The position numbers and the translations under genes are program-made. The notes below the pieces were generated by a model. That model did not search any database and was not told the origin of the DNA. It saw nothing but the letters and a program-made list of their open reading frames with translations. Positions 1 through 64,000 of a stretch of 64,000 bases of DNA are shown here, piece after piece. The first letter of the stretch is position 1. Each line of letters begins with the position of its first letter. The DNA is from Rubrivivax sp. Its GTDB lineage: Bacteria; Pseudomonadota; Gammaproteobacteria; Burkholderiales; Burkholderiaceae_C. Location: the NCBI GenBank assembly GCA_021298085.1, contig JAJTDE010000002.1, positions 1-64,000 on the forward strand, written 5' to 3'.

Positions 1-361
1 AGGGTATGGCTGTTCGCCATTTAAAGAGGTACGTGAGCTGGGTTTAAAACGTCGTGAGACAGTTTGGTCCCTATCTTCCGTGGGCGCTGCAAGATTGAGA
101 GAGCCTGCTCCTAGTACGAGAGGACCGGAGTGGACGCACCTCTGGTGTATCGGTTGTCACGCCAGTGGCATTGCCGAGTAGCTAAGTGCGGAAGAGATAA
201 CCGCTGAAAGCATCTAAGCGGGAAACTCGTCTCAAGATGAGTCTTGCCGGGGCCTTGAGCCCCCTGAAGAGTCGTCCGAGACCAGGACGTTGATAGGTCG
301 GGTGTGGAAGCGCAGTAATGCGTTGAGCTAACCGATACTAATTGCTCGTGCGGCTTGACCC
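1..361 (+). rRNA. 23S ribosomal RNA, 3' end (partial)
   Basis: Conserved 23S 3' motifs, e.g. 'cctagtacgagaggaccggagtggacg' (sarcin-ricin loop) and the terminal '...gttgagctaaccgatactaatt...cggcttgacc'. End is approximate. Confidence 0.97.
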
Positions 362-482
362 TATAATTTTGACGGATGGACTTTGAAGTTCAGTTAATGC
401 CAAGGTTGGCGTAGTCAAGAGAAGTATCTGATCGATCTATGAATTGGCTGCTGAGTGAAGACACTCGGTGGCGACAAGTCAA

Positions 483-596
483 GCCTGATGACCATAGCGA
501 GGTGGTCCCACTCCTTCCCATCCCGAACAGGACAGTGAAACGCCTCTGCGCCGATGATAGTGCGGGTTCCCGTGTGAAAGTAGGACATTGTCAGGC
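483..596 (+). rRNA. 5S ribosomal RNA
   Basis: Terminal helix gcctga...tcaggc; internal 'ccatagcgaggtggtcccactccttcccatcccgaacaggacagtgaaacgcctctgcgccgatgatagtg' is 5S-like. Confidence 0.95.
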
Positions 597-606
597 TATT
601 TACCGA

Positions 607-641
607 AGACCCAGTCTTGCGAAAGCAGACTGGGTCTTTTC
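607..641 (+). terminator. Rho-independent terminator of the rRNA operon
   Basis: Perfect 11-bp stem agacccagtct/agactgggtct closed by a gcgaaagc GNRA-type loop, followed by a T-rich tract. Confidence 0.9.
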
Positions 642-772
642 CTTTTGGGGGGTTGGTCAAGCACTGCATCTGCGCGGCGCAGCATCTGTACAGTGCTTCG
701 GCCAGCTTCAGTAAGCGCGGGTACTGAACCCACTCGATCCTCCGTAGGCCCATCTGCTGCGGACACTGCCTC

Positions 773-1177
773 ATGAAGAAATTGCTTCTCTATGTCGCCA
801 ACCGGATCTGGCTAATCTTAGCTCTTTACGTTGCGAGCCTAGCCCTAGCTGCGGGCCTGTTCTCGTTGACCGAAGGCAAGCCGTTCCTTGACAGCCTCTG
901 GTGGGCAGCGGTGACTGCATTGACCGTCGGCTATGGTGATATCACGCCCATCACACCTCTCGGGCGCACAATCGGGGTGCTGTTTGGGCACTTCTGGATC
1001 TTCATGATCATTCCCATGATCATCGCGAACATATTGATGCACTTGGTGGATGACAGAAATGCCTTCACCCATGAGGAACAGGTCGAACTCATGCTGCGAA
1101 TAAGCAAGCTCGAGTCGCTCATCAATGGCGCTCGAGGATCTGGTGCTCCGAAAGCTGGCACTGAAGCGGGGCCCTAA
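773..1177 (+). CDS. Two-TM potassium channel-like protein (Ion_trans_2)
   Basis: 134 aa; TVGYGD selectivity filter between two hydrophobic helices. Confidence 0.85.
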   Translation: MKKLLLYVANRIWLILALYVASLALAAGLFSLTEGKPFLDSLWWAAVTALTVGYGDITPITPLGRTIGVLFGHFWIFMIIPMIIANILMHLVDDRNAFTHEEQVELMLRISKLESLINGARGSGAPKAGTEAGP

Positions 1178-1478
1178 AAACTCAAGGCTCTCCAACCCCA
1201 TCACTTCGGGTGAGATCGGCTCTGATCACGTGGTTCACCCAGCAGAGCACATCAAAAACGATAGAGGCTGAACTGACTCCGGGGGAGAGGCCCTCACGTT
1301 CCCCTGTACGTCCTGAAGCCTGACCGCAGATTGCATGGCGTGTCGAACAGGCAACTCGCCATCAATAGACGTCTGCGACTCCGCATCGAGACTTCCAGCA
1401 GTGCTGGGTCCGGCATTACGATCTCGCCCGTCGCACTCCACCATCCGCGCGCTCTCGACCCAACCTGGAACACTCTCC

Positions 1479-2663
1479 ATGTCAAACGACCCAATCGTCA
1501 TCGCGTCCGCCGTACGAACCCCGATTGCAGCGTTGATGGGTGACTTTGCAGATCATGCGGCTTGGCAGCTGGGCGCGATTGCGATACGCGCGGCCACGGA
1601 GCGAGCTGGCATACCTAACGACCTGGTCGACGAAGTCTTGATGGGGAACTGCCTGATGGCTGGACAGGGCCAGGCGCCCGCACGCCAAGCAGCACTCGCA
1701 GCGGGACTTCCACAAGGTGTTGGCGCAATCACACTCAGCAAGATGTGTGGAAGTGGAATGCGTGCTGTGATGCTGGCCAGTGACATGCTGGCGGCCGAAA
1801 GCGCGCGCGTGCTTATTGCGGGTGGCATGGAAAGCATGACCAATGCACCGCACCTGATGTTTGCGCGCAAAGGGATCAAGTACGGGCACGGACAACTTTT
1901 TGATCACATGGCGCTTGACGGCTTGGAAGACGCCTATGACAGAGGCAAAGCCATGGGTGTCTTTGCTGAGCGTTGCGCCGCCCACTATGGGTTCACCCGT
2001 GAAGACCAAGACGCGTACTCCATGGAGTCCACACGCCGTGCCAGGAAGGCGAATGAAGACGGCCTCTTCAGCTGGGAAATCGCGCCAGCACCGAGATCAT
2101 CCAAGGTCACTGGCGCCCCCCTCGTGACCCAGGATGAACAGCCTGCCAAAGCCAAGCTTGACAAAGTGCCGCTCCTCAAGCCGGCCTTCCTGAAGGATGG
2201 CACGATTACTGCGGCGAATGCCTCAAGCATCAGCGATGGTGCGGCAGCGCTTGCACTGATGAAAGAGAGCACTGCGCGGGCGCACGGTGTGACGCCGTTG
2301 GCCAGGATCATCAGCCACGCGGTCCATGCGCAAGCTCCTGAATGGTTCTCAACCGCGCCCGCCGGAGCCATCCGCAAGGCTCTGAACAAGGCAGGATGGA
2401 CACACGAACACGTCGACCTGTGGGAAGTGAACGAGGCCTTCGCAGCCGTCAGCATGGCGGCCATGGCCGAGTTTCACCTGCCCCATGACATCGTCAATGT
2501 TCACGGCGGAGCGGTGGCCTTGGGACACCCCATCGGCGCCAGTGGAGCACGAATCATCGTGACGCTGATGGGAGCGCTTCGTCAAAAAGGACTGAAGCGC
2601 GGCATGGCAGCGCTGTGCATCGGCGGCGGCGAGGCAACGGCGCTGGCACTCGAGATGCTGTGA
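1479..2663 (+). CDS. Acetyl-CoA C-acyltransferase (thiolase)
   Basis: MSNDPIVIASAVRTPIAALMGDF..., KMCGSGMRAVM active-site Cys, VNVHGGAVALGHPIGASGAR and CIGGGEATALALE. Internal ATG chosen. Confidence 0.95.
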   Translation: MSNDPIVIASAVRTPIAALMGDFADHAAWQLGAIAIRAATERAGIPNDLVDEVLMGNCLMAGQGQAPARQAALAAGLPQGVGAITLSKMCGSGMRAVMLASDMLAAESARVLIAGGMESMTNAPHLMFARKGIKYGHGQLFDHMALDGLEDAYDRGKAMGVFAERCAAHYGFTREDQDAYSMESTRRARKANEDGLFSWEIAPAPRSSKVTGAPLVTQDEQPAKAKLDKVPLLKPAFLKDGTITAANASSISDGAAALALMKESTARAHGVTPLARIISHAVHAQAPEWFSTAPAGAIRKALNKAGWTHEHVDLWEVNEAFAAVSMAAMAEFHLPHDIVNVHGGAVALGHPIGASGARIIVTLMGALRQKGLKRGMAALCIGGGEATALALEML

Positions 2664-3370
2664 TGTCCGATCCGGTCGCGGCGGCTGGCTGGATGTTGGC
2701 GGAGTCCTCAAACGTCCGTCACTATGGGACGTTCGCTGTAGCGGTTCTCGTTGTCAACCTGACGCCAGGAGCCGACACTGTCGTTACCATCACCCGTACC
2801 TTGGAGTCCGGGACGAAAGCGGGGCTATGCACGGCTCTGGGCGTCAGTGCCGGCTGTGCCGTACACGCCATGGCAGTCGCCATGGGACTGACCGCCATGC
2901 TGGCAGCGTCGACGGCCACCTTTGACGCCTTGAAGTGGACGGGTGCCGCCTACTTGTTGTGGATGGGCTGCACGTGGGTGAAACAGGCCTTCAACTCAGC
3001 CGGAAAGGGCGAGGTATCACACAGCGCTGCTGTTCAGTCAGCCTCGCATGGGTGGCCAGACTTCAGACTGGGCATCGTCACCAACGTGCTCAACCCCAAG
3101 GTCGCACTGTTCTTCCTTGCCTTCTTGCCGCAGTTCATTGACACATCCAGTCGCGGGCGGGCGGAGGACATCTTGCTGCTGGGGCTTTGGTTCGCTCTGC
3201 AAAGCTTTGTCTACCTCACGGTGTTGGTGTGGCTGACAAGCCGGGTACGCCAAGACGTGTGGTCAGTCAAACTGCGCCAGGCAGCACAAGTCTGTGCCGG
3301 CATGCTGCTTGTCGCGTTGGCCGTTCGACTGTCACTGTCCCGGGCGCCCACCACATGGACGCTTCCCTGA
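2663..3370 (+). CDS. LysE/RhtB family amino-acid exporter
   Basis: FAVAVLVVNLTPGADTVVTITRTLESGTKAGLCTALGVSAG LysE signature; ATG overlaps the thiolase stop. Confidence 0.88.
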   Translation: MSDPVAAAGWMLAESSNVRHYGTFAVAVLVVNLTPGADTVVTITRTLESGTKAGLCTALGVSAGCAVHAMAVAMGLTAMLAASTATFDALKWTGAAYLLWMGCTWVKQAFNSAGKGEVSHSAAVQSASHGWPDFRLGIVTNVLNPKVALFFLAFLPQFIDTSSRGRAEDILLLGLWFALQSFVYLTVLVWLTSRVRQDVWSVKLRQAAQVCAGMLLVALAVRLSLSRAPTTWTLP

Positions 3371-3451
3371 ATCAGCTGACTGGCGAATGCTTGACGGCGA
3401 TGCAACGCTAGCCGCAGTACCCTTGCTCAACCAACGACAGGCATCCTACCC

Positions 3452-4117
3452 ATGAAAGTCCTCATCATCGGTGCATCGCGCGGCATTGGACTGGAACTTG
3501 CCAAGCAGTATCGCGCCGAGAATCACGCTGTTCTGGGCACGGTACGCAGCGAAGAGGCAAGCCGATATCTCCACGACACGGGCGCCGCTGCACTCCGGCT
3601 GGACGTCACCAGTGCAGAGAGTTGTGGCCAGCTCACGGCAACACTCGATGGCGAGCGATTCGACCTGGTCTACCTGAACGCCGGTGTCTTCGGACCCCGC
3701 TTGAGAGAGTTCGAGACGCCCACGCAAAGCGACTTCGACCATGTGATGCACACCAATGTGCTCGGCCCCATGCGCCTGTTGCCGCTGATTCCCGATCTGC
3801 TCGCACCCGGTGCGCGGGTCGTGATCGTATCGTCGCGCATGGGTTCCATGGCCTTGCGCACCGAGGGCCATGCCTGGCTGTACCGAGCGTCGAAGGCCGC
3901 ACTGAACTCGGTGATGAAGGATGCGTCCTTGATTCTCGGTGCCCGTGCCGTCTGCGTGGCGCTGCACCCAGGGTGGGTTCGAACCGACATGGGCGGCGCG
4001 CAGGCCGATTTGTCCGTGCAGCAAAGTGTCACAGACATCCGACGAACCGTTTCGCGATTGGGCGCAGCCGACAATGGCAGCTTCCTCAACCACGACGGGA
4101 CTCCGCTTGCCTGGTAA
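3452..4117 (+). CDS. Short-chain dehydrogenase/reductase
   Basis: MKVLIIGASRGIGLELAKQY Rossmann motif, NAG and YRASKAALN motifs. Confidence 0.92.
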   Translation: MKVLIIGASRGIGLELAKQYRAENHAVLGTVRSEEASRYLHDTGAAALRLDVTSAESCGQLTATLDGERFDLVYLNAGVFGPRLREFETPTQSDFDHVMHTNVLGPMRLLPLIPDLLAPGARVVIVSSRMGSMALRTEGHAWLYRASKAALNSVMKDASLILGARAVCVALHPGWVRTDMGGAQADLSVQQSVTDIRRTVSRLGAADNGSFLNHDGTPLAW

Positions 4118-4170
4118 ACGCGCAACTGTCGCTTCACCTCTGCAAACCGCCAGCATCAGGACACGTTGAC

Positions 4171-5304
4171 ATGATCCTCACCGAAGACTACCTGGCCATC
4201 CAGGATGCGGTACGTGCTTACGTCAGCCAGGAGATCGGACCCCATGCGGCGCGATGGGACAAGGAACATCACTTCCCCGCGCAACAGCTCCAGGGGCTCG
4301 CGGCCTTGGGATGCTGGGGCGTTGCCGTGCCAGAAGCCTACGGCGGAGCCGGCCTGGACTACCTCGCACTCTCCATCATGCTGGAAGAGATTGCGGCCGG
4401 CGACGGCGGCACGAGCACGGTGATCAGCGTCAACAACTGTCCCGTGTGTTCGATCCTGATGGCCTATGGCACCGAGGCACAGAAGCAACGCTTTCTGGTG
4501 CCACTCGCACGCGGCGAGATGCTTGGCGCGTTCTGCCTGACAGAGCCCCACGTTGGCTCCGAAGCCAGTGGCCTGCGCACGACGGCTCGCCGTGACGCAG
4601 ACAGCTACGTCCTCGATGGCGTGAAGCAGTTCATCACCAGTGGGAAGCATGGTGATCTCGCCATTGTCATGGCCGTGACCGACAAGGCCGCAGGCAAGAA
4701 GGGCATCAGCGCCTTTCTGGTCCCCACCCATACACCCGGCTATGTTGTGGCTCGGTTGGAAGAAAAAATGGGACAGCACAGCAGCGACACCGCACAGATC
4801 GTCTTTGACAACTGCCGCATTCCCGTCGAGAACCGTATCGGCGACGAAGGCATGGGCCTGAAGATCGCGCTGTCTGGCCTCGAGGGTGGGCGTATTGGCA
4901 TCGCAAGCCAGGCCGTAGGAATGGCGCGCGCGGCCTTCGACGCGGCCCTGACGTATGCCCATCAGCGGCACTCCTTCGGCACGGCGATCTTCAACCACCA
5001 GGCCGTCCAGTTCAAGCTGGCCGAGATGGCTACCCGCATCGAAGCCGCTCGCCAGTTGGTGCATCATGCTGCCGCCCTGAAGGACGCCGGACAGCCCTGC
5101 CTCAAGGAGGCCGCCATGGCCAAGCTGATGGCCAGCGAAATGGCGGAGCGTGTGTGCTCCGATGCCATCCAGGTGCACGGCGGCTATGGTTACCTGAGTG
5201 ACTTTCCGGTCGAACGCATCTACCGGGATGTCAGGGTCTGCCAGATCTACGAGGGGACCAGCGAGGTTCAGAAGATCCTCATTGCCAGGGCCTTGGCTGC
5301 ATGA
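4171..5304 (+). CDS. Acyl-CoA dehydrogenase
   Basis: MILTEDYLAIQD...FCLTEPHVGSEASGLRTTA...QVHGGYGYLSDFPVERIYRDVRVCQIYEGTSEVQKILIARAL; start at ATG 4171 rather than the track's 3622. Confidence 0.95.
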   Translation: MILTEDYLAIQDAVRAYVSQEIGPHAARWDKEHHFPAQQLQGLAALGCWGVAVPEAYGGAGLDYLALSIMLEEIAAGDGGTSTVISVNNCPVCSILMAYGTEAQKQRFLVPLARGEMLGAFCLTEPHVGSEASGLRTTARRDADSYVLDGVKQFITSGKHGDLAIVMAVTDKAAGKKGISAFLVPTHTPGYVVARLEEKMGQHSSDTAQIVFDNCRIPVENRIGDEGMGLKIALSGLEGGRIGIASQAVGMARAAFDAALTYAHQRHSFGTAIFNHQAVQFKLAEMATRIEAARQLVHHAAALKDAGQPCLKEAAMAKLMASEMAERVCSDAIQVHGGYGYLSDFPVERIYRDVRVCQIYEGTSEVQKILIARALAA

Positions 5305-6749
5305 ACGAGCAGGAGGCCCGCCAGGTGTTGCTGGTGCAGGCCTACGACGCGGCGCCTGGGCCGCTGTGGACGGCCGATGACGCTCGCTGGGCCTCGCGCC
5401 TGGCCGACGAGACCGCCGCGAACGAGACCTCTGCCGAGCGCTGGGCGGTGGCCCGAGCGCAGCATGCGCTGGAGCGCCTGAAGCCGCGCAACCCCGCCGT
5501 TGACACCTGGCTGGCACATCGCTGGTGGCGCCGGCGCTGGCTGGTGGTGGCCTCGACACTGGGCCTGATCGCGGGCCTCGCTGCCAACCTGCTCGGCCCC
5601 GGCCAGCGAGTCGACGTGCTGGCGCCCATGCTGTGGGCCGTGGTCCTCTGGAACCTTGGCATCTATGCGCTGCTGCTGCTGAACATCCTTCGGGTTGCGC
5701 CCGGTCTGATGGGCGGCCACATTCGCCAACTGGTGGCGCGCCTTTGGCACCGCGGCGTGGTGGCTGGCCCCTTGGCCGTGGCGGCGTTGCGCTGGTCGGA
5801 GGTGGCTCGCCCGATGCACGCTGTTCGAGCGGCTGCCCTGCTGCATGGTGCAGCGGGCGGTTTTGGGTTGGGCTTGCTCGGTGGTCTGTACTGGCGCGGG
5901 CTGGCCCTTGACTACCGTGCGGGCTGGGAAAGCACGTTCATTGAGCCCACGATGGTGCATGCCTTGCTCGGCGTGTTGCTTGCACCAGCGCTGGCACTCA
6001 CCGGCCTGACCCTGCCCGATGAGTCCATGCTGGGCGCGATGCGGCTGACGCCGCAGAATCCGCAGGCTCACGCGTCTGCAGCGATCTGGATTCACCTGTA
6101 TGCGGCCACGCTGATGGCGTTTATCGTCTTGCCGCGTGCTGTCCTGACAGTGCTGGCCCTGTTTCGCGCGAATTGGCTGTCACAGCGCATTCGTCTTGAC
6201 CAGGGGCCCTCTGCGGCGATGTGGCACCTTGACCAAGCACGCCGAAGCGGCCGCGAACCAAGGGTTCAGGTGATGCCCTATGCGCAGACGCCCGCCGCCA
6301 ACACCGCGCTGGGCTTGCGCCAGTTGCTCGCACAGGCCCTCGGCGATGAGGTCGTCATGAAAATGGGTGACACCACGCTGGTGGGCCAGGAAGACGCCGT
6401 GGCGGCGCGTGCAGGCACTGCCCAGACGAGCCTGCGGATTGCGTTGGCCGACATGTCGGCCACGCCAGAGCGGGAGCATCACGGCCGTTGGTGCTCCGCC
6501 CTGGACGCCCTGGGTTCCGATACGCCCTGGTTGCTGCTGGTTGACGAGGCGGCCTACCGGACACGCTTCGGCAGCCTGCCCGGCCGGCTGCCCGAGCGGC
6601 GCCAAGCCTGGCAAGCGTTTGCCGATGCCCAGGGAGCACGCCTGGCGATGGTCAATCTCGATCAACCCGAGCTGCCGGACAACCTGATCGCCTTGCGTGC
6701 TGCGCTGCAGGCCTCGGCCGGCGGCGCGTCAGGCGGAGCTTCGTCATGA
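5301..6749 (+). CDS. DUF2868-like multi-TM membrane protein
   Basis: 482 aa, several TM segments; ATGA overlaps on both sides; pairs with the downstream GTPase. Confidence 0.7.
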   Translation: MNEQEARQVLLVQAYDAAPGPLWTADDARWASRLADETAANETSAERWAVARAQHALERLKPRNPAVDTWLAHRWWRRRWLVVASTLGLIAGLAANLLGPGQRVDVLAPMLWAVVLWNLGIYALLLLNILRVAPGLMGGHIRQLVARLWHRGVVAGPLAVAALRWSEVARPMHAVRAAALLHGAAGGFGLGLLGGLYWRGLALDYRAGWESTFIEPTMVHALLGVLLAPALALTGLTLPDESMLGAMRLTPQNPQAHASAAIWIHLYAATLMAFIVLPRAVLTVLALFRANWLSQRIRLDQGPSAAMWHLDQARRSGREPRVQVMPYAQTPAANTALGLRQLLAQALGDEVVMKMGDTTLVGQEDAVAARAGTAQTSLRIALADMSATPEREHHGRWCSALDALGSDTPWLLLVDEAAYRTRFGSLPGRLPERRQAWQAFADAQGARLAMVNLDQPELPDNLIALRAALQASAGGASGGASS

Positions 6750-8284
6750 AGGCTGAGCCGCAACGCATCACGCTGAGCCTGATCTCGCACACCAACGCTG
6801 GCAAGACGACACTGGCCCGTACCTTGCTGCAGCAGGACATCGGTGAAGTCAGGGATGCGCCGCATGTGACGGAATTTGTGGAGGCCCACCGCCTGGTGCG
6901 CAGCGAGACGGGTGACGAACTCGTACTCTGGGACACCCCCGGATTCGGCGACAGTGTGCGCCTGCTGAATCGGGTTCAGCGTGACGGTACGGCCCTGGGG
7001 TGGTTTCTGACCGCCGTGTGGGACCGCTGGCAAGACCGTCCGTTCTGGGCGAGCCAGCAGGCCCTGCGGCATGTCCGTGACCAGACCGATGTGGTGCTGT
7101 ACCTGGTCAACGCCGCTGAAGCACCGGAAGCAGCGCCCCACGTCGATGCAGAAATGCGGCTCCTCGGCTGGATGGGACGCCCGGTGGTGGTGGTGCTCAA
7201 TCAGCTCGGTGTGGACCACGATGCTGCACGCGATCGCGCAGACCTGGAACGTTGGCGCATGCATCTCGCGCGCCACCCGGGTGTGGGCGCCTTGCTCCCC
7301 CTGGACGCCTTTGCCCGCTGCTGGGTGCAGGAAGGCGTACTGTGGCAGGTCATCGCCCAGGCACTCAAGTCCCCTCAGAGTGACGCCATGCTGCGACTGG
7401 CCCAGGCCTGGTGGCTGCCCCGGCACCAATGCTTCGTGGCCGCGTCGCAGGTGCTGGCGGATTCGCTGGCCGACATGGCGTTGCTGCGTGTGCCGTTGGA
7501 AGGCCAGGGCTCGCTGGCGCAGGCCTGGCGCGGTTTGGCCGGTGGTGTTGCGCGGCGTGCGCTGGCCAAGTGGGAGCCGGCGAACGCAGAGACCCGCTCG
7601 GAGGACCGTGACGATCAACAGGCGCAACGCCAACTCATTCAAGCCGTGGAGCAGCGTCTGGACAGCGAGCTTTCGGCCATGCTGGGCCTTCACGCCTTGC
7701 AGGCAGATGCTGAGACCCGCGCTGCCATCACACTGCGTGTGGACGGCCTGCTGGACCTGCATACCCGCCTCAACGAGCGAAAGTCAGCGGCCTGGGGCGG
7801 CGTGATCACGGGGGCACTGGCAGGTCTGAAAGCTGACGTGGCCAGCGGTGGCCTGACGCTTGGTGGCGGCATGCTCGTTGGTGGGGTGCTCGGTGCCTTG
7901 GCCGGGATGGGTGTGGCCAAGGGTCTGAACACGGTGCGCGGCGGCGGTGTCCCCTGGGCTGGACTCAGCACCGCAGCGTTGGACGCACTGGTCGAGGCCG
8001 CGCTCCTTCGTTACCTGGCCGTGGCTCACTTTGGGCGTGGCCGTGGTTCGTGGCAACACGACCCTGTGCCCCAGCACTGGTTGGCTACCGTGCAGGCCAC
8101 GCTGGAACTGCAGCGCGCAGCATGGGCGGCTGCCTGGGACGCTCGCCCTCGTGCCGGCCCCGCACCGGGGACTGCCGCCGAGCGTGAGAGACTGGCCCGC
8201 GCACTGCAGCCGTTGCTGGCTGCATCGATGCGCGACACGTTGCTGCGCCTGTACCCCGAAGCCGCAGCACAATGGGCGTCATGA
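6746..8284 (+). CDS. GTPase-domain protein with C-terminal DUF3482-like region
   Basis: P-loop [18 protein letters not shown] (G3), VVVLNQLG (G4-like); C-terminal glycine-rich hydrophobic repeat. Confidence 0.75.
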
Positions 8285-8736
8285 GCAGCGCCACCAAGCC
8301 CCACGATCCGCAGGCCCACCGTCGGCCGTTCCATCTGGCCTTTCCGGTACACGATCTGGCAGCGGCCCGTGCCTTCTACGGTGGGCTTCTCGGCTGCCCG
8401 GAAGGGCGCAGTTCACCCGAATGGATCGATTTCGATCTCTACGGCCACCAGGTGGTCGCCCATCTGGCGCCCGAGGAATGCCGCAAGGCCGCCACCAATG
8501 CCGTGGACGGCGATGCGGTTCCCGTCAGCCACTTTGGGGTCGTACTGCCGATGGCTGAGTGGGAAGCGCTGGCTGCCAAGCTTCAGGCCGTAGGCACTCG
8601 GTTCATCATCGAGCCCCACATTCGTTTCAAGGGTCTGCCCGGCGAGCAGGCCACGCTCTTCTTCCTGGACCCGTCGGGCAATGCGCTTGAATTCAAGGCC
8701 TTTGCCGACTTGAACCAGTTGTTTGCCAAGCAGTAG
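8281..8736 (+). CDS. VOC (glyoxalase/dioxygenase superfamily) protein
   Basis: [31 protein letters not shown]...[15 protein letters not shown]. Start 8272 or 8281. Confidence 0.88.
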
Positions 8737-8784
8737 ACCTCGGTATCTGCGGATGCCCTGGCCTGCGCTCACGCGAGGTCTGTC

Positions 8785-10206
8785 ATGAACATAGTCATCG
8801 TCGGTGCGGGACGTGTCGGCGAAAGTGTGGCCGAAAGCCTGCTGAGCGAGAAGAACGACATCACGCTGGTCGACACCGACCCCTTGCGCCTGCGCCAGCT
8901 TCAGGAGCGCTTGGACTTGCGCAGCGTCGTCGGCAATGCGATCCAGCCCAGTGTGCTGGCCGATGCCGGCCTGCGAGACGCCGACATGCTGATCGCCTGT
9001 GCACCGCAGGACGAGACCAACCTGGTTGTCTGCAAGGTGGCGCACGAGATCTTCAATGTGCCCACCACGATTGCCCGCTTGCGCAGCCCGGAGTTCGAGA
9101 ACGGCTCGCCGCTCCTGGGCAAGTCGGGCTTCGCGATCGACCAGGTGATCTGTCCTGAGCAGACCGTCACTGCCTACGTGCGCAAGCTGATCGAATACCC
9201 GGAAGCGCTGCAGGTGCTGGAATTCGCGCACGGCCTGGTCAGCCTCATCGCTGTCCGCGCAGTGGAGGGTGGCCCACTGGTTTTGCACAGCCTCTCGGAG
9301 ATACCCAGCCTGGTGCCGGGGGTCGACATGCGCATCGTGGCGATCTATCGCCGGGATTCGGCCTTGACTGAGCTGGACGGGTCAACGCGCATCGAGCCGG
9401 GTGACGAGGTTTTTGTGCTCGCGGCCACCGAACACATCCGCACAGTGCTGGGTGCCTTGCGCAAGATGGACCGTGTCGTCAGGCGCATCATGGTGGCCGG
9501 TGGCGGCAAGGTGGGCTTGCGCCTGGCGCGCGAGCTGGGTACGCAGTACCAGCTGAAGATTATCGAGTCCAACCGCCTGCGCTGCGAATACCTGGCCACG
9601 CAGTTGCCCCCTGAGGTGCTCGTGCTCCAGGGCGACAGCACCGATGAAGACCTGCTCGGTGACGAAAACGTCGACGGCATGGACCTGTTCCTGGCGCTGA
9701 CCAGCGACGACGAGGACAACATCCTGAGCTGCCTGCTGGCCAAGCGGCTCGGTGCCAAGCGTGTGCTGGCGGTCATCAACCGCCGCGCGTATGCCGATCT
9801 GGTGCAGGGCACGCAGATCGACATCGCGATCTCACCGAGCCACACCGTGATCGGCGAGCTGCTGGCCTTTGTCCGGCGCGGCGATGTGGAGGCCGTGCAT
9901 TCGCTTCGGCGCGGCGCGGCAGAGGCCCTGGAAGCGATCGTGCGAGGCGACCACAAGACCTGCAAGTTGGCCGGTCGGCGCATTGAAGAGGTCTCGATGC
10001 CCAAGGGTGCGCAGGTCGGGGCGATCGTTCGCGGCCTGCACGATGCCGAGGGCCGCGCTGCAGGCTCGGACGCCAAGCCGCAGGTCATCATTGCGCACCA
10101 CGACACGATGGTGCTCCCGCACGACCACGTGATCATCTTTGTGCCGCGCAAGCGAATGGTGCGTGACATCGAGAAGCTGTTCCAGGTGAGCGCGACCTTC
10201 TTCTGA
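8785..10206 (+). CDS. trkA: Trk system potassium transporter TrkA
   Basis: Two Rossmann/TrkA_N repeats (MNIVIVGAGRVGESVAESL; RRIMVAGGGKVGLRLARELG), each with a TrkA_C-like tail. Confidence 0.95.
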   Translation: MNIVIVGAGRVGESVAESLLSEKNDITLVDTDPLRLRQLQERLDLRSVVGNAIQPSVLADAGLRDADMLIACAPQDETNLVVCKVAHEIFNVPTTIARLRSPEFENGSPLLGKSGFAIDQVICPEQTVTAYVRKLIEYPEALQVLEFAHGLVSLIAVRAVEGGPLVLHSLSEIPSLVPGVDMRIVAIYRRDSALTELDGSTRIEPGDEVFVLAATEHIRTVLGALRKMDRVVRRIMVAGGGKVGLRLARELGTQYQLKIIESNRLRCEYLATQLPPEVLVLQGDSTDEDLLGDENVDGMDLFLALTSDDEDNILSCLLAKRLGAKRVLAVINRRAYADLVQGTQIDIAISPSHTVIGELLAFVRRGDVEAVHSLRRGAAEALEAIVRGDHKTCKLAGRRIEEVSMPKGAQVGAIVRGLHDAEGRAAGSDAKPQVIIAHHDTMVLPHDHVIIFVPRKRMVRDIEKLFQVSATFF

Positions 10207-10245
10207 GGTCACGAAACACCCGCAGCCCAAAGCACCACCAGCGCC

Positions 10246-11700
10246 ATGGGAATCTTCGCTGTAGTTGCGCTTGTCGGGCGCATGGTGGTGATTTTCTCGG
10301 GTCTGATGATGGTCCCCATGGGCTTTGCCATCTGGGACCACGATGACGCCGAGCAGCCTTTCATCCTGGCCACCGCCCTGACCTTGACCAGTGGCTTGGC
10401 CATGAGCCTGTTGACCCGTCGATTCCGGCGTGAGCTTCAGCCAAGAGATGGTTTTGTCCTGGTGGGGCTCACCTGGCTGGTTCTGCCGTTGTTTGGAGCG
10501 CTGCCACTGGTTCTGGCGCTGCCTGGGCTGGCTTTCACGGACGCCTACTTCGAAGCCATGTCTGCCTTCACGGCGACGGGCGCCACCGTGCTCACAGGGC
10601 TTGATCGCCTGCCGCTGTCTGTGAACGTCTGGCGCTGCTTCATGATGTGGGCAGGTGGCCTGGGCATCATCGTGCTGGCCGTTGCGGTGCTGCCGTTGCT
10701 TGGGGTGGGCGGTGCGCAGTTGTTCAAGGCAGAAACCGCCGGCCCCATGAAGGACCAGAAGCTGACCCCTCGCATGGCTGATACGGCGCGTGCCATCTGG
10801 GGCACCTATGGCCTGCTGTCGTTGGCCTGCTGGTTGTCATACCGCGCAGCCGGCATGTCGTCCATCGACGCATTTCTGCACATGTGCACGACGGTCAGCC
10901 TGGGGGGCTTCTCCAACTACGACGCGAGCATCGGCCATTTCCAGTCGCAGTCCATCGAAGCCGTTGCCATCGTGTTCATGATGCTCTGCGGCGTCAACCT
11001 GCTGCTTTACTTTGCGGCTTGGCAACGGCGCACTCTGGGAGTCCTGTGGCGCAATGCCGAGGTCAGGGCGTTTGTCGGGGCTGTGCTCGGCGTGACGCTT
11101 TTGATCAGCGCCTTCCTGACCGTCAACCAGGAGTACCCTGACTTCATCTCTGCCTTGCGGCACACGGCCTTCCACGTGGTGTCGATCGCCACCACCACCG
11201 GGTATGCGTCGCACGACTACGCGCAGTGGCCGCTGTTTGCCCCCTTGCTGATGATTCTGCTGGGCTGTTTTGCAACTTGCGCCGGCTCCACGGGAGGTGG
11301 CATCAAGATGGTTCGCATGATCCTGCTGGCCAAACAATCTTCCCGCGAACTGGTTCGCATCGTCCACCCGCGCGCGGTCAACCCCGTCACCCTCGCCGGG
11401 CAGGCAGTGGGTGACAGGGTCATGCAGGGTGTGATTGCCTTCATGATGATGTACGGGGCAACCATCGTGGGCTTGACGATGGCCTTGCTGTTTACCGGGC
11501 TGGAGCCGATCACAGCGTTCACGGCAGTGGTTGCCTGCGTCAACAACATCGGCCCGGGTTTGGGCGAGGTTGGCCCAGCGGTCAACTATGGCGGACTGAG
11601 CGCCGTGCAGACCTGGATTTGCACGGCGGCCATGCTGCTCGGCCGTCTCGAACTGCTGTCGGTGCTCGTGCTCATGACACCGCGCTTCTGGCGCAACTGA
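10246..11700 (+). CDS. trkH: Trk system potassium transporter TrkH
   Basis: 484 aa multi-TM; FTATGATVLTGLDRLP, MWAGGLGIIVLAVAVLPLLGVGGAQLFKAETAGP, CAGSTGGGIKMVR. Confidence 0.95.
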   Translation: MGIFAVVALVGRMVVIFSGLMMVPMGFAIWDHDDAEQPFILATALTLTSGLAMSLLTRRFRRELQPRDGFVLVGLTWLVLPLFGALPLVLALPGLAFTDAYFEAMSAFTATGATVLTGLDRLPLSVNVWRCFMMWAGGLGIIVLAVAVLPLLGVGGAQLFKAETAGPMKDQKLTPRMADTARAIWGTYGLLSLACWLSYRAAGMSSIDAFLHMCTTVSLGGFSNYDASIGHFQSQSIEAVAIVFMMLCGVNLLLYFAAWQRRTLGVLWRNAEVRAFVGAVLGVTLLISAFLTVNQEYPDFISALRHTAFHVVSIATTTGYASHDYAQWPLFAPLLMILLGCFATCAGSTGGGIKMVRMILLAKQSSRELVRIVHPRAVNPVTLAGQAVGDRVMQGVIAFMMMYGATIVGLTMALLFTGLEPITAFTAVVACVNNIGPGLGEVGPAVNYGGLSAVQTWICTAAMLLGRLELLSVLVLMTPRFWRN

Positions 11701-11805
11701 GCGGGTTGCCAGGGTCCGCCGCGGCACGCATCACCCTGGGTTGGCATGAGCGGTGGTGGCTGTCCGAGGACGGCCCCGTAAACTGAGCACAGGAGATCGC
11801 ACCTC

Positions 11806-13431
11806 ATGCCCACTCTGTTGTCGACACTCGCTGTACGCAGCGAAGACTTCAAGCAATCGGCCGCCGCGATGCGCGCGCTGGTTGAAGACCTTCACGCCCG
11901 CCTTGCACTCGTTGCTCAGGGCGGCGGCGATGGCCCGCGTGCCAAGCACCTGGCGCGCGGCAAGCTCTTGCCACGCGACCGTGTGGAATGGCTGCTGGAC
12001 CCCGGTACTGCGTTCCTCGAGATAGCGCCGCTGGCCGCCATGGGCCTCTACCCGGAACCGGATGGGCGCGATGCGGCACCCGGCGCGGGCATCATCACCG
12101 GCATCGGCCGGGTCAGTGGTGTCGAGTGCGTGATCGTGTGCAACGACGCGACCGTCAAGGGCGGGACGTACTACCCGATGACGGTCAAGAAGCACCTGCG
12201 TGCCCAGGAAATTGCCCAGGCCAACCGCCTGCCCTGCCTGTATCTGGTGGATTCGGGCGGTGCCAACTTGCCCAACCAGGACGAGGTGTTTCCAGACCGC
12301 GATCACTTCGGCCGCATCTTCTACAACCAGGCCAACCTGTCGGCGCAGGGCATTCCTCAGGTCGCGGTGGTGATGGGTTCGTGCACCGCGGGCGGCGCCT
12401 ACGTGCCCGCCATGAGCGACGAGACCATCATCGTCAGGAACCAGGGCACGATCTTCCTGGGCGGGCCGCCGCTGGTGAAGGCGGCCACGGGCGAGGTGGT
12501 GAGCGCCGAAGATCTGGGTGGTGGCGATGTGCACACGCGGCTGTCGGGCGTGGCAGACCATCTCGCCGAAGACGATCGTCACGCCTTGGCGCTGGCCCGG
12601 CAGGTGGTGGCCAACCTGAACTGGCGCAAGCCCGAACAACTGCGTCTGCAGGACCCCAGGCCGCCGCGGTTCGACCCGATCGAGCTGCATGGCGTGATAC
12701 CGACTGACCCTCGCAAGCCGTTTGATGTCCGGGAAATCATCGCCCGTGTCGTGGACGACTCGGCGTTCGATGAGTTCAAGGCACGTTTCGGCGCCACGCT
12801 GGTGACGGGCTTTGCGCACCTCGAAGGAATGCCCGTGGGCATCATCGCCAACAACGGCATCCTGTTTGGCGACAGCGCACTGAAGGGCGCGCACTTCATC
12901 GAGCTGTGTTGTCAGCGTCGCATACCGCTGGTGTTCCTGCAGAACATCACGGGTTTCATGGTCGGCCGCAAGGCCGAAAACGAAGGCATCGCCAAGCACG
13001 GGGCCAAGCTGGTCACCGCCGTGGCCACGGCGACGGTTCCTAAGTTCACCGTCATCATCGGGGGCAGTTTTGGGGCCGGCAATTACGGCATGTGCGGCCG
13101 TGCCTATTCACCCCGGTTCCTGTGGATGTGGCCGAATGCACGCATCAGCGTCATGGGTGGCGAACAAGCGGCCAGTGTCCTGGCAACGGTCAGGCGGGAT
13201 GGCATTGAGGCGCGGGGTGGACAGTGGTCTGCCGACGAGGAGGCGCGTTTCCGGCAGCCGATCCTCGAGCAGTTCCAGCAGCAGTCACACCCTTATTACG
13301 CGTCGGCACGACTCTGGGACGACGGCATCATTGACCCAGCCGATACACGCCGCGTGCTCGCACTGGGCTTGTCGGCCAGTCTGAATGCGCCGATCCCCGA
13401 CGCTCCGAAATTTGGCATCTTTCGCATGTGA
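11806..13431 (+). CDS. 3-methylcrotonyl-CoA carboxylase beta subunit (carboxyltransferase)
   Basis: [85 protein letters not shown]. Confidence 0.93.
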
Positions 13432-14319
13432 CGCGGCGGTGGCCGCTGTGTTGGCCTTGCTGCCAGCGGCTGCCGTTGCGCTGTTTGACACCGGTAGGAC
13501 ACGTCCCTGGACTACCGCTTGCCGGAGGAAGTCTTTCGTGTGTGGGCCGATGCGCTGGAGCTGGAGGTCACGGTCTTCAGGCCGTCATCACCCGGCCCAC
13601 ACTCGGTGGTCGTGGTGAACCACGGCCGCGCACCTTCGCCACCACGCTTGCAACCACGTTACCGCCCCGGCCACCGTGGTGGTGATGGGCCCTTCACACG
13701 GCGGCCTGGCCACGCTGGCCTACGGCGCAACACCATTGCGTGGAGCGCGATTGCTGGTCAATCTCCGGTGGATTGCGTGTCCCGGCATGCCCTGACTGGG
13801 AGCACCGTCTGGTGAACGCGATGGCCAGCCTGGCGCGGAGCCTTTGATCGCTACGTGGCTCTCGGGGGCCTGGCTGCCCTGCATGAAGTGGGGCCTTTCG
13901 GCGATGACGGCCACCTCCTGTTTGCGTCGCGGACGGGTGTGCCGCGCTGGCCGCCGCCGGTGCTTCAACAGATGGCTGCCCAGGGTTTGCCCACAGCGTT
14001 GCAGACGCGACTGGACACCTTGCTCCACGCGGCAGAGGCGCCCGCGTCGCCACTTCACGAGCCCGCCACCGAGGCCGATGTCAGCCACGTGGCGACCCTC
14101 AGGCCATCGGCGCGCCGCGCCTACCGCGAGTGGCTGCGGGACCTGCCCCCCACGGCATTTGCCTTGAGCGCCGACGGGCGCCACTGGTCGGTCGTCTGGG
14201 GCGAAGCCCAGCCGATCGGCAAGGCCTTGCAGGAGTGCAGACGGCAGGCGGCTGCGCGCTGCAGGCTGTTGTCGGTCGATGGCTTCCTGGTGGCAGGTTC
14301 GGCACTGCCCCCGCACTGA
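13430..14319 (+). pseudogene. Decayed secreted alpha/beta-hydrolase (dienelactone-hydrolase-like)
   Basis: Consecutive protein-like fragments in shifting frames: signal-peptide-like AAVAAVLALLPAAAVALFDTG; EEVFRVWADALELEVTVFRPSSPGPHSVVVVNHGRAP; VVVMGPSHGGLATLAYGATPLRGARLLVN (GxSxG-type elbow); DWEHRLVNAMASL; FDRYVALGGLAALHEVGPFGDDGHLLFASRTGVPRWPPPVLQ... Confidence 0.65.
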
Positions 14320-14462
14320 CCGTCGTCGTTGACCAGCCCCTGTCGGGCGGTCATGGGTGCACCACCACAAGGGTGCACTGACTCGAAGGGGCACCCAGCA
14401 TGTGCAGGGATTCGATCGGCGGACCGAGGCAGGTAACGTCACGCCTGCTGTGAGAACCCGCG

Positions 14463-15101
14463 ATGACTGACCCTGCTGCCCTTGCTCACCTGTCCGTGTC
14501 CGCCTTGCCTGATGCCGCCGCCTGGTTGGCTCTGGCGGTCCTGGCGTCGTTCCTGTGTGGGTTCAGGCCCTTTGCGGTAGTCCTTTGTCTGTCGCTGGCC
14601 GGTGCGCATGGCTGGCTTGAGCTGCCAGGGGGTCTGCCGCTCACATCACCGTTTGCACTGACCGTGTGTGCCGTGCTCGCAGCTGCCGAGCGCTGGGCTG
14701 ATACGCGCGCGCTGGCTGGCCACCCTGAAGACCTGCTGCTGTCTGCCATGCGTGTTCCTTGTGGCGCCTTGGTGCTCGGCGCGGTGGCCATCGAGTCCTG
14801 GGGCGCGTGGGGTTGGTGGCTCTTGCCGCTGGGCGCCGCATTGGCCCTGTCGGGCCAGGCACTCAAGGCGGCGCTGCGAAGCCTGGGCACGCTGCTGGGC
14901 TGGCGTCGGACGGTGCACTTGGTCGCTCTGGCCCTTGACGTGAGCGTTCCGCTGCTGATGGTTCTGGCCTGGCATCGGCCAGCGCTTGGGCTGGCGCTGT
15001 TGGCACTGCTGCTGCTGGTGGCGTTGCCCACGGCCGTGTGGTGGGTTCGCGAGCTGCGCAGCCGTTGGCGGCGATGGGCATTGCTGATCGGACAGCCCTG
15101 A
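14463..15101 (+). CDS. DUF4126-like membrane protein
   Basis: 212 aa, several TM segments; GFRPF...GAHGWLELP...AAERWADT...RVPCGALVLGAVA resembles DUF4126. Confidence 0.55.
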   Translation: MTDPAALAHLSVSALPDAAAWLALAVLASFLCGFRPFAVVLCLSLAGAHGWLELPGGLPLTSPFALTVCAVLAAAERWADTRALAGHPEDLLLSAMRVPCGALVLGAVAIESWGAWGWWLLPLGAALALSGQALKAALRSLGTLLGWRRTVHLVALALDVSVPLLMVLAWHRPALGLALLALLLLVALPTAVWWVRELRSRWRRWALLIGQP

Positions 15102-15254
15102 GGCCCTCAGGGACCTGCCCAGACACGCCCAATGGGGCAGTGCGTTTGGTGGCCTGCGGGTCTGCGAGCGTGGGCTGACCCGGGCAAGCCACTACCATCG
15201 CTGAATCTGTCATCCGCCCCGTGCCCGCAGCGGCACGTTGTCCGGTTCCTCGCG

Positions 15255-17279
15255 ATGTTCAAGAAGATTCTCATTGCCAATCGGGGCGAGATTGCCTGCC
15301 GTGTTGCCGCGACCGCCAGACGCCTGGGCGTGCGCACAGTGGCTGTCTGCTCCGAAACCGACCGGCACGCCCGGCATGTCCAGGCCTGCGATGAACGGGT
15401 GCTGTTGGGCGGACACAGCGCCCGAGACAGCTACTTGCGCTGGGAGCGCATCATCGAGGCGGCTCGCTCAACCGGCGCACAGGCCATCCACCCAGGCTAC
15501 GGTTTCCTGTCGGAGAACGCAGACTTTGCCCAGGCCTGTGCCGACGCGGGCATCGTCTTCATCGGTCCGCCGGCTTCCGCCATCCGTGACATGGGCAGCA
15601 AGGCGGCAGCCAAGACGCTGATGGAGCGCGCCGGGGTGCCGCTGGTGCCGGGCTACCACGGCACCGACAACAGCCCTGATCGCTTGGCATCGGAGGCCGA
15701 GCGGATGGGGTACCCCGTGCTGATCAAGGCCAGCGCGGGGGGGGGTGGGCGTGGTATGCGCCGGGTGGATCACCCCGCTGACTTTTCCGAGGCACTGTTG
15801 AGCTGCCAGCGCGAAGCCAAGGCCAGTTTCGGTGACGACCACGTGCTGGTGGAGCGTTATGTGACGCGGCCGCGACACATTGAGATCCAGGTGTTTTGCG
15901 ACACCCACGGTCAGGCGTTGTACCTGTTCGAGCGGGACTGCTCTGTGCAGCGTCGTCATCAGAAGGTGCTGGAAGAGGCGCCGGCCCCAGGGCTGAGCAC
16001 ACAGCGACGTGCCGAGATGGGCGCTGCAGCCGTGGCGGCCGCTCGGGCCGTGGGGTACGTGGGGGCTGGTACGGTGGAGTTCATCGCCGAAGAGCGAGAC
16101 GACGGCGACCTGCACTTCTACTTCATGGAAATGAACACCCGGCTGCAGGTCGAGCACCCGGTTACCGAGGCCATCACCGGGCTTGACCTCGTGGAATGGC
16201 AGTTCAGGGTAGCCAGTGGCGAAGCCTTGCCTCTGACGCAGGAGCAGCTGCAGATTCACGGCCATGCCATCGAGGCGCGCATCTGTGCCGAAAACCCGGA
16301 AGCCGGTTTCCTGCCGGCCACGGGGCCGTTGTCGGTGATGCGCTGGCCCGCGCACGTGGCATTCCAGCGCAGCCACGAGTCGACGCGCGTGGATACCGGC
16401 TTTGCCGAGGGCGACGAGATCAGCCCCTTCTACGACTCGATGATCGCCAAGGTCATCGTGTGGGGCGCCGACCGCCAGCAGGCCTTGGCGCGACTGGACG
16501 ATGCCTTGCGGGATACCCACATCGTGGGCCTGCACACCAATGTGGCCTTCCTCAGGCGTGTGGTGCAGTCCCGTGCATTTGCCACCGCTGACCTGGATAC
16601 GGCGCTCATTGAACGAGCGCGCGCGGTGGTCTTCGGCCCGAGCCTGCTGGGCTCCGAATGGGTGGTGGCCGCCTTGGTGGCGCATACCCTGGCGCAGGAG
16701 CAACAGTGCGAACGCAACGACACCCGCCACGACCCCTTCAGCCGGCGTGATGGTTGGCGCCTGTCGGGTGGGTCCAGACGGCGGCTGGACCTGCGTGTGG
16801 AAGGAGCGTCATGCAGCGTTGTGCTGGAGCGGCAACGCGACGGCGCGCTGCAGATGCACCTTGAGACCGCCTCCTGGCCTTTCCAGTGCCAGAGCCGGGG
16901 TGCTTGCCAGCATCTGGTGATGCTGGGTGAAGAGCAGCGTCTCCTGACGGTGTATGCGGTGGGTGACGAGCTCACCGTCTTTGGCCAGGCAGGCCGCGCG
17001 ACGGTCAGCGTCGTTGACGCGCTGGCCCAGTTGTCCCAGAGCCCTGCCCAGGACGGTGGCCTTTGCGCGCCCATGCCGGGCAAGCTCGTGTCCTACCTCG
17101 TCCGTGAAGGTGAGGCCGTCAAGCGTGGCCAGGCGTTGGCGGTCATGGAGGCGATGAAGATGGAACACACGCTGCATGCGCCCCGCGATGGGGTCATCGA
17201 GCAGTGTCTCTATGCCGTGGCGGACCAGGTCCCTGAAGGGGCGGCTGTGATTCGCCTGAGCCAGGAGGCCGCGGCATGA
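15255..17279 (+). CDS. 3-methylcrotonyl-CoA carboxylase alpha subunit (biotin carboxylase + biotinyl domain)
   Basis: MFKKILIANRGEIACRVAATARRLG; SAGGGGRGMR; EMNTRLQVEHPVTE; C-terminal VMEAMKMEHTL biotin site. Internal ATG chosen. Confidence 0.95.
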   Translation: MFKKILIANRGEIACRVAATARRLGVRTVAVCSETDRHARHVQACDERVLLGGHSARDSYLRWERIIEAARSTGAQAIHPGYGFLSENADFAQACADAGIVFIGPPASAIRDMGSKAAAKTLMERAGVPLVPGYHGTDNSPDRLASEAERMGYPVLIKASAGGGGRGMRRVDHPADFSEALLSCQREAKASFGDDHVLVERYVTRPRHIEIQVFCDTHGQALYLFERDCSVQRRHQKVLEEAPAPGLSTQRRAEMGAAAVAAARAVGYVGAGTVEFIAEERDDGDLHFYFMEMNTRLQVEHPVTEAITGLDLVEWQFRVASGEALPLTQEQLQIHGHAIEARICAENPEAGFLPATGPLSVMRWPAHVAFQRSHESTRVDTGFAEGDEISPFYDSMIAKVIVWGADRQQALARLDDALRDTHIVGLHTNVAFLRRVVQSRAFATADLDTALIERARAVVFGPSLLGSEWVVAALVAHTLAQEQQCERNDTRHDPFSRRDGWRLSGGSRRRLDLRVEGASCSVVLERQRDGALQMHLETASWPFQCQSRGACQHLVMLGEEQRLLTVYAVGDELTVFGQAGRATVSVVDALAQLSQSPAQDGGLCAPMPGKLVSYLVREGEAVKRGQALAVMEAMKMEHTLHAPRDGVIEQCLYAVADQVPEGAAVIRLSQEAAA

Positions 17280-18202
17280 CGCCGGTTTACCCACTGCCGT
17301 CTGCCGTCACGCTGGTGGACGTCGGCCCGCGCGACGGCCTGCAGAACGAAGCCACAGTGGTGCCAGCCGAGGCCAAGGTCGAACTGGTGCACCGGCTGCA
17401 GGCGGCGGGTCTGCGGGAGATCGAGGTCACGAGTTATGTGAGCCCCAAGTGGGTGCCGCAGATGGCGGATAACCATTCGGTCATGGCAGGAATACAGCGC
17501 GCCGCCGGCGTTCGCTACGCCGTGCTGACCCCCAACCTCCGCGGCTTCGAGGATGCCTTGTCAGACAAGCCCGATGAGATCGTGGTGTTCGGCGCAGCCA
17601 GTGAAGCCTTCAGCCAGCGCAACATCAACTGCAGCATTGACGTCAGCATGGAGCGCTTCCGCCCTGTGGTGGCCGCTGCCCGTGATCACGGCATCAAGGT
17701 TCGGGGTGCGATCTCGTGCGCGCTGGGCTGCCCCTACCAGGGCGAGGTCACGGCCGACGAGGTGGAGCATGTGGTGCGCCTGATGAAGGACATCGGGGTG
17801 CAGCACTGTGGAGTGGCCGACACCATTGGCGTTGGCACCCCCGCGAAGGTTCAGGCGGCCCTGGAGAGGGCCCTGAAGCATTACCCGGTGGAAGAGGTCA
17901 GCGGGCACTTTCACGACACCTATGGCCAGGCGTTGGCCAACATCTACGCGTCGCTCCAACTGGGGGTGCACGTCTTTGATGCCAGTGTCGGTGGCTTGGG
18001 AGGTTGCCCCTACGCCAAGGGTGCCACGGGCAACGTGGCGACCGAGGATGTCGTCTACATGCTGCATGGGCTGGGCATCCACACGGGCATCGACCTGGAC
18101 GCCCTGGTGGATGCCGGTGCCTACATCTCCGGCGTCATCGGGCGTCCGACCGCCTCTCGCGTCGCGCGGGCGCTGATGGCCCGGCGAGGAGCCGCCGCAT
18201 GA
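17276..18202 (+). CDS. Hydroxymethylglutaryl-CoA lyase
   Basis: VTLVDVGPRDGLQNEATVVPAEAKVELVHRLQAAGLREIEVTSYVSPKWVPQMAD; GHFHDTYGQALAN; GGLGGCPYAKGATGNVATEDVVYMLHGLG. Confidence 0.96.
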   Translation: MTPVYPLPSAVTLVDVGPRDGLQNEATVVPAEAKVELVHRLQAAGLREIEVTSYVSPKWVPQMADNHSVMAGIQRAAGVRYAVLTPNLRGFEDALSDKPDEIVVFGAASEAFSQRNINCSIDVSMERFRPVVAAARDHGIKVRGAISCALGCPYQGEVTADEVEHVVRLMKDIGVQHCGVADTIGVGTPAKVQAALERALKHYPVEEVSGHFHDTYGQALANIYASLQLGVHVFDASVGGLGGCPYAKGATGNVATEDVVYMLHGLGIHTGIDLDALVDAGAYISGVIGRPTASRVARALMARRGAAA

Positions 18203-18714
18203 CCGTCCAGGACACCGGCCAACGGCCCGAGGCGTTCTGGCGGGTGAGCCGTGCCCTGCAGGACGCGGGCCATGCGCACGAGCCGCGCTGGCTGGAACAC
18301 ACGGCGCGCACGGCGCAGGAGGCTGCCGATGCCTTGGGCGTTCTCGTGGGCCAGATCGCCAAGAGCGTGATCTTTCGGCGCAAGGCCGATGACCGCACGG
18401 TCCTGGTGGTGACCTCGGGAGATCACCGCGTGGACGAGGCCAGGGTTGCCGAGATCGTCGGGCCCATCGGCCGCGCCGACGCGGAGTTTGTCAAGCGCAT
18501 GACGGGCTTCGTGATCGGTGGCGTGGCGCCCGTGGCGCACCTGAACGCACCGGTCACCCTGATCGACCGAGAGCTTCAGCGGTTCGATGTCCTCTGGGCG
18601 GCTGCAGGTCATCCACACGGCGTCTTCATGCTGAGCCTGGCTGACCTCCAGCGTCTGACGGGCGCGTCCTTGCACGATGTCGTGCGTCTGCCGCCACCGG
18701 CCACTTCCGACTGA
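18199..18714 (+). CDS. YbaK/EbsC-type aminoacyl-tRNA deacylase
   Basis: AQEAADALGVLVGQIAKSVIFRRKADDRTVLVVTSGDHRVDE...FVIGGVAPVAH. Confidence 0.9.
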   Translation: MTVQDTGQRPEAFWRVSRALQDAGHAHEPRWLEHTARTAQEAADALGVLVGQIAKSVIFRRKADDRTVLVVTSGDHRVDEARVAEIVGPIGRADAEFVKRMTGFVIGGVAPVAHLNAPVTLIDRELQRFDVLWAAAGHPHGVFMLSLADLQRLTGASLHDVVRLPPPATSD

Positions 18715-18724
18715 ACGGCCCTTC

Positions 18725-18946
18725 ATGCCACTGCCTTCGCCCTGTATCAACGTCTGCCGGATGCATGCACGTGCGCCGTGGTGCGAGGGCTGCGGGCGCA
18801 GCTTGGACGAGATCGCGGGATGGTCGCGCCTGGACGACACAGCGCGTGCCCGAGTCTGGTCTGAACTGGCGGGGCGATTGCACGAGATGGGCGCTGCGGC
18901 GGCAGATCAGTCTGCCGCCAGCGCCCGTGATCCAGCCTGCCGGTAG
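18725..18946 (+). CDS. DUF1289 family small Cys-rich protein
   Basis: PSPCINVCRMHARAPWCEGCGRSLDEIAGWSRLDD, typical CxxVC...C.GC.R pattern. Confidence 0.85.
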   Translation: MPLPSPCINVCRMHARAPWCEGCGRSLDEIAGWSRLDDTARARVWSELAGRLHEMGAAAADQSAASARDPACR

Positions 18947-18958
18947 GTCGCACGGCCC

Positions 18959-19597
18959 ATGCAGACGATCGATTTCTGGTTCGACCCGATTTCGCCCTAT
19001 GCATGGCTGGCGTTTGATGCCTTGCCCGATGCGCTTGAGGGCTTGTCGGTGCAGGTGCGGTACCGCCCTGTTCTGTTGGCGGGCTTGTTGTCGCGGTGGG
19101 GCCAGAAAGGCCCCGCCGAGGTGCCACCCAAGCGCGACTGGACCTACCGTGACGTGATGTGGTGCGCGCACCGACAAGGCCTGAGACTGGACCTGCCTCA
19201 GCGGCACCCGTTCAACCCGCTGCCGCTGTTGAGGCTGCTGCTGGCGGCCTCTCCGCCAGGGGGTACCCCGTCGCGTCATGCGGTTGAACAGGTGTTCAGG
19301 CACGTGTGGGAAGGGGGGCTGGACCCGCTGGATGCTGAGCGCCTGGAGGCTCTGCAGTCGGCCGTCAAGCCTGTGCGCGACCCGTCAGATCCCGCTGTTA
19401 AGGCAGAACTTAGGGAAAGTACTGAGCAGTCGATTGCACATGGGGTCTTTGGTGTTCCCAGTGTGGTGGTGTCCGGCAAGTGCTTCTGGGGTGCGAGTGC
19501 CCTGGACGCCGTAAGCGCTTGTTTACGTGGAGATTTGTGGTTTGACGGCCCCCAGTGGGCGGAGGCTGCGCGGCCCAGGGCCGCGACCTGGCGCTGA
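18959..19597 (+). CDS. 2-hydroxychromene-2-carboxylate isomerase-like (DsbA family)
   Basis: MQTIDFWFDPISPYAWLAFDAL...RPVLLAGLL...GVFGVPSVVVSGKCFWG. Confidence 0.88.
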   Translation: MQTIDFWFDPISPYAWLAFDALPDALEGLSVQVRYRPVLLAGLLSRWGQKGPAEVPPKRDWTYRDVMWCAHRQGLRLDLPQRHPFNPLPLLRLLLAASPPGGTPSRHAVEQVFRHVWEGGLDPLDAERLEALQSAVKPVRDPSDPAVKAELRESTEQSIAHGVFGVPSVVVSGKCFWGASALDAVSACLRGDLWFDGPQWAEAARPRAATWR

Positions 19598-19733
19598 TCC
19601 GCGTCAGTTTCGCGGCAGTCTGTTGTCAGCCCAGGTTGGCTGAGCGTCAGAGGGAGGTCAGAGCCGGGGACAACCATTCTCGGGTCGGCACAAGGGTCTT
19701 CATCCCGAGTGCCCCAACCTGACTGGAGAAACC

Positions 19734-20042
19734 ATGGACGCAGCTCTCGCTTCCAAGATCGCCGGCCACCCGAAATACCAGGAACTGAAGAGCAAGCGCT
19801 CCAGTTTCGGTTGGTGGCTAACGGCCGCAATGATGATCGTCTACTACGGCTTCATCTTGCTCGTGGCATTCAACAAGCCGTTCCTGGCTTCGCGCCTGGG
19901 CGAGGGTGTGATGACCATGGGCATCCCCGTGGGCCTGGGCGTCATCCTGTTCACGATTGTCATCACGGCCATCTATGTGCGCCGAGCCAACAGCGAATTT
20001 GATTCGCTGGCCGAAGAACTCAACAAGGCGGTGCTGAAATGA
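19734..20042 (+). CDS. DUF485 domain membrane protein
   Basis: 102 aa; [38 protein letters not shown]; directly upstream of the actP-like gene. Confidence 0.92.
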
Positions 20043-21751
20043 CGCCCAAGCACTTTTTCATCGCCGCTGGTCTGTCGTGCGCCACCGCAGCGGCCATGGC
20101 CGCTGGGGCTGACCTCGGTCAGGCCGAAAAGCAGGCCACCAACTGGACGGCGATCGCCATGTTCGGCATCTTCGTGGCGTTCACCCTGTGGATCACCAAG
20201 TGGGCTGCAGCCAAGACCAAGAGCGCTGCCGACTTCTACACCGGCGGCGGCGGCATCACCGGCTTCCAGAATGGCCTGGCCATCGCGGGCGACTACATGT
20301 CGGCTGCGTCGTTCCTGGGCATTTCGGCGGCCGTGATGGCCAGTGGCTTTGACGGTTTGATCTACTCGATCGGCTTCCTGGTGGGCTGGCCGGTGGTCAC
20401 CTTCCTGCTCGCCGAACGCCTGCGCAACCTCGGCAAGTTCACCTTTGCCGACGTGGCCGCCTTCCGCTTCGAGCAAGCCCCGGTTCGGGTGTTTGCCGCG
20501 TCAGGGACGCTGGTGGTGGTGGCGTTCTACCTGATCGCGCAGATGGTGGGTGCTGGGCAGCTGATCAAGCTGCTGTTCGGCCTGGAGTATTGGATCGCGG
20601 TGGTCATCGTGGGTGGCCTGATGATGGTCTATGTGCTCTTTGGTGGCATGACGGCCACCACCTGGGTGCAGATCATCAAGGCCATCATGCTGCTGTGCGG
20701 TGCGTCCTTCATGGCGTTCATGGTGCTGCTGCAGTTTGGCTTCAGCCCTGAGGCGATGTTTGCCAAGGCGGTCGAGATCAAGACCGGTCTGGCCACCAAC
20801 GCCGGCAAGACACCCGAGGAAGCAGCCAAGGCGGGCTTCTCCATCATGGGCCCCGGTGGCTTCGTGAAGGACCCGATCTCCGCCATCAGCTTCGGCATGG
20901 CCTTGATGTTCGGCACGGCGGGACTGCCCCACATCCTGATGCGCTTCTTCACGGTGCCCAACGCCAAGGAAGCGCGCAAGTCGGTGCTGTGGGCGACCAC
21001 CTGGATCGGCTACTTCTACATTCTGACCTTCATCATCGGCTTTGGCGCCATCACCTTCGTGCTGACCAACCCGCAGTTCCTGGACGCCAAGGGCGCGCTG
21101 CTGGGTGGCAACAACATGGCGGCGGTGCACCTGGCCAACGCCGTGGGCGGCAACGTGTTCCTGGGCTTCATCTCGGCCGTGGCGTTTGCCACGATCCTGG
21201 CGGTGGTGGCAGGCCTGACGCTGTCGGGCGCTTCTGCCGTGTCGCATGACCTCTACGGCACCGTGCTCAAGAAGGGCAAGGCCGACAGCGCCAGCGAGCT
21301 GCGCGTCTCGAAGATCACCACCGTCGTGCTGGGCGTGGTTGCCGTGGTGCTGGGCATCGCCTTCGAGAAGCAGAACATCGCGTTCATGGTCTCGCTGGCC
21401 TTTGCGATTGCCGCGTCTGCCAACTTCCCGGTGCTCGTGATGAGCGTGCTCTGGAAGGGCTGCACCACCCGCGGCGCGGTGATCGGCGGTTTCCTGGGCC
21501 TGATCAGCTCGGTGGCGCTGACGGTGGTCTCACCAGCCGTGTGGGAAGCCACGCTGGGCAACCCCAAGGGCTCGGCCTGGTTCCCGTATGCCAGCCCTGC
21601 GTTGTTCTCGATGACCATCGGCTTTGTGGGTATCTGGTTGTTCTCCCTGTTGGACGGCAGCAAGCGTGCCGCCACCGACAAGGCGGGCTTCCTGGCACAG
21701 CAGGTTCGCTCAGAGACAGGCATCGGTGCAGCCGGCGCCTCTGGCCACTGA
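20039..21751 (+). CDS. actP: Cation/acetate symporter (SSS family, ActP-like)
   Basis: 570 aa SSS protein; [63 protein letters not shown]. Confidence 0.92.
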
Positions 21752-21795
21752 GTGCTTGACTGGCGGTGTCTGATGCAGATCAGGCACCCAGGCCG

Positions 21796-21828
21796 GGGCT
21801 GCGGGCACACTGCCCGCAGCCCTTTTTT
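21796..21828 (+). terminator. Rho-independent terminator after the actP-like gene
   Basis: 12-bp stem gggctgcgggca/tgcccgcagccc with cac loop, then T6. Confidence 0.88.
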
Positions 21829-21865
21829 GCGTCACAGGGACCTGCCATTGCGCAGGTTGTAGCCC

Positions 21866-23341
21866 TTGAACACCGTGGACGTCCGATCCAACCTTCTCCG
21901 CCATCCTGAGCCGCAGCGCGAAATGCTCGCGCTGATGACGGCGCGTGTGCGGGACGCTGTCCTCCTGCAACCGTTCTATGTGGATGGCTCGCAGGACCTC
22001 GTCAGTGTCTGCCGCGCGCTTTCAGAGCGAGGTTTGACCCATGCCCTGGTTCGCGACACGCTGGATGGCGAGCCACGTCTGGGCATCTTCACGACCACCG
22101 ACCTGCGTGATGCGCTGCTGCGCCCGCAGCCGCCTGCAGAGCTCGCGGTGCGAGAGGTGGCGCATTTCGCGTTGCTGGACATCCAGGCTGACGCCGAAGT
22201 GTTCGAGGCCTTGTGGCTGATGGTCAAGCACCGTGTACACCGCCTGCTGGTTCGCGAAGGTGATGCGGTATTGGGTGTGCTGGGCCAGCTCGAGCTCGTC
22301 AGCCTGGTGGCCAACCATTCCCACATCATCGCGCTGCAGATCGACGAGGCCCGCAGTGTGGATGAACTTCAAGGCGCGGCCCAGCGCATTGACGAGGTGA
22401 TTGCCTTGCTCCACGGCAGCGGCATCCGCATCGAACGCATCACCCGGCTGGTCAGTGAGCTCAACACGCGGTTGTTCGCGCGCGCCTGGGCCCTGATCGC
22501 GCCGCCGGAACTGGTGGCCAACAGCTGCCTCATCGTGATGGGCAGCGAAGGGCGCGGCGAGCAAATCCTCAAGACCGACCAGGACAACGCCCTGCTGCTG
22601 CGCCCCGGCGCCGAGTGGCCGGGTCTGGCTGAGGTGACCCAACGCTTCAGCGACGCCCTCAGTGCCTTTGGTTACCCGCCGTGCCCGGGCCAGATCATGC
22701 TGACCCATTCGCCCTGGTGCCAACCGCTGGATCGCTTTCAGGACACGATCCGAGGCTGGCTCTATGGGCATGGCCAGGGCCCCGAACCCGATGGCATGAT
22801 GCACATGGCCATCTTCTTCGACGCGGCCCGCGTGGCAGGCGATGCCAGTCTGTTGGCCGATGCACGGGCCTACCTGGACAGGATCCTGTCGGGTCAGGAT
22901 GCCTTGCTGGCCCGCTTTGCGGCAGCGGCAGACCAGTTCCAGGAGTCCGGCAACTGGTTCACGCGCCTGACAACCCGACGCGACGAACAGCTCATCGACT
23001 TGAAGAAGCTGGGCACCTTTCCCATCGTGCACGGCGTGCGGGCCTTGTCCCTGGCCCACGGGGTACGGGAGGCCGGCACCGCGGCTCGGCTGCAGCGGCT
23101 GGTGGCGCTTGACAAGCTCGACGCCGATCTGGCCCGTGACCTGGTGGATGCGCTGCACTACCTGATGGGGCTGCGCTTGTCGCATCAGCTGCGCCAGCGT
23201 GCCGGCGGCGCACGGCCGGGCAATGAGATCCGTGCCAACGAACTGGGCCCGCTGGAGCGCGAGCCGCTTCACGATGCCTTGGCCATCGTCAAGCGATTCC
23301 GCCAGCACCTGCGGCTGCACTTCAAGCTGGATGCGCTGTGA
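21866..23341 (+). CDS. DUF294 nucleotidyltransferase-like protein with CBS domains
   Basis: VMGSEGRGEQILKTDQDNALLL nucleotidyltransferase motif; N-terminal CBS pair (THALVRDTLDGEPRLGIFTTTDLRDALL). Confidence 0.9.
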   Translation: MNTVDVRSNLLRHPEPQREMLALMTARVRDAVLLQPFYVDGSQDLVSVCRALSERGLTHALVRDTLDGEPRLGIFTTTDLRDALLRPQPPAELAVREVAHFALLDIQADAEVFEALWLMVKHRVHRLLVREGDAVLGVLGQLELVSLVANHSHIIALQIDEARSVDELQGAAQRIDEVIALLHGSGIRIERITRLVSELNTRLFARAWALIAPPELVANSCLIVMGSEGRGEQILKTDQDNALLLRPGAEWPGLAEVTQRFSDALSAFGYPPCPGQIMLTHSPWCQPLDRFQDTIRGWLYGHGQGPEPDGMMHMAIFFDAARVAGDASLLADARAYLDRILSGQDALLARFAAAADQFQESGNWFTRLTTRRDEQLIDLKKLGTFPIVHGVRALSLAHGVREAGTAARLQRLVALDKLDADLARDLVDALHYLMGLRLSHQLRQRAGGARPGNEIRANELGPLEREPLHDALAIVKRFRQHLRLHFKLDAL

Positions 23342-23363
23342 GCGGCGCGCGGGCCTCTTCACC

Positions 23364-23600
23364 ATGTTGAACAAGCTGCTGACCCAACGGCTGCTGGCGC
23401 TGTTTGCCGTGGCCGCCCTGTTGTTCAACTTTCCGCTGCAGCAGTGGTGGACTGGTAGACCCTGGGCTGCGTTTGTGCTCTGGGGCGGCGTGATCGCCTG
23501 CCTGGCGTGGTTGATGGAGCGCTCGGCGCCTGCCGCTGACGTGGCGGATGACGACGCGTCGCCGCCCGAACGCGGGGCGCAGGACAGCGCAGGGACCTGA
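23364..23600 (+). CDS. Small membrane protein (single TM pair)
   Basis: 78 aa, MLNKLLTQRLLALFAVAALLFNFPLQQWW...AAFVLWGGVIACLAWLMERS; between DUF294 and SSS-kinase genes. Confidence 0.65.
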   Translation: MLNKLLTQRLLALFAVAALLFNFPLQQWWTGRPWAAFVLWGGVIACLAWLMERSAPAADVADDDASPPERGAQDSAGT

Positions 23601-23602
23601 CC

Positions 23603-26290
23603 GTGTCACCGGTGACTCCTGCGCTCAGCTTCAGTGTGCAGCCACTGCCCACGAGCTGGGTGCTGGGTGCGTCCTTTGCGTACCTGGCGCTGCTGTTTGG
23701 TGTGGCTGCATGGGCTGATCGCCGTGCGCAGCAGGGGAGGTCCGTCATCTCCAACGCCTGGGTCTATTCGCTGTCGATGGCCGTCTACTGCTCGGCGTGG
23801 ACGTACTTCGGCAGTGTGGGGAGAGCCGCCGCCAGCGGTACCGGCTTCCTTCCGATCTACCTGGGGCCGACCTTGGCCATGGTGCTGGCCTGGGTGGTGC
23901 TGCGCAAGATGATCAGGATCGCGCGGCAGTACCGCATCACCTCCATTGCCGACTTCATCGCCAGCCGGTACGGCAAGAGCCGGGCGCTGGCGGGACTGGT
24001 GACGCTGATCGCGCTGGTGGGTGTGGTGCCCTACGTCGCGCTGCAGCTCAAGGGAATTGCGGTGGGGCTGTCGGTGATGACCGGGCAGGACATGGCCGGC
24101 ACCACGGGCTGGTTTGGGGATGGCACCTTCTATGTGGCCCTGGTTCTGGCGGGTTTCATCATGGTCTTTGGCACACGCCACCTGGACAACGCCGAACGGC
24201 ATGAGGGCATGGTGGCGGCGATTGCCGCAGAGTCGGTTGTGAAGCTGCTGGCATTCCTCGCGGTGGGCTGGTTTGTGGTGTTCGGGCTGTTCGGTGGGCC
24301 GGCGGACTTGATGAACCGCGCACAGGCCAACCCGGCCGTGGCGCGTGTGCTTCAACCTGAACCGGCGCTGGTTGGAGGATCCTGGTTTGCGCTGGTGCTG
24401 CTGGCCATGCTCTCGGTCCTGATGCTGCCGCGGCAGTTTCAGGTGATGGTGGTCGAGAACGTCGACGAGCGCCATGTCCGGCGTGCAGCCTGGGCGTTTC
24501 CGGCCTACCTGCTGGCCATCAACATCTTTGTGCTGCCGGTTGCCCTGGCCGGGCTGCTGCTGATGGGCGACGGCGCCAACCCCGAGATGTTTGTGCTGAC
24601 GCTTCCGCTGGCCCACCAGCAGCCGATGCTGGCGCTGCTGACCTTTGTGGGTGGCCTTTCAGCTGCCACGGGCATGGTGATCGTGGAGGCCATTGCCGTG
24701 TCGACCATGGTGTCCAACGACCTGGTGCTGCCGTTGCTGATGCGTCGGCGCGGCTTCTTCCAGCGCCACGACATGACGGGTGTCCTGAAGGGCATTCGAC
24801 GGGCGGTCATCGTGGCGCTGCTGATGCTTGGCTACGCCTATTACCGGATGGCCGGCGAGGCTTATGCCCTGGTCAGCATTGGCCTGATCAGCTTTGCCGC
24901 TGTCGCGCAGTTTGCTCCGGCGTTGCTGGGTGGCTTGTACTGGAAGGGCGGGACACGCGCTGGGGCGCTGGCGGGCCTGAGTGTGGGCGCGCTGTTGTGG
25001 GCCTACACGTTGATGCTGCCCTCACTGGCGAAATCGGGCTGGATAGCCAGTGCGTTCATCACGCAGGGCCCAGCCGGGATCGACTGGCTGCGGCCTGAGG
25101 CCTTGTTCGGCATTGAGGGGATGGATTCCCTCACGCATGCGCTGTTCTTCAGCTTGTTGGCGAACATCTCGCTGTATGTCTTCGTGTCGCTTGCCTGGCC
25201 TGCCGATGCCCGGGAGGCCGGCCAGGCGGTGCGTTTTGTCGATGTCTTTGACCGGGCAGCGGCTGGCCGGATCTTCTGGCGCGGCCGCGCACGTGTCGAC
25301 GCGCTGCAGGCGCTGCTGGGACGGTTTGTCGGCGCCGAGCGGGCGCAGCAGGTGATGCTGGCGTATCGTGCCCGCCCGGGTGTGGCCGAGGCCGGGAGCG
25401 AGCTGGCCGATGCCGGGCTGGTTCACCACGTCGAGACGCAGCTGGCCGGCGCCATTGGCAGCGCATCGGCGCGGGTGATGGTGTCGTCCGTGACCGAGGA
25501 AGAACACCTGAGCCTGGACGATGTGCTGACGATCGTCGAAGAGGCCGGTGAGCTGCGGCAGCTGAACGAGAAGCTCAAGAGCCTGGACAGGCTCAAGGAC
25601 GACTTCATGTCGTCGGTGACGCATGAACTGCGAACCCCCTTGACCAGCATCCGCGCCTTGGCCGAGCTGATGCGCGACGACCCTGACATGCCTGCCGAGC
25701 AGCGCGCGCAGTTTCTGGCCATCATCGTGGCCGAGAGCGAGCGGCTGTCACGCCTGGTGAACCAGGTGCTGGACATGGCCAAGATCGAGAGCGGCCACGC
25801 CGAATGGCGAACCGACTCCATCGACTTGCGTGACCTGCTGCAGCAAGCGGTGGCCGCGACCGGCGAGCTGTTCAGGGAGAAGGGCGCACGGGTGGCATTG
25901 GAGATACCCGACACCGTGGCGCACCTGCGCGCTGATGCTGACCGCCTGACCCAAGTGGTGGTGAACCTGCTGTCCAACGCCGCCAAGTTTGTGCCCGCAG
26001 GCCGCGGCCTTGTCCACGTGCAGCTGCAGTGCGACGCCGAGCGCGCGCTGATCACAGTGAGTGACAACGGCCCTGGCGTGGCAGCGGAGCAGCAGCACAC
26101 CATCTTCGAGCGATTCAGACAAGGCGGCGATGACCGTCATCGACCACAGGGCACCGGGCTGGGCCTGCCGATCAGCCGGCAGATCGTCGAGCACTTCGGC
26201 GGCCGACTGTGGCTGGATTCCACACCTGGGCAGGGGTCGCGCTTCAGCTTCTCGCTGCCCTGGACACCGCAGAAGGAGACGCCCCCATGA
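23603..26290 (+). CDS. Hybrid sodium:solute symporter-sensor histidine kinase (CrbS/CbrA-type architecture)
   Basis: N-terminal SSS transporter (about 13 TM) then DHp SVTHELRTPLTSIRALAELM, N box NLLSNAAKF, G1 SDNGPGV, G2 GTGLGLPISRQIVEHFGG. GTG start. Confidence 0.92.
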   Translation: MSPVTPALSFSVQPLPTSWVLGASFAYLALLFGVAAWADRRAQQGRSVISNAWVYSLSMAVYCSAWTYFGSVGRAAASGTGFLPIYLGPTLAMVLAWVVLRKMIRIARQYRITSIADFIASRYGKSRALAGLVTLIALVGVVPYVALQLKGIAVGLSVMTGQDMAGTTGWFGDGTFYVALVLAGFIMVFGTRHLDNAERHEGMVAAIAAESVVKLLAFLAVGWFVVFGLFGGPADLMNRAQANPAVARVLQPEPALVGGSWFALVLLAMLSVLMLPRQFQVMVVENVDERHVRRAAWAFPAYLLAINIFVLPVALAGLLLMGDGANPEMFVLTLPLAHQQPMLALLTFVGGLSAATGMVIVEAIAVSTMVSNDLVLPLLMRRRGFFQRHDMTGVLKGIRRAVIVALLMLGYAYYRMAGEAYALVSIGLISFAAVAQFAPALLGGLYWKGGTRAGALAGLSVGALLWAYTLMLPSLAKSGWIASAFITQGPAGIDWLRPEALFGIEGMDSLTHALFFSLLANISLYVFVSLAWPADAREAGQAVRFVDVFDRAAAGRIFWRGRARVDALQALLGRFVGAERAQQVMLAYRARPGVAEAGSELADAGLVHHVETQLAGAIGSASARVMVSSVTEEEHLSLDDVLTIVEEAGELRQLNEKLKSLDRLKDDFMSSVTHELRTPLTSIRALAELMRDDPDMPAEQRAQFLAIIVAESERLSRLVNQVLDMAKIESGHAEWRTDSIDLRDLLQQAVAATGELFREKGARVALEIPDTVAHLRADADRLTQVVVNLLSNAAKFVPAGRGLVHVQLQCDAERALITVSDNGPGVAAEQQHTIFERFRQGGDDRHRPQGTGLGLPISRQIVEHFGGRLWLDSTPGQGSRFSFSLPWTPQKETPP

Positions 26291-26655
26291 ACACCAAGAC
26301 GGTCCTGATCGCCGACGACGAGCCCAACATCCTGATCTCCCTGGAGTTCCTGATGAAGCGCGAAGGCTGGCAGGTCAGTGTGGCCAGGGATGGCAACGAA
26401 GCGCTGGCAGCGATCCAGAAGCAACGCCCTGACCTTGTCCTGCTGGACGTGATGATGCCTGGTCGAAGTGGGTATGACGTGTGCCAGGCCGTGCGTGCCG
26501 ACGAGAGCCTCAGTGGCGTCAAGATCCTGATGCTGACGGCCAAGGGGCGTGACACCGATGTTGCCCAGGGGCTGGGCGTGGGCGCCGATGCCTACATGAC
26601 CAAGCCGTTTTCCACCAAGGACCTGGCGGCCAAGGTCCGGGAGATGCTGTCGTGA
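26287..26655 (+). CDS. Single-domain response regulator (REC only)
   Basis: 122 aa; LIADDEPNILISLEFLM, LVLLDVMMPGRSGYDVC, MLTAKGRD, MTKPFSTKDL; no output domain. Confidence 0.95.
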   Translation: MNTKTVLIADDEPNILISLEFLMKREGWQVSVARDGNEALAAIQKQRPDLVLLDVMMPGRSGYDVCQAVRADESLSGVKILMLTAKGRDTDVAQGLGVGADAYMTKPFSTKDLAAKVREMLS

Positions 26656-28940
26656 GTGTGGCATCGCGCGCCTCCTCGCGACGGCTGCCGGCCGCCTGGG
26701 CGGCCCGCATGGCCGCAGCGGCACCCGCGGTGGTGATGGCATGGCTGCTGCTGGCCTGTGCCGTCGCCCTGTGGGCACCCTTGCCGCCTGCGCAGCGCGA
26801 CGAGCTCTGGCGCCTGCTCGAAGGCCGGCTGGCGCTGGTCTTGATGCTGTGGTGTGTGTCGGCATTGGCCCTGGGCGCATGGGTGCACAGTTGGTGGCTG
26901 CGGCACGCCGCTGCCCCGGGGCGAATGGCTGAACAGCTCACGGTGCTGCTCAACAGCAGCGGCAACGAGGAACTGCCTGCCGAGCGTTACCAGGGCAGTT
27001 CGGAGGTGGGTGAGCTTGCGCAGGCCGTCAACGCATTGATCAGACAACGCGCGGCCCTGAGGGCAGACTTTGACGCCCAGGTGCAGCAGGCCAGCAGGGA
27101 GATTGAGCAGGAGCGCAACCGCCTGGCGGCTTTGATGGCCGAGCTCACTCAGAGTGTGGTCGTGTGCAACCTCGATGGCCGCGTGCTGCTGTTCAATGCG
27201 CGCGCAAGGCTGCAGTTCCGAGCGCTGGCCGATGGCCCGAACCTGGGTGGGGCGCAGGCGTTGGCGCTGGGGCGCAGCATCCACGCTGTGCTTGACCGCA
27301 AGCTGGTGGCGCATGCGCTGGAAAGTGTGCAGGCGCGGCTCCTGCGCGGTGCGCCCAACCCCACCGCCCAGTTTGTGACCAGCACCCGTGGAGGCCAACT
27401 GCTCAGGGTTCAGCTGGCACCGGTGCGGGCCGTGCAGACCACCAGCGAGGACAGCACGCGCCCCCTGGAGCAGGGCGCCGCCGACGGGCTCGACCTGCCG
27501 CAGTCCCCAACGCCGCCGCGGTTGCCGACGACTGCGCTGGCGGGTTATGTGCTGATGCTCGACAACATCACGCGCGACTTTGCCGACGAGTCGGCGCGCG
27601 ACCAACTCATCCACCAGTTCACCGAAGCCAGCAGAGCCTCTCTGGGTAGCCTGCAGGCGGCCGTCGAACTGCTGGAGGAGCCTGAGCTGGACTTGCCCAC
27701 GCGGGAGCGCTTCCAAGGCGTGGTGCGGGAAGAGGCCGGTGCGATGGCCGAGCGGATCCAGCAGCTGGCCCAGCACACCACCCAGACGCTCAAGACCCGC
27801 TGGCCACTGGAGGAGATGCTCGGCGCCGATCTGGTGGCGGCTGCCGTGCGACGGATTGGCGCACAGGCCGGGTGCCGCGCCGATGTGGCCGAGGTGGATG
27901 CCAGCCTGTGGCTTAAGGTGGACAGCTTCTCGCTGATCCAGACCTTGGCCTACCTGGCACAGCGTCTGGCCGACGAATACGACATCAAGCGGGTGCAGTT
28001 GCGCCTGCAGGCCCAGGGTGCACGGGCACAGCTCGACCTGATCTGGTTTGGGCAGGCCATGAGCACAGAAACCGTGATGGGCTGGGAAACCGACGCGATT
28101 CGGGTGGGCCAGGAGAGCAGTGCGCTGACGGTGCGTGATGTGGTGCAGCGGCACGGCGGCGCGTTTTGGCTCGAACGCGAAAGGGTGAGGCAGGCTGCGT
28201 TCTTCAGGTTCCTGCTGCCCTTGTCGGCCGAGTCCACCGAGCCGCTGGACAGCGCCCTGGTGATGCACAGCGAAAGTCGCCCGGAGTTCTATGACTTCGA
28301 CCTCTTCAAGGCAGGCCAGAGCCAGTCCCATGAGCTGGCCGACCGACTGCTGGCCGAGCTGGGCTACACCGTCTTCGACACCGAGACGACGGGCCTGGAT
28401 CCGTCAGGTGGAGACGAGATCATCCAGATCGGTGCCACCCGCGTCGTGGCTGGCAAGTTGCGCCGGCAGGATTGTTTTGAACAGCTGATCGACCCGCAGC
28501 GAAGCCTGCCGGCGGCCAGCGTGGCCATCCACGGCATCCAGCCCGAGATGGTCAAGGGCCAGCCCACCATCGCCGTGGTGCTGCCCGCATTCCACGCATT
28601 TGCGGCCGACAGTGTCTTTGTGGCGCACAACGCCGCCTTTGACATGCGCTTTCTGCAGCTGAAGGAGCAGAGCACCGGTGTGCGCTTCGACCAGCCCGTG
28701 CTCGATACCCTCTTGCTGTCGGCCATCATCCACCCACAGCAGGAAAGCCACCGCCTGGAGGCCATTGCAGCGCGTCTGGGGGTGCAGGTGCTGGGCCGGC
28801 ACACGGCCTTGGGTGATGCGCTGGTGACCGCCGAGGTCTTTCTGAAGATGCTGCCGCTGCTGCAGGAGAAGGGCATCCTGACGCTGGGCCAGGCCATGGA
28901 GGCCTCCCGACAGACGCGGTTTGCCAAGGTGACGTACTGA
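26652..28940 (+). CDS. Membrane sensor/pseudo-histidine kinase fused to a DEDDh 3'-5' exonuclease (Pol III epsilon-like)
   Basis: 2 TM + HAMP-like + PAS-like + degenerate kinase region, then DEDDh motifs [36 protein letters not shown] start overlaps the REC stop. Confidence 0.85.
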
Positions 28941-29158
28941 AGGCGGCCGGCGGGCCACCGACCGGCGGCTTGGCGCGTGCAGACCGGCCACCCGATGCGC
29001 GGGGGGGTGGGGGGTGTGACCGAAACCTTTGGATACCAAGCCTACGGAGGCGCCCGCTTCATCCAAGGGGCCTGTGGTCATCCCTGACGCAGGCCGACGC
29101 TACCATCGTGGCTTTGGGTCATTGGCGTGCCGGGTGTCATCGCCCGGTGCTCTGCATC

Positions 29159-30217
29159 ATGATTTTGGTCACTGGCGGCGCCGGCTTCATCGGCAGCAAT
29201 TTTGTGCTGGGCTGGCTGGCGCACCACGATGAGCCCGTCATCAACCTGGATGCGCTGACGTACGCAGGCAACCTGCGCAACCTCAGCTCGCTGCAGGGTG
29301 ACACGCGCCATCGGTTTGTGCGGGGTGACATCACCGACAGAGCCCTGGTCGATGGCCTGCTGGCCGAGCACCGGCCCAGGGCCATCGTCCACTTCGCCGC
29401 CGAGAGCCACGTCGACCGCAGCATCCACGGACCATTGGCGTTCATCAAGACCAACGTCGACGGCACGTATACGCTTCTGGAGGCTGCCCGTGCGTTCTGG
29501 CAGGCCCTGCCCGCCGACGAGAAGGCGGGTTTCCGGTTCCACCACGTGAGCACCGACGAGGTGTACGGCAGCCTCCGGCCGGGTGACCCGGCCTTCACCG
29601 AGAGCCATCCGTACGAGCCAAACAGCCCCTATTCAGCCAGCAAGGCCGCCAGTGACCACCTGGTGCGTGCCTGGCACCACACCTATGGCCTTCCGGTGGT
29701 CACCACCAACTGCAGCAACAACTACGGGCCGTACCACTTTCCCGAGAAGCTGATCCCGCTGATGATCGTCAACGCCTTGGCCGGCAAGCCCCTGCCGGTG
29801 TACGGCGATGGCCAGCAGATCCGCGACTGGCTCTATGTGACTGACCATTGCAGCGCCATCCGTGCCGTATTGGCCCGTGGCCGGTTGGGCGAGACCTACA
29901 ACATCGGGGGCTGGAACGAGAAGCCCAATATCGAGATCGTGCACACGATCTGCGCCTTGCTCGATGAGTTGCGGCCCCATGCCGAGGGCAGCTACCAGCG
30001 GCTTGTCACCTACGTCGCCGACAGGCCAGGCCATGACCGGCGCTACGCCATCGATGCCCGCAAGATCGAGCGCGAACTGGGTTGGCGCCCGGCAGAGACC
30101 TTTGAGACCGGCATCCGCAAGACGGTGCAGTGGTACCTGGACCACGCCGACTGGGTGGCTGACGTGCAAAGTGGCGGCTACCGCGAGTGGGTTGACCGCA
30201 ATTACGCCCAACGGTGA
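29159..30217 (+). CDS. rfbB: dTDP-glucose 4,6-dehydratase
   Basis: [78 protein letters not shown]. Confidence 0.97.
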
Positions 30218-31116
30218 ACACGATGAGACTGCTGCTGCTCGGCTGCACAGGCCAGGTTGGTTGGGAGTTGCAGCGCGCGCTGGCGCCCTTGGGCGATGTG
30301 GTCGCCTGTGACTTCACGGAAACCGGTGATCGCCATGCGGACTTCGCCCAGCCGGCACAGCTGGCCGCGCTGGTGGCCCGGTTTGCGCCGCAGGCCATCG
30401 TGAACGCCGCCGCCCATACGGCCGTGGACAAGGCCGAAACCGAGCCGGGCCTGGCGCAGGCGCTCAATGCCGACGCACCCGGCGTGCTGGCCAGGGAGGC
30501 TGCCGCGCGGGGCATTCCGATCGTGCACTACAGCACCGACTACGTCTTTGACGGCAGCGGCAGCCACTTCCGGCGCGAGGACGAGGCGCTGTCGCCGATG
30601 TCCGTCTACGGGCGTACCAAGGCCGACGGTGAACGGCAGGTGGCTGCGGCCGGGGGCGCCCACCTCATCCTGCGCACGAGCTGGGTCTATGCAGCCCGGG
30701 GCGGCAACTTTGCCAAGAGCATGCTCCGCCTGGCCGCTGAGCGCGAAGTGCTCAAGGTGGTCGACGACCAGATCGGCGCGCCGACCGGCGCGGAGCTGCT
30801 GGCCGACGTCACCGCCCATGCATTGCAGCGCTTGCGGGCCGACCCATCGGTGTCGGGGCTCTACCACTGCGTGGCCGGTGGCCAGACCAGCTGGTTCCAC
30901 TATGCCCAACGGGTCATCGAACGGGCGCGCGTGGCGGGCAAGGCGCTGAAACTTCCACCCGACGGCCTGAAGGCCATCCCCAGCGCAGATTACCCGCTGC
31001 CCGCGCCGCGCCCCTTGAACAGCCGGCTCGACACCCGCAAACTCCACGACACCTTTGGCCTTCGCCTGCCACCCTGGGAAGCCGGTGTCGACCGCATGCT
31101 CCACGAGATCCTCTGA
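30214..31116 (+). CDS. rfbD: dTDP-4-dehydrorhamnose reductase
   Basis: [46 protein letters not shown]. Confidence 0.96.
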
Positions 31117-31120
31117 GACC

Positions 31121-32014
31121 ATGAGCCCTACACCCGCCCGCAAGGGCATCATCCTGGCTGGCGGTGCCGGTACGCGGCTTCACCCGGCCACGCTGGCCGT
31201 CAGCAAGCAGTTGCTGCCGGTCTACGACAAGCCGATGGTGTACTACCCCTTGTCCACCTTGATGCTGGCCGGCATCCGGGAGGTGCTGGTCATCAGCACA
31301 CCCCAGGACACGCCACGGTTCGAGGCCTTGCTGGGTGATGGTTCTGCCTGGGGCATGGACATCCAGTACTGCGTGCAGCCCAGCCCCGACGGCCTGGCGC
31401 AGGCCTTCATCCTCGGCCGGCAGTTTGTGGGCGGCTCGCCCAGCGCCCTGGTGCTGGGCGATAACATCTTCTACGGCCACGACCTGGCGCGGCTGCTGGA
31501 CCAGGCGGCCCAGCGCACCCGTGGTGCGACGGTGTTTGCTTACCACGTGCATGACCCGGAACGTTACGGCGTGGTCGAGTTTGACGGACACCAGCGCGCC
31601 CTGAGCATCGAGGAAAAGCCGTCGCAGCCTAAGAGCAACTATGCGGTCACCGGGCTGTACTTCTACGACAACCAGGTCTGTGACATTGCGGCCGGCATCC
31701 GCCCCAGTGCACGTGGCGAACTCGAGATCACGGCCGTGAACGCCCAGTACCTGGCACAGAACCAGCTGCAGGTGGAGATCATGGGCCGGGGTTATGCCTG
31801 GCTCGACACCGGCACACACGACAGCCTGCTGGATGCCGGCCAGTTCATCGCCACCCTGGAGCGGCGTCAGGGTCTGAAGGTGGCCTGTCCGGAGGAAGTG
31901 GCCTGGCGGCGCGGCTGGATCGACGACGAGCAGCTGCAGCGGCTGGCCAAGCCGCTGTCGAAGAATGCCTACGGGCAGTATCTGCAAAACGTGCTGCGCG
32001 ACAAGGCCTGGTGA
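31121..32014 (+). CDS. rfbA: Glucose-1-phosphate thymidylyltransferase
   Basis: [54 protein letters not shown]. Confidence 0.97.
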
Positions 32015-32583
32015 TGAAGCTGGTCCAGACCGAGCTTCCAGGGGTGCTGATCGTTGAGCCTGCGGTCTTTGCCGATGACCGTGGCTGGTTCATGGAGAGC
32101 TTCAACGAGACCCGGTGGGCTGATGCCCTCAGCGCCTTGGATGAGCCTGTTCCACGCCGCTTTGTGCAGGACAACCATTCGTGCAGCCATGCGGGCGTGC
32201 TGCGCGGCCTGCACTATCAGCTTCCACCCCACGCGCAGGGCAAACTCGTCAGGGTGGTCAAGGGTTCGGCATTTGATGTCGCGGTGGACCTGCGCAGGGC
32301 TTCGCCGCATTTCGGCCGTTGGTTCGGCGTCGAGTTGAGCGCCACCAATCGCCGACAGCTGTGGGTGCCCGAGGGCTTCGGGCATGGTTTTGTGGCGCTC
32401 GAGGATGACACCCACTTCCTCTACAAGACCACCGACGTCTACGACAAGGCCAGCGAGCGAGCGATTCGCTGGGATGACCCTCAGTTGGCCATCGCCTGGC
32501 CGCTCCAGGGAGGCTCGCTGCCGCTGCGGGTGTCTGACAAGGACCAGGCGGCGCCTGCTTTCGCGCAGGCCGATACCTATTGA
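32011..32583 (+). CDS. rfbC: dTDP-4-dehydrorhamnose 3,5-epimerase
   Basis: [64 protein letters not shown]. Confidence 0.97.
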
Positions 32584-32850
32584 TGAGGCGGCGAGCCGAA
32601 CGGCGCTGCTCGCAGGCCAGGCGAGGCGATGGCCCCCCGATGTCGCGGGCCCGCATTTGCGGGCAAGTGCGTCGGCAAGGTCGCGCGGATTTGGCAGTGG
32701 AAGTAGCATTCGCGCCACGGGCTGTGACAAGAGTTTTCCGGCCCGAAGCCAGGGAAGGTTCCATGTCAGTCCATTCAGTCGTAAGCACCCGACGCTGCAC
32801 ACTGCGCATCACAGCGACACCCGCCGGCGCGCGCCTCGCGCCTGCTGCTG

Positions 32851-34146
32851 GTGTGGCCCTTTCCGCCTGAGCGCCAGATGGCTCACCGCGCTGTGCCGCC
32901 TGACTTCTCTCGCGATGTCCATTGCGTGTTTGGCCTGCCGTTGGATGCCGTCACGGAAGATCAGGCCTTGTACCAGCTGCAGCACGCCGCACGCTCGGGC
33001 ACCCGCTGCTTCCTGTCGACACCCAACCTCAGCTTTGCAGCGGGCTGCATGGCTGATGTCGACTTTCGCCAGTCGGTGGTCAACAGTGACCTGAGCACCG
33101 CCGATGGCGCGCCCATCGTCTGGCTGGCGCGCCTCATGGGCGCGCCTTTGCCAGAGCGGGTCACTGGCTCCAACCTCTTTGACAGGCTGTCCGAGACCTC
33201 TTCACCGCCGGTGTCGGTCTATCTGTTTGGCGGCCCTGATGGCACCGCCGAGCGCGCTGCGCAGCAGTTGCGTGCCCGCCACAAGGCGGGCGTCGACGTG
33301 GTGGGCTGGTGCTCGCCTGGCTTTGCGCCGCTGGAAGCCATCAGCGGTCCTGCGTTCACCGACCCGATCAACGCCGCCGCCCCGCAGTTTGTGGTGGTGG
33401 CGCTGGGTGCCCGCAAGGGTCAGGCCTGGATCGAACGCAATTGGCCGCAGTTGCAGGCACCCGTCATCAGCCATCTTGGCGCCGTCATCAACTTTGTGGC
33501 TGGCACCGTCACCCGCGCACCGCGCTGGGTTCAGCGTACTGGGATGGAGTGGTTGTGGCGCATCAAGGAAGAGCCTGAGCTCTGGCGCCGCTACTGGAAT
33601 GATGGTCGGACTTTTCTGAAGTACCTGTTCACCGGTGCGCTGCCCTGGGCGGTGGTGCGTGTGACGGGGCGGCTGGGTGGCGCGGGGCCGAATACGCCCT
33701 TGGTGATCACACAGGTGTCTGGCACTCAGCAGTACGTGCTGGAGGGGGCAGCCATTAACGGTGACGCGTTGTTGCCGCTGCGCCAGTTGTTTGCCCGCAG
33801 CTGCCAGGATGACGCTGCGTTGTCGCTGGACTTGCGGGGCCTGACACAGCTGGGCACAGGCTTCATCGCGTTGCTGCAGCTGATGGACGCCTGGCACCGG
33901 GCACGGTTTGGCCGTGGCACCGTGGTTCACGCGTCGGCGCACGTGCGCCGGGCCTTGCGGTGGGCTGGAGCGCATCACCTGTTGGACAGCACCGCGGCCG
34001 ACCAGGGTGCAGACCCGACAACTGGTGCACGTGCCGTTGCCCTGCCGGCAGCGGGCGCTTACAGTCGGAGCCCCACCCCGAGCAGGAACGGCCATGGAGA
34101 TGACCAACCCCAACTTGCTGAGCCGCGAGCCGCGTACCGACGCTGA
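32851..34146 (+). CDS. WecB/TagA/CpsF (WecG-like, GT26) glycosyltransferase with C-terminal STAS-like domain
   Basis: GT26 motifs (STPNLSFAA, NSDLSTADGAPIVWLARLMGAPLPERVTGSNL, GAVINFVAGTVTRAPRWVQRTGMEWLWRIKEEP) followed by ALSLDLRGLTQLGTGFIALLQLMDAW STAS-like segment. Start codon uncertain (32851 or 32881). Confidence 0.85.
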   Translation: MWPFPPERQMAHRAVPPDFSRDVHCVFGLPLDAVTEDQALYQLQHAARSGTRCFLSTPNLSFAAGCMADVDFRQSVVNSDLSTADGAPIVWLARLMGAPLPERVTGSNLFDRLSETSSPPVSVYLFGGPDGTAERAAQQLRARHKAGVDVVGWCSPGFAPLEAISGPAFTDPINAAAPQFVVVALGARKGQAWIERNWPQLQAPVISHLGAVINFVAGTVTRAPRWVQRTGMEWLWRIKEEPELWRRYWNDGRTFLKYLFTGALPWAVVRVTGRLGGAGPNTPLVITQVSGTQQYVLEGAAINGDALLPLRQLFARSCQDDAALSLDLRGLTQLGTGFIALLQLMDAWHRARFGRGTVVHASAHVRRALRWAGAHHLLDSTAADQGADPTTGARAVALPAAGAYSRSPTPSRNGHGDDQPQLAEPRAAYRR

Positions 34147-35446
34147 CTGGCTCGCTGCCCACTGGATGCCCTTCACGGGTAACCGAGACTTCAAGGCCCA
34201 CCCGCGGCTGTTCACATCCGCCTCTGGCGCCTACCTGACCACCCACGATGGCCGGCGCGTGTTCGACACGCTGTCGTCTCTGTGGTGCGTGGGTCTCGGC
34301 CACGGCCGCAAGGAGCTGGTCGACGCCGTGGCACGCCAGATGGCCACGCTCGACTACTCCCCCGCGTTCCAGTTTGGCCACCCAGTGTCGTTTGAGCTGG
34401 CCAACAAGATCGTGGAGCACATGCCGCCAGGGCTCAACCGGGTGTTCTTCACCGGTTCAGGTTCAGAGGCCGCCGACACGTCCATGAAGATGGCGCGTGC
34501 CTACTGGCGGCTGAAGGGCCAAGCTGGCAAGACACGCTTCATCGGCCGCGTGAAGGGCTACCACGGCGTCAACTTCGGTGGCATCTCCGTGGGTGGCATG
34601 GTGGCCAACCGCAAGATGTTTGGCCAAGGTGTCGAAGCCGATCATCTGGCCCATACGCAGCCGCCCAATGGCAGCTTCTACCGCGGCATGCCGCCCAAGG
34701 GCGCCGAGATGGCCGATGAGCTGCTGGGGCTGATCGGCCTCCAGGATGCCTCCACCATCGCGGCCGTCATCGTCGAGCCGTTCTCAGGCTCGGGTGGCGT
34801 GGTGGTTCCGCCCCAGGGCTACCTGCAACGCCTGCGCGAGATCTGCACGGCACACAACATCCTGCTGATCTTCGATGAGGTGATCACCGGGTTTGGTCGT
34901 TGTGGTGCGTGGACAGGCGCTGAAGCCTTTGGTGTCACACCCGACATCCTCAACATTGCCAAGCAGGTGACCAACGGGGTTCAGCCGCTTGGCGCCGTGG
35001 TGGCCAAGCAGGAGATCTACGACACGTTCATGGCCAACGGCGGCCCTGACTACATGCTGGAGTTTGCCCACGGCTACACCTACTCCGCCCACCCCGTGGC
35101 CTGTGCGGCGGGCGTGGCGGGCATTGCGCTGCTCGAGCAGGAAAATGCGATCGACCGCGTGCGTGAACTGGCGCCGTACTTCGAGAAGGCGGTGCACAGC
35201 CTGTGCACCGCCAAGCATGTGGGCGATATCCGCAACTTTGGTCTGGCCGCAGGGATCACGCTCCTGCCTGCACCGGGTGAACCTGCTCGGCGGCCCTACG
35301 AGTTGTCCATGGCCATGCTGAAGAAGGGCTTCTACCTGCGTTTCAGTGGCGACACCGTGGCACTGGCGCCGCCGTTCATCAGCACCCGTGAAGAACTCGA
35401 CAGCACCGTCAATGCGCTGGGCGAGTGCCTGAACAGCGTGGACTGA
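34094..35446 (+). CDS. Class-III aminotransferase (omega-amino acid/beta-alanine:pyruvate type)
   Basis: HWMPFTGNRDFKAHPRLFTSASGAYLTTHDGRRVFDTLSSLWCVGLGHGRKEL; LLIFDEVITGFGRCGAWTGAEAFGVTPDILNIAKQVTNG. Confidence 0.93.
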   Translation: MEMTNPNLLSREPRTDADWLAAHWMPFTGNRDFKAHPRLFTSASGAYLTTHDGRRVFDTLSSLWCVGLGHGRKELVDAVARQMATLDYSPAFQFGHPVSFELANKIVEHMPPGLNRVFFTGSGSEAADTSMKMARAYWRLKGQAGKTRFIGRVKGYHGVNFGGISVGGMVANRKMFGQGVEADHLAHTQPPNGSFYRGMPPKGAEMADELLGLIGLQDASTIAAVIVEPFSGSGGVVVPPQGYLQRLREICTAHNILLIFDEVITGFGRCGAWTGAEAFGVTPDILNIAKQVTNGVQPLGAVVAKQEIYDTFMANGGPDYMLEFAHGYTYSAHPVACAAGVAGIALLEQENAIDRVRELAPYFEKAVHSLCTAKHVGDIRNFGLAAGITLLPAPGEPARRPYELSMAMLKKGFYLRFSGDTVALAPPFISTREELDSTVNALGECLNSVD

Positions 35447-35473
35447 GCACCTTCGCCGTCAACGCGACACAAG

Positions 35474-35506
35474 AAAGGGCTGGTGCCTGCACCAGCCCCT
35501 TTTTTT
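35474..35506. terminator. Probable bidirectional intrinsic terminator between convergent genes
   Basis: gggctggtg-cctg-caccagccc stem flanked by aagaaa on the left and ttttttt on the right, between convergent CDS ends. Confidence 0.8.
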
Positions 35507-35533
35507 GCGTCTGGCTGCCCGGCTGGTGCGTGA

Positions 35534-37294
35534 TCAGACGCAGCCCGGGAACGCGCAGGTCATGATGCGACCATCGCCCAGCATGTGCGAGCCACCCGAC
35601 AGCCCGGGGTTGATCACGCGGCGCACCCATGTCTCCATGATGGCCGGGTTCCAGCCATCCATCCAGTCGGCGTGGCCGGAGGAGCCCGGGGGCGAGCCGT
35701 TGATGTCGCTCGATAGGCGCCACGTGGAGCTGTCGCCAAAGGTGGTCTCGTAATGCACGTGGATGGACAGCTCGGGCGTGGGCACCGGGTGGGAGGCTGG
35801 GCAGCGGCCACCCGACGGATAGGCCACGTGGCTCTTGTGATCGGGGGAGGTCAGGTTCACGCCGTCCCAACACTGCGGGAACTCCACATCCATCGTCACG
35901 GTGCCAGAGCAGCTGGGAATGAAGGGCTGGCGACCGCCCCCGTTGCAGGTGTACCAGACCTGCGGCTGCGGCCCGGTGCTGGAACCGGTGCCCGCAATCA
36001 TCCGGAAGCCTGCCGGCCAGGGTTTGACCGCGGCGTCGGCGATGCCGGCATAACCCGTCTTGTAGTAGACGTGGATCAGCTTGGGTGCCAGCGGCCTGCC
36101 GTTGCGGGTGTCGATCATCGAGGGCACCCAATACGCCGAGCGGTTGGCCATGCCACCGCGGCACGTGCCGTTGCCCGAGTTGGCGATCGACTGCGGCGTG
36201 CTGTCGAACCGTGCACCCGTGTTGCCGAAGTAGGTATGCAGATGCGTGGCGTTCTGCCGGCCAGGGAATATCAGTGCGTCGTCGAAATTCATATGGCTGT
36301 ATTGGCAGACATTCCGGAAGGCACCCACTGCATTGCCAGAGTCGCGCTTGGGCATCTCACCCGTGAAGGTGATGTCCAGCGTGCCTGACCCTGCTCGCGC
36401 AGGTGGGATCAGCGCCGCGTTCACCGTGGGCAGATGCCCAAAGCTGGGCGGAGGCGGCGGCGGCGGCGGCGGCGGCGGAGGCGGAGGCGGAGGCGGAGGC
36501 GGCGGCGGAGGAGGAGGCGGCGGAGGCGGCGGCGGCGGCGGAGCGGCCCCGTCCGTGCGCACGAAGCGGAACTTGTCCACGTCGGCCGACGGAAGGTCGC
36601 TGGCGTCGCGCTGGATCCTGATCACCGAGACCCCAACGGGCAGCTTCAGCCGAGCCACCGCACCCTCGTTGAACTTGTCCCAGCCGCCCGTGTTGGCCAG
36701 CGACAACTGAGCTGCCCGCACACCATTGACGTAGACGCTGAGGTTGCGGGCAGACTCGTTGCCATTGGCGTAACGCAGGTTGAGGTCAAACGCTGACGCT
36801 CTGGACGATCTGACTTGCAGCTCGACAAAGGCGCCCTGGACATGGAACCAGCCCACGCTCTTCTTGCCGGAGGCGTTGCTGACATCCATGACCCGGGCGC
36901 CGCCCCCAAGACGTCCTTTTTCTGCTTCAAACCAGAACGACGCCCAGGTGGTGGGCGCGGCACTCTGCGCGATGAGCATCCCATTGCTGTCGGCGGCCAG
37001 CGGATCGGCGAGGTCCAGGTCCAGGATCTCGCCGCCACTGCCGACCTCTCCCGGATTCAGCGTTCCGTCGGACGGTGGCGCTCCGACAGCCGTGACGTCA
37101 CCCGTTCCGGGGCCGGGCGCCGGGCCGGTGGCCACCGGGCCAGGTGCGTCGGCCGCGGGTCCGCTGCTGGTGCTGGCACCGGGGTCCGATGCACCACCGC
37201 AACCCGCGATCAGGGCACAAGCCAACGCAACCGGAGCCATTGGAAGCCGCCACTTGGCGGCGGTCAAAGTCGGCAGGGAGAGGCGTTTTGCCAT
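35534..37294 (-). CDS. Predicted lipoprotein: CBM6/35-like module - polyproline linker - DUF1996 domain
   Basis: Start ATG at 37294 gives MAKRLSLPTLTAAKWRLPMAPVALACALIAGCGG lipobox; FWFEAEKGRL...VDKFRFVR CBM-like; about 32 Pro; DUF1996 hallmarks HLHTYFGN, FPQCWDG, SHVAYPSGGRCPASHPVPTPEL, HADWMDGWNP. Confidence 0.88.
   Translation of the reverse strand: MAKRLSLPTLTAAKWRLPMAPVALACALIAGCGGASDPGASTSSGPAADAPGPVATGPAPGPGTGDVTAVGAPPSDGTLNPGEVGSGGEILDLDLADPLAADSNGMLIAQSAAPTTWASFWFEAEKGRLGGGARVMDVSNASGKKSVGWFHVQGAFVELQVRSSRASAFDLNLRYANGNESARNLSVYVNGVRAAQLSLANTGGWDKFNEGAVARLKLPVGVSVIRIQRDASDLPSADVDKFRFVRTDGAAPPPPPPPPPPPPPPPPPPPPPPPPPPPPPPPPSFGHLPTVNAALIPPARAGSGTLDITFTGEMPKRDSGNAVGAFRNVCQYSHMNFDDALIFPGRQNATHLHTYFGNTGARFDSTPQSIANSGNGTCRGGMANRSAYWVPSMIDTRNGRPLAPKLIHVYYKTGYAGIADAAVKPWPAGFRMIAGTGSSTGPQPQVWYTCNGGGRQPFIPSCSGTVTMDVEFPQCWDGVNLTSPDHKSHVAYPSGGRCPASHPVPTPELSIHVHYETTFGDSSTWRLSSDINGSPPGSSGHADWMDGWNPAIMETWVRRVINPGLSGGSHMLGDGRIMTCAFPGCV
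36446..36541. repeat. (GGC/GGA)n trinucleotide tract encoding about 32 prolines on the minus strand
   Basis: Uninterrupted ggg/cgg/agg codons (read as CCN on minus strand); opens all three + frames as poly-Gly, poly-Ala/Glu and poly-Arg. Confidence 0.95.
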
Positions 37295-37714
37295 GGGGTA
37301 CTCCGTTCTCAACGACGATCCTGGGCCTGAGCCCGTGTTGTGTGGGCGCCTGTTTCGGCGCCCGCTCGTAGCCCTGTTCAAGAGCTGGTGTCGAGACGGT
37401 AAGTCGGTTTGGATGGAGTGTCCGTAAACCGATGTGAGCACCCGCAAAGGTTCTGTAGCCCGCCGTTACGGTGAGCTTTGCCAATTGCGTCACGAAGACC
37501 GCGCGTTGACCCGCCCCGTTTGTGAGGCATCACACGCAGGCAGAGGCGGTGTCGCAGCCCCGGCGCGTTACGGCTTCTGAAGACCGTTTCGGCTGCTGCA
37601 GCGTGTCGCAGGCTTGTCGCAATATTGATCCGTGACTTACAGCACAAGCCCCCCCTGAACGAGTGGGTCTAGCCCCTCCACCGAGGCCGGGGTTACCGCG
37701 CCCGTGGGCCGAGC

Positions 37715-39109
37715 ATGAGGTGCAACCCGGGGATGACTCCCCCTTTGGCGGGTAACATAGCAGCGCCTTTGACGGTTTTTGTGTGTCCGCCGACTGCCCC
37801 TCGCCCCACCTTGACCTCCTCGTTTAAGGCCCTGCCCGTGACCCATCCCGCGCGTGTCGCGTACCTCATCAACCAGTACCCCGGCATCAGCCACACCTTC
37901 ATTCGCCGGGAGATCCTGGCGTTGGAAGCGGTTGGTCTGCCCATCGCCCGGTTTTCACTGCGCGGTTGGAGCGATTCACTCACGGACCCAACCGACGAAG
38001 CAGAACGTCGGAAGACGCGCTATGTTCTGCGCGGTGGTGCGTGGGGCTTGTTGACCGGAGTGGTCCGCGCCTGCGCGCGCAGCCCGGCGCGCGCCTGGTC
38101 GGCGTGGCAGACCATGTGGGCCATGCGTGCAGGTCATGACCGTTCGCTCCCTTATTACTTCGCCTACTGGGCTGAAGGGGCTGTCTTGGCCAACTGGCTT
38201 GTCGATGCCGGCATCGGCCATCTGCATGCGCACTTCGGGACGAACTCAGCGACGGTAGCGCTGCTGGCCAGTCGTTTCAGCGGGGTTGGTTACAGCTTTA
38301 CCGTGCATGGTCCCGAAGAGTTTGACCGGCCAGCCGCCGTCAGCCTGCCGCTGAAGATCGCGCAGTCGCGGTTTGTCGTGGGCATCAGTTCCTTTGGCCG
38401 CTCGCAGCTCTACCGCTGGACTGACCGACAGGCCTGGTCGAAGGTGCACGTGGTGCACTGTGGGCTGGAAGCGGACTTCTCTGCGGTGATTACGGCTCCG
38501 CCGGCGGGCACGTCACCGTCGGGCGACTTTGTCTGTGTCGGCCGGCTGTGTGAACAAAAGGGCCAGCTTCTGCTGGTCGAAGCGCTGGCGCGGCTGCGCG
38601 ATCGAGGCTGTCGTGCGAGCCTGGTGCTGGCTGGCGATGGCCCGATGCGGGCCGACGTGGAGGCCCTTGCCAGCGAACGCGGTGTCAGCGACCAGATCCG
38701 CATCACGGGGTGGATCAGCAGTTCTCAGGTGCGCGAAGAGCTGTTGGCCGCACGCTGCATGGTCCTGCCCAGCTTTGCCGAAGGGCTTCCCGTGGTGATC
38801 ATGGAGGCGATGGCGGTGGCGCGGCCGGTCATCTCCACCTACGTGGCGGGTATCCCAGAGCTCGTCCAGCCGGGGCAGACGGGCTGGCTGGTCGCCGCAG
38901 GCGATGTCGAACAACTGGCAGACGCCATGGAACACAGCTTCCGGCAGGGCACAGACGAGTGGTACCTGATGGGTGAAGCGGGCCGTGCGCGCGTGGCGCA
39001 GCGGCACGCCATCGGCACCGAGGCTGCCAAGCTGCGGCGGCTGTTCGAGGCTGCGTTGCTGGATGTCAAGGGCTCGCAGCCCGCTCCCTCGCCCAACCAT
39101 GTGGGTTGA
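37715..39109 (+). CDS. Glycosyltransferase family 4 (colanic acid/EPS type)
   Basis: YLINQYPGISHTFIRREILALE; HLHAHFGTNSATVALLASR; FVCVGRLCEQKGQLLLVEALARL; LPSFAEGLPVVIMEAMAVARPVISTYVAGIPELV. Start uncertain (ATG 37715/37733 or GTG 37838). Confidence 0.9.
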   Translation: MRCNPGMTPPLAGNIAAPLTVFVCPPTAPRPTLTSSFKALPVTHPARVAYLINQYPGISHTFIRREILALEAVGLPIARFSLRGWSDSLTDPTDEAERRKTRYVLRGGAWGLLTGVVRACARSPARAWSAWQTMWAMRAGHDRSLPYYFAYWAEGAVLANWLVDAGIGHLHAHFGTNSATVALLASRFSGVGYSFTVHGPEEFDRPAAVSLPLKIAQSRFVVGISSFGRSQLYRWTDRQAWSKVHVVHCGLEADFSAVITAPPAGTSPSGDFVCVGRLCEQKGQLLLVEALARLRDRGCRASLVLAGDGPMRADVEALASERGVSDQIRITGWISSSQVREELLAARCMVLPSFAEGLPVVIMEAMAVARPVISTYVAGIPELVQPGQTGWLVAAGDVEQLADAMEHSFRQGTDEWYLMGEAGRARVAQRHAIGTEAAKLRRLFEAALLDVKGSQPAPSPNHVG

Positions 39110-40316
39110 TGGCACCCTGGGCCTGATGGCCGTGGCAGCCGGTGTGCCGGCGACAATCTTCTCGCTGCAGGTGCTCGCGTCGCGGCCCTTGCCACGGACG
39201 CCGGACGATGCAGATTCGCCCGCTGTGCAGCGCGGGTCCGAGACCCTGCGTGACCCGGTGGTGGTCTTGATCCCGGCGCACAACGAGGCCGCGGGTATCA
39301 GCCGAACCCTCGCCAGTGTCATGCCGCAGCTGGGTCCGCGCGACAGGGTCGTGGTGGTGGCCGACAACTGCAGCGACGACACCGCCCAGAAAGCGCGACA
39401 GGCCGGTGCCTGGGTGACCGAGCGTGAGCACGCCGGCTTGCGGGGCAAGGGCTATGCGCTGGACCACGGTGTCCGTTGGCTGGAGCAGCAGCCACAGCCG
39501 CCGGCCGTCGTGGTGTTCCTCGACGCCGATTGCCGCCTGATGCCCGGTTCGCTGGAGCGGCTGGCCCTGGAGGTGAGCCACCGCGCGACGGCGGTTCAGG
39601 CACTGGACCTGATGCATGCGCCGCCCGGTGCGCCGTTGCGGACCCGCGTGGCCGAGTTCGCCTGGCTGGTGAAGAACCAGGTCCGACCGATGGGCGTGCG
39701 CCGCATGGGCCTGCCGTGCCAGTTGATGGGCACTGGCATGGCCATCCCCTGGGATGTCGTGAAGGACGCGCCGTTGGCTTCGGGTGCACTGGCCGAAGAC
39801 GTCGAGCTCGGGCTGACGCTGGCCGAGAGTGGCCGTGCACCGGTGTTTTGCCCGCAAGCGGCCGTGCACAGCTTCTTTCCGACGGCCGCCGCCAGTACCC
39901 AGGCTCAACGAAAGCGTTGGGAGCACGGCCACTTGTCGATGATTGCCACGCGGGGCCTGCCCTTGCTGGGCCGGGGTCTGTTGCGCGCCAACAAGCCGCT
40001 GCTGGCGATGGCGCTGGACATCTGTGTGCCGCCGCTGGCCTCCCTGGTGATGGTCCTGACGGCGCTGACCGCACTCACGGGTGCTGCGTCGCTGCTGCTG
40101 AGCAGCAGCCTGTGGCCCTTTGTCTTGGCGGCGGCCAGCCTGGCCAGCGTGGCGACAGCGGTGCTCTGGGCGTGGCACCGCGACGCCCGCCACGTGATCA
40201 GTGCGGCAGAATTGTCGTCCATTCCCGCCTACGTGCTGCGCAAGCTGCCGCTCTACCTGGATGCGCTGCGGGGCCGCAAGGCCACCTGGCAGCGGACCAA
40301 GCGGGATGACGACTGA
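39099..40316 (+). CDS. Glycosyltransferase family 2 membrane protein
   Basis: VVVLIPAHNEAAGISRTLASV; VVVVADNCSDDTAQKARQAGA; QAQRKRWEHGHL (QxxRW-like); C-terminal TM segments. Confidence 0.9.
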   Translation: MWVDGTLGLMAVAAGVPATIFSLQVLASRPLPRTPDDADSPAVQRGSETLRDPVVVLIPAHNEAAGISRTLASVMPQLGPRDRVVVVADNCSDDTAQKARQAGAWVTEREHAGLRGKGYALDHGVRWLEQQPQPPAVVVFLDADCRLMPGSLERLALEVSHRATAVQALDLMHAPPGAPLRTRVAEFAWLVKNQVRPMGVRRMGLPCQLMGTGMAIPWDVVKDAPLASGALAEDVELGLTLAESGRAPVFCPQAAVHSFFPTAAASTQAQRKRWEHGHLSMIATRGLPLLGRGLLRANKPLLAMALDICVPPLASLVMVLTALTALTGAASLLLSSSLWPFVLAAASLASVATAVLWAWHRDARHVISAAELSSIPAYVLRKLPLYLDALRGRKATWQRTKRDDD

Positions 40317-40397
40317 GAACTGCTGCGCGGTGGCTGGCTGCTGAATCGCGCTGCCACGCGCGAGATCCGCAGCGCCGTGTGCCTCAGCGCCGCAGCT

Positions 40398-41960
40398 TCA
40401 GCGCATCACCACGGCCCGGCTGGCGCTGGGACCAGAGGGCTTCAGCGGCATGTCGGTCGCCGTGGTGGGCACGGGTTGCTTGCCCAGCCTGACCATCACC
40501 ACCAACGTGGCCGCCAGCGCGGTGTAGACCAGGGGAACCGACAGGTAGTTGGAGATGGCCACGAGCAGCACCATCGAGCCAATCAGGCCGAGCGACGCGG
40601 CGCCCGTCATCAGGAACATCTCGCGGTCTTTCTTGCGGCTGCGCCAACACAGTGCCAATCCATGGCCCAGCGCACTGAGGAGGAAGGTCAGGAACAGGCC
40701 CAGCCCGATCAGTCCGAAGGTCATGGCCATCTCGGCATAGACATTGACCAGGTCGATGATGCCCTGGCCCTGGCGAAGGTGCTCCAGGTTCTCCAGCACG
40801 TGCACATCGCCGAACAGTGGCTTCTGCTGAACCATCATGATGGCGGTTTCGAGGATCTGCTCCCGGTAATCAATGGTCTCCGAGTCAGTCTTGCCGATGA
40901 ACGGCAGCAGGTTGATGAATTTTTCCGACCACGGTGAGGCCAGGGCTGCGGCGGAGCCGATCGCGGCTGTGGTGGTCACCAGCGCGTAGAAGCGGATGGC
41001 GCGGCCGGTGAACAGGCCCATCAGCAGCACCACCAGTGCCGCGGCCAGCCAGGGGCTGCGGGACACCGTGGAATACATCGCCAGGCTGAGCAGTGCCCAG
41101 ACCACCACCAGCCGGAAGCGCTTGAACTGCACGCGGAACAGCGTCAGCAGGCCGAAACACACCACCAGGTAATGGCCCCAGACGAGCGGGTGCCCGGAAG
41201 ACACCGTGGCGCGCAAGGAGGCGTCTCTGAATACGTACAGCGACAGGAAGTGGTTCGGCACGCCCCACCATTCGGCGGCTGTCCCCCACAGCAGCCAGCC
41301 CTTGAAGTGTTCAAAGAGCGAGATGGGGGCCAGGAAAATGGCAGTCACCAGCAACGCGGCCAGGGCGTCCTTCACATCGGCTCGGGTCTTCAGCCAGCGC
41401 GTGACCACGAAGTACGGCAGCAGCAGATCGAGTGACATGTGCAGACCGCGCCGCATGATCTGCGTGATGCTCTCGTGCGGGAAGTACAGCAGCAGCAGGT
41501 AGACCACATACATGACCACGGCGATGTCTGGCAGACGCGGCCCTGCGGGAGGCTGGGCCCCCTTGGGCTTGGGCGTCGTGAACAGCCGCCAGGCCAGCGG
41601 CAGCAGGATGGTGAGCGACAGCAGGCGGAAGTTGTTGATCGAAAACAGGGCGTTGATGGGGCCGAAGCCTTCGAGGTCGCGCGAGATGGGCGGCACTGCC
41701 AGCAGGCACATCAGGTACAGGCCGATGGGCTGAGGGTCCCGGCGCTGGGCCCACAGGTACAGCGCGCCCAGCATCACCATTGCCAGATAGAAGCTCGGGA
41801 TGCCGAAGCTGATCAGGGTGGCGGCCAGCCATACCGTGCGGCGGCGCTCGAACGACTCATAGAGCTCCGTGCCCTTCAACAGCCAGCGCATGACCAGCAT
41901 CGTGGTCATGGCCAGCACGATCAGGACAATCAGCGCGCGCAGGTGAGGGGAGGACAACAT
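40398..41960 (-). CDS. O-antigen ligase/polymerase-like multi-TM protein (Wzy_C-type)
   Basis: 520 aa, about 12 TM; YSTVSRSPWLAAALVVLLMGL and periplasmic-loop layout typical of the family. Confidence 0.8.
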   Translation of the reverse strand: MLSSPHLRALIVLIVLAMTTMLVMRWLLKGTELYESFERRRTVWLAATLISFGIPSFYLAMVMLGALYLWAQRRDPQPIGLYLMCLLAVPPISRDLEGFGPINALFSINNFRLLSLTILLPLAWRLFTTPKPKGAQPPAGPRLPDIAVVMYVVYLLLLYFPHESITQIMRRGLHMSLDLLLPYFVVTRWLKTRADVKDALAALLVTAIFLAPISLFEHFKGWLLWGTAAEWWGVPNHFLSLYVFRDASLRATVSSGHPLVWGHYLVVCFGLLTLFRVQFKRFRLVVVWALLSLAMYSTVSRSPWLAAALVVLLMGLFTGRAIRFYALVTTTAAIGSAAALASPWSEKFINLLPFIGKTDSETIDYREQILETAIMMVQQKPLFGDVHVLENLEHLRQGQGIIDLVNVYAEMAMTFGLIGLGLFLTFLLSALGHGLALCWRSRKKDREMFLMTGAASLGLIGSMVLLVAISNYLSVPLVYTALAATLVVMVRLGKQPVPTTATDMPLKPSGPSASRAVVMR

Positions 41961-42119
41961 GGATCAGCTTGGTCGCCAAGGCACGGGACATACAGCCGGA
42001 GATCGGCCGCTGCAGCAGGCCTGTCCGGCTGGGGAAATCGGCCATGACAGAGTATCCCCCAGTGGGTGGACCGGCTCTACACTGGGGCCCCCTTGATGGA
42101 GGTCTGGCCGCGCAGTCTC

Positions 42120-43049
42120 CTAGGGATGTGGACAGGCCAGCAGGCCTGCGCAGAGCAACACACCCTGGATCAGCCCGAGCCGTGCCGTCGCGCCCAGTTC
42201 GCCATTGAGCCAGGCGCCGGGTTCACGGCTGCGCAACGCGCGCACCCGCTGCCAAGCCAGGGGCAGGCTCAGGCAGGCCAACGCGACCCCGGGTTGGGAG
42301 AACAGCGCCAGGCAGACCACCAGGGCGCAGGGGCCCATCAGCAGCCACGCATGCAACTGACGCGTGCGCCGCAGCCCCAGGTGCCACACCAGGGTTCTGC
42401 GTCCGGCCCGTGTGTCGCTGTCCAGGTCTCGCAGGTTGTTCAGCAGCAGCACGGCCGCCGCAGGAAGGCCCACGATGGCACCGGCCAGCCACGCGGCGGC
42501 GGTGGTGTGGCCCGCCTGCAGCCAGTGGCTGCCAGCCACCGCCACCCCGCCGAAGAACACGAGCACAAAGGCTTCGCCCAGCGGACCATGTGAGACCGGC
42601 CTGGGCCCACCGGAGTACCACCAGCCTGCAGCCAGTGAGGCCAGTCCGATCCCCATCACCACCCAACCCCCGATCCACACCAGGGCCGCGCCGAACAGCA
42701 GTGCGGCCGTGGCACACAGCCGGGCCGCCCACAGGACGGCCCTGGCACTGGCCCAGCCTGACGCCGTCACGCGCGCTGGCCCGAGGCGGTCGGGACCGTC
42801 AGTACCTCGTACGCCATCCATCGCGTCGTTGTGCAGGTTGGTCGCAACCTGGATGAGCAGCGCGCAGAGCACGGCCAGGGTCAAGGGCACCGTCAGCAGC
42901 GGGTGTCCTTCGGCGACTGCCAGTGCCGTGCCGACGGCGACCGGTGTCACCGACAGGCTCAGTGTCTTGGGTCGGATGGCCAGCCAGGCGACGTGCCAGC
43001 GCCCTGGCGGCTGCGCGGTGCCCTCATCGCCAGGCTCAGCGGCCGCCAC
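42120..43049 (-). CDS. MenA/UbiA-family prenyltransferase (1,4-dihydroxy-2-naphthoate polyprenyltransferase-like)
   Basis: AIRPKTLSLSVTPVAVGTALA; LIQVATNLHNDAMDGVRGTDGPDRLGPARVTASG; LLLNNLRDLDSDTRAGRRTLVWHLG. GTG start 43049 proposed (overlaps upstream stop). Confidence 0.82.
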   Translation of the reverse strand: MAAAEPGDEGTAQPPGRWHVAWLAIRPKTLSLSVTPVAVGTALAVAEGHPLLTVPLTLAVLCALLIQVATNLHNDAMDGVRGTDGPDRLGPARVTASGWASARAVLWAARLCATAALLFGAALVWIGGWVVMGIGLASLAAGWWYSGGPRPVSHGPLGEAFVLVFFGGVAVAGSHWLQAGHTTAAAWLAGAIVGLPAAAVLLLNNLRDLDSDTRAGRRTLVWHLGLRRTRQLHAWLLMGPCALVVCLALFSQPGVALACLSLPLAWQRVRALRSREPGAWLNGELGATARLGLIQGVLLCAGLLACPHP

Positions 43050-44061
43050 GGCGCAGGGCCTGCAGGTCAGAGGCCAACATGCGGCGGTGGTATTCCCGGG
43101 GCAGGCTGTCGCTGCGGCCGGCCGCACCCAGCCCCAGCCACTTGCGTGGCAGGAACAACGCACGTCCGGCGAGGCTGCACAGGTCAGCCAGCACCAGGCC
43201 GGCCCAGCCATGGTGGTTGACGAGGTAACGGCGGCGGGAGTCGTACCAGTAGGCTGGCCGGGGCCGGCGGGTGTCCTGGATGCCGGTGGACGAGCCCTCG
43301 TGGTGCACGATGCCAGGGGCGTTGGCCACGACGACCTGCCAGCCAAGGGTGTGCGCGCGCCGGCAGTAGTCCACCTCTTCGAAGTACAGAAAGTAGCCTT
43401 CGTCCATCTCTGGCAGCTCGGCCAGCAGGTCGCGGTGGATCAGGAAGAAGGCGCCAGAGACCCACTGGCAGACAAAGGGCTCACCGGGCTGGCCTTGTGA
43501 TGGCGCAAACTGGGCCGAGGGGGTCACATCCAGCTGCGGCCAGTGGCGTTGCAGCACGGCCAGCTTGGCCTGGCTCAGCAGCTCAGAGGCTGGGCTCGGC
43601 CAATGGTGGGCCGAACCCTCGCGTTCACCGTTGCTGCCATAGACCGGCACGCCGACGATGCCGGTGCGGGGCCGTTGTACCAGCGTCTTCAGGGCTGCCG
43701 AGAGGCATCCCTCCTTCAGCTGGGCATCCGGATTGAGCAGCAGCACGTGCGCGTTGCCCATCAAGCCGCGTTCGCGCAGCCAGCGCAGTCCTTGGTTGTT
43801 GCCATAGGCAAAGCCGCCATTTCGCGGCTGCGGCACCACGTGAACAGTGTCGGGCCACCCCTGGGCCAGCGCCGCAGCACGCAATGCCTCGACCGAGCCA
43901 TCACCCGAGCGGTTGTCGATCACCAGCACCTGGGCACTCGCGCCCAGGTTGTCGCGCTGGGCGAGCACCGAGCCCACCGCCTGCGCCGCCAGTGCGGCTG
44001 TGCGGTAGTTGACGATCAGCACATGGGTGCAGGGGGTGTCAGTCACGGGGCCGGCTGTCAC
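43036..44061 (-). CDS. Glycosyltransferase family 2 (rhamnosyltransferase-like)
   Basis: THVLIVNYRTAALAAQAVGSVLAQ; VLVIDNRSGDGSVEALR; LLLNPDAQL; SGAFFLIHRDLLAELPEMDEGYFLYFEEVDYCRRAHTLGW. GTG start (44061 or 44046); the track start 44511 is too long. Confidence 0.9.
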   Translation of the reverse strand: MTAGPVTDTPCTHVLIVNYRTAALAAQAVGSVLAQRDNLGASAQVLVIDNRSGDGSVEALRAAALAQGWPDTVHVVPQPRNGGFAYGNNQGLRWLRERGLMGNAHVLLLNPDAQLKEGCLSAALKTLVQRPRTGIVGVPVYGSNGEREGSAHHWPSPASELLSQAKLAVLQRHWPQLDVTPSAQFAPSQGQPGEPFVCQWVSGAFFLIHRDLLAELPEMDEGYFLYFEEVDYCRRAHTLGWQVVVANAPGIVHHEGSSTGIQDTRRPRPAYWYDSRRRYLVNHHGWAGLVLADLCSLAGRALFLPRKWLGLGAAGRSDSLPREYHRRMLASDLQALRRGGR

Positions 44062-45068
44062 TTGTACTCGATCAGACGGGAACGCTGCCCCATGAAACGG
44101 TGCCACCGGTAGCGCAGAACACCCTTGAACTCGGCAAACCGCGCGATGACCACAAACACCGAATACAGCCAGCGCAGATTCCAGGGGTCCTGCCCCGAGG
44201 GCCTGAACGACAACCTCAGTGCCTGTAAAGGGTAGATCAGCAGCAGTGCCAGGGCCTTCCAGCCCAATGAGAGTGCCGCGGCTACTGTGAGTGCGGGTAC
44301 CACGCCGCCCCACAACCAGGCACGCCGTACGTTCGCGCGACAGTGGTGGAAAGGCGGCCCGCCGTGCATCGCATAACCCTCCGCAAACGCGTGGCCGGAG
44401 CGCTCGACGCGCCGCCACCACTGCGAAAAGCGTGTCATGCCGGCATCGTGCAGGCACATGGGAACGGCAAGCCGCCAGATCTTCCAGCCCTTGGCTCGCA
44501 ATCGGAGGCACAGTTCCGGCTCTTCGCCGGCGATCAGAGCGGCGTCAAAGCCCTCCACGGCCCGAAACGCATCCACCCGCATCAGCACGATCCCGCCGCA
44601 TCCCTCGACCTCACCAAAACGGCCTTGTGCGTCCCAGTCGTACTGGCAGAGTTGGTTGTAGATGGATGCCTCGGGGTGGCGTTCGAAGACACGCCCTGCG
44701 ACGGCCGCCACCTGGGGGTTCGCATCCAGAAACCTGCGCGCCTGATCCAGCCAGCCGGGAAGGATCTCGCAGTCGCCGTCGATGAAGTGCACATACCGCA
44801 GGTTCGGACACCGTTCGGTCAAGGCGGCAAAGCCGGCGTTGCGCGAACGTGCTGCCGTGAAGGGGATGCTCATGTCGAGCGCCACGGGTTCGGCGCCGAT
44901 CCCGCGGGCAAAGGCCACCGAACCGTCGGTGGAGCCGGAATCCACATAGGCGATGGGCCCGCCGCCATGCGCCTGCAGCGCCCGCAGGCAGGTCACCAGC
45001 CGCTGACCTTCGTTGCGGCCTATCGCCACCCAGCCTACTGCATCTGACTCACTCACCGAAAGAGGCAC
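44058..45068 (-). CDS. Glycosyltransferase family 2
   Basis: GWVAIGRNEGQRLVTCLRAL; IAYVDSGSTDGSVAFARG; YVHFIDGDCEILPGWLDQA. Confidence 0.92.
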   Translation of the reverse strand: MPLSVSESDAVGWVAIGRNEGQRLVTCLRALQAHGGGPIAYVDSGSTDGSVAFARGIGAEPVALDMSIPFTAARSRNAGFAALTERCPNLRYVHFIDGDCEILPGWLDQARRFLDANPQVAAVAGRVFERHPEASIYNQLCQYDWDAQGRFGEVEGCGGIVLMRVDAFRAVEGFDAALIAGEEPELCLRLRAKGWKIWRLAVPMCLHDAGMTRFSQWWRRVERSGHAFAEGYAMHGGPPFHHCRANVRRAWLWGGVVPALTVAAALSLGWKALALLLIYPLQALRLSFRPSGQDPWNLRWLYSVFVVIARFAEFKGVLRYRWHRFMGQRSRLIEYK

Positions 45069-45118
45069 ACGCCCACCTGCAAGACAACCACGTGGTCAGT
45101 ATCGCCCATGCCCCGGGA

Positions 45119-46723
45119 TCAGCGGCTGAACAGGTGGCGGTGTGTGTCGCGCAGCACGTTTTTCTGGACCTTGCCCATCGCATTGCGCGGCAAGTCGGCC
45201 ACCACCAGCACCCGCTTGGGAACCTTGAAGTTGGCAATCTGGCCCTTGAGGGCTTCCACGGCCGCCTGTGGCTCCAGCGAAACCCCTGGCTTGGCCACCA
45301 ATACTGCGACCACCGCTTCGCCGAAGTCGGGGTGCGGCACGCCGATCACGGCACTTTCAGCCACCCCGGGCCACTCGTTCAGGTAGCCCTCCACCTCCGC
45401 CGGGTAGACGTTGTAGCCGCCGGAGATGATCAAGTCCTTGCTGCGGCCGACGATGGTGACCCGTCCGGTTTCGTCGATCTTGCCGACGTCGCCGGTCTTG
45501 AAGAACAGGTCGGTGGTGAATTCCTCGGCCGTCTTTTCGGGCATGCGCCAGTAGCCCTTGAAGACATTGGGCCCCTTGACCTCGATACCGCCGATCTCGC
45601 CGGCACGCATCGGGTCGCCCTTCTCGTCGCGGATGCGCACCTGGATGCCGGGCAGCGCAAAGCCGACGGTCCCGCCGACCCGTTCACCGCCGGCCGCGAA
45701 GTAGGGGTTGGAGGTGATCATCGTGGTTTCGCTCATGCCATAGCGCTCCAGGATGGTGTGGCCGGTGCGCTCGCGCCACGCGTCGTGGGTTTCTTTGAGC
45801 AGCGGGGCCGAGCCGCTGATGAACAGCCGCATGCCAGCAGCCGACGCAGGGTTGAGCGAGGCATCGGCCAGCATGCGGGTGTACAACGTGGGCACACCCA
45901 TGAAGACGGTCGCGTCCTGGAGCCGGGCGATGGTTGCCTTGGCATCAAACCGGTTGAACCAGATCATCCGGCTGCCGTTGAGCAGTGCGCCGTGGCTGGC
46001 CACGAACAGGCCGTGCACATGGAAGATGGGCAGGGCGTGGATGAGTACATCACCGCCGTCGGCCGCGCTTCGCCAGCCCCAGTACGCTTTCAGAGTGAGC
46101 GCGTTGCTCAGCAGGTTGCCGTGCGACAGCATCGCGCCCTTGCTGCGCCCGGTGGTGCCGCTGGTGTAGAGGATGGCGGCGAGGTCGTCGGCGTGGCGGT
46201 GCACCGGCGTGTGCTGGTCGCTGTGGGCGGCAGCACGCTCGAGCAGGCTGCCATCGATGGTGTCGCCCAGGGTGAACACATGCCCCGTGCCGGCCTTGAA
46301 GGCGATCGTGCTGAGCTTGGCAAACTGGCCCGGCGTGCAGACGAAGACTGCAGGCTCTGCGTTGCCGATGAAGTACTCGACTTCACCCGCCTGATAGGCC
46401 GTGTTGAGCGGCAGGAAGACATGCCCGCTGCGCAGCACAGCCAGGTACAGCATCAGGGCTTCGACACTCTTGTCGACCTGAACCGCCACCCGCGAGGCAG
46501 GAGGGAGGTCCAGCGAAGCCAGCAGATTGGCCATCATCGCCGAGGCACGGTCAAGGTCGCGCCAGGTGTAGTGGCGCGGCGCGCCAGGACCGTCGGCGGT
46601 TTCGATGGCCGTGGTGTCCAGGTCGACCGGAAATGCGTTGCGCAACGCAACAAAGAGGTTGTCGTTCAAGGGTCGTCTCTCGATGGCGGATAGGCGGCCA
46701 CTCATGCACGAGGCCGGCACCAC
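45119..46723 (-). CDS. AMP-dependent synthetase, malonyl-CoA synthetase (MatB)-like
   Basis: AAILYTSGTTGRSKGAMLSHGNL; ERYGMSETTMITSNPY; FFKTGDVGKIDETGRVTIVGRSKDLIISGGYNVYPAEVE. Start approximate. Confidence 0.85.
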   Translation of the reverse strand: MVPASCMSGRLSAIERRPLNDNLFVALRNAFPVDLDTTAIETADGPGAPRHYTWRDLDRASAMMANLLASLDLPPASRVAVQVDKSVEALMLYLAVLRSGHVFLPLNTAYQAGEVEYFIGNAEPAVFVCTPGQFAKLSTIAFKAGTGHVFTLGDTIDGSLLERAAAHSDQHTPVHRHADDLAAILYTSGTTGRSKGAMLSHGNLLSNALTLKAYWGWRSAADGGDVLIHALPIFHVHGLFVASHGALLNGSRMIWFNRFDAKATIARLQDATVFMGVPTLYTRMLADASLNPASAAGMRLFISGSAPLLKETHDAWRERTGHTILERYGMSETTMITSNPYFAAGGERVGGTVGFALPGIQVRIRDEKGDPMRAGEIGGIEVKGPNVFKGYWRMPEKTAEEFTTDLFFKTGDVGKIDETGRVTIVGRSKDLIISGGYNVYPAEVEGYLNEWPGVAESAVIGVPHPDFGEAVVAVLVAKPGVSLEPQAAVEALKGQIANFKVPKRVLVVADLPRNAMGKVQKNVLRDTHRHLFSR

Positions 46724-46777
46724 CGTGTAGCGGCGCCCAGCCCCGACAGTGTGCCGCGGCGCAGAGGGTTGTGCTGC

Positions 46778-47809
46778 TCAGTCGAGCTTGGCGCCCGAGC
46801 TCTTCACCACCTCGGCCCAGCGCTTGACTTCGGCGCTCACAAAGCGCCCGAAATCGTCGCCCCACAGGTTGGGCATGTCGGTACCCAGGCCCGTCCAGGT
46901 GGCTTTCAGGTCGTCCTGGGCGAGGGTCTTGCGCATGGCGTCCTGCATGGCGGCGACGGCTTCGCGGGGCGTTCCCTTGGGTGCCCAGATACCGTACCAG
47001 GTGGACACCTGGTAGGTGGGTACGCCGCCCTCGCGGGAGCTGGGTACGTCGGGGAAACCGGGTGCGCGCTTGTCGCTGGCCACGGCGATGGCCCGGATGC
47101 GCCCACCCTTGATGTGCGCCGCGCTCGAGCCCAGCCCGTCAAACATCATGTCGACCTGACCGGCGATCAGGTCCTGCAACGCAGGCCCGGCCCCGCGGTA
47201 GGGGATGTGCGTGATGAAGGTCTTGGTCTGGAGCTTGAAGAGTTCGCCCGCCAGGTGGTGCGAGGTGCCGTTGCCGGCGGAGCCGTAGTTCAGGCGGCCT
47301 GGGTTCTTGCGGATGAATTCCAGCAACTGTGGCAGCGTGGTGGCCTGCACCTTCTGTGGGTTCACCACAATCACCTGCGGCACGCTGGAGACCAACCCCA
47401 CCGGGACAAAGTCAGTCTCGATGTTGTAGTCGAGCTTGGGGTACATGGACGGCGCAATGGCGTGGTGCACGGCGCCCATGAAGAAGTTGTAGCCGTCGGG
47501 GGCCGCCTTGGCAGCCAACCCGGCGCCCAGGGTGCCACCCGCGCCGCCCTTGTTGTCGATCACAAACTGCCGGCCCAGGTTGCGGGTCATGGCCGCAAAC
47601 AGCGGGCGGGCAAAGGCGTCGGTGCCGCCGCCCGGGGGGAAGGGCACGACGATGTTGACGGGCTTGGATGGCCAGGCGCTTGCCTGGGCCCAGGCGCCGG
47701 TGCTGGCGGCCAGACCGAGCGACGCGCCAGCGCCCAGTACGGTGCGTCGGCGGATCGCAAGGGGGGAGTCGGGGGCGGTGGCAGGGGTGTGCCGAATCGG
47801 TTGCGTCAA
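46778..47809 (-). CDS. Bug/TctC family tripartite tricarboxylate receptor protein
   Basis: WPSKPVNIVVPFPPGGGTDAFARPL; GAAGGTLGAG-type segment; signal peptide at N-terminus. Confidence 0.93.
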   Translation of the reverse strand: MTQPIRHTPATAPDSPLAIRRRTVLGAGASLGLAASTGAWAQASAWPSKPVNIVVPFPPGGGTDAFARPLFAAMTRNLGRQFVIDNKGGAGGTLGAGLAAKAAPDGYNFFMGAVHHAIAPSMYPKLDYNIETDFVPVGLVSSVPQVIVVNPQKVQATTLPQLLEFIRKNPGRLNYGSAGNGTSHHLAGELFKLQTKTFITHIPYRGAGPALQDLIAGQVDMMFDGLGSSAAHIKGGRIRAIAVASDKRAPGFPDVPSSREGGVPTYQVSTWYGIWAPKGTPREAVAAMQDAMRKTLAQDDLKATWTGLGTDMPNLWGDDFGRFVSAEVKRWAEVVKSSGAKLD

Positions 47810-47913
47810 GGTCTTCTCCGCGGTCTTGGTCTGAATGCCCCCGGTTCTACCTCAGCCCGCTTGTCCCGCGGGAGCGGGCAACCTCTGGTTGAACCCGCCT
47901 TTCAGCGCTGGCC

Positions 47914-48447
47914 TCAGGGCAGCAGGACCAGCCGAAGCTCCACACGCCGTGCCTCGGCGGCAGGGCCGTCGGCGGCGGTCTGCTCGGGCTTGCGCAGCAC
48001 GATGCGTTCTGCGGCGACGCCGCGGGCGATCAAGGCGTCGCGCACAGCCTTGGCGCGGTTCTTGGCCAGTTCGGCATTGATGGCGGGGTCGCCTGTGGGG
48101 TCATGGAAGCCCGACAGCATCAGCTTGCGGTCGCGGTCGGCCGTCACCGCGGCCAGCGCGTCGGCCAGGGGCTGGGCCACATCGGCCGGCAATTCAGCCT
48201 TGCCGGTGTCAAAGTACACCTTACCGATGATGTCGCCTGACAGCGGTACATCCAGCAGTGCATCCGCCACGGCCGGTGCGGCGGGCATGGCTGATGGCGC
48301 CGCAACCGCTGCCGGCTTGGCCGCGGGCTTGGGTGCCTGAATGCTGCGCCAAGCCAGGCCGAAGATCAGCCCGAACAGCAGCATCGCCACCACACCGAGC
48401 GCCACCCACACGCCGATGCGTGCGCCTTCGTCCTGGTCATCCAACAT
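47914..48447 (-). CDS. N-terminally TM-anchored OmpA-C-like protein
   Basis: One N-terminal TM, Ala/Pro linker, then VYFDTGKAELP...LMLSGFHDPTGDPAINAELAKNRAKAVRDALIARGV. Confidence 0.85.
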   Translation of the reverse strand: MLDDQDEGARIGVWVALGVVAMLLFGLIFGLAWRSIQAPKPAAKPAAVAAPSAMPAAPAVADALLDVPLSGDIIGKVYFDTGKAELPADVAQPLADALAAVTADRDRKLMLSGFHDPTGDPAINAELAKNRAKAVRDALIARGVAAERIVLRKPEQTAADGPAAEARRVELRLVLLP

Positions 48448-48553
48448 GTCTCGTCCTTTTCAAACGTTCTGAAGCTGGTGCCGGGAGGCCTGAACCCGCA
48501 TCCCGGCAAAGCCCGCTATTCTGCCCGGCCTGGGGGTTGATACATTCGACAGC

Positions 48554-50164
48554 ATGCAGATGACGGCTCCACCCGCGCCTGACCTCGCGTCACCCGATGG
48601 TGAGCGGACGCCGGGTTGTGCCATGCCGGCCTGTCCCGCCCATGACCGCTCCGCTGCCGCTGTAGCCCCTGTGCAACGGGTGCTGGCCGGTTTCCCGGGG
48701 GATGCCCAGGGGCTGCTGAAGCTGGCCGCCGACAGCATGTTCGATGCGTTTGCCCAGGCTGCGATGGGCATGCTGGTGGTGGACCGCGAGCACCGCATCG
48801 TCTGGGTCAGTGAGGGCTACAAGAACTTTCTGCCGGCCCTGGGCTTTGATGACGCAGCCCAGTTTGTCGGCCGGCGGGTCGAGGAAGTGGTGCCAAATAC
48901 GCTGATGGCCCAGGTCATCGAAACCGGCCGGCCCATCCTGGTGGACCTTCTGACCAACCAGGCGGGCACCTTTCTTGTCAGCCGCCTGCCCTTGCGGGAC
49001 CCTTCGGGCCATGTGATCGGCGCACTCGGGCTGGTGCTGCTGGATCACCCGGAATCCACCATGCAGCCGCTGATCACGCAGTTCAGCCGCCTGCAGGCCC
49101 AGCTGGACCAGGCGCGACAGCAACTGGCGGCCCAGCGTCGGCCCAAGTACAGCATCGCCAGTTTCATCGGCAGCAGCTCGGCGGCGCTGGAGGTCAAGCG
49201 CCAGGCCCGGCGCGTGGCCGCTGCCGATGCCACGGTGCTCCTGCTGGGCGAGACAGGCACCGGCAAGGAAGTGCTGGCCCAGGCCATCCACGCCGCCAGC
49301 GCCCGCTCGGCCCGACCCTTCATCGCGCTGAACGTGGCGGCGGTTCCGGAGAACCTGCTGGAAGCCGAGTGTTTTGGTGTCGCGCCGGGCGCCTATACCG
49401 GCGCCGACCGCCGGGGCCGCGAGGGCAAGTTCAAGCTGGCCGACGGCAGCACCCTGTTTCTGGATGAGATCGGTGACCTGCCCCTGTCCTTGCAGTCCAA
49501 GCTGCTGCGCGTCCTGCAGGAACAGGAAGTGGAGCCCATCGGCTCCAACCGGCTTGAACGCATCAATGTGCGGGTCATCGCGGCGACCAGCCGAGACCTT
49601 CCGGCGATGTTGGCCGACGGCCGCTTCCGGGCCGACCTGTACTACCGGCTGAATGTCCTGCCCATCCATGTGCCACCGCTGCGTGAGCGCCTGGACGACA
49701 TCGAAGCGCTCGCCGAGACGCTGCTGGAAGACATCGCGCGCCGCAGCGGCTTGGCGACGCGTGCGCTGGCGCCCGATGGGTTGGAGCGGCTGATGTCCCA
49801 CGATTGGCCGGGCAATATCCGTGAGCTGCGCAACACCCTGGAGCAGGCGGCGCTGATGACCGACGATCTGCTGCTACATGCCTTTCATTTCGAGCGTTTG
49901 CCGTCCAAGCTGGCCGCGGGTGCGGTTCCGCCGGGTTTGGGGCCGCCACTGCCTACCGCGGTGCCCGCATCGCCCCCGATGCCGGCCGCTGAACGCCCTC
50001 TGCACGAGCAGGTGGCCGAACTGGAGCAGGGCGCCATGGCCCGCGCCTTGCAGGCCAGCCATGGCAACCGGGCGGCCGCCGCTCGCCTGCTGGGCTTGTC
50101 GCGGGCTGCGTTCTATGACCGTCTGGAGCGGTATCCCGCCCTGCAGGCCATGAACAAGGGCTGA
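48554..50164 (+). CDS. Sigma54-dependent transcriptional activator (PAS-AAA+-Fis HTH)
   Basis: [21 protein letters not shown] Walker [33 protein letters not shown] (GAFTGA-like); Fis [35 protein letters not shown]. Confidence 0.94.
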
Positions 50165-50168
50165 GACA

Positions 50169-50184
50169 CTGCGCCATGGCGCAG
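50169..50184. repeat. Perfect 16-bp palindrome CTGCGCCATGGCGCAG
   Basis: Exact self-reverse-complement just after the sigma54 activator stop codon. Confidence 0.9.
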
Positions 50185-50237
50185 GCAGTCTGTTGGCCAC
50201 CACGGTAGACCCATCAACCCACCGAAAGCCCGTTGAC

Positions 50238-50960
50238 ATGCCATCACCCATCGTTCTGGTGCATGGTGCCTGGGGTGGCGCCTGGATCTGGCGCCGCGTG
50301 CTGGCGCCGCTGCGTGCCGCCGGGCACGAGGTTCATGCCGCCACGCTCACGGGTGATGGCGACCGGGCCCATCTGCGCCACCCCGGCATCAGCCTGCACG
50401 ACCATGTCCAGGACGTCCTGGCGTTGATCGATGCGGAAGAGCTCTCTGACATCACCCTGGTGGGACACAGCTACGGCGGGATGGTCATCACGGGGGTGGC
50501 CGATGCACTGCTGCAGCGCGGTCCCGGCCGGCTTGGGCACCTGGTGTACGTGGATGCCATGGTGCCTGTGCCTGGCGAAGGCTGGGGTGCCGGTCACCCG
50601 CCAGAAGTGGTGCAGGCGCGCCTGGCGGCCGCGGCCGCCCACGACAACGCCTTGCCACCGCCCGACCCCGATGGCTTCGGGCTCGCCGGCGAAGACCGCG
50701 ATTGGCTGCTGCGTCGGCAGGTGCCCCACCCCTTTGGCATGTACCGCGTACCGCTGCACTTCGACGGTGACGCCTGGGCGCGCGTGCCGCGCAGCTTCGT
50801 GGACTGCACGGCACCCGCCTACCCCACCATCGACGCCATGCGACAACGGGTTCGGCAGCAACCTGGTTGGACCGTTCACGAACTGCCCACAGGGCACTGC
50901 CCGATGGTCAGCATGCCTGAGGCCCTGGTGGCGATCGTGTGTGAAGCGGCGGCCCGCTGA
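50238..50960 (+). CDS. Alpha/beta hydrolase (MES/HNL-type esterase-like)
   Basis: PSPIVLVHGAWGGAWIWRRVLAPLRAAGHEV; ITLVGHSYGGMVI; catalytic His region ELPTGHCPMVSMPEAL. Confidence 0.9.
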   Translation: MPSPIVLVHGAWGGAWIWRRVLAPLRAAGHEVHAATLTGDGDRAHLRHPGISLHDHVQDVLALIDAEELSDITLVGHSYGGMVITGVADALLQRGPGRLGHLVYVDAMVPVPGEGWGAGHPPEVVQARLAAAAAHDNALPPPDPDGFGLAGEDRDWLLRRQVPHPFGMYRVPLHFDGDAWARVPRSFVDCTAPAYPTIDAMRQRVRQQPGWTVHELPTGHCPMVSMPEALVAIVCEAAAR

Positions 50961-51106
50961 TGTGTCTGATGTTCCGGCACCTGTCGGAATCGCAGTCGCC
51001 ACATGCGGCGTTTCGAGGGCCGACGATGGCCTGGTGCTGCGCGTAAACCCGGACGTTTGGTGCGGCAGCTGACACGGTGAGCGCCTGGCGGGTGTCTCCC
51101 ACGGCC

Positions 51107-51122
51107 TGGCACGCCGATTGCA
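51107..51122 (+). promoter_or_regulatory. Sigma54 (-24/-12) promoter
   Basis: TGGCACG-CCGA-TTGCA; GG-N10-GC spacing exact; about 70 nt upstream of the livJ-like start. Confidence 0.85.
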
Positions 51123-51191
51123 CCGTACAGCCCAGCAGTCCACCGTGTGACTGCAGATCCGACACAACCCTCCTTCCACGGAGACAGGCCC

Positions 51192-52418
51192 ATGACGCAT
51201 TTGCACAAGACAACCCGCCGACCCTTGCTGGCTGCCGGCCTGGCCGCTGGCCTGGGCTTTGCCGCACTGGGCGCTTCCCCGGCCTTCGCACAGGCCAAGG
51301 GCAATGAGATCCGCATCGCCCACATCCACAGCAAGACCGGCCCGCTGGAGGCCTACGGCAAGCAGACAGCCACCGGTTTCATGATGGGCCTGGACTACGC
51401 AACCGGCGGCACCATGATGGTCGGCGGCAAGAAGCTGGTGGTCATCGAGAAGGACGACCAGGGCAAGCCTGACCTGGGCAAGAACCTGCTGGCCCAGGCC
51501 TACGGTGACGACAAGGCCGACATCGCCGTCGGCCCGACCAGCAGCGGCGTGGCATTGGCCATGCTGCCGGTGGCCGAGGAGTACAAGAAGATCCTGCTGG
51601 TGGAGCCCGCGGTGGCCGACAGCATCACCGGCGACAAGTGGAACAAGTACATCTTCCGCACCGGCCGCAATTCCAGCCAGGACGCCATCAGCAACGCGGT
51701 GGCGCTGGACAAGCCGGGTGTGACCATCGCCACACTGGCCCAGGATTACGCCTTCGGCCGCGATGGTGTGAAGGCCTTCAAGGAAAGCGTGAAGACGGCC
51801 AAGATCGTCCACGAGGAATACCTGCCCGTGGCGACGAGCGACTTCACCGCCGCCGCGCAGCGCCTGATCGACAAGCTGAAGGACCAGCCTGGCCGCAAGG
51901 TGATCTGGATCATCTGGGCCGGCGGCGGTGGCAACCCCTTCAAGATCGCCGACCTCGACCTCAAGCGCTTCGGCATCGAGATCGCCACCGGCGGCAACAT
52001 CCTGCCGGCGATGGCCGCCTACAAGCAGTTCCCGGGCATGGAAGGCGCCACCTACTACTACTTCGCCATTCCCAAGAACCCGGTCAACGAGTGGCTGGTG
52101 GCCAACCACTACACCAAGTTCAAGAGCCCGCCCGACTTCTTCACCGCAGGTGGCATGAGCGCGGCCATTGCGGTGGTGGAAGCGCTGAAGAAGACCAAGG
52201 GCGATACCGACACCAACAAGCTCATCGCCACCATGGAGGGCATGAGCTTCGAGACGCCCAAGGGCAAGATGACCTTCCGCAAGGAAGACCACCAGGCCAT
52301 GCAGGACATGTTCCATTTCCGCATCAAGGTCGACCCCGCCTTTGCCTGGGGCGTGCCTGAACTGGTCCAGGTGATCAAGGCCGAGCAGATGAACGTGCCG
52401 ATCCGCAACAAGCGCTGA
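51192..52418 (+). CDS. ABC transporter substrate-binding protein (LivJ-like)
   Basis: Signal peptide (RRPLLAAGLAAGLGFAALGASPAFAQA) then Peripla_BP_6-type sequence IRIAHIHSKTGPLEAYGKQTATGFMMGLDYA. Confidence 0.93.
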   Translation: MTHLHKTTRRPLLAAGLAAGLGFAALGASPAFAQAKGNEIRIAHIHSKTGPLEAYGKQTATGFMMGLDYATGGTMMVGGKKLVVIEKDDQGKPDLGKNLLAQAYGDDKADIAVGPTSSGVALAMLPVAEEYKKILLVEPAVADSITGDKWNKYIFRTGRNSSQDAISNAVALDKPGVTIATLAQDYAFGRDGVKAFKESVKTAKIVHEEYLPVATSDFTAAAQRLIDKLKDQPGRKVIWIIWAGGGGNPFKIADLDLKRFGIEIATGGNILPAMAAYKQFPGMEGATYYYFAIPKNPVNEWLVANHYTKFKSPPDFFTAGGMSAAIAVVEALKKTKGDTDTNKLIATMEGMSFETPKGKMTFRKEDHQAMQDMFHFRIKVDPAFAWGVPELVQVIKAEQMNVPIRNKR

Positions 52419-52458
52419 GCTGCACCGACTGCACGTCCAGCCCTGCCTGCCTGCGCCC

Positions 52459-53256
52459 ATGCTCGAAACCCGTGAGCTGACGGTCCGCTTCGGCGGACAC
52501 GTCGCGGTGGACCATGTCTCCTGCCGCTTTGATGCGGGCACGCTGACGTCCATCGTGGGGCCTAACGGCGCTGGCAAGACGACGTACTTCAACTTGGTGT
52601 CGGGGCAGCTCGCGGCCAGCGAGGGCCGTGTGCTGCTCCAGGGGCGTGACATCACCGCCTTGCCGGCCCCGCTGCGCACACGCCAGGGCTTGGGCCGGGC
52701 CTTCCAGCTGACCCAGCTGTTTCCCAACCTCACGGTGCAGGAAAACGTTCGGCTGGCCGTGCAGGCCCGGGAGCAGGGCCGCGGCAAGGCCGGGCTTGAC
52801 CTGCTGCGCATCTGGCTGGACCGCCGCGAGTGGATCGACGAGGCCCAGTCACTGCTGGCCAGCGTCCGCCTGCAGGACAAGGCCGGCAGCCTGGCCGCGG
52901 CACTGCCGCATGGCGACCAGCGCAAGCTGGAGGTGGCCGTTCTGATGGCGCTGGACCCGCTGGTCTACATGTTCGACGAACCCACGGCCGGCATGAGCGT
53001 GGATGAGGTGCCAGTGGTGCTGGAACTGATCCGTTCGCTGAAGGCCCGCAAGGACCGCTGCATCCTGCTGGTGGAGCACAAGATGGATGTGGTGCGCGAG
53101 CTGAGTGACCGCATCGTGGTGCTGGTCAACGGCCAGCTGGTGGCCGATGGCGAGCCCTCGGCGGTGATTGCATCGCCGGTGGTGCAGCAGGCCTACCTGG
53201 GCACCGCACTGGACGCCGTGCCTGGCGACGCGTTGCCCGCTGGATCATCAGCATGA
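52459..53256 (+). CDS. livG: Branched-chain-type ABC transporter ATP-binding protein (LivG-like)
   Basis: GPNGAGKTT; FNLVSGQLAASEGRVLLQGRDI; LPHGDQRKLEVAVLMALDPLVYMFDEPTAGMS. Confidence 0.93.
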   Translation: MLETRELTVRFGGHVAVDHVSCRFDAGTLTSIVGPNGAGKTTYFNLVSGQLAASEGRVLLQGRDITALPAPLRTRQGLGRAFQLTQLFPNLTVQENVRLAVQAREQGRGKAGLDLLRIWLDRREWIDEAQSLLASVRLQDKAGSLAAALPHGDQRKLEVAVLMALDPLVYMFDEPTAGMSVDEVPVVLELIRSLKARKDRCILLVEHKMDVVRELSDRIVVLVNGQLVADGEPSAVIASPVVQQAYLGTALDAVPGDALPAGSSA

Positions 53257-53990
53257 CCACGCCGCTGCTCGAACTGGAGGGGGTCCACACGCACGTGGGC
53301 TCGTACCACATCCTGCATGGCGTGGCCTTCTCGGTGCCCGCTGGTGAGGTCACGGTGCTGCTGGGCCGCAATGGCGCGGGCAAGACCTCGACCCTGCGCA
53401 CCATCATGGGCCTGTGGAGCGCCAGCCGCGGCACCATCCGGCTGGGCGGGCAGGACATCCAGCGCTGGGCCACCCCTGACATTGCTGCCGCGGGTGTGGC
53501 CTACGTGCCCGAGAGCATGGGCATCTTTGCCGACCTCACCGTCAAGGACAACCTGCTCCTGGCCGCGCGTTCGGCGCCCCGGGTGGAGGCGATGGACAAC
53601 CAGCGGCTGGACAGAATCTTCCGCTTCTTCCCGCCGATGAAGACCTTCTGGCTGCACCCGGCCGGCAAGCTGTCGGGTGGCCAGAAGCAGATGCTGGCGG
53701 TGGCCCGCGCCATCATCGAGCCACGGCGGCTGATCCTGATCGACGAGCCCAGCAAGGGGCTGGCGCCGTCCATCATCAACAACCTGGTGCAGTGCCTGCG
53801 CGAACTGAAGGCCGAATCCACGACCATCCTGCTGGTGGAGCAGAACTTCAGCATGGCGCGGGCGCTGGGTGACTCCGTGGCGGTGATGGATGATGGCCGC
53901 ATCGTGCACCGTGGCCGCATGGCCGATCTGGCCGCCGACGACGCCTTGCAGCAGAAACTGCTGGGCCTTTCGCTGGGAGCGCACCAATGA
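53253..53990 (+). CDS. livF: Branched-chain-type ABC transporter ATP-binding protein (LivF-like)
   Basis: LLGRNGAGKTSTLRTIMGL; YVPESMGIFADLTVKDNLLLAAR; LSGGQKQMLAVARAIIEPRRLILIDEPSKGLAP. Confidence 0.95.
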   Translation: MTTPLLELEGVHTHVGSYHILHGVAFSVPAGEVTVLLGRNGAGKTSTLRTIMGLWSASRGTIRLGGQDIQRWATPDIAAAGVAYVPESMGIFADLTVKDNLLLAARSAPRVEAMDNQRLDRIFRFFPPMKTFWLHPAGKLSGGQKQMLAVARAIIEPRRLILIDEPSKGLAPSIINNLVQCLRELKAESTTILLVEQNFSMARALGDSVAVMDDGRIVHRGRMADLAADDALQQKLLGLSLGAHQ

Positions 53991-55030
53991 ACACCGTTCC
54001 GGCCAAGGCCGCCGCGCCCACCGGAGGGGTGGCCGCCGTTCCGAAGAGCCCGTTTGATGCCAGACCGCTGTGGGTGCTGGTGGCGCTGGCCCTGCTGGCG
54101 CTGCCCCTGGTCGGCAGCCCGTCGACCTGGCTCACGCTGACCGCCGCCGGCCTGGCGATGGGCCTGATCATCTTCATCATCGCGTCGGGCCTGACGCTGG
54201 TCTTCGGGCTGATGGACGTGCTCAATTTCGGGCATGGCGTGTTCATTGCCACCGGCGCGTTCATCGCGGTGACGGTGATGACCGGCGTGCCGGCGGTGAC
54301 AGCCTGGGCCGTGGCGCCCTCCTTTGCGCTGAACCTGTCGGCCATCCTCACGGCGATGCTCGCGGCCATGCTGGTGGCGGCCCTGGTGGGGGTGGTGTTC
54401 GAGCGCTGGATGGTGCGGCCGGTGTACGGCCAGCACCTGAAGCAGATCCTCATCACCATGGGCGGCGCCATCATCGGCGAGGAGCTGATCAAGGTCATCT
54501 GGGGGCCTGACCAGAAGCCGTTGCCGCTGCCCGAGACCCTGCGTGGCTCGTTCCTGCTGGGCGACGCGGCCATCGAGAAGTACCGCGTCCTGGCGGTGGT
54601 GGTGGGCTTGCTGGTGTTTGCGGTGCTGCTGTGGACACTCAACCGCACGAAAGTCGGCCTGCTGATCCGCGCGGGTGTGGAAAACCGCGAGATGGTGGAA
54701 AGCCTGGGCTACCGCATCAAGCGCCTGTTTGTGGGCGTGTTTGTGGCCGGTTCGGCACTGGCCGGGCTGGGCGGCGTGCTCTGGGGCCTGTACCAGCAGA
54801 CGGTGACCCCGCTGATTGGCGCGCAGGTCAACGTGCTGATCTTCATCGTCATCATCATCGGCGGGCTGGGCAGCACCCTGGGCTGTTTTGTCGGCGCACT
54901 GCTGGTGGGCCTGATGGCCAACTACACCGGCTTCCTGGTGCCCAAGGTGGCGCTGTTCTCGAACATCGCGCTCATGGTGGCTGTGCTGCTGTGGCGCCCG
55001 CGGGGCCTGTACCCGGTCACCAACCGCTGA
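53987..55030 (+). CDS. livH: Branched-chain-type ABC transporter permease (LivH-like)
   Basis: ASGLTLVFGLMDVLNFGHGVFIATGAF; RAGVENREMVESLGYRIKRLFVGVFVAGSALAGLGGVLWG. Confidence 0.94.
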   Translation: MNTVPAKAAAPTGGVAAVPKSPFDARPLWVLVALALLALPLVGSPSTWLTLTAAGLAMGLIIFIIASGLTLVFGLMDVLNFGHGVFIATGAFIAVTVMTGVPAVTAWAVAPSFALNLSAILTAMLAAMLVAALVGVVFERWMVRPVYGQHLKQILITMGGAIIGEELIKVIWGPDQKPLPLPETLRGSFLLGDAAIEKYRVLAVVVGLLVFAVLLWTLNRTKVGLLIRAGVENREMVESLGYRIKRLFVGVFVAGSALAGLGGVLWGLYQQTVTPLIGAQVNVLIFIVIIIGGLGSTLGCFVGALLVGLMANYTGFLVPKVALFSNIALMVAVLLWRPRGLYPVTNR

Positions 55031-55042
55031 ACCCTGCCAACC

Positions 55043-56134
55043 ATGATGCTGCGCCTGCTGTCCCATGACCTCCCGCGCAACCGGCTGCTGGCGCTGGCTC
55101 TGGTGCTGATCGTGCTGGCGCTGGCGCTGGCGCCGCTGCTGTTCCCCGGCAGCAAGGCCTTGGGTGTCGCCGCCAAGATGCTGATCTTCATCCTATTGGT
55201 GGCCAGCTATGACCTGCTGCTGGGCTACACGGGGATCGTCAGCTTTGCGCACACCATGTTCTTTGGCATCGGTGCCTATGGCGTGGCCATTGCCAGCAGC
55301 AAGCTCGGCCCGGGGTTTGCCAGCGTCGGCATCGGCCTGGTGCTGGCGCTGGTGGCCTCCCTGCTGCTGAGCCTGCTGATTGGGCTGTTCAGCCTGCGGG
55401 TGAAGGCCATCTTCTTTGCCATGATCACGCTGGCGGTGGCGTCCGCCTTCCAGACGCTGGCCTCGCAGCTCTCGGAGTTCACGGGTGGCGAAGACGGGCT
55501 GACCTTCAAGAACCCGCAGTGGCTCTCGCCCAGCTTCGAGTGGTCGCAGATGCTGGGCCTGCCCTGGGAGCTCGACGGCCGCCACCTGACGTATTGGCTG
55601 CTGTTCGTCGCCGTCGCCGTGACGTTCCTGTGCCTGCTGCGGGTGGTCAACTCACCCTTCGGGCGGGTGCTTCAGGCCATCCGCGAGAACGACTTCCGCG
55701 CCGAGGCCATCGGCTACCGGCTGGTGGTCTACCGCACCCTGAGCAACGTCATCAGCGCGGCCGTGGCGACATTGGCCGGTGCTCTGCTGGCGCTGTGGCT
55801 GCGCTACACCGGGCCCGACACCACGCTGAGCTTCGAAATCATGCTGGATGTGCTGCTGATCGTCGTGATCGGCGGCATGGGCACCTTGTACGGAGCGATC
55901 GTGGGCAGCGTGCTGTTTGTGCTGGCCCAGAACTACCTGCAGGACCTGCTCAAGCTGGCCAACACACTGGTGGACGGCCTGCCGTTGCTGCCCGCCGTGA
56001 TGACGCCCGACCGCTGGCTGTTGTGGCTGGGCGTGCTGTTTGTGCTCTCGGTCTACCATTTCCCGACAGGCATCGTCGGGCGCCTGCGTGCCTGGAGCCT
56101 GGCCCGGCGCATGGGCCAAAGGGGGGCATCATGA
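55043..56134 (+). CDS. livM: Branched-chain-type ABC transporter permease (LivM-like)
   Basis: ASYDLLLGYTGIVSFAHTMFFGIGAYGVA; VLQAIRENDFRAEAIGYRLVVYRTLSNVISAAVATLAGAL; VIGGMGTLYGAIVGSV. Confidence 0.94.
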   Translation: MMLRLLSHDLPRNRLLALALVLIVLALALAPLLFPGSKALGVAAKMLIFILLVASYDLLLGYTGIVSFAHTMFFGIGAYGVAIASSKLGPGFASVGIGLVLALVASLLLSLLIGLFSLRVKAIFFAMITLAVASAFQTLASQLSEFTGGEDGLTFKNPQWLSPSFEWSQMLGLPWELDGRHLTYWLLFVAVAVTFLCLLRVVNSPFGRVLQAIRENDFRAEAIGYRLVVYRTLSNVISAAVATLAGALLALWLRYTGPDTTLSFEIMLDVLLIVVIGGMGTLYGAIVGSVLFVLAQNYLQDLLKLANTLVDGLPLLPAVMTPDRWLLWLGVLFVLSVYHFPTGIVGRLRAWSLARRMGQRGAS

Positions 56135-56988
56135 TGGCGGTGGCCAACCGCTCAGGGCGCTCCTGCTACCTCCGCGTGCTGGACCGTGAACTGCACTACA
56201 CCGAATGGGGTGCGCCTGATGCACCGGTGGTGGTGGCCTGGCATGGCCTGGCGCGCACGGGGCGCGACATGGACGACATTGCCCAGCACCTGAGTACCCG
56301 CTGGCGCGTCCTGTGCCCTGACACGCTGGGCCGCGGGCTCAGCCAATGGAGCCCGGACCCGCCGTCCGAATACAACCTGGCGTTCTATGTCCGGCAGGCC
56401 ACCGCCTGGCTGGACGCCCTGCGGATTGAACGCTGCCACTGGCTGGGCACGTCCATGGGCGGGGCCATCGGCATGGTGGCGGCGGCCGGGCCTCTGCGTG
56501 GACGCATCCAGCGCCTGGTCCTGAATGACAACGGCCCGAGCCTGGCTCTGGCTGCCATCGAGCGAATTCGCAGCTACGCCGGGCAGCCGGCCTCGTTTGC
56601 CACCGTCAGTGAACTCGAGGCCTACTTCCGTCAGGTCTACAAGCCCTACGGCTGGCTCAGTGACGACCAGTGGCGCCGCCTGACCGAGACCTCCGTGCGG
56701 CGTCTGCCCGACGGCCGGGTGACGCCGCACTACGACCCGGCCATGGTGCAACAGTTCATCCACGAGCCGGCGGACTATGAGCGCTGGGCGGAGTGGGATT
56801 CGCTAGACCTTCCCGTGCTGTGCCTGCGGGGTGAACACTCTGACTTGCTGCTGCGCGAGACCACCGAAGCCATGCGCCAGCGTGGCCCGCGCGCGCTGGT
56901 GGTGGAGGTCAGCGGCTGCGGGCATGCGCCGGCGCTGAACACCCCTGAGCAATTTGCCATCGTCGAACGGTTCTTGCAGGGGTCTTGA
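56131..56988 (+). CDS. Alpha/beta hydrolase
   Basis: VLDRELHYTEWGAPDAPVVVAWHGLARTGRDMDDIAQHL; CHWLGTSMGGAIGMVAAA; GHAPALNTPEQFAIVERFL; ATGA overlap with the livM-like stop. Track start 55519 is an in-frame extension. Confidence 0.93.
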   Translation: MMAVANRSGRSCYLRVLDRELHYTEWGAPDAPVVVAWHGLARTGRDMDDIAQHLSTRWRVLCPDTLGRGLSQWSPDPPSEYNLAFYVRQATAWLDALRIERCHWLGTSMGGAIGMVAAAGPLRGRIQRLVLNDNGPSLALAAIERIRSYAGQPASFATVSELEAYFRQVYKPYGWLSDDQWRRLTETSVRRLPDGRVTPHYDPAMVQQFIHEPADYERWAEWDSLDLPVLCLRGEHSDLLLRETTEAMRQRGPRALVVEVSGCGHAPALNTPEQFAIVERFLQGS

Positions 56989-57018
56989 TCCGCGCCCGCT
57001 TGCGGGCAGAATCGACGG

Positions 57019-58449
57019 ATGCAAGCGCCCAAGCGCCATTGGTTTTTTCTGGGAGCCGCGTGGCTGGCCGTGACGGCCGCCGGCTGCGCGGTGGTCTTGC
57101 AGACGGAGCTGGAGCACGAGCGTGTGGAGTTTGTGCTGGAGGCCCAGGGCCTGCACCGCCTCATCGCTCAGCAGTTGCGGCAGCATGAATTTTTGGCCGA
57201 TGCCCTGGCCAGCTCGCCAGGCATGGTGGTGGCGCCCAAGTCGCCGGAGGAGTCACCGCTGCAGTGGCTGCGGCGTGACGCCCAGAACCCCTGGCCGGCC
57301 GAGCTCCGCGATGCCCTTGGAGCGGCGGATGCTCGCTCGCTGCGCAGCGGGCGGGCCGTGGCCACCGCCCTCGATCTCCCCGGCGGGCACTACTGGATGG
57401 TGCGCCAGCAAGGTAACGCCAGCGTGGCCGTGCAGTTTGGCCTGCGCGTGGCACCGGTCAAAGGCGCCACGGAACCCTTTGCCGGCCGAGGCGACGTCTG
57501 GGCACGCCTGGAACACGACGGACAGCAGCTGCCGCTGGTGCGCGCCGCAGCCGGCCTGGCCGACGAAACCGGTGGCTGGCGCTTTGGCTACCGCCAGCGC
57601 CTGGCCCAGGAAGAACTCGGGCTGGACCTGGTGGCCGTTCGGCGCCTGGGTTGGACTGCATTGCCGTGGCGTGAACTGGCCAGCTGGAGCCTGCTGACCA
57701 CCCTGCTGACCCTTGGCGCGGCCGCGCTGATGGTGCTGCGCCGTGGCACGTCCCGCCGAGGCTTGCCCGGGGACACGCTGACCCTCAGCACCAACTTCCT
57801 CGATTCCGACCTGCCCGAACCCAGCGCCGGCCGCGCCCGCGCAGGCGGGTTCCCGGCGACCGGCGGGGGCCGAAGCCTCACCACCCCGCTGATGGTGACC
57901 CTGCGCGAGCTGGACATCGAACCGCCTGAGCTGACCGTGGCCCGCGGCGCCATCCGCGATGCGTCCCGGCAGGCGCGCCGCACCTCGGCGGTGATCGACG
58001 GCATGCGCCGCAAGCTGGAAGACGGGCAGGGCAGTGACACGCATATCCAGCCCGTGGCGCTGGATGACCTGCTGCTGGACGCGGTGGACCTCCTCAAGCT
58101 GGGCGCTGACAGGCTGGGTGTCCATTGCCAGTTGCGCATTGAGCCTGAGCCCTGCCAGGTGCTGGCTGACCCTCTGGTGCTCGAGCAGCTGCTGCACCGC
58201 CTGTTTGGGCAGGCCTTGCAGGCGCTGCAGGCCGAATCTCCCAGCCGGCGTCAGATCCACATCGCGCTGGAACGCGATGACGGTCATGCCTTGCTCAGCA
58301 TCAGCGATTCCGGCCAAGACGAGTCCTCGCGCCAGCGCGACGAAGCGGGTAACCAGCGGCTCGCCCAGAGCATCGGCGTGACCCTGGTTTGCACCGGTTC
58401 GCCAGAGCTCGGCTGTACCCAGCGGCTGATGGTCCCACTGGCGGCCTGA
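57019..58449 (+). CDS. Degenerate histidine-kinase-like membrane protein
   Basis: N-terminal TM + periplasmic region + TM, then weak HATPase-like segment (LLDAVDLLKLGADRLGVHCQLRIEPEPCQVLADPLVLEQLLHRLFGQALQAL); no recognisable H box. Confidence 0.6.
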   Translation: MQAPKRHWFFLGAAWLAVTAAGCAVVLQTELEHERVEFVLEAQGLHRLIAQQLRQHEFLADALASSPGMVVAPKSPEESPLQWLRRDAQNPWPAELRDALGAADARSLRSGRAVATALDLPGGHYWMVRQQGNASVAVQFGLRVAPVKGATEPFAGRGDVWARLEHDGQQLPLVRAAAGLADETGGWRFGYRQRLAQEELGLDLVAVRRLGWTALPWRELASWSLLTTLLTLGAAALMVLRRGTSRRGLPGDTLTLSTNFLDSDLPEPSAGRARAGGFPATGGGRSLTTPLMVTLRELDIEPPELTVARGAIRDASRQARRTSAVIDGMRRKLEDGQGSDTHIQPVALDDLLLDAVDLLKLGADRLGVHCQLRIEPEPCQVLADPLVLEQLLHRLFGQALQALQAESPSRRQIHIALERDDGHALLSISDSGQDESSRQRDEAGNQRLAQSIGVTLVCTGSPELGCTQRLMVPLAA

Positions 58450-58509
58450 TCATCGGCGGGTGCCTATACTGGCCGGTTCCTCTGGCCAACCTGCACTGCT
58501 GAGCACCTG

Positions 58510-64000
<5,491 letters not shown>

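Follow-up and report, generated by a model that had tools for sequence, protein, structure and literature searches.

A membrane-bound pseudo-histidine kinase fused to a PolC-type exonuclease and linked to an SSS-type sensor kinase: a candidate two-component pathway with a nuclease output

Two-component systems mostly act through transcription factors or second-messenger enzymes, and we know of no description of a nuclease in this role under the control of a pseudo-kinase. Whether such an output exists is the question raised by a 64,000-nucleotide stretch of Rubrivivax sp. (contig JAJTDE010000002.1, positions 1 to 64,000; hereafter the window), which encodes a protein of 762 residues that joins a kinase-like region to an exonuclease. 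A search of the open-access literature returned no report on this fusion, on fusions of histidine kinases with DnaQ-like proteins, or on a nuclease as two-component output. The gene is found in the following setting:

20039..21751, + strand: ActP-like SSS symporter (Pfam SSF, E 1e-118)
21866..23341, + strand: putative nucleotidyltransferase with CBS-DUF294-DUF294_C architecture (Pfam)
23603..26290, + strand: SSS-type (CrbS/CbrA-like) sensor histidine kinase with intact catalytic motifs (Pfam HisKA, E 6e-20; HATPase_c, E 2e-29; translation)
26287..26655, + strand: single-domain REC response regulator with complete phosphosite (DD/D/T/K; Pfam Response_reg, E 5e-29)
26652..28940, + strand: fusion protein, TM-TM-coil-PAS-pseudo-histidine kinase-DEDDh exonuclease, 762 aa, GTG start (ORF translation, Pfam, AlphaFold model)

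The REC gene overlaps its neighbours by four nucleotides at both ends, with ATGA (26287-26290) at the junction with the SSS kinase and GTGA at the junction with the fusion. The reading frame of the fusion and its GTG start, overlapping the REC stop, are as originally described; the translational coupling that the original prediction derived from this overlap is supported, and an SD-like GGAG lies about 9 bases 5′ of the start. The translated SSS kinase displays the motifs HELRTPL, NLLSNA, DNGPG, and GTGLGL. Because it yields no Pfam SSF match, its SSS label rests on sequence, hydropathy pattern, and alignment to relatives, across which its N-terminal transporter region aligns. The partner regulator consists of REC only (123 aa or less by Pfam) and carries no DNA-binding HTH. 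A small hydrophobic ORF (23352-23600, + strand) immediately 5′ of the kinase gene occupies the position of cbrX 5′ of cbrA as given in PMC6591292, a likeness by position. Ahead of the symporter, genes at about 11806-18202 (+ strand) resemble those for leucine/acyl-CoA degradation, including acyl-CoA carboxylase subunits and an HMG-CoA lyase-like protein, as judged from the translations alone.

What the fusion could sense or do by itself can be read from its parts:

26709..26891, + strand: two transmembrane helices, residues about 20-45 and 58-80 (hydropathy; model helices 7-41 and 46-101)
27147..27437, + strand: PAS domain, residues 166-262 (Pfam PAS_4, 24.4 bits, cut-off 23.1; contains a conserved stretch of 18 residues)
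27570..27794, + strand: DHp-like helical hairpin, residues 307-341 and 348-381 (profile match, alignment, AlphaFold model, Foldseek)
27810..28223, + strand: degenerate CA (HATPase_c-like) domain, residues 387-524, with N, G1, and G2 boxes lost (alignment, profile, model, Foldseek)
28275..28307, + strand: conserved linker, residues 542-552, core RPEFYDF (alignments)
28362..28871, + strand: PolC-type DEDDh 3′-5′ exonuclease domain, residues 571-740, with D576, E578, D664, H717, and D722 (Pfam, NCBIfam, PDB comparison, alignment)

The two predicted transmembrane segments are borne out by hydropathy, and the loop between them is very short (hydropathy and AlphaFold model), so that no periplasmic sensor domain is evident. 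Between these helices and the PAS domain, where the HAMP/coiled region was proposed originally, the model places a long helical stretch, and the hint of HAMP stays below the Pfam cut-off (E 0.1; 13.4 bits versus 25). The description of the protein as a membrane sensor is, in that wording, unsupported, since a periplasmic domain is not apparent and the HAMP match is sub-threshold. The PAS-like region, in contrast, was recovered by Pfam; it belongs to the best-kept parts outside the nuclease, its Cys172 (within VVVCN) is invariant in an alignment of 45 sequences, and it is still present in fusion members that lack a neighbouring REC or carry a pseudo-exonuclease.

For the kinase-like region, neither HisKA nor HATPase_c gave a Pfam match within 26652-28940. 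A profile of residues 296-540 (45 relatives) aligns with VicK in full length (E 5.5e-6), pairing LSHELRTPL with sLTEGSRASL. In the AlphaFold model (mean pLDDT 83), a mixed alpha/beta CA fold comes after a helical hairpin; the full-length model has a pTM of 0.38, which makes its domain placement unreliable. Foldseek against the PDB returned 244 matches at E<=1e-3 for this region (best E 2.5e-10), the best 50 of which are histidine kinases or kinase-fold proteins, and among the matches listed are HK853, DivL (E 1.2e-9), WalK, RetS, and ChpT (4fmt, E 1e-7). The TM-scores lie in a moderate range (0.4-0.5), which would be expected if DHp and CA are oriented differently. Judged from the profile and from the comparison of the model by Foldseek, the middle region of the fusion is thus a genuine DHp-CA kinase fold.

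As a kinase, this core is predicted to be catalytically dead. The site corresponding to LSHELRTPL reads FTEASRASL in the window, with Glu325 (codon 27624-27626) in place of the acceptor histidine, and His occurs at this position in none of 138 sequences: the 81 close ones have Glu, Asp, Gln, or Gly, the 57 further ones E (35), D (7), R (4), Q (3), P (3), T (2), N (1), V (1), and M (1). In the family, yLAxRL stands where kinases have the N box NLLxNA, and the glycines of G1 and G2 are gone. Many kinases carry a phosphatase Thr or Asn at acceptor+4; here, Ala or Ser is found in most close members. An ordinary kinase overlooked by eye, that is, a normal core with a conserved histidine, is hence ruled out by Pfam, by the alignment, and by an acceptor that is never His, and the pseudo-histidine kinase of the original prediction is confirmed, with the kinase fold now supported by structure prediction as well. 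ChpT shares the degenerate DHp-CA fold and, having kept a phosphorylatable His, acts as a phosphotransferase, which the fusion, devoid of such a residue, cannot be. On the question of an origin by duplication, the pseudo-kinase profile matches other kinases about as well as the neighbouring SSS kinase.

The exonuclease, by contrast, looks active from its residues. RNase_T covers residues 574-730 (Pfam, E 2e-34, 119.8 bits), and D576, E578, D664, H717, and D722, the complete DEDDh set claimed at the outset, are invariant in all 81 close sequences; the set is complete in 54 of the 57 others (135/138 overall). All five catalytic residues are shared with PolC, DinG, and DnaQ. The nearest solved relatives, which act on DNA, are the exonuclease domains of PolC and DinG (41-42 % identity to that of T. 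maritima PolC, 2p1j, over about 165-171 columns), and unlike these the fusion comes with neither polymerase nor helicase. TIGR01406 (DnaQ, DNA polymerase III epsilon), whose cut-off is 222.7 bits, scores 105.6 bits, and none of the NCBIfam matches listed reaches an equivalog cut-off. In 185 genomes, the exonuclease profile gave 261-425 bits for fused members, 203 bits for one standalone protein, and at most 120 bits for everything else; by these scores, the fusion exonucleases appear as a subfamily clearly apart from DnaQ. The standalone member, the only one among the 185 genomes, is a 203-aa protein of genome G126, which shares the stretch L210:6134-15217 with an SSS symporter, a CBS-DUF294 gene, a CbrA-like SSS kinase, and a regulator of the NtrC type. 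The linker in front of the domain is near-invariant in its RPEFYDF core even between distant clades, its YDF is kept in catalytically dead copies, and the model is of low confidence there. A beta-clamp motif in the linker, DFDLF, was considered and rejected because the second clade conserves no part of the linker other than RPEFYDF.

That the two halves were joined by an artefact can be discarded: each of the 80 best relatives is a full-length fusion, and every intact relative checked in the later surveys carries both halves (53 of 53 intact pseudo-kinase ORFs). The 80 loci stem from Burkholderiales, Rhodocyclales, Thiofilum/Thiothrix, Colwellia, and Wenzhouxiangella. Surveys with the pseudo-kinase profile (E-values per genome, start codons uncurated) at the level of class, order, and phylum covered 369, 300, and 399 genomes and gave strong matches in about 19, 19, and 34 of these, respectively, counted from the result tables; the fusion occurs in several classes of the phylum. 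Its distribution suggests that it is old and stable.

The gene immediately upstream of the fusion is REC in 72 of 78 testable close (clade 1) loci and, by profile, in 44 of 57 others, part of the remainder being cut by contig ends, and nearly all linked copies of REC keep an intact phosphosite (two acidic residues, Asp, Thr/Ser, Lys). An SSS-type sensor kinase is often adjacent as well, ahead of REC and fusion in clade 1 and behind the two in clade 2; the tree needs a single change of order, and the linkage of the three genes has thus survived a rearrangement. Fourteen members have no adjacent REC, most of them with an intact nuclease, and eight such genomes were searched whole. The SSS kinase and REC are at other sites of the genome in G449, nearby on the other strand in G311, and together with a second copy of the fusion in G397 and G068, and the whole-genome search of G387 and G635 recovered no close SSS kinase or REC at useful similarity. 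Ten of the 13 REC-less loci examined adjoin an SSS symporter and/or a DUF294 gene. From these loci and the surroundings of the standalone exonuclease, SSS-type transport and sensing emerges as the broadest constant association of the fusion, with REC as the constant partner of its main lineages. Genes of the CBS-DUF294-DUF294_C type found at 21866-23341 recur beside SSS symporters and DEDDh exonucleases, be they fused or separate.

One lineage departs from this pattern in two respects at once. In loci L116-L118, which belong to one genus, the sole one of its family in the data set, the exonuclease residues are lost while the pseudo-kinase persists, and the upstream REC has its acidic pair DD changed to VS or SP with the central Asp kept. 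These genomes contain no close orthologue of the SSS kinase, only a distant one (36 % identity) elsewhere, and the REC-fusion pair sits between imuB and dnaE2, inside the imuA-imuB-dnaE2 mutasome locus (L116:5509-10246; L117:5213-10193 and 13210-16332; L118:1-6226). The copy may possibly have been co-opted as a structural accessory of translesion synthesis. The joint decay of REC pocket and nuclease would fit a functional link between the two, yet it represents one evolutionary event.

A precedent for a kinase core turned reader is DivL of Caulobacter, which recognises the phosphorylated single-domain regulator DivK and needs Arg553, at acceptor+3, for binding DivK~P (PMC4211667). DivL and the fusion share PAS, DHp, and CA domains (21 % identity; Foldseek E 1.2e-9), the replacement of the acceptor His (Tyr in DivL, Glu in the fusion), an Arg at acceptor+3 (Arg328 in the fusion), and a single-domain regulator as partner, predicted in the case of the fusion; they differ in output, which is control of the kinase CckA for DivL, whereas the fusion ends in an exonuclease. 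Arg328 is Arg in 114 of 115 REC-linked and 11 of 14 REC-less members. Fisher tests suggest that Arg328 and Glu325 are associated with REC (p 0.004 and 0.002), an association that loses its significance once phylogenetically independent pairs are compared. Covariation between REC and DHp (APC-corrected mutual information, 96 REC-kinase and 116 REC-fusion pairs) did not stand out in an analysis whose positive control was weak.

From these parts, their conservation and linkage, and the catalytic residues that they have lost or kept, as seen in sequences and predicted structures, we infer the kinase steps, REC binding, the switching with its sign, and the substrate of a three-gene module. The SSS-type kinase (23603-26290) is the likely sensor: it would respond to a small substrate, probably a carboxylate, being available or taken up, autophosphorylate, and pass the phosphoryl group to the single-domain REC. 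As the DivL precedent and Arg328 lead us to propose, REC~P would then dock on the DHp helices of the membrane pseudo-kinase encoded next to it, which, having neither phosphoacceptor nor ATP-binding boxes nor the usual phosphatase residue, could only read the state of REC and is better regarded as its receiver. Docking may alter the conformation or the dimer of the PAS/pseudo-kinase core and thereby switch the attached 3′-5′ exonuclease, which would trim single-stranded nucleic acid near the membrane, more likely RNA than DNA, RNA being guessed because the setting is one of metabolic regulation. We give this module, with REC~P acting as DivK~P does on DivL, a probability of roughly 45 %. The REC-less members with intact nuclease speak against a strict requirement for REC, and control of the nuclease by the other domains, part of the original prediction, is likewise something that we infer.

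Another, in our estimate rather unlikely, explanation is that the protein is a membrane-tethered nuclease whose pseudo-kinase serves only as dimerisation and positioning scaffold, with REC acting on an unlinked partner and the genes being together because they share a regulon with SSS symporters and DUF294. The REC-less members, which keep the nuclease mostly next to symporter or DUF294 genes, would be expected from it, as would the standalone relative beside SSS symporter, DUF294, and SSS kinase, and a separate RNase_T of Pseudomonas putida, pp_0353, lies in a CBS-gene operon of the MxtR/ErdR regulon and affects growth on pyruvate (PMC9927547). It accounts less readily for REC being the most constant immediate neighbour despite the permuted gene order, for the common decay of REC acidic pocket and nuclease residues in one lineage, or for a kept regulator-docking helix with a nearly invariant Arg at acceptor+3.

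A further, improbable reading makes the fusion its own sensor, with PAS or the transmembrane region taking up a ligand or redox signal that controls the nuclease, and REC modulating or incidental. The strong conservation of PAS, the invariant Cys172, and the persistence of the domain in REC-less and pseudo-exonuclease members point this way; a periplasmic domain is missing, however, the PAS match in the window is barely over its cut-off, and PAS domains also contribute to regulator recognition in DivL (PMC4211667), so that their conservation does not single out ligand sensing. Work in DNA replication or repair, proofreading-like and tied to growth on particular carbon sources, seems very improbable: the kinship to PolC and DinG and the lineage within the imuA-imuB-dnaE2 cassette would suit it, but precisely that lineage is without catalytic residues, no clamp-binding motif is conserved (DFDLF is not kept in the second clade), and the genes usually found beside the fusion are of the transport and acetate type.

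The three-gene module resembles CrbS/R (MxtR/ErdR) and CbrA/B in its sensor, an SSS transporter domain fused to HisKA-HATPase, and CrbS/R also in its neighbourhood of ActP-like symporter, CBS-DUF294 protein, and DEDDh exonuclease. There, the output is a DNA-binding regulator accompanied by a separate small exonuclease; here, the regulator is REC only and the exonuclease is fused to the pseudo-kinase. In P. putida, the RNase_T gene pp_0353 forms an operon with the CBS-domain gene pp_0354 within the MxtR/ErdR (CrbS/R) regulon. Deleting pp_0353 slows the onset of growth on pyruvate, an effect for which the authors speculate on mRNA decay as the mechanism (PMC9927547). The module described here is a candidate mechanism for this link and, being kept across classes of Pseudomonadota, offers a concrete test of whether carbon-source sensing acts directly on RNA or DNA ends; if so, nutrient sensing may directly control a nuclease, beyond transcription alone. 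The further idea of a widespread two-component pathway with nuclease output, in which nutrient uptake exerts control directly at the RNA level, is a tentative one. In addition, the natural series of active, REC-less, and doubly dead members lends itself to the study of pseudo-kinase control over an enzyme. A derivation of the fusion from an exonuclease of the pp_0353 type was considered and is unsupported: loci such as L122, L186, L187, and L188 have the fusion together with a separate small exonuclease, and these small proteins score only 22-50 bits with the A4 profile. The pp_0353 protein is likewise a separate one and, if it is like them, less similar by profile to the fusion exonucleases.
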